Below are positions 1-24,898 of a stretch of 24,898 nucleotides of DNA, piece by piece; positions within the stretch are counted from its first letter, which is position 1; each line of letters begins with the position of its first letter. The notes below the pieces were generated by a model. That model was given only the letters and a program-made list of their open reading frames with translations. It did no database searches and was not told the DNA's origin. Source of the stretch: a virus; the IMG/VR virus record IMGVR_UViG_3300035698_002520, positions 1 to 24,898 of that record; one strand, written 5' to 3'. Position numbers and translations under genes: made by a program.

Positions 1-398
1 ATTCCTGTACCAGTAGCATGACACTCAAACGTATCTTTATATTTAGGGTCATCTGATTCTTCTATCGCTACACTAGTAACTTCATCCATATATTTAATAA
101 TCTTTCCTGTATCACAGCGAGGATGATAAGCGACACCACATATTTCTTTCTTATTGCTCATCAAATCTTCTAAGATAGTAGGTTTAAACGTCATATCTGC
201 ATCTATAAACAAAAGATAGTCTGATTTGTTGTTTAACGCTTGTACAGCTATATAAGACCTATTCTCGGCTATTGTGTACCCATGTTCAGCTATTACGATA
301 TGAATATCATGTTTTGAGTCTTTAACTAAATTTAAAAGACACTCAAATGTTTGAGGTTGCATTCCTCCGTAAATTGGTACACCGATTGTTATTTTCAT
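1..398 (-). CDS. Glycosyltransferase family 2-like protein, partial (C-terminus outside window)
   Basis: Partial GT-A-fold glycosyltransferase that probably transfers a sugar from a nucleotide-sugar donor. The start ATG is at 398 and the reading frame runs off the window edge, giving about 132 residues. It begins MKITIGVPIYGGMQPQT and carries AENRSYIAVQAL followed by LLFIDADM; the DAD is the metal/nucleotide-binding DxD, about residue 69. The next gene upstream (922-1476) has the same order (SENRNYIASQ, FFVDDDM), so the two look like paralogues. The ATG overlaps the TGA of the preceding gene by 4 nt, which indicates translational coupling. Target (virion protein, host glycan or cell wall) is unknown. 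Confidence 0.8.
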   Translation of the reverse strand, partial: MKITIGVPIYGGMQPQTFECLLNLVKDSKHDIHIVIAEHGYTIAENRSYIAVQALNNKSDYLLFIDADMTFKPTILEDLMSNKKEICGVAYHPRCDTGKIIKYMDEVTSVAIEESDDPKYKDTFECHATGTG

Positions 399-922
399 TT
401 TTCTATTTTATTAATTGTTTTAGACCCATAGTGCCACAAATCTATTTCTACTATACCCTTCTTAAATCCATATTCGTTAAATCTCTTAATATAATCATCA
501 TCTTCACCACAATATAATGTCTTTTCAATGAAATATCCTATCTTTTCTATACATTTTTTATCTATTATGAAAAACCAACCAGATAAAGGACAATTAGTGT
601 CTAAACAAACTAAGTGATAATTGTTAAACTTATCTTTGCATTTATCCCACCAATTCTTAGGTAATACCACATCATCATTTATTATTGCAAAGTGTGTACA
701 TCCGTCTTTTATTGCTTCTTTCAATCCGTCATTCCATGATACAGCTACTCCTTTATTTTCTTTATGAAATATAGTTTTTACATTCTGTTTTTTAAGCCAT
801 TCTATTGTTTCTGTTTTTTGTCCATCTTCTATAACATAGACATTATAACATTCTAAATTACTAATCATTGGCTTTAGCATTTCTAGATTGTCATAAGTTG
901 GTATAATTATTCCTAATTTCAT
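395..922 (-). CDS. Glycosyltransferase family 2 (GT-A fold)
   Basis: A 175-aa glycosyltransferase, short for the family and so probably only the catalytic domain. The N-terminus MKLGIIIPTYDNLEMLKPM is the usual first beta strand and nucleotide-binding turn. NKGVAVSWNDGL precedes the metal site INDDVVLP (around residue 82), and CGEDDDYIKRFNEYGFK near residue 140 matches the acceptor-side ED motif typical of GT2 enzymes. It is the middle of three consecutive glycosyltransferase genes behind the capsid gene, with 1-nt and 4-nt overlaps to its neighbours. The sugar and acceptor cannot be read from sequence. Confidence 0.85.
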   Translation of the reverse strand: MKLGIIIPTYDNLEMLKPMISNLECYNVYVIEDGQKTETIEWLKKQNVKTIFHKENKGVAVSWNDGLKEAIKDGCTHFAIINDDVVLPKNWWDKCKDKFNNYHLVCLDTNCPLSGWFFIIDKKCIEKIGYFIEKTLYCGEDDDYIKRFNEYGFKKGIVEIDLWHYGSKTINKIEK

Positions 923-1476
923 TAATATGTTTTTAACCCTATATGTTTAATATCTAAATTTCTATTTACCCACACATCATAACCTGCATTTCTAGCATCT
1001 TCACAAAATATCCAGTCATGGCTACGTTTTACAGAACCATTATCATTCCATTCATATTTAAACCAGGGTTGAGGTAGTTTTCTAAATACATCTGTCTTGA
1101 TTAGTAAACACCCTGTACCGACAGCCTTTACTTTCATTACTCCATTCCTCTTTTTATCAAAGTATTCTGCTACATCTTCTTGCTGTTCGTATTTAGTCTT
1201 ATATACTCCACCTATAATATCTTTATCAAAAGACATTAATACATCTAAGGTGTCGTCTGGTAATATCATATCATCATCTACGAAGAAAAGGTGTGAACAC
1301 CCTCTATTACAAGCCTGTGATGCTATATAGTTACGATTCTCTGATGTGTTATAGCCTCTAGTAGAAACAATAATCTCTAATTCATATTTAGTTTTAGCTA
1401 CTAAATCTAATAAAGATTGAGTAGTTTTTGGCTTTACCAGACGATTTGTTGGCATACCGATTGCAATTTTTGGCAT
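922..1476 (-). CDS. Glycosyltransferase-like protein (GT-A fold)
   Basis: A 184-aa protein with N-terminus PKIAIGMPTNRLVKPKTT, the motif SENRNYIASQACNRG, and a DDD metal site in LFFVDDDMILPDD near residue 67. The C-terminal HDWIFCEDARNAGYDVWV resembles the ED and acceptor region of GT2-like enzymes. It is the first gene behind the major capsid gene. Its ATG lies three bases after a stable hairpin (1480-1499) that contains a GGAGG Shine-Dalgarno-like sequence at good spacing, so translation could be restrained by folding. Its stop shares one base with the next ATG. Likely role is glycan modification of virion or host surface (inference). Confidence 0.8.
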   Translation of the reverse strand: MPKIAIGMPTNRLVKPKTTQSLLDLVAKTKYELEIIVSTRGYNTSENRNYIASQACNRGCSHLFFVDDDMILPDDTLDVLMSFDKDIIGGVYKTKYEQQEDVAEYFDKKRNGVMKVKAVGTGCLLIKTDVFRKLPQPWFKYEWNDNGSVKRSHDWIFCEDARNAGYDVWVNRNLDIKHIGLKTY

Positions 1477-1479
1477 ATT

Positions 1480-1499
1480 CCTGCCTCCGAAGAAGCAGG
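1480..1499 (-). promoter_or_regulatory. C(UUCG)G tetraloop hairpin between capsid and glycosyltransferase genes
   Basis: On the minus strand an 8-bp stem (CCTGCTTC with GAGGCAGG, one G-T wobble) is closed by a TTCG tetraloop in the stabilising C(UUCG)G context. It sits after the capsid stop and just before the glycosyltransferase ATG. No T-run follows, so a simple terminator is unlikely. It could protect the capsid mRNA 3' end, be an RNA-processing site, or hide the GGAGG inside its 3' arm. Confidence 0.6.
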
Positions 1500-1513
1500 G
1501 TATATGTCAACAA

Positions 1514-2389
1514 TTAAGCTACATTCACGTCAATGAAAAATTCTTTGTAGTAAGAAGATGTTGCGTGGAAGTCGAAACCATAATCTACACGAGATACGAT
1601 TCCTAAACCTGATAATTTAGCAGGGTCTTCAATGAACTTAGCTTGTCCATAAGTACCTCTTAAAATACCGATTGCACCCATTCTCTTAATACCTGCGAAT
1701 ACATGGTTAGCAGTATGCTGTGTTGATAAATAATGGTCAACGCCCATATATCTGAATCCTTTTTGTACTGGGATTCCATTCTTCAATGAAATATCAGCTT
1801 CTGTAAATCCGTTAGCTTGTACAAACGCTTCTAAGATTTCAAAGTCTTCTGGTCTCCAAACAATGAATAATCCATTTTGGATTGCAAGTTCTACTCCGTC
1901 ATTCTCATAAATCTTACGTTTGATAGCTCTAATAATATCATCAATATTAGCTGCTGATACTGTGATAGCTGATGTGTCGTCTGCACCTGAATTTGCAAGG
2001 TCAGTAACTCCGAAGTTTGTCCAACTATCGTGTTGTGCTAATGTTTGAGCTTCTAAAAGTTCATCAATCTTTTTACCTTGAAAACCAGCTATTTCCTGTT
2101 GGCTTACGTTAGTTTGTTGGTATCTATCAGCTTCGTCGATGAACATTGGGATAATTTTCTTTGTACTGATAGTAAGAGTGTCAGCTAGTAATGTGAAATC
2201 TTCATAATTATAAGCTGTGCCTCTTGTACCTGTAACTACTGATGGTTCAGTAGTCATTGAACTTTGCACAATAGTTCTAACATTGGAATAAATTACTTTC
2301 ATAACGTCTTTCCATGTAGAAGGCTTATTGATTCTAGTTCGCATTTTCATCACATAATCGTGCTTATTAAATGTTACTGTATTTGCCAT
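1514..2389 (-). CDS. Major capsid protein (HK97-fold candidate)
   Basis: A 291-aa protein that probably forms the icosahedral head shell. It starts MANTVTFNKHDYVMKMRTR and ends with a beta-rich region (SRVDYGFDFHATSSYYKEF) of the kind seen in P22-like and other HK97-fold coat proteins. SGADDTSAITVSAANIDDIIRAIKRKIYENDGV-type text in the middle (roughly residues 135-165) matches the spine-helix region of many phage coat proteins; the quoted stretch is split here only for reference. Position is the strongest evidence: it lies directly after a scaffold-like gene and downstream of portal and terminase. I see no obvious signal peptide or HK97-style protease nearby. The fold assignment is inference. 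Confidence 0.8.
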   Translation of the reverse strand: MANTVTFNKHDYVMKMRTRINKPSTWKDVMKVIYSNVRTIVQSSMTTEPSVVTGTRGTAYNYEDFTLLADTLTISTKKIIPMFIDEADRYQQTNVSQQEIAGFQGKKIDELLEAQTLAQHDSWTNFGVTDLANSGADDTSAITVSAANIDDIIRAIKRKIYENDGVELAIQNGLFIVWRPEDFEILEAFVQANGFTEADISLKNGIPVQKGFRYMGVDHYLSTQHTANHVFAGIKRMGAIGILRGTYGQAKFIEDPAKLSGLGIVSRVDYGFDFHATSSYYKEFFIDVNVA

Positions 2390-2411
2390 TTATTTGACTA
2401 TAAATGAACGA

Positions 2412-2960
2412 TTATACGTTTACTGCATCAAAAGGTGAAGCAGATGAATCTTGTTTAGCTCTTGCATCTAGCACTTTTTCAGCTAACTCTAAATCGTTTT
2501 CTGGTGTTGTGCCTTTTGCAAGATGATATTCAACTGTATTTTGTGTTTTAGAACTGGAACTACCAGAACCATCTGGGAGACCATCTTGTGAATTTTTTTG
2601 GTCAACCCAGTCTTGTAGGTCTGACTTCACATGTCTCATTTCAATAACTTGGTTGGCATCTTTGCCAGTTCTAGCCATCTCATCTGTTATAATCTTTTGC
2701 TGTGCTTCATCTTCAAAGCCTTTAACCTCTAGCAGAGATTGTAAAGCATAATTCGGTTCATTTGTTTCGTTAGGTTTATTAGGTTCGTTTGACTCATCAG
2801 ATTTCTCTGATTTATCTTGAAGTTGCTTTTCTTTTCTTTCTGCTATTGCCTTATATTTTGTAGCTTCTGCTTTCCAGTCTTTAGCATCTTCAGTTTTTTC
2901 CTCGTTGTTAACGTCTTCGGTAGACGATTCTTGAGTTTCCTCAATAGTTTCATTTTCCAT
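2412..2960 (-). CDS. Scaffolding-like protein
   Basis: A 182-aa, highly acidic and polar protein. The N-terminal half is rich in Glu, Asp, Ser and Asn with low-complexity repeats (SNEPNKPNETNEPN) and predicted coiled coil around KYKAIAERKEKQLQDKSE. The C-terminal part holds ARTGKDANQVIEMRHVKSDL, a pattern I associate with phage scaffold proteins that sit immediately ahead of the coat gene. It probably nucleates procapsid assembly inside the shell and is then lost. No protease motif is visible. Position between portal and capsid genes supports the call. Confidence 0.7.
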   Translation of the reverse strand: MENETIEETQESSTEDVNNEEKTEDAKDWKAEATKYKAIAERKEKQLQDKSEKSDESNEPNKPNETNEPNYALQSLLEVKGFEDEAQQKIITDEMARTGKDANQVIEMRHVKSDLQDWVDQKNSQDGLPDGSGSSSSKTQNTVEYHLAKGTTPENDLELAEKVLDARAKQDSSASPFDAVNV

Positions 2961-2992
2961 GTTTTGTCATGTTAATTTTAATCGTTTTTTAA

Positions 2993-3034
2993 CGTGGTTT
3001 AGTCCACGAAATCATGTTTAAGTCTTTAGTGACT
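2993..3034 (-). promoter_or_regulatory. Tandem hairpins with identical ACTAAA loops in scaffold leader
   Basis: In the 88-nt gap ahead of the scaffold gene, the minus strand can form CGTGG-ACTAAA-CCACG (2993-3008) and AGTC-ACTAAA-GACT (3021-3034). Both loops are the same six bases. Stems are short (5 and 4 bp). They could be a protein-binding pair or chance; no terminator-type T-run is directly attached. Confidence 0.35.
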
Positions 3035-3048
3035 ATATAAATTTGTGA

Positions 3049-3597
3049 TTAATCTGCGTTTACTAATTCTGATACTTTACAAGTGATTTCTGTACTTGAA
3101 ATCTTAATACAATCTAGTTCTGAATATTCTGTGCTATCAATTACATCAGCATTATTGTCTACTGCTATTAAGTTAATGTTAGAACCTGCTGTGATTGTTA
3201 TTGCCATTGCACTTGTAGTAGCGTTATAAATCATCCAATTTTTGCTATTACCTATGTTAGGGATAATAGATGATAATTGTGCTGCTGTTGGTAATGTGAG
3301 AGCTTTTGTGCTTCCATCATTGACTGTGATGTCTAATAAGTTGTTAGTTCTCATTTGATAAACTGACAATGTACTTGCAACACTTGATGTCGCAAGACCT
3401 AAAGCTCCGATACCACTTACTAAATTTGCGTTTACTGTTACATCATTCCAAATGTCGCCACCAGGAAATGCACCAAAATTCTCAACTCCACCTTGTATTT
3501 GTTTCAACTCATCTACCGACATTGTTAAAGCAAAAGTTGCACTAACTGAAATCATTAGTGTCAAGGCTACTGTTAAAAATACTTTGAATTTTTTCAT
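3049..3597 (-). CDS. Exported or membrane-inserted protein of the head module, function unknown
   Basis: A 182-aa protein with a textbook Sec signal peptide: MKKF, a hydrophobic core FLTVALTLMISVSATFA, then a likely cleavage near residue 23. The mature part is Thr/Ser/Asn rich and beta-like (TSSVASTLSVYQMRTNNLL, ATTSAMAITITAGSNINLI), with two cysteines near the C-terminus (LDCIKISSTEITC) that could form a disulfide. Such a leader is odd inside a capsid cluster. It may be a surface decoration or host-envelope protein made with the late genes. No family recognised. Confidence 0.65.
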   Translation of the reverse strand: MKKFKVFLTVALTLMISVSATFALTMSVDELKQIQGGVENFGAFPGGDIWNDVTVNANLVSGIGALGLATSSVASTLSVYQMRTNNLLDITVNDGSTKALTLPTAAQLSSIIPNIGNSKNWMIYNATTSAMAITITAGSNINLIAVDNNADVIDSTEYSELDCIKISSTEITCKVSELVNAD

Positions 3598-3601
3598 AGT
3601 T

Positions 3602-3703
3602 TTATTTTTTAGATTTCTTAGATTTAGCCTTTTTTTCGACCTTTGCCTTTTTAGGCACTTCTTTAACGGCTTCGGCTTGTATTTTATCCTTTAAAGAAGA
3701 CAT
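3602..3703 (-). CDS. Small lysine-rich protein (33 aa)
   Basis: A 33-codon frame starting MSSLKDKIQAEAVKEVPKKA and continuing as an almost pure Lys/Ser/Ala tail (KVEKKAKSKKSKK). The ATG has the A-rich leader typical of this genome, and the stop lies 4 nt before the next gene, as expected for a packed operon. The tail would bind nucleic acid or acidic proteins. It could be a minor virion or DNA-condensing peptide; function unknown. Confidence 0.5.
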   Translation of the reverse strand: MSSLKDKIQAEAVKEVPKKAKVEKKAKSKKSKK

Positions 3704-3743
3704 TTTTATGTTGTATAACATACTTTTATATTTTAATATTTAA

Positions 3744-4160
3744 TTACCATCCTTGACGATATGTGATTGTCCAATCTCCTGCAAACGCTGAACCATCTGC
3801 ACTTTGGAATACTAGACCATTTGTTAATCCTACATCGAAAGTATAAACGCCTTCATCTTGTGCTGTTTTAAAGTCTGCTATTCTAGCACTTGTAGGCAAG
3901 TATGCTGTACTTGTAGCATCAAATAATACAACTACGCCAGCTTGTGTTTCTGTGATGATAACAGAACCTAGTGTTGTTCTTCCTGCATTTATAACTGATG
4001 TTGTAGCTACTGCACCAGATAATTGTGTGTATTCATATTGGTCATTTTGACTAACACTGCCAAATGGAGGTTCTTGGTTTGCCCCATTGTATAATATAGC
4101 ACCGAGTAATAAACACACTGCTATAATACCGACTGTTAATGTGGTATTTAATTTACCCAT
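3744..4160 (-). CDS. Membrane-anchored or exported head-module protein, function unknown
   Basis: A 138-aa protein with an N-terminal hydrophobic segment (TLTVGIIAVCLLLGAILY, residues 7-24) that could be a signal anchor. The rest is a compact beta-type domain: SGAVATTSVINAGRTTLGSV, VVVLFDATSTAYLP, ending GDWTITYRQGW. The ending reminds me of small beta-sandwich proteins seen in metagenomic phage and Patescibacteria data, but I cannot name the family. It lies between portal and scaffold, where decoration or head-completion proteins are often found. Confidence 0.65.
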   Translation of the reverse strand: MGKLNTTLTVGIIAVCLLLGAILYNGANQEPPFGSVSQNDQYEYTQLSGAVATTSVINAGRTTLGSVIITETQAGVVVLFDATSTAYLPTSARIADFKTAQDEGVYTFDVGLTNGLVFQSADGSAFAGDWTITYRQGW

Positions 4161-4173
4161 AAATTTATTTTAA

Positions 4174-4425
4174 TTATTTAGCTTTATCGAAATTATCTTT
4201 TTTAGGTGTAAGCTCCTTGTATGAAGTCATCTTTATAAATGCTTTATCTATCATCTTGTTGGCTTCTGTGTAAGCTCTGTATTTCTGACCTATAACTTCA
4301 TCATTTTCTTCGCCTACTTTTGGTTTCTCATTGTCTATAGCATCTCTGAATACAGTTCTTATAGCTTGCACAAGAACTTCATTCTCCATTGATACTCTTA
4401 ATTGGCTTTTAAATACTTCGTTCAT
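4174..4425 (-). CDS. Small protein downstream of portal, function unknown
   Basis: An 83-aa charged, helical protein (MNEVFKSQLRVSMENEVLVQ at the start; KMIDKAFIKMTSYKELTPKK near the end). It starts 17 nt inside the end of the portal gene, so it is probably translationally coupled to it. No motif recognised. Confidence 0.6.
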   Translation of the reverse strand: MNEVFKSQLRVSMENEVLVQAIRTVFRDAIDNEKPKVGEENDEVIGQKYRAYTEANKMIDKAFIKMTSYKELTPKKDNFDKAK

Positions 4426-6172
4426 TTTGTTTTGCTAGAGCTTCAACTGGTGCTGTTGACCCACCTTGTGGCAACTGTTGAGCTTGTTGTGGTAAAGCTC
4501 CAAACATAATTGGACTTAAACCAGAACTTTCTAGTATTGAATTTAATAATTTAGTCATTTCTGGGTCTTGTCTGATTTGTGGTGTAGCGATATATTGCTT
4601 CATCACATTTACTAACTTATCTGTAATTAGTGCTAGATTCTTTTGTTTACCTGCTATGTTAGTTTTTACTGATAGATTCTTTCCTGCAAAGTCTTTCTTT
4701 AATATTTCAACAAATCTTTTAGTCCCTCCTTTAACAAAATTATTCTTAGTTTCTTCAACCAACATCTCTTTTTCTCCTTCTGCTATCTGCTCTCCTCTCA
4801 ATACTTTTTCTGCTAAAGCCTTGTTAGCATGGTTACTAGAAATCTTATCTGATAACTCCATAATCTCATCAGCACTAAACTCTGTTAGGAATGTTTGGTC
4901 TTTTGTTATTTCTTTTCCAATATATGGTAGTATCCAATCTCTTTCAATCTCATCCATAAAGACTGCCAATTGACCTTGTCTATGAACGTGCATACCTAGA
5001 GCTTCTACGTTTTGAGCTTCAAATGATTTAAAAGGTGTACCAGACGAAGGTGCTTTACCAAGTTGACCTTCGCTAGCTGAACCAATCTCTCTAGCCTTTT
5101 CTTCCCATCTTTCAACTGATTTATCAAACAAAGCTATATTACGAGGGTAAGTATCCATTTGCCATACGCCCTTAGTTCCTTGTGTTGTTTCTATTAATTC
5201 AAGATTGTCCATATCCTTTAATCCTGACTTATGTTTTGAAGCAACAGCTGGGTCATCTGTTAAAAGCAAAGTCTTTGAAGCACTGTCTAGCATTTCTGTT
5301 GTAGTTATCTCGTTCCAGTTAGTCCACTTTTGTGGTTCAAATAGTTCTTCAACTCCACCTCTGCCTAATGCTCTGCCATTAATCTTATCTCTTTTAAGGA
5401 ATTTAAATGGTAGTTTAGGTTCTCGACTTTTAAACAACGTAACACCAACTTTCTGTCCGTTCTCATCTTGATACTCTGCTACTATTTGAACTTGTTGTAT
5501 GTCGTGTGCTTCTTCATCTAGTGTATTAAAGTCATGTTGTAGCCATTCCTTACGCATATTACCATGTAATTCATATACTTCTATTTCATCATTTTCTTCT
5601 ATTCTCGCTAGTAAGATTAAATCTTCTACGCTTATAGTTGCTCCATTTTCGTTTAGCCCCCATTTCTTTTGTTCTCTTAACTGTGAAGCACTAAATGTGT
5701 GCTTAATAGCAAAAGGGTAAGCCAAGATGTTTGTCTGGTTACAAAATGCTAAAGTTCTTAAGTCTATTACTTCTGGTTTCTTACCACCTTTGTTCTGCAC
5801 AAGTATTCCTCCATAGTCTGCGTAACTATCAATCATATCGTCTATAAAAGTGTCTATTGCATTATCTAAAGCCCATTTTTCATGGAATTTCCTTGATAAT
5901 GTGCTTTTATAATACTCATCTGGGTTATCAACAAATAATTCAATGTCTTTTACATCAAATCCCTCTGTACGTTTCTGTATGTTTAGAATAGCTAAGATTA
6001 TGTTCTTAAAAGGTCTTAGTGTTCTATTCTCATTGCTGTCTTCAAATTGTGAGTTTAGATACAAAAAAGAACGCCTTAAATGGTCTTTCATAGACCACTC
6101 CCAACCTTCTTCTAATGTGACAGGTTTTAGGTAAGCGTTTTCTTCTTTTGTTATAAAGTCATATATTGTCAT
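4409..6172 (-). CDS. Portal protein
   Basis: A 587-aa protein, the right size for a phage portal, which forms the twelve-subunit ring at the DNA-entry vertex and docks the terminase. Supporting features are the long mixed helical body, the segment IGSASEGQLGKAPSSGTPFK near residue 365 (a portal-like loop before a long helix AQNVEALGMHVHRQGQ), and a C-terminal Gln/Pro low-complexity tail (QQAQQLPQGG). It lies downstream of large terminase and upstream of scaffold and capsid genes, the canonical order. The ATG follows immediately on the T-run of a strong terminator-like hairpin (6173-6205), so its expression may be attenuated. The call rests mainly on size and order. Confidence 0.75.
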   Translation of the reverse strand: MTIYDFITKEENAYLKPVTLEEGWEWSMKDHLRRSFLYLNSQFEDSNENRTLRPFKNIILAILNIQKRTEGFDVKDIELFVDNPDEYYKSTLSRKFHEKWALDNAIDTFIDDMIDSYADYGGILVQNKGGKKPEVIDLRTLAFCNQTNILAYPFAIKHTFSASQLREQKKWGLNENGATISVEDLILLARIEENDEIEVYELHGNMRKEWLQHDFNTLDEEAHDIQQVQIVAEYQDENGQKVGVTLFKSREPKLPFKFLKRDKINGRALGRGGVEELFEPQKWTNWNEITTTEMLDSASKTLLLTDDPAVASKHKSGLKDMDNLELIETTQGTKGVWQMDTYPRNIALFDKSVERWEEKAREIGSASEGQLGKAPSSGTPFKSFEAQNVEALGMHVHRQGQLAVFMDEIERDWILPYIGKEITKDQTFLTEFSADEIMELSDKISSNHANKALAEKVLRGEQIAEGEKEMLVEETKNNFVKGGTKRFVEILKKDFAGKNLSVKTNIAGKQKNLALITDKLVNVMKQYIATPQIRQDPEMTKLLNSILESSGLSPIMFGALPQQAQQLPQGGSTAPVEALAKQNERSI

Positions 6173-6205
6173 AAAAAAGGATACTAATATATTAGTTAGT
6201 ATCCT
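6173..6205 (-). terminator. Intrinsic terminator or attenuator directly before the portal gene
   Basis: Minus strand: perfect 10-bp inverted repeat AGGATACTAA/TTAGTATCCT with an 8-nt loop, followed at once by TTTTTT, and then the portal ATG. It looks like a full Rho-independent terminator. Because the next gene starts on its T-run, it would set the packaging-to-head transcript ratio or act as an attenuator with the upstream fold at 6220-6269. Confidence 0.8.
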
Positions 6206-6219
6206 CTAGAACAAATAAC

Positions 6220-6269
6220 TCCGTTCAAAGATTAGTTGCCCTCGAGGACACCAACAAATATTGAACGGA
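6220..6269 (-). ncRNA. Structured RNA element upstream of portal terminator
   Basis: A perfect 9-bp stem (TCCGTTCAA with TTGAACGGA) encloses a 32-nt region with a possible inner GTTG/CAAC stem around the palindrome CCTCGAGG. Fourteen nt later comes the terminator hairpin, so the pair looks like a riboswitch-like or leader-RNA expression platform. No coding frame fits the segment. No known family recognised. Confidence 0.45.
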
Positions 6270-6277
6270 TATTTAAT

Positions 6278-6544
6278 TTATTTCATTAAAAACTCTAAAT
6301 GTTTAGACCATAACTGCATCGTTAGTTTATTACCGAATATCTTTTTTAGCTGTCTTGTGCCAAATAGTTTCTCTGTGCTTTTCTTTCCTTTACTTACTTT
6401 GATTATTCCTTTGTTCTTTATATTATTCCATTCTAACCCTAAATCCTTTAAACAAGCAAGGATAGTAGTATTTTCTGCTTTAAACTTTAGCCCTGTTGTT
6501 TCTAGTGTTAGTTTGTAGTTTTCTATTTTTTTTACTGTACTCAT
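6278..6544 (-). CDS. Small basic protein between terminase and portal, function unknown
   Basis: An 88-aa lysine-rich protein (SKGKKSTEKLFGTRQLKKIF). The start overlaps the end of the preceding gene by 4 nt. The text TTGLKFKAENTTILACLKDL suggests a small alpha/beta fold. Position suggests a packaging or head-assembly accessory, but no family is recognised. Confidence 0.65.
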   Translation of the reverse strand: MSTVKKIENYKLTLETTGLKFKAENTTILACLKDLGLEWNNIKNKGIIKVSKGKKSTEKLFGTRQLKKIFGNKLTMQLWSKHLEFLMK

Positions 6545-6786
6545 GCGAATGTTGCTTTTAGTTCTTTAATCTTTTCTGGGTCATTTAAGAAGTTATCAGT
6601 TGACAAATCATCTTCTGCTTTGCCTGCTTTCCATTTAACTATTAGATTAATCAATCTAGGGTCTGTGGCTTTTATATCTTTACCTAATATCTCTGATACT
6701 GGTATGTCTAAGTTAATCTTCTTTTTTTGACCTATAATAACGTGTCTTTGATTTGAGTTTATAAAGTCTTTTGCTTGTAATTCCAT
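6541..6786 (-). CDS. Small protein downstream of large terminase, function unknown
   Basis: An 81-aa protein starting MELQAKDFINSNQRHVIIGQ, with a beta-rich first half and a helical acidic second half (DLSTDNFLNDPEKIKELKAT). It follows the large terminase gene by 17 nt and is coupled to the next gene by a 4-nt overlap. I recognise no domain. Confidence 0.6.
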   Translation of the reverse strand: MELQAKDFINSNQRHVIIGQKKKINLDIPVSEILGKDIKATDPRLINLIVKWKAGKAEDDLSTDNFLNDPEKIKELKATFA

Positions 6787-6803
6787 ATAGAACGGATTAA
6801 TAA

Positions 6804-8018
6804 TTAATTTTCTTTATTGAAACTTGTTCTTTTTGTAAAGTCTAGTTCTTCATCAAATATCCTATCCCAGTAATCAACAGCTTGTTTTAGTCTACCTAGT
6901 GTTTCTAATTTACATCTAACTGCATCTAAGAAATGGTCATTTCTTTTGACTGGTTCGTTTGGTGATAAGAAAGCTCCATTTTTATCTGTCGCCCACATAT
7001 AATTTCTATACTCTTTCAGTCCGTTTGAACTTCTTTTGGTTATGCTTATAGGTTGAGGTTGTACCATCTGTATGCCTGTTCTTACGCTATCTTTGCCTTT
7101 CTTACATGGTTGTATGTTAATCCCATAACTTCTAATCTCGTCTATGCTTTTAGGTTCTGCACTATCCGCTATCACAAGCCCACTTTTAAAGCCTTTTAAT
7201 GTTTGTGCTATCTCGCTATTAAACATTCCTCTCTGATATAAACATTCATCTAATATCCAACCTCCGTTATAGTAATATACTGCAACAATAGCTGTTGGGT
7301 CGTTGGTATATCCAAAGTCTAATCCATAACCCTCTAGTCTAGCTTCGTGAGGTACTTTATCTATTACTTTCCAGCCTTTGTATATTCTACCTTCTATTTC
7401 TCCATGTAATCCTAATCCGTAGACGTTCCACCAGTTCTTATCTCCTTTATGTGATTCTATGTCGTCAATTATATTTTGGTCTAAAGCTTCTAAACAATCA
7501 AGGTAAGTAAGTCTTAGGAAATCATGGTCTCTTTTATCTTTAATGTTTTCGTCATACCAGTATTCTTCACTCGGATTCCAATCTAACCACATTACTTCTT
7601 TAGTTCTTACTAATAGTTGGTCAAATATCTCCCATGCCATAGCGTGTTGTGCTTCGTTTACAAATCCTGTATCACGTCTACCACCTTTAGCCTTTCCTAG
7701 CTTATCAACTGCTAAAAAGTTTATAGTTGTTTTGGTGTGAAAAGTGTAAGTCTTTTCTGTCGAGTTCCATCTCTTGTCTTCCCAATAACCATTAGAAATC
7801 ATTATGCTTTTAAAATCCTTTATAGCTCCATTCTTTAGGTGTGGGTAACTTTCAGCAAATATATCACACTTCTTGTTATCATGTGTTTGTGCATAATCTA
7901 TATGCCAAACTAATATAGATATAGTTTTACTAGCTGATGTTCCACCTGTTACTGCTCTAATCCTTTTCTTTAGTTGGAATATCTTTTTTGTGGCTTGAGT
8001 GTTTTGAAAGACCTCCAT
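6804..8018 (-). CDS. terL: Terminase large subunit
   Basis: A 404-aa packaging motor. The N-terminal ATPase has Walker A TGGTSASKT at residues 24-32 and Walker B-like GFVNEAQ at 118-124, where the acidic residues ready the hydrolytic water. The C-terminal RNase H-like nuclease has its acidic metal ligands at DFGYTND (234-240), ADSAEP (284-289) and NDHFLDAVR (360-368). The enzyme translocates DNA into the procapsid and cuts concatemers. It starts 62 nt inside the end of the small-subunit gene and precedes portal, scaffold and coat. Somewhat short for the family but with all key motifs. Confidence 0.95.
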   Translation of the reverse strand: MEVFQNTQATKKIFQLKKRIRAVTGGTSASKTISILVWHIDYAQTHDNKKCDIFAESYPHLKNGAIKDFKSIMISNGYWEDKRWNSTEKTYTFHTKTTINFLAVDKLGKAKGGRRDTGFVNEAQHAMAWEIFDQLLVRTKEVMWLDWNPSEEYWYDENIKDKRDHDFLRLTYLDCLEALDQNIIDDIESHKGDKNWWNVYGLGLHGEIEGRIYKGWKVIDKVPHEARLEGYGLDFGYTNDPTAIVAVYYYNGGWILDECLYQRGMFNSEIAQTLKGFKSGLVIADSAEPKSIDEIRSYGINIQPCKKGKDSVRTGIQMVQPQPISITKRSSNGLKEYRNYMWATDKNGAFLSPNEPVKRNDHFLDAVRCKLETLGRLKQAVDYWDRIFDEELDFTKRTSFNKEN

Positions 8019-8271
8019 ATATTGGTATTATTTCTAATTTATCTCCTTTATTATCTCCCATTTTATTAACCATGTCTTTAGTAACAACAGGCAAACACAT
8101 TTCTTTTATCCTAGTGTACTCTTTATCATTCATACCGACTAAGTTGGTTAAGGCTTTAACATATTTACCTCTTGCTTTCTCCACTAATAAATCATTCAGC
8201 CTTTCTTCTCTTGCTGATTTTCTACCTGACCCTGGTCTTACACCACCTCTATTGTTCTTTCTTCCATCCAT
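7957..8271 (-). CDS. terS: Terminase small subunit (putative)
   Basis: A 104-aa protein whose N-terminus carries NRGGVRPGSGRKSAREERL, the Gly/Arg-rich motif common at the start of phage small terminase proteins. It would recognise the packaging site and hand DNA to the large subunit. Its 62-nt overlap with terL supports coupling. The protein is short and the C-terminal part (LSKHSSHKKDIPTKEKD) is basic and probably disordered. The motif is also found on other phage DNA-binding proteins, so the name rests on context. Confidence 0.7.
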   Translation of the reverse strand: MDGRKNNRGGVRPGSGRKSAREERLNDLLVEKARGKYVKALTNLVGMNDKEYTRIKEMCLPVVTKDMVNKMGDNKGDKLEIIPIYGGLSKHSSHKKDIPTKEKD

Positions 8272-8290
8272 TTTGGTTAATCATTTTTAA

Positions 8291-8446
8291 TTATTTAATA
8301 TTAGCTATTTCTTTCCGTAACAAGCAATCTTTACAGCATGGGTGTTTTATAAGTTTATTTAAAAGCTTAATTACATCTACTTCGTCTATTATGTTTCTTC
8401 TGTAAGAGTTTTTAATCTCTTTTAAGTCTTTAATAATGCAATTCAT
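8291..8446 (-). CDS. Small Cys-containing protein (51 aa)
   Basis: A 51-codon frame (MNCIIKDLKEIKNSYRRNII ... KHPCCKDCLLRKE). The CCKDC cluster could bind a metal. It overlaps the preceding zinc-ribbon gene by 4 nt (ATGA) and leads into the small terminase gene. Coding is supported by the overlap pattern and composition; function unknown. Confidence 0.55.
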   Translation of the reverse strand: MNCIIKDLKEIKNSYRRNIIDEVDVIKLLNKLIKHPCCKDCLLRKEIANIK

Positions 8447-8571
8447 CTCTTTGTAAACTTATAATCTTTAATTTCGCTACCACAATTATCACATCTCCAT
8501 AACTTTATTCTCTTTAGCCAATGTCTGTAACCTTTATCACACCAGTTACATTTTCTAGGCTTCTTATTCAT
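8443..8571 (-). CDS. Small zinc-ribbon protein (42 aa)
   Basis: A 42-aa basic protein with two CxxC knuckles: KCNWCDKG and RCDNCGSE, separated by a Lys/Arg/Trp-rich stretch (RHWLKRIKLW). This is the pattern of a minimal zinc ribbon that binds nucleic acid or protein. It overlaps both neighbours by 4 nt, so three tiny genes form a coupled set ahead of the terminase genes. Confidence 0.65.
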   Translation of the reverse strand: MNKKPRKCNWCDKGYRHWLKRIKLWRCDNCGSEIKDYKFTKR

Positions 8572-8714
8572 TTGCTATGCAGTTTTTCAGGCATTTCATT
8601 ATATTTAATTGTGTCTGAAAAGTTTTTGTTTGGTTCTCCACATGTAGGACATAAAATAAAACCTTCTGTTGAAGATACTTTGTCTAGGTTAGTGTTACAT
8701 TTGTTACAATTCAT
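8568..8714 (-). CDS. Small zinc-ribbon protein (48 aa)
   Basis: A 48-aa protein with CNKCNTN and CPTCGEP, a classic four-cysteine zinc ribbon. I chose the ATG at 8714 (MNCNKCNTNL) rather than the longer frame from 8765, because it has the A/T-rich leader TTATATCTATATG used in this genome and the extra 17 residues look non-coding. It is the first gene after a 250-nt structured leader with its own promoter. Confidence 0.65.
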   Translation of the reverse strand: MNCNKCNTNLDKVSSTEGFILCPTCGEPNKNFSDTIKYNEMPEKLHSK

Positions 8715-8960
8715 ATAGATATAATAAAAAGCCTTAGTTAAAATCCATTGTTTCGTTCTAAACACAAAAGCGAGCTATTAAAGCCTTGTTGACGTCTTTT
8801 GTATAATAAACGAGAACTGCAGACTTTAATTAAAGCTCATTGTTCCGTTATGTTGTTATGTAAATTATTTGCATTTGAAAGGAGATGTAAGTTCTAGTTT
8901 GAGATAGTATCTCCTTTAGCCCTTTTTTAAAAAAATAGGCGTTGTTTATCTCATACTACT
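8715..8960 (-). ncRNA. Structured untranslated leader or non-coding RNA region
   Basis: About 245 nt without a convincing gene, between a sigma-70 promoter and the zinc-ribbon genes. Minus-strand folds include a perfect 9-bp stem AAAGGAGAT/ATCTCCTTT (8879-8921) and a longer interrupted stem pairing GAGCT plus TAAAGTC with GGCTTTA plus AGCTC (about 8774-8845), with the palindrome GACGTC between its arms. No T-run follows on this strand, though TTTTTT follows the 9-bp stem on the plus strand. It could be a cis-acting leader or a separate small RNA; no family recognised. Confidence 0.4.
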
Positions 8961-8990
8961 AGTTTAACATTTTTCTTTATAGATTGTCAA
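8961..8990 (-). promoter_or_regulatory. Sigma-70 promoter
   Basis: Minus strand TTGACA (8985-8990), 18-nt spacer, TAAACT (8961-8966). The -35 is perfect and is preceded by AGCTA, giving AGCTATTGACA, the same 11 bases found at the 15285 promoter. It lies inside the end of the small gene 8964-9101 and would drive the leader and the zinc-ribbon/terminase genes. Confidence 0.65.
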
Positions 8991-9101
8991 TAGCTCTTCT
9001 TCTTCTAACTCAAACTTAATCCTTCTCTTTTCTGATTCTGTTCTTTTCTTTTCGTGTTTCCACAATTCTGTGAACTCACTTTCATGTATTATTTGTTTCA
9101 T
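8964..9101 (-). CDS. Small charged helical protein (45 aa)
   Basis: A 45-codon frame starting MKQIIHESEFTELWKHEKKR and continuing with Glu/Arg-rich helix (TESEKRRIKFELEEEELLTI). The ATG overlaps the TGA of the methyltransferase frame by 4 nt, the usual coupling here. Likely a single amphipathic helix or coiled coil. Function unknown. Confidence 0.5.
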   Translation of the reverse strand: MKQIIHESEFTELWKHEKKRTESEKRRIKFELEEEELLTIYKEKC

Positions 9102-9842
9102 TTATTTAGACGTTCTTTTATTATATCAATATACTTCTGTTCTTTTTCTATCAAAATGTAGTTTCTGTTAAGGTTTTTACAGGCTACTCCAGTTGTTCCA
9201 CTACCAGCTGTAAAATCAAGGACTGTTTCATTTTCGTTAGTGTATGTTTTTATTAGATATTCCATTAGTGCTACTGGTTTTTGTGTTGGGTGTGGTGGGT
9301 TGTGTTCTGAATTAAACTTTAGTATTGTTTCGTGGAAGCCTGTATCCTTCTGAAAGTAATTTCCTTTATCGACACAGTGCATTAATTTACCTCCTTTATT
9401 ATTTCTACTGTTTTTTATTGGCTTTATTAATCTTTTAAGATTAAATAGATTATACGTTGGGAACTTATAATAAAAAACAGAAATGTTTTCGTGATATTTC
9501 ATTGGGTTTTTTCTACATAATGCAAAGTTTCCAGCTTTTGATTTTCTCCAAATCCAATCATACTTATAATTCTTAATATTACTCATTCTAAGAGCTGAAC
9601 TGAATGGCTCACTTCCAAACAATACTATTGCTCCGTTAGGTTTTATTATTCTGTTTAAATGTTGCCACATTTCATCAAAAGGTATTACTGTGTCCCATTT
9701 ACAAGCTGTTGTTCCGTTAATAAGGCGGGTCACAAATGACTGCATCAACAATAACACCTTCTAAGATGAGTTTATCCATCTCTTTTAAGCATTCACCGTT
9801 GATTAGTCTGCAACCCGCCAATTTTTCGTTAAAATTTTTCAT
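9098..9842 (-). pseudogene. Amino-methyltransferase (N6-adenine/N4-cytosine type) with 4-nt frameshift after DPPY
   Basis: The first frame, from ATG 9842, reads MKNFNEKLAGCRLINGECLK and reaches the catalytic motif VICDPPY, then a TAA at 9717-9719. The remaining enzyme lies in another frame: GTTACKWDTVIPFDEMW, GAIVLFGSEPFSSALRMS, NPPHPTQKPVALMEYLI and the AdoMet site VLDFTAGSGTTGVACKN. Removing the four bases TAAC at 9716-9719 joins DPPY directly to GTTACKWD, as in intact relatives. Motif order DPPY before the FTAGSGTT site is the beta class. The gene may be dead, or UAU-UAA-C may allow +1 slippage giving DPPYNGTT. The scar lies where the upstream remnant at 10352-10441 also breaks. Confidence 0.8.
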
Positions 9843-9871
9843 AATAAATAATCTTTTATATTTTTTTTCAT

Positions 9872-10324
9872 TTAATTCCACTCGACCTGTGAAATATCGT
9901 TTTTTGCTCTATTTTCAAACCAAGACAAGAACTGTAAATTATTTACTAATTTTGAGCCACCATTACTTTTAGCCTCGATATGGTCTAAAGATGGTTTTAT
10001 CCATTTATCACCAGTTTCTACCCACTTATCAAAATAATAATTAAATGCTTTGTCGTTATAAAATTTTTCTATATATTCGCAATATATTTCATTATTAAAC
10101 CCCTGATAATCTCTTTTTCTTGAAATGCTCTTATTAAGATATTTTAGTTTTTCTACATCTTCAAATTTCATTAACCAAGCCAAATCAACATCGTATTTCA
10201 AGTGAGCCTTCATATTTTTATAAAGACTTTCTTTTGGCATTTTTTTCCCCTTTGACCAAGTTGTCCTTCCTTTACAGGCACGACTTATATTGGTTCTATG
10301 TTGTTTTGTAAATTTTCTTTTCAT
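9872..10324 (-). CDS. HNH homing endonuclease-like protein with NUMOD3-like N-terminus
   Basis: A 150-aa protein. The N-terminus FTKQHRTNISRACKGRTTWS resembles NUMOD3 DNA-binding modules of phage homing endonucleases. The C-terminal catalytic part has LDHIEAKSNGGSKLVNNLQF and then WFENRAKND, which provide the HNH histidine, asparagines and metal-binding geometry. It would cut one or both strands at a specific site. The gene separates a truncated methyltransferase start from a second methyltransferase start, both broken at the DPP(Y) motif, so that motif is the likely insertion site. It is unlike the HNH protein at 17128-17550. Confidence 0.8.
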   Translation of the reverse strand: MKRKFTKQHRTNISRACKGRTTWSKGKKMPKESLYKNMKAHLKYDVDLAWLMKFEDVEKLKYLNKSISRKRDYQGFNNEIYCEYIEKFYNDKAFNYYFDKWVETGDKWIKPSLDHIEAKSNGGSKLVNNLQFLSWFENRAKNDISQVEWN

Positions 10325-10328
10325 ACTT

Positions 10329-10345
10329 GTAGTATATCATACTAC
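10329..10345 (-). repeat. Perfect inverted repeat upstream of HNH gene
   Basis: GTAGTAT-GAT-ATACTAC, 7-bp arms, five bases before the HNH start codon and overlapping a possible -10 (TATACT, 10331-10336). It could be an operator for the endonuclease gene or a translation-blocking hairpin. Confidence 0.4.
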
Positions 10346-10351
10346 TTGCTG

Positions 10352-10441
10352 TTATGCAACAGGAGGGTCACAAATTATTGCATCTATGCTTTCTGGTTCT
10401 ATGTCCATCATTTCTTCTAAACAATCTCCATATATAATCAT
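10352..10441 (-). pseudogene. Truncated 5' remnant of an amino-methyltransferase
   Basis: Twenty-nine codons: MIIYGDCLEEMMDIEPESID then AIICDPP, followed by two unrelated codons and TAA. GDCLEEM and IICDPP are the standard opening of beta-class phage methyltransferases, including catalytic motif IV. The frame ends right at the motif, and an HNH gene follows. Its sequence differs clearly from the second start at 9842 (GECLKEM, VICDPPY), so it is not a simple tandem duplication. Confidence 0.7.
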
Positions 10442-10464
10442 CTTATTCACTTTTAAAAATTAGT

Positions 10465-10495
10465 GGTGAGATATGTAGATTATACATACCCCACC
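10465..10495 (-). terminator. Strong hairpin, probable terminator after HNH gene 10499-10777
   Basis: Minus strand 13-bp stem (GGTGGGGTATGTA with TACATATCTCACC, two G-T wobbles) and 5-nt loop TAATC. A T-run (ATTTTT) follows after a few bases. It separates the HNH gene from the methyltransferase remnant. On the plus strand the same positions give two mismatches, which argues for the minus strand, although TTTTT follows directly there. Confidence 0.55.
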
Positions 10496-10498
10496 TTT

Positions 10499-10777
10499 TT
10501 ATCTAACGTAGCAAGTTCGTTGCTTGTTAGAATACTTTGACTTTCTTCTACTGATTACTACTTCTTCTCCTGAAAGCCATTGTTTTGTTATTTTTCTATA
10601 CTCTTCTTGCGATAATCTTCTACCATAAGGGATTATCTTTTCGATTTCGTTATGACACATTTGACACAAGTATAATACACTTTCGTTTCTTCCGAAGAAT
10701 CTTTTTGGGTAAACGTGGTGACGAGTAAGTCTTTTTATTTTGCAACACTTACAACAGAAACCTGTCTTGCATGTCAT
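10499..10777 (-). CDS. HNH endonuclease
   Basis: A 92-aa compact HNH nuclease: N-terminal zinc knuckle CCKCCKIKRL, then TRHHVYPKRFFGRN with the catalytic His pair, then LCQMCHNEIEK supplying the second cysteine pair and final His. A basic C-terminal tail (ISRRKSKYSNKQR) could hold DNA. It has a strong Shine-Dalgarno site (AGGAGG, 7 nt before ATG), rare in this genome, and a 4-nt overlap with the preceding small gene. It may be a homing nuclease or serve packaging/recombination; I cannot tell. Confidence 0.85.
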   Translation of the reverse strand: MTCKTGFCCKCCKIKRLTRHHVYPKRFFGRNESVLYLCQMCHNEIEKIIPYGRRLSQEEYRKITKQWLSGEEVVISRRKSKYSNKQRTCYVR

Positions 10778-10881
10778 TGCTTACCTCCTCTCAAGCATTT
10801 ATATATGTCATTTGCTATTAAACAGCTACTAACTAATATTTCCATTAAGATTGTTAATATAAGTTCTTTAGCTTTAAGCAT
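10774..10881 (-). CDS. Tiny hydrophobic protein (35 aa)
   Basis: A 35-codon frame MLKAKELILTILMEILVSSC with a single amphipathic or membrane-spanning helix, then NDIYKCLRGGKQ. It overlaps the preceding tiny gene and the following HNH gene. The HNH Shine-Dalgarno site lies within its last codons, so it may be mainly a coupling leader. Function unknown. Confidence 0.45.
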   Translation of the reverse strand: MLKAKELILTILMEILVSSCLIANDIYKCLRGGKQ

Positions 10882-11014
10882 TATCACACCCCATTATTTT
10901 ACAAATTCCATTCATTAGTTTTTGTCCTACTTCTCTTATCACTAAGAAAGAGATTATGAATACCACTAGTGTAAACGCTTTAAAGATTGTCTTTATTATC
11001 CTTAGAGTTTTCAC
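10874..11014 (-). CDS. Small single-span membrane protein (46 aa, GTG start)
   Basis: A 46-codon frame with GTG start directly after the previous stop, reading KTLRIIKTIFKAFTLVVFII then SFLVIREVGQ. The hydrophobic stretch of about 18 residues is a clear membrane span. Purine-rich AGGGGGGAG precedes the start. Could be a small inner-membrane peptide such as a superinfection or lysis modulator, but nothing specific is recognisable. Confidence 0.45.
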   Translation of the reverse strand: MKTLRIIKTIFKAFTLVVFIISFLVIREVGQKLMNGICKIMGCDNA

Positions 11015-11155
11015 TTACTCCCCCCTTACGCAATCATTTATTTTGTTTAAATCTCTTGTTATATCATCTATACAGTCGCCTTTTATTACATTACCAGAAT
11101 TTGTTATAGCGATTAATCTGTTATTATGTGAAACTAAATTTATTATTTTTTCCAT
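11015..11155 (-). CDS. Small protein (46 aa), function unknown
   Basis: A 46-codon frame starting MEKIINLVSHNNRLIAITNS, with the leader AAAAATATATG typical of genuine starts here. The sequence looks like a small beta hairpin followed by a helix. It abuts the next gene with no gap. Function unknown. Confidence 0.5.
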   Translation of the reverse strand: MEKIINLVSHNNRLIAITNSGNVIKGDCIDDITRDLNKINDCVRGE

Positions 11156-11165
11156 ATATTTTTGT

Positions 11166-11209
11166 AAGCCTTTGAGGGCTAGACTTCCCAGCTTTCGCCC
11201 TCTAGGCTT
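11166..11209. ncRNA. Two-part hairpin upstream of small-gene operon
   Basis: Arms AAGCCT-GAGGGC and GCCCTC-AGGCTT pair over 12 bp with a TT/T internal loop; the minus-strand loop begins with the very stable GCGAAAGC mini-hairpin. On the plus strand a T-rich run (TTTTT ACTTTTT) follows, as in a terminator. On the minus strand it forms the 5' leader of gene 11015-11155. Strand and role are open. Confidence 0.45.
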
Positions 11210-11288
11210 TTTACTTTTTAATCCTCCTAAACTTCTGAACTATTTATACTTTTTGACAAGCTATTAATTGTTCTATCGTGTTAAGAAG

Positions 11289-11395
11289 ATATTATTATGT
11301 TTTAGCTAGACAGATTGACTTTCAATCTGCCAGCGTATTCCCATGCTACGTATTTTCCTGCTGGGTTTGAACGTCCAGCTAGAACACAATAATAT
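11289..11395. ncRNA. Cloverleaf-like structured element
   Basis: A 17-bp outer stem (11289-11305 with 11379-11395, one mismatch and one wobble on either strand) encloses three hairpins: CAGATTG/CAATCTG (11311-11329), CGTA/TACG (11334-11350) and GCTGG/CCAGC (11360-11379). No coding frame fits. It resembles a tRNA in outline but lacks a proper anticodon loop, TTC loop and CCA. The pattern of wobbles does not decide the strand. No known RNA family recognised. Confidence 0.5.
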
Positions 11396-11401
11396 TGCTC
11401 G

Positions 11402-11434
11402 GTAGATAAGGGGTCGTATTGACCCCAAATCTAC
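11402..11434. repeat. Long hairpin downstream of SSB-like gene
   Basis: GTAGAT and ATCTAC pair at the base, GGGGTC and GACCCC above, with a symmetrical 2/2 internal loop and a 5-nt loop. It lies 8 nt beyond the SSB-like stop and may stabilise or end that transcript, although no T-run follows on the minus strand. Confidence 0.55.
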
Positions 11435-11441
11435 TTTACTA

Positions 11442-12029
11442 CTAGAAGGGGATATCTTCTGTCTTTATTTCTTTTCTTGCTTCATCCATAGCTTCCATAC
11501 CTGTTTTCTTTTCATTCTTAACTCTAGCATTTTCTTTTTCTTCATCTGATAGCTTTTTTAAATCTGTCATTACTGCATTGTAGTCTGTGATGTTGTCAAA
11601 GGTTTTTCCACCTTTAGATGTTTTAGGTTCTACTGAAATCATTACTTGGTTTCCGATAAAAGAGTTTAAAAGTCCTCCTTGTATTCCACCTGCAATTTCT
11701 TCTTCTGTTAAGTTTCTTTTTAAAAAGGCTTCTGTGATTCTGTAAAGATTATTTTTTCCATTCTTTCCTTCATATAGAAAGCTATGTCCGAAATTCTCCC
11801 ATACGTTTCTTCCTCTTAAATCTTTGTCGCCATCTTTACCTTGTAATAAAGTAAACTGATAACTGATGTCTGTTTGAAATTCTTTTTGTGATGTCTTGCC
11901 CATTTTAGAATCATAGGTTTCATTTTCATTAGCCTTGATGTCTAAAAGTTCTACTTGATAAATTCCTTTGGGGAGGGGAGGATATTCTTGTGATTCCTTC
12001 TTCTCGAAGGTCATGGTATCTTCTAACAT
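11442..12029 (-). CDS. Phage single-stranded DNA-binding-like protein (DUF669-type)
   Basis: A 195-aa protein. The core PKGIYQVELLDIKANENETY, ISYQFTLLQGKDGDKDLRGR and VWENF look like the OB-fold strands of DUF669-type phage ssDNA-binding proteins. NLYRITEAFLKRNLTEEEI follows. The C-terminus is acidic and ends TEDIPF, very close to the DDDIPF tip by which bacterial SSB recruits repair and replication partners. It would coat single-stranded DNA during phage replication and recombination. It sits in the block with the replication initiator-like and NinG-like genes. An internal ATG at residue 6 (MTFEKK) is an alternative start. Confidence 0.7.
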   Translation of the reverse strand: MLEDTMTFEKKESQEYPPLPKGIYQVELLDIKANENETYDSKMGKTSQKEFQTDISYQFTLLQGKDGDKDLRGRNVWENFGHSFLYEGKNGKNNLYRITEAFLKRNLTEEEIAGGIQGGLLNSFIGNQVMISVEPKTSKGGKTFDNITDYNAVMTDLKKLSDEEKENARVKNEKKTGMEAMDEARKEIKTEDIPF

Positions 12030-12145
12030 TTTTTTAGAGGGATTCTACACCCTTATTATTTTATTAAGTTACTTCTACAAGCGTGTTTATCGGCGATTTA
12101 AGGCACTGTAAGCGATTTTATAGCCCATTTAGGTCTGTATATAGC

Positions 12146-12364
12146 TTAGAGCCTTTCTAGCAAGCCCATTGTTTCTTTTCTTCCTGCTTCAAACCAGTTT
12201 TCTTCATTAAAATCTCCATCTCCATATTTAGCCCAACTTCTGTTATCGCCCATAAATTGCAATGTTCCATCTTCATAATATCCTACGTGGGTTAATCCAC
12301 AACTTTCTGCTTCTAATATTTTTTCTTTTTCTTCTTGTTGTTTGTTTAATTCTAATTCACTCAT
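12146..12364 (-). CDS. Small acidic protein, function unknown
   Basis: A 72-aa protein: N-terminal Glu/Gln-rich helix (LELNKQQEEKEKILEAES), then a small beta-type core (THVGYYEDGTLQFMGDNRSW). The start uses the leader AAATAATATG. The following 116 nt to the SSB-like gene hold no gene I can support, only repeated AAATCGC words. No family recognised. Confidence 0.55.
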   Translation of the reverse strand: MSELELNKQQEEKEKILEAESCGLTHVGYYEDGTLQFMGDNRSWAKYGDGDFNEENWFEAGRKETMGLLERL

Positions 12365-12374
12365 ATTATTTACC

Positions 12375-12632
12375 TTAAAATTTAATAAACTTAGGTTTTG
12401 TTGCTTCTAAATCTATATTATCACAAAGTTCCTCTACTAATGTTTTATGCCATTTAAGGAATGCTCTTTGATTTTTAATTATTCCAATTTTAAAAAAGAA
12501 GTATTCTATTTTATCTGTTAAACTCCTTGATGCTTTTGGTATTTTACCAGCAAATGCCCATTCTTTCTTTTCTGAACAGTCTTCATAATTATCAGATATA
12601 TATTTTTTTATTCTGTTAATTGTTTCTTCCAT
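12375..12632 (-). CDS. Small protein, function unknown
   Basis: An 85-aa protein starting MEETINRIKKYISDNYEDCS. I prefer ATG 12632, which lies one base after the previous stop (TAATATG), over the longer frame from 12650, which would overlap that gene by 17 nt. The middle is aromatic and basic (KIEYFFFKIGIIKNQRAFLKW is the densest stretch). No motif recognised. Confidence 0.55.
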   Translation of the reverse strand: MEETINRIKKYISDNYEDCSEKKEWAFAGKIPKASRSLTDKIEYFFFKIGIIKNQRAFLKWHKTLVEELCDNIDLEATKPKFIKF

Positions 12633-12633
12633 A

Positions 12634-12843
12634 TTAGTTTGCTTCGACACCTATGTCGATTAATTTATTTCTTAAAGCCATTTGTTTTTTATTCCTATAT
12701 AACCATTTAATAAGGTTAAAGGTTTTAAGGTCTACTTTATTTAAAGCTGAGAATAAAGTATCTGTTTTAAATTGTGTTTTAATCATATCATCTTCTTTTA
12801 GGGTGTCTTTTAGAAATGATACTTGGTTAAGAGTTGGTTTCAT
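12634..12843 (-). CDS. Small protein, function unknown
   Basis: A 69-aa mostly helical protein (MKPTLNQVSFLKDTLKEDDM ... FNLIKWLYRNKKQMALRNKL). Its start lies 17 nt inside the end of the ribbon-helix-helix gene, suggesting coupled expression. No domain recognised. Confidence 0.55.
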   Translation of the reverse strand: MKPTLNQVSFLKDTLKEDDMIKTQFKTDTLFSALNKVDLKTFNLIKWLYRNKKQMALRNKLIDIGVEAN

Positions 12844-12979
12844 TTGATTCTTTTAAGAATAATCTTATTGCTTGACGAGCTGATTGTGCGATTGATAAAT
12901 CGTTATGTTTACTATATCTCTCTAGTTGAGCAAATAACTTTTTATCCATTCTTAATAGGTATTCTTTATCTTTTTTCAT
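12827..12979 (-). CDS. Ribbon-helix-helix (CopG/Arc-like) transcription factor
   Basis: A 50-aa protein. KEYLLRMDKKLFAQLERYSK gives the beta strand and first helix, HNDLSIAQSARQAIRLFLKE the turn and second helix: the usual ribbon-helix-helix layout, which dimerises to bind short palindromes with the strand in the major groove. It is the second gene after the promoter at 13275-13303, whose spacer is an 8-bp-arm palindrome, so autoregulation is plausible. A short tail (SNETNS) ends the protein. Confidence 0.7.
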   Translation of the reverse strand: MKKDKEYLLRMDKKLFAQLERYSKHNDLSIAQSARQAIRLFLKESNETNS

Positions 12980-12981
12980 AT

Positions 12982-13245
12982 TTATAATTTAAATTTAGTT
13001 ACTTTTGCTCTCATTTCTGTTCCTTCTAAATCATCAGAGCTTACTTTTAATCTCATATCTATTCTAGCATTACCATTATTGAAAAATGCTATTTCGTTTT
13101 CTTTCATACCTGCTCCATCATAGCTATTTATTTCTACATTTATTCCATATGTTCCGAAATCATCAGACATTGATGGCTGTATTTTATCATCATCTTTAAA
13201 GTTTTTTAATGCTTGTCTTAATTGTCCTACTGTTGTAATTTTCAT
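12982..13245 (-). CDS. Small protein, function unknown
   Basis: An 87-aa protein starting MKITTVGQLRQALKNFKDDD. The 'T-x-G-x-L-x-x-x-L-x-x-F-x-D-D' opening recalls small phage proteins of unknown role that I cannot name. The rest alternates beta strands and polar loops (NARIDMRLKVSSDDLEG). First gene after a well-formed promoter with an operator-like palindrome. Confidence 0.6.
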   Translation of the reverse strand: MKITTVGQLRQALKNFKDDDKIQPSMSDDFGTYGINVEINSYDGAGMKENEIAFFNNGNARIDMRLKVSSDDLEGTEMRAKVTKFKL

Positions 13246-13274
13246 ATGTTTATTCTTTAGTTACTTATATACTT

Positions 13275-13303
13275 ATTGTATATCAATTTGATATATAAGT
13301 CAA
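13275..13303 (-). promoter_or_regulatory. Sigma-70 promoter with operator-like palindrome in spacer
   Basis: Minus strand TTGACT (13298-13303), 17-nt spacer, TACAAT (13275-13280). The spacer contains TATATCAA-N-TTGATATA (13279-13295), a perfect 8-bp-arm inverted repeat that overlaps the -10. A dimeric repressor bound here would block RNA polymerase. The nearby ribbon-helix-helix protein is the natural candidate (inference). Confidence 0.75.
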
Positions 13304-13328
13304 CCCCATTATATCTACCTAACATTAG

Positions 13329-13706
13329 CTAACAAACATCCTTCATATTTTCTTTCGCATAATCGTATATCTTTTTTAACTCTTTTTGGGTGAACTTATG
13401 CACAGTCCATTTGGTGTCCATTAAGTCTTTTACTGCATCAGCTCCAATTTTTAACTCTAAGTTTCTTTTATAATAATGAAGATTCCCATGTTTAAAGGTA
13501 TTACAGAAAGCACATTGTGCGTTTACGTTTAATTCATTGAAATAACAAGCATTAGTGTTATGGATAAAATGTCCTGCATGTAGTTCTTTCCAGTTCTTTG
13601 TTTGACCACAACTAATACATTCACAATTCCCTCTCCAATCAGCATCACGTTTTCTTATGTATTCTGAAAATACTTTCCAAACCTTTTTCTTTGTTAGCTT
13701 CTTCAT
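13329..13706 (-). CDS. ninG: NinG-like (Rap) recombination endonuclease
   Basis: A 125-aa protein matching lambda NinG/Rap, a structure-selective nuclease that helps phage recombination. Visible motifs: N-terminal basic region TKKKVWKVFSEYIRKRD, zinc knuckle CISCGQTKNW, the hallmark HAGHFI, then NVNAQCAFCNTFKHGN and the helical tail KIGADAVKDLM. Cys and His spacing follows the family's HNH-like zinc core. It lies in the replication block with the SSB-like and initiator-like genes and is followed by a promoter gap. Confidence 0.85.
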   Translation of the reverse strand: MKKLTKKKVWKVFSEYIRKRDADWRGNCECISCGQTKNWKELHAGHFIHNTNACYFNELNVNAQCAFCNTFKHGNLHYYKRNLELKIGADAVKDLMDTKWTVHKFTQKELKKIYDYAKENMKDVC

Positions 13707-13707
13707 A

Positions 13708-14037
13708 TTATTTGTTTAAGTGTTTATTAAATATTTCTTTAACTCTATCTTTTATCAACCAATGTTCTGGTAAGCAGTAAGCTATTTCATCTTCTAGTTC
13801 TTGCTTGATAGTTTTTAAAGTTTCTAGGTGTTCTTCTTTTTGTTTAGCTAAACATTCTTTTATAAACTCCTTTACTAACTCTTTATGTGTTTTTTGTAGG
13901 CTTGGATTAATAAATATTTCTTGGTTTTGATTGTCTTCACTCCAAACCTGTAATGGATATATTTTATCAAATTCTTTCTCCCACCCACACTCACAAGGGT
14001 TAGTTTCGCATTTAGTACATAAGTTTTCGTCTTTCAT
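13708..14037 (-). CDS. Small protein with N-terminal zinc-binding cysteines, function unknown
   Basis: A 109-aa protein. The N-terminus NLCTKCETNPCECGWEKEF carries five cysteines in a compact zinc-knuckle pattern often seen on short phage proteins. The rest is helical and coiled-coil-like (HKELVKEFIKECLAKQKEE, TLKTIKQELEDEIAYCL). It lies one base ahead of ninG, so the two are probably co-translated. Role unknown. Confidence 0.6.
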   Translation of the reverse strand: MKDENLCTKCETNPCECGWEKEFDKIYPLQVWSEDNQNQEIFINPSLQKTHKELVKEFIKECLAKQKEEHLETLKTIKQELEDEIAYCLPEHWLIKDRVKEIFNKHLNK

Positions 14038-14048
14038 ATTGTTATTTA

Positions 14049-14534
14049 TTAATCTCTTAACTCCTCCAAATTTATTAAATCTCTTAAAACTTCATGCGCA
14101 TTTTTTAACCATACACCTTCTTCATTAAGCAAATCTTCGTGAATTTTATTGTGACATTTTTCACAAAGAGGAACTAAATCTTTGTCTTCTTCTTCTCCCT
14201 TATTATCGTAGCAACAATGGTGTAGAACATAAGAACCATTACCGCAACTAAAACATATTTTTTTATGTGTTTTATAGTATTCAATTTTCCTTCTTTTCCA
14301 ATAACCAGTTCTTAGATATTTATCATATTTCATCCATTTTAATTCTGCAACAGTTGGCTCTTTAACATCTTTAATTTCTCCGTTGTATTTCTTAACTTTC
14401 CTATTCCACGTTTTACTACCTAACTTACCTTTATTACATTTGCATTTTAAGCAATATAACATTGTACCATTTTTCTGTTCTCTTAATTCTAGTAGCTCAT
14501 CGCAAATTGGACATCTATTTAATATTCTTGGCAT
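14049..14534 (-). CDS. HNH endonuclease with N-terminal zinc ribbon
   Basis: A 161-aa protein with two parts. Residues 1-40 hold RCPICDELLE and YCLKCKCNKG, a zinc ribbon. Residues 90-140 are an HNH nuclease: ICFSCGNGSYVLHHCCYDNK, then DLVPLCEKCHNKIHEDLL with the catalytic His residues and second cysteine pair. It lies between the replication initiator-like gene and ninG. It could be a homing nuclease or a replication/recombination nuclease. Neighbouring genes look uninterrupted, unlike the two methyltransferase loci. Confidence 0.8.
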   Translation of the reverse strand: MPRILNRCPICDELLELREQKNGTMLYCLKCKCNKGKLGSKTWNRKVKKYNGEIKDVKEPTVAELKWMKYDKYLRTGYWKRRKIEYYKTHKKICFSCGNGSYVLHHCCYDNKGEEEDKDLVPLCEKCHNKIHEDLLNEEGVWLKNAHEVLRDLINLEELRD

Positions 14535-14539
14535 TTAGT

Positions 14540-15115
14540 TTATCTTAGTTCTTTAAAATATCCAGTATCTAAATCTATTTTATTATTACTAGCATCTACC
14601 CACTTATCGAAGAAACGTAGTGCGATAGTACCATCGTGGCATTTAACTTTTGTAAAATCTTTAAATGGTTTTTTTAAATCTTTAAAAGGTATAATAACAT
14701 TCTTTCCAGTCTTATCTTTATTAGTTGTTTCAATTTGTTTTCGATTTGCTTTCAATTTGTTTTCAACTTCGCTTTCAACTACATTATAATTATCATAGTT
14801 TTTTATGTAAAATAAGGTATATTTTGATGATGATTTCTTTTCAATCATGCTTTCAGAAATGAAGTAATCTAAAATATAACTTACAGTACCAGTTGAGAGC
14901 TTAAAATGTTCTCCAATCTTCTTAATAGACCCTATAAAAGTTCCTCTTTTTATAGTTATTTTTTTGTTATTTATTATAGTTTCTTTGTCTTTAAAATTTG
15001 CGTGAGAGAGTAAGTATATCCAAATAGCTATATAGTTTGGTTTACTACTTAGTGGATTTTCCCATATCGACCTATATATTTTTATAAAGCCTTTTTCTAA
15101 ATTTTTTTCTACCAT
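14540..15115 (-). CDS. Phage replication initiator-like protein (winged-helix N-terminus)
   Basis: A 191-aa protein. GFIKIYRSIWENPLSSKPNY and AIWIYLLSHANFKDKE, then IKRGTFIGSIKKIGEHFKLS and TGTVSYILDYFISESMIEKK match the winged-helix N-domain of phage DnaD-like replisome organisers, which bind the origin. The C-terminal half (about residues 110-190) is Lys/Asn rich and lacks a clear DnaD helicase-loading domain; FFDKWVDASNN is the only ordered patch. It is the first gene after a perfect promoter and a structured leader RNA, so its amount is probably controlled. Confidence 0.65.
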   Translation of the reverse strand: MVEKNLEKGFIKIYRSIWENPLSSKPNYIAIWIYLLSHANFKDKETIINNKKITIKRGTFIGSIKKIGEHFKLSTGTVSYILDYFISESMIEKKSSSKYTLFYIKNYDNYNVVESEVENKLKANRKQIETTNKDKTGKNVIIPFKDLKKPFKDFTKVKCHDGTIALRFFDKWVDASNNKIDLDTGYFKELR

Positions 15116-15131
15116 ATATTTTTATCCAATC

Positions 15132-15212
15132 AAAAAACCTCTGACATGTACGTGCTTAATAGCTCACACTGGCTACCAATCGTATTACCGATTGCGTACA
15201 TCTCAAAGGTTT
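15132..15212 (-). ncRNA. Structured leader RNA ending in a terminator (riboswitch- or attenuator-like)
   Basis: Minus strand: an 18-bp basal stem pairs 15195-15212 with 15135-15152, with one G-G mismatch and one wobble. Its 3' arm runs straight into TTTTTT, so it is also an intrinsic terminator. Inside are hairpin CAATCG-GTAATA-CGATTG and hairpin TAGC-CAGTGTGA-GCTA, giving a three-way junction. The loop bases TAATA could pair with TATTA beside the last stem. It begins about 45 nt after a perfect promoter and ends 17 nt before the replication gene. No family recognised. Confidence 0.65.
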
Positions 15213-15239
15213 CTTAATTGTGTGTGATTTTTTAAGCAT
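15156..15239 (-). CDS. Possible leader peptide (27 aa)
   Basis: A frame MLKKSHTIKKPLRCTQSVIR ending VASVSY, preceded by AATAAAAATG as in real starts here. It begins before the structured RNA, runs through the 5' arm of the basal stem and stops near the junction. Translation would disrupt the terminator stem, as in attenuation. It could equally be a chance frame. Confidence 0.25.
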   Translation of the reverse strand: MLKKSHTIKKPLRCTQSVIRLVASVSY

Positions 15240-15262
15240 TTTTATTCAGTTATCTATAATTT

Positions 15263-15290
15263 ATTATACGCCTATCTGATAGAATGTCAA
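15263..15290 (-). promoter_or_regulatory. Perfect-consensus sigma-70 promoter
   Basis: Minus strand TTGACA (15285-15290), 16-nt spacer, TATAAT (15263-15268): 12 of 12 consensus bases. AGCTA precedes the -35, giving AGCTATTGACA as at 8985-8995. Transcription would begin near 15256 and run into the structured leader and the initiator-like gene. This should be one of the strongest promoters in the window. Confidence 0.85.
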
Positions 15291-15293
15291 TAG

Positions 15294-15401
15294 CTAATTA
15301 TCCATCATAGCGAAACCAATCAAAATTAAGTAAACTATTATAATTGGTGGCCAGTATATTGCTAAGGCTATAAAGCCTAATATTACTAAAGTATGTCCCA
15401 T
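15294..15401 (-). CDS. Tiny membrane protein (35 aa)
   Basis: A 35-codon frame MGHTLVILGFIALAIYWPPI followed by IIVYLILIGFAMMDN: almost entirely hydrophobic, with a central WPP turn, so it could form one long or two short membrane helices. The start has the leader AAAAATATATG. Its stop lies four bases before the -35 of the strong promoter. Function unknown. Confidence 0.5.
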   Translation of the reverse strand: MGHTLVILGFIALAIYWPPIIIVYLILIGFAMMDN

Positions 15402-15407
15402 ATATTT

Positions 15408-15563
15408 TTATGTTAGTTTTTCAGTTAAATATTTTATTAATTCTTGCTTATTTAACACTTTTGCGTACTCTAATTTGTTTATATTAATAGTTACTAGGTA
15501 ATTAAAAGGTTTATTTTTAGTGTTTTTATCCTCTATTATTTTTTGTATAAGAATGTTTTTCAT
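15408..15563 (-). CDS. Small protein (51 aa), function unknown
   Basis: A 51-codon frame MKNILIQKIIEDKNTKNKPF then NYLVTININKLEYAKVLNKQ: a beta strand flanked by helices, Lys and Asn rich. It precedes the tiny membrane protein by 6 nt. The 39-nt gap before it holds only A/T-rich sequence. No family recognised. Confidence 0.5.
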   Translation of the reverse strand: MKNILIQKIIEDKNTKNKPFNYLVTININKLEYAKVLNKQELIKYLTEKLT

Positions 15564-15602
15564 TATTATTATTTAATTTCATATTTTTAATCTAATTGTC
15601 TT

Positions 15603-15890
15603 TTAATAAGTTCCAAAAGCTTCATTGTTCATAATATCGATTTCAGTCTTCATGCTTCTGATTAATTCTATAAGACCTTTACATTTATAATCTAGCATTA
15701 AAAACCTCTGTCCGTCTTCTGTAACAGCCCACAAAGCTTCTGCTTCTTTCCAAGTCTTAACGTCTGTTTTAATCTTAATAATATCAAAAGCTTTTCTTTG
15801 TAAGATTTCTCCTACTTCTTTTTTGTCTTGATTAAATTCTTGTGCTAGTTTTCTACGTTTAGTAGCTAGCTCTTGTGGAGTATAAGCCAT
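15603..15890 (-). CDS. Small helical phage protein, function unknown
   Basis: A 95-aa, mostly helical protein: TPQELATKRRKLAQEFNQDK, KEVGEILQRKAFDIIKIKTD, then a small aromatic core (WKEAEALWAVTEDGQRFLML) and LIELIRSMKTEID. I have the impression of similar proteins near phage recombination genes but cannot name the family. It starts 4 nt after the preceding small gene. Confidence 0.6.
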   Translation of the reverse strand: MAYTPQELATKRRKLAQEFNQDKKEVGEILQRKAFDIIKIKTDVKTWKEAEALWAVTEDGQRFLMLDYKCKGLIELIRSMKTEIDIMNNEAFGTY

Positions 15891-15894
15891 ATAG

Positions 15895-16038
15895 TTATGT
15901 TGTATAATAATTATCTTTTGATTTAAGTCTTGCTTCTGTATAGTTATAGCAAGGGCAGTTCTTGTTATGTATAACTGACCTGTAAGGGAATTTATGTTTT
16001 AGTATTAGCTCATGATATGAGCAGGTGCATTTTTTCAT
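15895..16038 (-). CDS. Small Cys/His protein (47 aa), possible zinc binder
   Basis: A 47-codon frame MKKCTCSYHELILKHKFPYR with a second pair CPC near residue 30. The CxC ... CxC spacing with a nearby His fits a small metal-binding fold. The ATG overlaps the TGA of the cytosine methyltransferase by 4 nt (ATGA), so it is coupled to that gene. Function unknown. Confidence 0.55.
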   Translation of the reverse strand: MKKCTCSYHELILKHKFPYRSVIHNKNCPCYNYTEARLKSKDNYYTT

Positions 16039-17126
16039 AATAGTTTTAACATTATTTCTTTAATTACATTTACGGTAACAGCATTTCCCGCCATTTTATA
16101 GCGGGCAGAATCAGAAATTGCAACCACATCTCCGTTTTCGTTAACTCCCTCTTTAGTCCAGTCATCTGGAAACCCTTGTAGACGTTCACATTCTTTTGGG
16201 GTTAATCTACGGATCTTAGCATCTTGCAAGGTGTGTTGTTGCATCCCAGTATCAATTGTTTGGGCTACACCCTTACCAACTCTACCTCGTCTAGTCTTTG
16301 AGTTAGGAACTGAAAGGTTTATTGAATCACCTTCTTCTGCTATTGCATATCCTTTCTTTGTTGCTTCTTTGACTGCGTACAATCCAGTCTTTGCTCCTTG
16401 CCCTCCTGCTTGACTTGCCTGAGTCGTAGATAATCCATCTGTAGCATAAACCCTGTTTCCTTGTCCGCCTCCTATAATTTGTTTAAGAGTTTTTGGGTTG
16501 CCTCCTCCGATAGGAAATACTTCTGGACGACTTGTTCCTCTAAGATGTCCGACAATGAACACTCTTTCCCTGTTTTGTGGAACACCGAAATTTTTGCTGT
16601 TAAGCACTTGCCATTGACAGTCATACCCCAATTCATCAATTTCGGTAATGATAGTTCTAAAAGTTCTACCTTTGTCGTGAGATAATAATCCTTTGACATT
16701 CTCAAGAAGGATAAGACGTGGTTGTTTTTGTTTAATAATCCTGCAGATTTCAAAGAAGAGTGTACCGCGGGTATCCATGAACCCTTTTCTTTTTCCAGCG
16801 ATTGAAAAACTCTGGCAAGGGAATCCGCCCACGAGGAGGTCAAAATCTGGTAATTCTTTTTCATTGATTTTTGTGATGTCTCCATAGTTTTTGTGGTTAA
16901 AGTGTTTGTTATAGACTTGGATGGCGTATTTGTCGATTTCACTAAAGCCAATACAGGTATTTGTCCTCCCCCTTGCCCCATCGCCTGTGTTAGACAAGGA
17001 CTGATGTTGTCCGTTCTTGGTGTTTGGTGTTTCTGGAGTCCTCCCCATATTATATAGTTCTTCATAGGCTTGTTGAATCCCTAGGGTAAAACCTCCCACT
17101 CCACTAAATAAATCTAGATACTTCAT
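16035..17126 (-). CDS. dcm: C5 cytosine DNA methyltransferase
   Basis: A 363-aa enzyme that methylates carbon 5 of cytosine using AdoMet, probably shielding phage DNA from restriction. Motifs are all present: I DLFSGVGGF (5-13), IV GGFPCQSFS with nucleophile Cys104, VI LENVKG (141-146), VIII QNRERVFIVG (184-193), IX RRLTPKECERLQGFP (about 308-322) and X AGNAV. The variable region 200-305 would set the target site. Residues 24-58 are a polar insert between motifs I and II. The gene is visibly less AT-rich than its neighbours. Its first 36 bases re-encode, with other codons, the start left behind at 17603-17641. Confidence 0.95.
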   Translation of the reverse strand: MKYLDLFSGVGGFTLGIQQAYEELYNMGRTPETPNTKNGQHQSLSNTGDGARGRTNTCIGFSEIDKYAIQVYNKHFNHKNYGDITKINEKELPDFDLLVGGFPCQSFSIAGKRKGFMDTRGTLFFEICRIIKQKQPRLILLENVKGLLSHDKGRTFRTIITEIDELGYDCQWQVLNSKNFGVPQNRERVFIVGHLRGTSRPEVFPIGGGNPKTLKQIIGGGQGNRVYATDGLSTTQASQAGGQGAKTGLYAVKEATKKGYAIAEEGDSINLSVPNSKTRRGRVGKGVAQTIDTGMQQHTLQDAKIRRLTPKECERLQGFPDDWTKEGVNENGDVVAISDSARYKMAGNAVTVNVIKEIMLKLL

Positions 17127-17605
17127 ATTATTTCCCCTTAGTTATATTATTAATTATATTATCATTTTTCCAATGACACGATTGGCACATTCTTTTATAG
17201 TCATTGGTATCTTCATATTTACCAGTCATATTTGCCCAATGGTATCTCTTTTTTTTATCTGTAGTTCCACAAATCTCACACTTCTTCGGCATACCTCTTT
17301 TTTTATATACCCGATAATGCAGTGCTGAATACCCTGCCTTGTCACCTCTCCAACAAGGATTGTTTTCTCCGTCTTGATTGTTATTTTTTGGTACCCTTGT
17401 TTTTATTTTCAAATCTCTCATCCATCTCCAAATTATTTTCTGAGTAACCCTATAATGTATTGCTAACTGGTTTTGTGTTAGTCCACTATTGTAAAGTTTT
17501 TTTATTTCCACTTTTTTTGGTAGAGGTGTTTTTGTGTACATGTTTGTCATAGATATAAATTTAATTATTATATCTATATTCTAGCAAACCCACATATCCT
17601 TGTCA
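17091..17605 (-). mobile_element. Putative HNH element that replaces the 5' end of the methyltransferase gene
   Basis: The segment runs from the break after motif I in the truncated start (GGAGGT at 17606) to the same codon in the intact gene (GGAGGT at 17091). It contains a promoter starting at the very border, an HNH gene, and a 36-base replacement start coding for MKYLDLFSGVGG. Because the replacement is in frame, the methyltransferase stays intact after insertion. Borders are inferred from the repeated coding motif; no terminal repeats or target duplication are evident beyond it. Confidence 0.65.
17128..17550 (-). CDS. HNH endonuclease with helix-turn-helix N-terminus
   Basis: A 140-aa protein. 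Residues 10-45 form a helix-turn-helix (IKKLYNSGLTQNQLAIHYRV, then TQKIIWRWMRDLKI). The C-terminus is the phage 'WAN'-type HNH: NPCWRGDKAGYSALHYRV, KKCEICGTTDKK, YHWANMTGKY and RMCQSCHWKND, with the cysteines binding zinc and the YHWAN His/Asn catalytic. Its stop lies one base before the methyltransferase ATG. It separates a motif-I-truncated methyltransferase start from the intact gene and has its own strong promoter, so a homing nuclease aimed at that gene is likely. Confidence 0.85.
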   Translation of the reverse strand: MTNMYTKTPLPKKVEIKKLYNSGLTQNQLAIHYRVTQKIIWRWMRDLKIKTRVPKNNNQDGENNPCWRGDKAGYSALHYRVYKKRGMPKKCEICGTTDKKKRYHWANMTGKYEDTNDYKRMCQSCHWKNDNIINNITKGK

Positions 17606-17606
17606 A
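17578..17606 (-). promoter_or_regulatory. Sigma-70 promoter of HNH-dcm unit
   Basis: Minus strand TTGACA (17601-17606), 17-nt spacer, TAGAAT (17578-17583): 11 of 12 consensus bases. The first T of the -35 is the last base of the motif-I codon of the broken methyltransferase start, so the promoter begins exactly at the insertion border. Expected start near 17571, 20 nt ahead of the HNH ATG. Confidence 0.8.
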
Positions 17607-17641
17607 CCTCCGATACCAGAGAATAATGATAAGTATTTCAT
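17603..17641 (-). pseudogene. Truncated start of the original C5 methyltransferase gene
   Basis: Twelve codons, MKYLSLFSGIGG, then TGA. SLFSGIGG is the canonical AdoMet-binding motif I of C5 methyltransferases. The ATG overlaps the TGA of the lytic transglycosylase by 4 nt, the standard coupling in this genome, which marks it as the native start of the ancestral gene rather than a chance match. It ends precisely where the HNH segment begins. Confidence 0.8.
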
Positions 17642-18144
17642 AAACAATTCTTAGTGTAGCCATACCAAGCTTCATAATTTCCGTCATGTAGACGTTTATT
17701 AATCACCCAGTACGTAGCTGTTTTATAATTATATCTATCTTCTAAAGAGATAGTTTCTTTGTGGACACTATTTATCATAAATAATCCTGAATCAATAGTT
17801 CCGTTAGTGTTCCAATTATTAGCCCAGTTATTCCAGTTAGATTCATTCTTAATAAGACAATCTATATCTTTAAAGTCAAGTCCTGCTTGTTCGACTGTTG
17901 TTTTAATCCACTCTCTCATTGTAGGTTCTTCTAACTCTACTGCTCTAGCAACCTTTACAGTAGCTAAGTCATGGCTGAATATTGCCATGTAATCAAAGTA
18001 TGCTTCTGCTGTTTTATAACCTGATGCTACTATGAACCAGATTATTAGAACTATACCTAAGAATTGTGTGAACAATCGTAATTGATAAATAGGGGATTGT
18101 AATTTGGCGATTTTTTGTTTTAGCGATTTTTTATTTTTGCTCAT
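17638..18144 (-). CDS. Membrane-anchored lytic transglycosylase (SLT/goose-lysozyme-like)
   Basis: A 168-aa protein. An N-terminal basic segment is followed by a membrane span (LGIVLIIWFIVASG, about 29-42). The C-terminal part has the transglycosylase signature CLIKNESNWNNWANN with catalytic Glu101, then DSGLFMINSVHKE (the SxGLxQ-type motif) and the helical NYEAWYGYTKNC. It would cleave peptidoglycan glycan strands, for DNA entry or lysis. The basic N-terminus before the span predicts an outward-facing catalytic domain. Its stop is coupled to the remnant methyltransferase start. Confidence 0.8.
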   Translation of the reverse strand: MSKNKKSLKQKIAKLQSPIYQLRLFTQFLGIVLIIWFIVASGYKTAEAYFDYMAIFSHDLATVKVARAVELEEPTMREWIKTTVEQAGLDFKDIDCLIKNESNWNNWANNWNTNGTIDSGLFMINSVHKETISLEDRYNYKTATYWVINKRLHDGNYEAWYGYTKNCL

Positions 18145-18514
18145 ACGTTTTTAATAATTGATTAATATTAAATTTACTTTTAGATTTTAGTATTTTGTGT
18201 ATGTTTTGAGCTTCTGCCTGTGTTTTTCCGTCTACTATCTTAATATTCTGTAATATAGACCTTAGCTTGTCCTCTGGTGTGCTTTCAACGGCTATATTTA
18301 GGCTTCTAAGGGGTTTTGTAGAATTAATTGGTTCGTAAGCGATTATGTAATTCTTTTTGAACAGGGGCTTTATATAGCGTTCTTCTGTCAATCTTCTAAG
18401 CTCTCTTTCAATAGTGCTTTCCTTATAGTATTTGTCTTGTCTTGCAATAAAGTATATCTGATCTAGCAAAGTATATTTGTTTATTGTGTTTTTAAGAATT
18501 TGATATAAACTCAT
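18131..18514 (-). CDS. Protein with possible winged-helix fold, function unknown
   Basis: A 127-aa basic protein. The first 60 residues (LLDQIYFIARQDKYYKESTI, ERELRRLTEERYIKPLFKKN) look like a winged helix used to read DNA or pair with protein. The C-terminal half is helical (GKTQAEAQNIHKILKSKSKF). It overlaps both neighbours, by 14 nt with the transglycosylase and 4 nt with the gene before it. No family recognised. Confidence 0.55.
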   Translation of the reverse strand: MSLYQILKNTINKYTLLDQIYFIARQDKYYKESTIERELRRLTEERYIKPLFKKNYIIAYEPINSTKPLRSLNIAVESTPEDKLRSILQNIKIVDGKTQAEAQNIHKILKSKSKFNINQLLKTYEQK

Positions 18515-18693
18515 ATTTTTAAATTATCATATAAATCAGCTTTCTGTTTTATCTCTTTGTATTTTTTACTTTCAATTATTGTTACATTACCTTTTGGCGT
18601 TGCGTACATAACGACACCACCTTTTAACGCTGTTTTAACACATTCTAAAAACATAATTGTATTTTTACCAGATTGTCTAAATGTAGATTTCAT
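18511..18693 (-). CDS. Small protein, function unknown
   Basis: A 60-aa protein: MKSTFRQSGKNTIMFLECVK, then GGVVMYATPKGNVTIIESKK and a helix YKEIKQKADLYDNL. Beta-rich centre with a helical tail. The start has the AAAAATATATG leader. Coupled by 4 nt to the next gene. No family recognised. Confidence 0.5.
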   Translation of the reverse strand: MKSTFRQSGKNTIMFLECVKTALKGGVVMYATPKGNVTIIESKKYKEIKQKADLYDNLKI

Positions 18694-18726
18694 ATATTTT
18701 TAGTCAATACTATTATCTACTAATTT

Positions 18727-18742
18727 AGTACTAATTAGTACT
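18727..18742. repeat. 16-bp perfect palindrome AGTACTAATTAGTACT
   Basis: A perfect palindrome overlapping the stop of the 49-aa gene and lying 35 nt ahead of the 18693 start. Further TTAGTA words follow (minus strand TTAGTA at about 18722-18727 and beyond). It could be an operator for a dimeric repressor. Confidence 0.45.
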
Positions 18743-18884
18743 CTTTAGTTATTAGTTCAATTAATTCACAAGTCATTCCCTCAAAAATATAAGCACAATG
18801 GTCTTTTCTATATTTATCTTCAATCTTTAAACTCCAAATAGCTTTAAAGTTTTGTTCTAGTATTTTTTTAATTTCATCTTTCAT
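18735..18884 (-). CDS. Small protein (49 aa), function unknown
   Basis: A 49-codon frame MKDEIKKILEQNFKAIWSLK then IEDKYRKDHCAYIFEGMTCE: helix then short beta region with two cysteines. Its ATG overlaps the previous TGA by 4 nt, the standard coupling here. Function unknown. Confidence 0.5.
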   Translation of the reverse strand: MKDEIKKILEQNFKAIWSLKIEDKYRKDHCAYIFEGMTCELIELITKEY

Positions 18885-19129
18885 TTGTTTAATTTAATAA
18901 TAGATTTTTTAACTTTTTTATAATCTAAGTTGTCTGAACAATCTGCCCAAATTTCTACCATTCTTGAATTAGCGAAATGTCTTCTACGTTGTTTTATGTT
19001 CTCTTTACGATTTTTAAAGCTATAATCACTTTCTTTTTTCCCTTGACTTAATCCGTCTACTGGGTGAAAGCACTCCTCAACAGCTCTACACATTAAATTA
19101 AAATAACCTTTTTCGATTGAATTTTCCAT
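18881..19129 (-). CDS. Small basic protein, function unknown
   Basis: An 82-aa protein with a conserved-looking start EKGYFNLMCRAVEECFHPVD and a very basic middle (FKNRKENIKQRRRHFANSRM) that suggests nucleic-acid binding, then WADCSDNLDYKKVKKS. Three cysteines are scattered. It follows the HNH gene by 12 nt. No family recognised. Confidence 0.55.
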   Translation of the reverse strand: MENSIEKGYFNLMCRAVEECFHPVDGLSQGKKESDYSFKNRKENIKQRRRHFANSRMVEIWADCSDNLDYKKVKKSIIKLNK

Positions 19130-19141
19130 ATTATTTATTTC

Positions 19142-19450
19142 TTAAATATTTTTTAGCCCATGTTTTATTACATAATCTCTAAGATTAGTCGGCATACGAT
19201 AATTAAAACTAAGGAATTTACTTTTTATTTTTGGTAATCTTTTATATTTTCCTCTATTTCCGTGTATAGCTCTATGACAAGCTAAACAAATTATTGCAAA
19301 ATTACTTATATCACCATTGTGCTTATTAAAATCTACATGATGAGCAACCATATATTGAAAAGTTCTATATCTATCACAATTTTCACATATACCTTTATTT
19401 TCAATATATAAAAATATTTTTTCCTCTTTTTTTAAATTTATTCTTTTCAT
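19142..19450 (-). CDS. HNH endonuclease
   Basis: A 102-aa HNH nuclease: knuckle ICENCDRYRT, catalytic VAHHVDFNKHNGDISNFAII and CLACHRAIHG, then a basic tail (NRGKYKRLPKIKSKFLSF). The layout is that of free-standing phage HNH proteins. It starts one base after the ribbon-helix-helix gene's stop region and sits early in the unit that begins at the 19643-19670 promoter. No broken gene flanks it. Confidence 0.85.
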   Translation of the reverse strand: MKRINLKKEEKIFLYIENKGICENCDRYRTFQYMVAHHVDFNKHNGDISNFAIICLACHRAIHGNRGKYKRLPKIKSKFLSFNYRMPTNLRDYVIKHGLKNI

Positions 19451-19451
19451 C

Positions 19452-19613
19452 TTACATTCTCTTAGTAGCTTTAAAAGCTAATTGTCTTAAATAACCTCCC
19501 TTATTAGGGATTACATTTTTAAACTCTAATTCTCTTAGTTTATTGTACAACTTCATTTGTTTTTCATTTGCTGTACTAAAATAAACTGGAATCATTTTAT
19601 ATGGTCTGTTCAT
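19452..19613 (-). CDS. Ribbon-helix-helix-like small DNA-binding protein (53 aa)
   Basis: A 53-codon frame MNRPYKMIPVYFSTANEKQM, KLYNKLRELEFKNVIPNKGG, YLRQLAFKATKRM. A beta strand followed by two helices with GGYLRQLAFKA in the second is the ribbon-helix-helix or mobilisation-protein pattern. It is the first gene after the promoter at 19643-19670, which carries direct repeats, so it may regulate itself and the early unit. Confidence 0.55.
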   Translation of the reverse strand: MNRPYKMIPVYFSTANEKQMKLYNKLRELEFKNVIPNKGGYLRQLAFKATKRM

Positions 19614-19642
19614 TTGTTTTATTTTTAATTAGTTATATATAC

Positions 19643-19670
19643 ATAGTAACATATATACACAATAAGTCAA
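19643..19670 (-). promoter_or_regulatory. Sigma-70 promoter with direct repeats
   Basis: Minus strand TTGACT (19665-19670), 16-nt spacer, TACTAT (19643-19648). Two copies of ATATATACA (plus strand 19635-19643 and 19651-19659) sit 16 nt apart across the -10, a layout fitting two repressor dimers side by side. Drives the gene set starting at 19613. Confidence 0.65.
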
Positions 19671-19710
19671 TACCATATACCCTATTTAATTAAACCTAAC
19701 TTTAGCAATA

Positions 19711-19741
19711 AAAAAAGACATGCAAATAGTTATGCACGCCC
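19711..19741 (-). terminator. Intrinsic terminator after peptidase gene
   Basis: Minus strand stem GGCGTGCA/TGCATGTC (8 bp, two G-T wobbles), 8-nt loop, then seven T. It lies 14 nt past the stop of the papain-like peptidase gene and ends the tail-fibre/lysis transcript. A new promoter follows. Confidence 0.8.
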
Positions 19742-19754
19742 TTTTTTATTTTTC

Positions 19755-20786
19755 CTACAATTCTATTTTATATTTTTCTGCTATACGAATTATTATCCAC
19801 ATGTTACCCCCATCTTCAAATTTTAAATCATCTCCTTTAGGGATTTTATCTAGGTCTGATTGTTCGATTGTTTCGGTTAGTTTAGCTCCGTCATAAGGTG
19901 CTAGTAAGCGATTATGCGACCAAGCTGTCTTTTCGTCTGGTATTAAATGTTTGCTTCCATTCTTTACTAAATAACAATCATTACTGCTTACTGTTTTAAC
20001 TACCTTGTCGTTATACTTAACTAAAATCTCTGCTAGTTTTCTTTCTATATCAATTACAAAGTAACCTGTAAATAAAGTGTTAGCTTCTGTTCTTCCTATC
20101 AACCTGATTCCTTTGGTATAGGTTCGTTCTCCGTAACTATCGGCACATATCAAACAATCCTTTTCTTTGTTGTAACCGATAATAGTTACTCTGTGTGCGT
20201 TATTACCTGTTCCTATGAGTACCTTTTTAGCCCTAAAATGCCACAGTGTAGCCACGAAAGACTCAAACTTAGTTAATCCCCAGGGTACATCTACTTCCCA
20301 TGCTGAACCTGCTTTATGCTTTTTAGCGTCATTAAAGGCTTCTTGTGAGATATTAGCGAAGTTAGAGAACCAATTTCTTTTTCCTCTCTTATAGTCAAAA
20401 AGTTCTTTTCTACAAATACCCCAAGTAACACGAGCCATTGCACCTGCTAGTAAAGAAGTACCAAAAGCATATATACTAGCACCACTCCACCTTTTAGCAC
20501 AAGCAAATACAAAAGCACCAGAACCCTGTTCACTTTCTCCTTCAAAATCTTCTGTTGCATCAGCTTCATAAGCTCCTCCATATCCCACGCACATATCGTT
20601 GTCCGTTTGGTCTAGTTTTTTAGGGTCAAATATTATAAATGTTTTCTTAGTTGCTTCTACCAAATCTTCCTTAGTTGGTTTATATAAAGCTCTTGAGCCA
20701 AAACTCCTATCGTCAGTTAGGTCTATTAATCCCCCTCGCTTCTTACCATATTTAAAATACTCTATTAATTTTTTTATAAAATTCAT
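19755..20786 (-). CDS. Papain-like cysteine peptidase, candidate endolysin
   Basis: A 343-aa protein. Residues 55-245 look like a papain-fold C1 peptidase: catalytic Cys66 in TDNDMCVGYGGAYEA, His198 in GNNAHRVTIIGY, and ADSYGERTY (215-223) where family members carry Asn/Asp. Residues 250-335 (SNDCYLVKNGSKHLIPDEKT, then LLAPYDG and LDKIPKGDD) resemble a repeat domain I associate with Patescibacteria surface proteins (xNGxKxxIPD), perhaps wall binding. No signal peptide. It follows two small membrane proteins and precedes a terminator, so it likely digests cell-wall peptides for lysis; processing of virion proteins is the alternative. Confidence 0.65.
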   Translation of the reverse strand: MNFIKKLIEYFKYGKKRGGLIDLTDDRSFGSRALYKPTKEDLVEATKKTFIIFDPKKLDQTDNDMCVGYGGAYEADATEDFEGESEQGSGAFVFACAKRWSGASIYAFGTSLLAGAMARVTWGICRKELFDYKRGKRNWFSNFANISQEAFNDAKKHKAGSAWEVDVPWGLTKFESFVATLWHFRAKKVLIGTGNNAHRVTIIGYNKEKDCLICADSYGERTYTKGIRLIGRTEANTLFTGYFVIDIERKLAEILVKYNDKVVKTVSSNDCYLVKNGSKHLIPDEKTAWSHNRLLAPYDGAKLTETIEQSDLDKIPKGDDLKFEDGGNMWIIIRIAEKYKIEL

Positions 20787-20791
20787 ATTTT

Positions 20792-21076
20792 TTATTGTAT
20801 AACCATATTAATAATAGCACCAATGAAAGCCACACCTATCAAAGTCATAACTCCTATTAATAACTTTTCTGTCCATTTATTCGCATATTTCTTTTCTGCA
20901 CAATCAATAAACAAATCAATTTTATTATGTAGACCGACGACCTTTTCATCTACATTGTCTATTTTTTGATTAGTTAATTTTGTTTCTCCTTGCAACTTTG
21001 TCATGTTAACTTTTATATCTGTTATTTCGCTGTTCATAATTTTAAAATCGTTATAATGTTGTTCTTCATCACTCAT
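20792..21076 (-). CDS. Coiled-coil protein with C-terminal membrane span, holin candidate
   Basis: A 94-aa protein: polar coiled coil (SEITDIKVNMTKLQGETKLT, NQKIDNVDEKVVGLHNKIDL), then a single membrane span LIGVMTLIGVAFIGAIINMV at the C-terminus (about 73-92). This is the layout of XhlA-like phage lysis proteins. It ends 5 nt before the peptidase gene, which supports a role in membrane permeabilisation. A structural coiled-coil role cannot be excluded. Confidence 0.65.
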   Translation of the reverse strand: MSDEEQHYNDFKIMNSEITDIKVNMTKLQGETKLTNQKIDNVDEKVVGLHNKIDLFIDCAEKKYANKWTEKLLIGVMTLIGVAFIGAIINMVIQ

Positions 21077-21142
21077 ATTCTTTGTTTATCTATGAGCCAT
21101 TCTAGCGAATAACAGATAGTTATTGTTAATAAGAAGTACATT

Positions 21143-21322
21143 CTATTTAATAAAATTTAAGTTAATATACTTTGTGATTTGAAAGATTATTGGTGATACA
21201 ATCACAGCCCAAGCTGGATTAACTTGTACTAAGCCAGTAGCTACAAATGTTAAACATAACACTCCTGCTTCCCAATAAAATTTCTCTGCTTGTTTTGATT
21301 TTAGAAAGTTTAAAATTTCCAT
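21143..21322 (-). CDS. Small membrane protein (59 aa), possible holin
   Basis: A 59-codon frame: MEILNFLKSKQAEKFYWEAG, then two hydrophobic segments VLCLTFVATGLVQV and AWAVIVSPIIFQI separated by NP, and a short tail. Two short spans joined by a tight turn is a common holin layout (class II). The start has the AAATTTATG-type leader. It lies between the fibre and the coiled-coil holin candidate in the lysis region. Confidence 0.6.
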   Translation of the reverse strand: MEILNFLKSKQAEKFYWEAGVLCLTFVATGLVQVNPAWAVIVSPIIFQITKYINLNFIK

Positions 21323-21333
21323 AAATTTATTTG

Positions 21334-23655
21334 TTAATAATTAAAACTCTTAAAGAAGTCGATTATCTTTCTAAGCCAAGACATATCTTCTTCACTAAAG
21401 TTATTAACTGCTCCTAGTTTTGCATCATCTTTTAACACTTCATTTTCTGCTTCTAAGGCTTCCACTCTTTCTAATAACTGCTGAATAGCTTTTAGGTTGA
21501 ACTGGACAGAACTACCCAAATCACGACCTACAAAATGTTTTATTTCATCTTCTGTAACATCTACCTCTATTATTTTATCTACTATTTCCCCTCCTTCGTC
21601 TTTAACACTCATTATTTCAGTGGTTGTTCCTATCTTCTTTTTAAATGTATATTCTTCTTCATATTTAACTCCGTTTGGTAAAGTATCGTGATCTATTTCG
21701 CACCAATCTCCATTTTTAGTACCAACTTCACATTTTATGTCTTTTATAACTGATAAAGCGTCTCCGTCATATTTATTAGAATATTCAATGTAGGCATCAG
21801 CTTTCACATTTCCTTGAACTGTTAATTGTTCAGTTGGTGAAGTTGTTCCTATCCCCAATTTACCTACGAAATAACTATCTAGCTCATTATGTGAAGTTCC
21901 AAATCTTGCTACTTTACCAGAATTAACATAAAACTCTGATCCCCAATAAGCCCTAAATTTAGCGTTACTTCCATAAGTTGTTTCTATTTGGTTACCACTA
22001 TCTCCTCCATGATAGAAATGTACTGTTTGACCACTCGCGAATCCTGTTATTCCCCATACTCTTCCGTTTGATGCTTTTACTGATAAATCTCCATCAAAAT
22101 AAGAATCGCCAGTAACATCTAAAATAGTACCAGATGAACTTGTAGAATTGTTGCCAACTATTACAACTTGTGTTGATGTCTTAGGATATAAAGCTAGATT
22201 ATCAGTTGTTGTCGCCCATAGGCTATCTCCACCACCACTACCACCACTAAAAGGTACTCCACTATCATATAAAGTGCCTGTAAAATTAATATCTCCAGAA
22301 ACATCTAATTCATAAGCAGGATTAGAATTACCTATTCCTAAAAATCCTGCTTCATCTATTACACTTAAAACAGTTAAAGCACTATTTCTCCAAACTTGTA
22401 AATTACCTGTTTGGCTACTTGCCCCCTGTACTACTAATCCAATTTTGTCGCTTGTTTGGTTTGGGATTATAACACTAAAATCATTATTACCTCCAATATT
22501 TGATGGTGTATAATCAACACTAGACTGTTTGTTACCTACTATTTGCATTCCATGCCACGAACTAATTACTGACTGTCCACTTGCTACTGGTATCATTGAA
22601 AAATCTGGTCCAGAACCCAATAAATATTTTAAACTTCTTAAATTGCCACCAACATCTAAAGAGTAACTAGGTGTATTATCCATTATTCCGACTCTATCAT
22701 TCCCTGCGTCTACATATAAAACATTGTCATTAGAATTACCTTTAACTTGAAAATCAACATCTACACCACCATCATTTACTTTTAAAATATCACTTGCCCC
22801 CTCTACTGCTTCTAAGAATTGTACTCCTCCTGCATCTAAATTAATCTGATCGCCTGTAAATCTTAAATATGTATCTGAGTCTCCTGTGTGTCGCATATAT
22901 TCATCTAAATAGAAACTATCAGTTACGGTTACATCTCCATTGGTAGCGATTGATATAGATGAAGTTCCAATCGCTGTGTCTGTGCCTGAAAAGTAAGCTA
23001 CTTGTCCTTGCGTTCCTGTTATAGAACTTCCACCCTCTGACGTACATTGTATGCCTGTACCTGATTCATAAGTACAATATTTTGTATCTGTTAGAGTCCC
23101 TTCATTCAAAGAGAAAGTTCCAGTAGTTAAATCTAGCAAAGTTCCTCCTGCTGTATATGTTGTATTAGTATAATTCCCTGCATTAATATTTGTTGCTCCT
23201 CTATCTGTTGTCCAGTCTAAATGTTCATTAGCATCAACTCCTGTTAAACTATCGTGTGTAAAATCTGAACTTACATAAGTTGTATCTGTATCCCAACTTG
23301 TAGTAGCTGTTGTAGTCCAGTTAGTGCCATCATAAAATAGAATATCATTTGTAGCTAAAGTTGTAGTTGAAACATCTCCTATTTGTCCTAGTTGAGCTGT
23401 TGATATATCGAAAGAACTACCACCACCACAAGCTGTTGTCGTTATAGACCCTGTCCCAGCTCCGACTAAACATTCTCCTGCTGTAAAAGTTGAAGCTCCT
23501 GTGCCACCATTAGGTACTTTTAATGTAGTTGCACCTAACACTTCTTGTTCTACTGGCTGTAAATCAATATAATATCTTTTTGCACTAGCCATAACAGCAT
23601 AAGTGGAAAGAGTTATTAACGCTAAAATTAAAAATGCTTTTAAAATGTTTTTCAT
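21334..23655 (-). CDS. Large tail fibre or adhesin-like protein with signal peptide
   Basis: A 773-aa protein. I chose ATG 23655 (MKNILKAFLILALITLSTYA), 4 nt after the previous stop, over an upstream ATG that would overlap that gene. A typical Sec signal peptide ends about residue 25 (VMASA). The body is Thr/Ser/Gly-rich beta repeats (VPNGGTGASTF, VIVGNNSTSSSGTILDVTG, GIGTTSPTEQLTVQGN), followed by a coiled coil (QQLLERVEALEAENEVLKDD) and the tail MSWLRKIIDFFKSFNY. The phrases match Patescibacteria surface proteins from memory; the end resembles a degenerate intramolecular-chaperone region. It is probably the host-binding fibre, although the signal peptide is unusual for a virion fibre. Confidence 0.7.
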   Translation of the reverse strand: MKNILKAFLILALITLSTYAVMASAKRYYIDLQPVEQEVLGATTLKVPNGGTGASTFTAGECLVGAGTGSITTTACGGGSSFDISTAQLGQIGDVSTTTLATNDILFYDGTNWTTTATTSWDTDTTYVSSDFTHDSLTGVDANEHLDWTTDRGATNINAGNYTNTTYTAGGTLLDLTTGTFSLNEGTLTDTKYCTYESGTGIQCTSEGGSSITGTQGQVAYFSGTDTAIGTSSISIATNGDVTVTDSFYLDEYMRHTGDSDTYLRFTGDQINLDAGGVQFLEAVEGASDILKVNDGGVDVDFQVKGNSNDNVLYVDAGNDRVGIMDNTPSYSLDVGGNLRSLKYLLGSGPDFSMIPVASGQSVISSWHGMQIVGNKQSSVDYTPSNIGGNNDFSVIIPNQTSDKIGLVVQGASSQTGNLQVWRNSALTVLSVIDEAGFLGIGNSNPAYELDVSGDINFTGTLYDSGVPFSGGSGGGDSLWATTTDNLALYPKTSTQVVIVGNNSTSSSGTILDVTGDSYFDGDLSVKASNGRVWGITGFASGQTVHFYHGGDSGNQIETTYGSNAKFRAYWGSEFYVNSGKVARFGTSHNELDSYFVGKLGIGTTSPTEQLTVQGNVKADAYIEYSNKYDGDALSVIKDIKCEVGTKNGDWCEIDHDTLPNGVKYEEEYTFKKKIGTTTEIMSVKDEGGEIVDKIIEVDVTEDEIKHFVGRDLGSSVQFNLKAIQQLLERVEALEAENEVLKDDAKLGAVNNFSEEDMSWLRKIIDFFKSFNY

Positions 23656-23659
23656 ATAT

Positions 23660-24325
23660 TTATTTTCTATAATCAACTGTTAAAATAGTATCAGTTAATG
23701 GTGCATTTACAAAAGTTATAGTAACACCAGATAGAGTATAATCTTCTGTTAATTTCATACGTTGACCATCTTGATACACTTTTAATGACCCTAAAGGGTT
23801 TGGTGCTTTTAATATTGTGAATACTTTATTAGTAGAATTAACTAATCCTGATGGTGTTTCATCATCTACAAACTTGCTTTCCATAGCTATTTTCGAGAAT
23901 CCTCCACCTCCTCCGAGTGGTCGTCTTGATTCTCTCAATGCTTCAATACGTGCTTTCAATTCTTCGATAGCTGTTTCAATATTAGATAAGTCTACATTGT
24001 CTGCGTTATTTCCGTTTTCTCCGTCTTTGCCGTCTAAGCCATATTCTCCGTCTGCTCCATCAATTCCGTCTTTGCCATCTTCACCATTCTTTCCGTTTAT
24101 ACCATTAATTACCTTTATATTTTTAAAATCATTTAAGATTTTGTTAGCAACCTTTAATGTGTTTTCAGCTTCTTGGTTATTTTTTTTAACAATATTAATA
24201 ATAAGTTTAACACTACGCAAATATTCCTCTTTAGATATAAACTTACCAAAATTCAAGATTTCTTTTAGAACATCTTTTTTTGAGTTTTTTTTATTTAAAA
24301 TACTATTTAATATGTCTTTATCCAT
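23660..24325 (-). CDS. Collagen-like tail fibre protein
   Basis: A 221-aa protein. The N-terminal third is helical (KEILNFGKFISKEEYLRSVK). Residues about 75-105 are uninterrupted Gly-X-Y triplets (GINGKNGEDGKDGIDGADGE and following), a collagen-like triple helix that trimerises fibres. A short coiled coil (NIETAIEELKARIEALRESR) follows, then a beta domain (FTILKAPNPLGSLKVYQDGQ, VTITFVNAPLTDTILTVDYR) typical of receptor-binding or fibre tips. It precedes the large fibre gene by 4 nt. Confidence 0.75.
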   Translation of the reverse strand: MDKDILNSILNKKNSKKDVLKEILNFGKFISKEEYLRSVKLIINIVKKNNQEAENTLKVANKILNDFKNIKVINGINGKNGEDGKDGIDGADGEYGLDGKDGENGNNADNVDLSNIETAIEELKARIEALRESRRPLGGGGGFSKIAMESKFVDDETPSGLVNSTNKVFTILKAPNPLGSLKVYQDGQRMKLTEDYTLSGVTITFVNAPLTDTILTVDYRK

Positions 24326-24338
24326 ATATTTATATTAA

Positions 24339-24539
24339 TTATTTCTTTTTTTCAAACTTATTCTTCAATTCCTCATACTGCTCTTTTTCTAGTTCTTCCT
24401 TGTTAAGTGGATTTTGCAATAAATTCTTTACCTTAATTAAGGTTTCTGCTTGTTGTACTCCTCTAATTTGTGTATTGTCTAGTACCTGAAGGAGGTAATT
24501 AACTACTTCAGCCTCTAGTTCATACTTTAATTTTGTCAT
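24339..24539 (-). CDS. Small charged helical protein, function unknown
   Basis: A 66-aa protein: KYELEAEVVNYLLQVLDNTQ, GVQQAETLIKVKNLLQNPLN and a Glu/Lys tail (KEELEKEQYEELKNKFEKKK). Mostly helix, as in small chaperone or tail-associated phage proteins. It lies in the fibre gene order. No family recognised. Confidence 0.55.
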   Translation of the reverse strand: MTKLKYELEAEVVNYLLQVLDNTQIRGVQQAETLIKVKNLLQNPLNKEELEKEQYEELKNKFEKKK

Positions 24540-24555
24540 TTGTTTTTTATATTAA

Positions 24556-24822
24556 TTATTTAACTGCTACTACGCTTATAAGCTTGATTGGTATATCTTT
24601 AATTGTTAAGTCAATACCTGCGTCATCATTTATCTCTTGTATTTGGTCTACAATAAGGTCTGCTTCTTCTTTTTGTCTTGTAATTTGTTCTAATGTGTTT
24701 GCGTGTCTTCTTTTAAGGTCTGCTACTGATACAAAAGATTCTACTTCCTTTGTCTCTACTTTTTTAATCCTGACGTTATCATCAAGTGTTGATGTTTCGT
24801 TTTCTAAGCTGTAAATTGCCAT
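24556..24822 (-). CDS. Small coiled-coil protein, function unknown
   Basis: An 88-aa protein: MAIYSLENETSTLDDNVRIK, then a coiled coil (LKRRHANTLEQITRQKEEAD, LIVDQIQEINDD) and a beta-type end (LTIKDIPIKLISVVAVK). The pattern recalls small tail-region proteins. The start has the AAAAATATG leader. No family recognised. Confidence 0.55.
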   Translation of the reverse strand: MAIYSLENETSTLDDNVRIKKVETKEVESFVSVADLKRRHANTLEQITRQKEEADLIVDQIQEINDDAGIDLTIKDIPIKLISVVAVK

Positions 24823-24841
24823 ATTTTTATATATTATTTAA

Positions 24842-24898
24842 TTAATTTTTGTATTCCATAAATGCTTGATATAACTCTAATACATCTCCAGCGTCTGC
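24842..24898 (-). CDS. C-terminal end of a further gene, partial
   Basis: The frame entering from the window edge ends ADAGDVLELYQAFMEYKN, then TAA, 19 nt before the next gene's start. Only 18 residues are visible, helical in character. It fits the gene spacing here. Nothing can be said about function. Confidence 0.5.
   Translation of the reverse strand, partial: ADAGDVLELYQAFMEYKN

Follow-up and report, generated by a model that had tools for sequence, protein, structure and literature searches.

A compact RNA of C4-like anatomy, predicted to be self-terminating, ahead of a phage replication initiator gene: a candidate brake on replication

The DNA analysed here (the window) is the whole of IMG/VR viral record IMGVR_UViG_3300035698_002520, 24,898 nt long, which is possibly a fragment and carries its likely genes on the minus strand. 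The element under study belongs entirely to that strand, where all features named in an initial annotation, made from the sequence alone, are present (Table 1). Its promoter had been called perfect. We found that TTGACA (15290–15285) and TATAAT (15268–15263), separated by 16 nt, indeed match the sigma-70 consensus at all 12 positions, and that this is the sole 12/12 match in the ~14 kb scanned (11–24.9 kb of the window). From the promoter to the T6 run, the predicted RNA extends from ~15256 to 15132 (~125 nt). The 27-codon frame that was said to begin before the fold is also there, and the next gene, described as replication initiator-like, encodes a DnaD-like protein whose start codon lies 16 nt past the T-run. 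Elsewhere in the window, a C-5 cytosine methylase gene (16035–17126) overlaps a 197-aa frame on the same strand (16472–17065). A near-perfect promoter with an extended TG, TTGACA-17-TAGAAT, followed by the inverted repeat AGATATAA/TTATATCT, is found at 17606–17550 on the minus strand, just before an HNH-like gene (17128–17550).

Table 1. Features of the element and its surroundings, and leader/inner complements of alike elements in other phage loci
Feature	Position	Strand	Basis or remark
Sigma-70 promoter TTGACA-16-TATAAT	15263–15290	−	12/12 match; start predicted near 15256
27-codon leader frame MLKKSHTIKKPLRCTQSVIRLVASVSY	15156–15239	−	AUG overlaps segment b; stop just ahead of 3′ basal arm
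Target segment b, UGCUUAA	15232–15238	−	complement of b′; overlaps AUG
Target segment a, UCACAC	15222–15227	−	complement of a′
Linker ACAATTAA, just 5′ of basal stem	15214–15221	−	sequence comparison; also in L014 and L024 (+)
5′ arm B of basal stem/terminator	15195–15215	−	computed fold
Hairpin 1, 6 bp, 6-nt loop GUAAUA	15177–15194	−	computed fold
Hairpin 2, apical part carrying antisense segment a′ (GUGUGA, 15169–15164)	15159–15176	−	fold; a′ 81% unpaired
Antisense segment b′, UUAAGCA, last base of hairpin 2 plus open junction strand	15153–15159	−	85% unpaired
3′ arm B′ of basal stem with T6 at its end (15137–15132), predicted intrinsic terminator	15132–15152	−	fold and growing-transcript computation
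DnaD-like helicase loader/replication initiator, 191 aa	14540–15115	−	PHROG 2514, E 8e–26
Leader/inner complement, L028: AATCCTCTCTG/CAGAGAGGATT			
Leader/inner complement, L209: ATGATGGAGGG/CCCTCCATCAT			
Leader/inner complement, L077: GTTCATCGA/TCGATGAAC			
Leader/inner complement, L088: TGGATGCAT/ATGCATCCA			
Leader/inner complement, L024: TGCCT..TTACTAC/GTAGTAA..AGGCA		−	

The 121 nt downstream of the promoter fold at –36.3 kcal/mol versus –18.8 ± 3.1 kcal/mol for 200 dinucleotide shuffles (z –5.7, 0/200 as good), and the plus-strand fold of the same region is far less exceptional (z –2.9). The fold contains the 18-bp basal stem and the two inner hairpins of the annotation. The stem is a helix of ~18 bp with one mismatch (15215–15195 : 15152–15132; 13 + 7 pairs around a single G-G mismatch), with extra A-U pairs that take up part of the U-run, and an open junction strand of 6 nt (15158–15153) separates hairpin 2 from the 3′ arm. 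The T6 run lies directly on the basal stem, as had been noted; in the in-silico fold, a stable stem is thus followed at once by a U-run, as in intrinsic terminators. A loop-junction pairing TAATA/TATTA had been proposed as well. Both words are present, one in the loop of hairpin 1 and one in the junction, but a second pairing is far better, and we set TAATA/TATTA aside because it has no parallel in other elements.

This second pairing, missed in the initial annotation, joins leader segment A (UGCUUAA-AAAA-UCACAC), which covers the start codon (AUG) of the 27-codon frame, to segment A′ (GUGUGA-GCUA-UUAAGCA), made up of the hairpin-2 loop and the 3′ junction strand. The duplex has 13 pairs and –16.5 kcal/mol, was matched by 21 of 2000 leader shuffles and scores p 0.0075 in the set test. 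The A:A′ helix crosses the basal stem, hence two folds compete. In partition functions of growing transcripts, A:A′ stands at 0.93–1.0 until about nt 117 and at 0.0 from nt 120; its loss, at nt 119–120, comes when the terminator arm is nearly complete. Such a modelled flip from A:A′ to the terminator is the behaviour of an attenuator. In the computed fold of the finished RNA, A is 94–95% and A′ 81–85% unpaired. The same in-silico flip was seen for elements at seven other phage loci (L024 (–), L077, L028, L209, L088, L062 and L298); the nascent RNA of L014 keeps the leader helix weakly, at 0.24 at most. Cofolding of the short RNA with the leader gave no added stability, by a method that is blind to loop-linear contacts and misses the known pairing of phage P4 too. 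Read on the plus strand, A′ and A make up a hairpin with TTTTTATT behind it (15153–15253). This arrangement resembles a terminator for the opposite direction; no plus-strand gene needs one.

We looked for relatives of the RNA by blastn and nhmmer over 2.5 Mb of relatives and in a phage collection and found no sequence homologue. The DnaD-like protein as bait brought up no close relatives, and the neighbouring HNH protein none, and the collections searched held no close homologues of the window element for base-pair covariation. Rfam gave no match in the window at the gathering threshold, none to the C4 model (RF01695) even at E ≤ 10 and none to isrK (RF01394); SAM-II (E 5.4), mir-5985 and other weak matches were taken as chance. 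Among the matches listed for the pattern of promoter plus ACAATTAA in viral contigs, most are likewise due to chance. About 170 loci, gathered as relatives of the terminase gene, were scanned for long T-run stems alone, by structure only. Contigs among them have been assigned to Woesebacteria, Parcubacteria and many other bins, binning of phage contigs being unreliable as host evidence.

The structure-only scan revealed that the layout promoter-A-B-A′-B′-U recurs with wholly different sequences in other phages. The letters of A and A′ are unrelated between phages, complementarity is kept in each (Table 1), and the alike elements share no conserved junction or loop letters. In the nearest full relative (G001, terminase 77% identical), the element is at L014:877 and shares a 12-mer with the window, ACACACAATTAA, just before the basal stem. 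Locus L024 has two strong elements, of which the one on the minus strand precedes an O-like replication initiation gene; the L077 element also precedes a replication initiation gene, those of L028 and L088 precede a DNA primase gene, and in L209 the replication initiation gene is the second gene after the element. The genes next to the L014 and L024 (+) elements are not known replication genes. Five replication genes were found to have an adjacent T-run, 15–32 nt ahead of the start codon, and in each case the element is there. A leader frame across the stem is present in 6 of 11 alike elements versus 2.2 expected (P 0.007). The leader peptides are unlike one another, and the 27-codon frame of the window is not conserved even in the nearest relative. 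Given that unrelated-looking versions stand before replication genes in other phages, the element probably acts at the RNA level to hold back phage replication.

Several loci show variations. The L024 (+) unit (5829–5985; 5909) has TTGACA-17-TATACT, then a knot whose leader and inner region are complementary over 17 nt (GTAATACTTCGTAACAT/ATGTTGCGAAGTATTAC), and finally a terminator; since no gene is obvious downstream on that strand, the unit may be a stand-alone RNA. At L237 (minus strand, ~3531–3690), the promoter-A-B-A′-B′ layout (GCGAATTTAG/CTAGATTCGC) precedes an O-like replication gene but lacks the U-run; a Shine-Dalgarno sequence follows the stem in its place, and a 33-aa frame runs across the hairpin. 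Termination may therefore not be the only output of the layout. The L088 element recurs almost unchanged in L307, and the two copies are too similar to reveal covariation. L306 (1800–2010) and L307 (1030–1240) also share a near-identical element, and the primases that follow differ in their N-terminal parts from the start codon on, so the element looks like a module boundary. Units at L024 (–, 13656) and L149 (–, 8743) combine a hairpin, a leader/inner complement and a terminator (AATAAAAGC...GCTT, then A-B-A′-B′) and have no clear promoter. In L014, TTGAAA-16-TATAAT feeds a ~99-nt RNA with a strong terminator (10541–10680) roughly 1 kb ahead of the terminase gene, and a tRNA 3′-like fragment after the integrase C-terminus (690–740) forms an att-like site right before the element of this nearest relative. 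In the primase relatives L304 and L305, the gene lies within an operon, with no element directly upstream. Candidates at L210, L219 and L220 were dropped for apparent coding overlap or a weak leader helix.

Several alike elements were picked by eye after the structural scan; the part unselected on the leader is the set of counts on 89 long T-run stems, chosen blind to it. Eight of the 89 were promoter-linked (at least 10/12 matches at 5–75 nt upstream), and six of these eight have leader:inner complementarity at p ≤ 0.062, four of them at p ≤ 0.0075. In the remaining stem groups, with weaker promoters, the median leader:inner p is 0.37–0.48. Crossing complementarity with a score of at least 20 occurs 18 times in real versus 4 times in reversed sequence. 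A looser switch scan (10-bp stem) yielded no excess (43 real versus 41 reversed). Hence only long stems with long complementarity discriminate, and our claim rests on the strict form.

The C4 (CI) immunity RNA of phage P4 shuts down a primase operon. We used the P4 genome as a positive control. It matches RF01695 at 8507–8420 (74.9 bits), with C4 targets and the IsrK-like seqA RNA upstream. Its C4 folds into a basal stem of 16–17 bp with two hairpins, the first of which has a tetraloop, and leaves a strand of 8 nt open; the window, L077 and P4 thus have in common a long basal stem that closes a three-way junction, a pair of hairpins and a 3′ junction strand that stays open. In P4, target b (GTGAGAA, 8667) and target a (TTCACAGG, 8651) lie ahead of the antisense segments; hairpin 2 contains a′ (CCTGTGAA, 8463), and the junction strand b′ (TTCTCAC, 8448). 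Order and places are the same in the window: b TGCTTAA (15238), a TCACAC (15227), a′ GTGTGA (15169) and b′ TTAAGCA (15159). As in C4, a′ and b′ are complementary to the upstream b-a target of the same transcript. The annotation recognised no known family, which holds by Rfam scores; the architecture, however, is that of the C4 antisense RNA of P4 and P1.

In P1 and P7, the a′ and b′ loops of C4 bind target mRNAs, b′ partly over the ribosome-binding site, and C4 is cut by RNase P out of a longer transcript (PMC5320573). In P4, premature termination, brought about by CI RNA via upstream and downstream targets, keeps the replication genes from being expressed (PMC4825925). The window RNA is like C4 (RF01695; targets RF03163) in its three-way junction, with antisense a′ in the second-hairpin loop and b′ in an open strand of 6–8 nt. 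Unlike C4, its target lies only ~10 nt upstream, and its basal stem itself bears the U-run and is the predicted terminator, whereas the U-run terminator of P4 belongs to the separate upstream isrK-like RNA. A complete promoter-terminator unit would make RNase P processing unnecessary. As the window stays below the C4 model even at the loosest cut-off, we do not file it as a C4 member and call it C4-like in anatomy; close target, terminating basal stem and lack of a sequence match together point to a variant of the C4 type or to convergence.

Other known systems share parts of this logic. IsrK is a short RNA with a terminator of its own; read-through yields an mRNA that is controlled through its complementarity to the short RNA (PMC4825925). 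The element would resemble IsrK and the P4 seqA RNA (RF01394) in this combination of short self-terminated RNA, read-through mRNA and control by complementarity; unlike it, IsrK folds into separate hairpins, activates translation (the opposite outcome) and has an Rfam model that the window does not match. In plasmid pT181, the rep gene is subject to antisense-driven transcription attenuation. Plasmid pIP501 likewise shows premature termination in the leader of its replication-initiator mRNA, with a copy-number logic (PMC4981023). The element would share with both plasmids leader termination ahead of a replication-initiator gene and the copy-number logic, but the plasmid antisense RNA comes from the opposite strand with its own promoter. 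The promoter scan listed no opposing (plus-strand) promoter-like site within the element, and we therefore rejected an opposite-strand antisense RNA of the pIP501 style.

From what was computed (the parts, their complementarity, the competing folds and switch, the recurrence before replication genes and the P4-like geometry), we infer how the element may work in vivo. When the promoter fires, the target would be made first: segments b and a, at the AUG where the leader frame starts. The C4-shaped three-way-junction RNA would follow, with a′ and b′ complementary to the target and with the basal stem and U6 as terminator. While the RNA grows, A:A′ would pair in cis, which would trap the 5′ arm of the terminator within a loop; once the 3′ arm is completed, the RNA would flip to the terminator. 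Read-through into the replication gene would be set by the race between A:A′ and the terminator and by the presence of a ribosome on the leader frame. In the terminated copy, target and antisense would both be exposed and apparently too far apart for mutual pairing, so that this copy should bind the targets of other nascent transcripts. Binding in trans would block leader translation and A:A′ and so favour termination. The outcome would be negative feedback on replication, together with immunity of the same type.

Overall, we favour a compact, self-terminating C4-like antisense RNA that represses its own operon, in replication control and probably also in immunity, and give this reading an even chance. 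Its main rival is an attenuator acting in cis only, in which A:A′ only postpones the terminator, as an antiterminator under the influence of leader translation or a protein, and the terminated RNA has no role in trans. The in-silico flip is wholly cis, leader frames cross the stem more often than expected, and the cofold, which also misses the known P4 pairing, gave no sign of trans binding. However, A′ sits in an apical loop and a junction strand, where C4 of P4 and P1 keeps its trans-acting segments (PMC5320573), the finished RNA exposes both A and A′, and stems of 18–28 bp exceed what termination needs. We consider action in cis alone rather unlikely, though a serious contender. The annotation had offered a peptide attenuator and an independent small phage RNA of about 130 nt as separate options. 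Attenuator and small RNA both seem correct, as two aspects of a single element; control by the leader peptide is one possibility, with the excess of leader frames for it and the dissimilar peptides and unconserved frame against. A small RNA that acts on host or other phage targets, with the replication gene served by other transcripts, is improbable: the complete ~125-nt promoter-to-terminator unit and the similar L024 (+) unit would suit it, but the position just before replication genes recurs, and the complementarity is to the RNA itself and not to a fixed external seed.

That the element is a plain strong terminator or spacer fold, and A:A′ a chance match in AT-rich sequence, accords with the modest significance of the single element (p ~0.01) and with the loose scan. 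The complementarity in six of the eight promoter-linked stems of the leader-blind scan, the excess of crossing complementarity over reversed sequence and the match to the P4 layout speak against it, and we hold it to be quite improbable. A ligand riboswitch before the replication gene, also proposed in the annotation, fits a three-way junction with a terminator output; nevertheless, the elements have no sequence core in common, loops and junctions are unrelated in every one, Rfam riboswitch matches do not exceed chance, and the likelihood of this reading is very small. We give as little weight to a DNA-level role of the inverted repeats, as replication origin or cruciform. Near-perfect inverted repeats do lie beside the replication initiator gene, but a promoter lies upstream, the T-run is in the matching direction, and complementarity between transcript 5′ end and loop has no obvious use in DNA.

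The preferred C4-like repressor may also be one case of a widespread, protein-free replication brake, in which each terminated leader RNA represses its own operon in other genome copies and fast-diverging A/A′ pairs set immunity groups. C4-type RNA immunity is on record for P1, P7, P4-like phages and proteobacterial relatives (PMC5320573), and such a brake would reach beyond the P1/P4 world, possibly by convergence with C4; we put this forward tentatively, as somewhat doubtful. If the C4-like reading is right, ~125 nt contain the C4-type logic, which further phages, many of them known from metagenomes only, employ directly before replication genes, and immunity groups would be predictable from sequence. 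The succession of A, B, A′, B′ and a U-run after a strong promoter would then offer a concrete search rule for immunity and copy control by RNA in sequences to which Rfam is blind.

Follow-up and report, generated by a model that had tools for sequence, protein, structure and literature searches.

Introduction

Mobile endonuclease ORFs are known from the mitochondrial genes atp6, atp9, cox2, and nad3 of Allomyces macrogynus and Glomus (PMC3630166). In phage T4, mobA, mobE, and the segs are free-standing, intron-less endonuclease genes, of which the mob group belongs to the HNH type, and they are sometimes located in critical regions of enzyme genes (PMC2988022). T4 gene 60 further contains a 50-nt translational bypass beside a homing endonuclease, and the bypassed insert was proposed to protect against cutting (PMC5009743).

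Here we analyzed a 24.9 kb virus record (24,898 nt, IMGVR_UViG_3300035698_002520), the whole of which is called the window, in which an HNH-type gene lies at the start of a C5 cytosine methyltransferase gene. As in the fungal elements (PMC3630166), an endonuclease-type ORF is placed between a displaced native end and a substitute end that encodes nearly the same protein with divergent codons, and the displaced end persists beyond the endonuclease gene (identical in the window to the start of an uninterrupted relative, L036, with both copies present in 23 loci). The fungal elements, however, replace the C-terminal (3′) end, whereas the phage element replaces the 5′ end; it also differs in being of HNH type, in using its own promoter or a borrowed ribosome site, and in occupying more than one unrelated target gene. 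Although it operates in a like manner, the phage element does not belong to the fungal mitochondrial group, and the analogy drawn in a first-pass annotation of this DNA is documented in the literature, for 3′ ends (PMC3630166). The likeness to the T4 free-standing enzymes is that an intron-less phage endonuclease gene is inserted in a critical enzyme region; T4 insertions split the gene into separate polypeptides, whereas the gene is here restored by a second 5′ end (PMC2988022). No published 5′-replacing version was found in the literature searched, most subscription journals being outside its scope. Besides splicing out and splitting the gene, such start replacement would give selfish nuclease genes a third means of persisting within an essential motif of their host gene.

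Anatomy of the Window Locus

All features of the locus are on the minus strand. The upstream gene (17638–18144) is lysozyme/transglycosylase-like by sequence motifs only, so that its previous label, lytic transglycosylase, is backed by these motifs without any Pfam match. Its stop overlaps the ATG of a 12-codon stub in the sequence ATGA (17641–17638), and the stub (17603–17641), which encodes the native methyltransferase start MKYLSLFSGIGG followed by a stop, reads ATG AAA TAC TTA TCA TTA TTC TCT GGT ATC GGA GGT TGA. All elements of the coupled start, broken off at motif I, that the first-pass annotation had described are thus present. The promoter that it had placed at the break was likewise recovered as TTGACA-17-TAGAAT (17578–17606), which matches 11 of the 12 sigma-70 consensus positions and is the top-scoring site of the kilobase. 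The first hexamer (17606–17601) begins within the final stub codon, and the second (17583–17578) follows a 17-base spacer and is preceded by TG; an alignable site occurs at the same place in the relative L095.

Behind this promoter-like site lies a gene for a 140-residue protein with an HTH and an HNH-type part, a predicted homing nuclease (17128–17550), for which no cleavage data exist. The earlier HNH label is carried by a match to phrog_8446 (E = 3 × 10⁻¹⁶), which PHROG calls an HNH endonuclease and which matches 30 of 30 relatives, together with a weak structural resemblance to an HNH nickase, but it is not carried by Pfam, since no Pfam HNH model matches the protein. Nuclease activity is for this reason only inferred. 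In the predicted structure (model pLDDT of 81), residues 5–53 form a clear N-terminal helix-turn-helix fold (Z up to 5.9), and the C-terminal residues 73–136 align weakly to the nickase 4h9d of Geobacter metallireducens (Z of 5.1 over 64 residues). It counts against an HNH homing element that the His of a classical HNH motif is missing from its customary position. A Foldseek search of the PDB gave nothing at E < 0.001.

The nuclease gene is followed by a recoded second methyltransferase start, MKYLDLFSGVGG (17091–17126), which opens an intact C5 cytosine methyltransferase of 363 residues (16035–17126; PF00145, E = 6 × 10⁻⁸⁸ over residues 1–361). Stub and second start share 24 of their 36 bases, which bears out the previous remark that they encode the same motif with many different codons. 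HNH genes are frequent in phage introns, and the end of the stub is in frame with the body, which could suggest that a group I or other intron carrying the HNH gene is spliced out to join stub and body. This explanation is scarcely tenable, as the non-coding bases amount to only about 100, the second start alone completes the gene, and an occupied relative (phage Lton, below) has no stub at all. An Rfam scan of the window at gathering scores also gave no match, so that no intron ribozyme core was found.

Empty and Occupied Alleles

Scans of close relatives with the upstream gene or the HNH protein alone found nothing, and only profile searches succeeded; the locus set consists of their results together with two Gordonia phages and a Leucobacter contig, and positions were judged by manual reading of the translations. 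Among 80 related methyltransferase loci, the close uninterrupted relatives read M-[KR]-Y-[LF]-S-x-F-[ST]-G-[IVY]-G-G-F-E. The first-pass annotation had held that an empty site, if one existed, should open with the stub and continue in frame into the enzyme, and L036 is exactly such a gene: it opens with the identical 36 bases (36/36), followed by GGTTTCGAG, and runs in frame into GFELG. A blastn comparison of the stub and its flank with this gene gave 39 of 40 bases (E = 6 × 10⁻¹³), and the methyltransferase bodies of the window and L036 are 79% identical over 444 bases. Judged by this identity, the 36-base stub is the true old start of the window methyltransferase. The arrangement is not due to chance, because of this match to an uninterrupted gene and because it recurs in other phages. 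A stub without an HNH gene, which would have spoken against the insertion, was not found in any of the 80 methyltransferase loci.

The codons of the second start differ from those of its uninterrupted homologues, with which the comparison had also been proposed. It has on average 23.8 of 36 bases, and at most 28, in common with 38 uninterrupted starts, and it has D at position 5 and T at position 14, as in the element-bearing loci L095/L010 and L124, whereas close uninterrupted relatives have S and E at these positions. The second start therefore looks like a part of the element and not of the recipient. In three loci without an HNH gene (L026–L028), the methyltransferase opens with MKYFDAFSGVGGFALGIQQAY, which resembles an element-type second start (D5, GTG); these genes could, by that resemblance, be element remnants from which the nuclease was lost. 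Two further actinophage C5 methyltransferases without an HNH gene, of Rhodococcus phage ReT1v-1 (L183) and Gordonia phage Geodirt (L184), have an annotated start well within the gene or are annotated as pieces, and may represent further breaks or annotation problems.

Occupied and empty alleles of one locus thus exist in the window and L036, and a second pair was identified between isolated Gordonia phages, CheeseTouch with an uninterrupted gene and Lton with the HNH gene. Where CheeseTouch has 25 bases, Lton has 492. The upstream sequences match at 86% over 161 bases up to the start codon, where homology breaks (L093:3946/L182:1475), and they match again at 94% over 208 bases from L093:4439/L182:1501, behind which the first 58 residues of the protein are identical. 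When many other HNH-free actinophage genes were aligned to the Gudmit gene, the alignments started exactly at this resumption base. Phage genomes are mosaic, and the middle of the Lton methyltransferase was likewise exchanged relative to CheeseTouch; it can hence be asked whether illegitimate or homologous recombination simply brought in a module of HNH and methyltransferase genes, leaving the old start behind, with the HNH protein inactive in its own spread. We regard this as unlikely, one reason being that the replacement in Lton affects no more than 25 native bases, on either side of which the two phage sequences match.

Recurrence and Target Genes

In about 50 distinct phage loci, the HNH gene sits right at the motif I codons of a C5 methyltransferase gene, and at least 23 of them keep both copies of the motif. 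Nearest to the window is L010/L095, which has the same gene order, an HNH protein 57% identical and a methyltransferase segment 67% identical to those of the window, and the alignable promoter at the break. Together with L122/L031 and L124, in which the stub is fused in frame to the HNH gene, it belongs to the same enzyme clade as the window and shares its architecture. On the other side, and counting against the homing element proposed below, some loci have no stub (Lton, Gudmit), and some have no downstream methyltransferase. Within the Leucobacter order, only 1 of 396 genomes gave a match, which is the genome that seeded the search, indicating that the element family is phage-borne. From the arrangement of these loci, expression of the HNH gene seems to be achieved by one of three routes: its own promoter right behind GGNGG (the window, L095, L121, L129, L133), GGNGG acting as ribosome site of an ATG that follows after a few bases (L097, L130, L100), or in-frame fusion with the stub (L122, L124, L114).

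The same HNH family and clade was also found at the 5′ end of YqaJ recombinase genes, again at G-x-G-G codons and with the order of stub, HNH gene, and second start kept. The clearest case is L156, in which RRTGIGG is followed by the HNH gene and then RRSGVGGSDVAAILG, giving the stub and second-start motifs GIGG and GVGGSDVAAILG. In 89% of bootstrap trees, a branch separates the YqaJ-associated members from the rest; these loci are L139, L156, L166, L170, and near-copies of L139. The target is therefore codons of the Gly-x-Gly-Gly kind rather than one gene. Breakage of about 50 loci at the same motif, and of YqaJ genes by one HNH clade as well, speaks further against a mere exchange of mosaic modules.

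The nuclease and methyltransferase genes are adjacent and nearly overlap, as would be anticipated if they were a restriction enzyme and its protecting C5 methyltransferase, with the stub an accident. A nuclease beside an intact protective methyltransferase is indeed found in the window but not across the family, where many members adjoin out-of-frame methyltransferases, YqaJ genes, or none, and the stub recurs in more than 20 loci. A restriction-modification pair is accordingly disfavored as a very improbable account. Start replacement by the element may instead explain many puzzling phage annotations of an HNH gene next to a broken methyltransferase.

Recoding of the Core Codons

The codons of the stub and the second start were compared for 23 pairs. 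Codons −5 to −1 were identical in 42%, against 27% when the second starts were permuted among loci. Within the F-S-G-X core, identity was seen for just 16 of 85 codons, against 31.4 expected from per-locus codon usage, and the G codon was identical in 1 of 23 pairs against 6.1 expected (permutation, 0.0075), the divergence being strongest at the S and G codons. This focused divergence is the pattern expected if the nuclease reads the F-S-G-X codons, as for escape from self-cutting, where both the cutting and the resistance to it are inferences. It should be mentioned against this idea that recoding for immunity alone would need few base changes, yet several codons differ. Concentration of the difference on the core codons is also not what the mosaic exchange of modules would suggest.

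The occurrence in about 50 loci, the pairs of empty and occupied alleles, and the divergence focused on the S and G codons lead us to consider it quite probable that a homing-type HNH element has here replaced the 5′ end of the gene that it occupies. The anatomy of the locus, its recurrence, the existence of empty and occupied alleles, and the site-focused codon divergence are direct observations, while cutting, transfer by repair, and immunity are inferred. The element, which would be free-standing, sits at the codons of motif I (F-S-G-I-G-G) in a C5 methyltransferase gene of a phage. Its probable mode of spread is cleavage of the uninterrupted gene at that motif, followed by repair in which the homologous sequence on either side served to copy the element in. 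With it would come a promoter and, downstream of the nuclease gene, a full substitute for the 5′ end that has a new ribosome site and uses other codons. Owing to this replacement end the host enzyme would survive, and the element's own copy would presumably no longer be a site recognized by the nuclease. The old start would stay upstream as the 12-codon stub, which in some relatives seems to have been adopted as the start of the nuclease gene. The earlier proposal that an element landed after motif I bringing a replacement 5′ end is supported by L036, by Lton and CheeseTouch, and by the recurrence. Such elements provide a natural test of self-protection against a nuclease encoded by the same DNA.

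Out-of-Frame Second Starts

In approximately half of the loci, the second start is out of frame with the body by 4–6 extra bases or by 1, usually with a stop. The first type, class B, has 4–6 extra bases directly after codon X of F-S-G-X-G-G. With the extra bases set between slashes, the junction is GGC TAT/TGAAC/GGC GGA in Gudmit and likewise in Lton and L111, GGC ATT/TAGTT/GGC GGC in L103 and L120, GTC/TAGGTC/GGT in L101, and TAT/TAAC/GGC in L106. Loci with FSG-I/Y followed by 4–6 extra bases are L092, L093, L096, L100, L103, L105, L106, L111, L120, L123, L125, L132, L160, L171, and L179. After merging of near relatives into 19 class B lineages, a stop stands right after X in 12, for which a chance of 3 in 64 gives P of about 4 × 10⁻¹², not corrected for relatedness; TGA, TAA, and TAG are swapped among relatives. 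The codon before X is GGC in 17 of 19 lineages, and in 13 of 19 the codon before GG is compatible at its second base with the anticodon of X, which exceeds chance. The latter codon would be the landing place of a hopping tRNA, with translation across the gap not demonstrated. Class C (L098, L117, L119, L131, L162, L198, L217, L230) has a single additional base that in nearly every case follows the Phe codon of GGF (TTT-C or TTT-T), with the variants TTT TGA C in L117 and CTT TGA in L119, and these junctions are possible +1 slip sites.

In T4 gene 60, a stop codon directly follows the take-off codon. Most class B relatives similarly have a stop directly after X, and the insert lies near a predicted homing endonuclease gene. 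The phage inserts differ from gene 60 in being only 4–6 bases (or 1) long, in lying in methyltransferase catalytic motifs, and in occurring in many lineages, with no demonstration of translation across them.

Nearly all enzyme bodies of the out-of-frame loci are complete to the last motif. In the HNH tree, class B accounts for at least five changes and class C for at least four, on well-supported branches. The second start is conserved as protein, with synonymous changes, in L105, L160, L179, and L111, and the bodies are under purifying selection (ω of approximately 0.15–0.6), with a divergence similar to that of the nuclease genes in some pairs. Synonymous sites were often saturated in this estimate, and repeated transfer to fresh genes is not excluded. 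RNA folding around class B and C junctions gave some z-scores near −2 but no common structure, so that no clear stimulator is evident there. Ordinary re-initiation was rejected as a general answer for class B, ten loci having no ATG, GTG, or TTG in the body frame before GG. The alternative N-terminal frame annotated for Lton and Gudmit is also unlikely in general, because it is closed, with no conventional start, in many relatives and because the zero frame is conserved with synonymous changes.

Either a programmed hop or frameshift yields the out-of-frame enzymes, or these genes are dead yet always freshly invaded. We can only tentatively raise the possibility, which remains doubtful, that about half of the elements escape self-cutting by 4–6 (or 1) extra bases in the catalytic motif instead of synonymous codons, the enzyme still being made because ribosomes get past the insert in a programmed manner, by a short hop or a +1 frameshift. 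Such very short bypasses, tied to homing elements, would then form a widespread family that spans two or more HNH families as well as two types of methyltransferase, one being the N6 enzyme of the window described below (DPPY, TAAC, GTTACKWD). Should the out-of-frame copies really be translated, they would provide many ribosomal bypass sites of very small size and tie recoding directly to nuclease escape, an idea so far derived mainly from T4 gene 60.

A Second Case in the Window

A comparable arrangement was observed elsewhere in the window, also on the minus strand, for an N6/N4 methyltransferase. Its start stub, MIIYGDCLEE...IICDPP (10355–10441), is broken at DPP and is followed by an HNH/NUMOD3-like gene of a different family (9872–10324; 150 residues), which matches endonuclease VII/HNH PHROGs and, weakly, NUMOD3. 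The second start (9717–9842) ends in VICDPPY and an in-frame TAA, and the methyltransferase body, GTTACKWD... (9098–9715; PF01555, E = 5 × 10⁻³⁰, ORF 9101–9757), lies in a different frame. The extra bases, TAT/TAAC/GGA, resemble those of the class B locus L106, and the body is intact. Relatives of this second HNH protein were found in Vibrio phage VnaP, behind a truncated N6-methyltransferase start, and in Pseudoalteromonas phage H101, behind a shorter and less clear start, both with TATAAT at the break. Start replacement at a catalytic motif is thus probably not confined to one nuclease family. Three more small HNH-like ORFs are present on the minus strand (19142–19450, 14049–14534, and 10499–10777), and candidate endonuclease genes are plentiful in this 25 kb phage.
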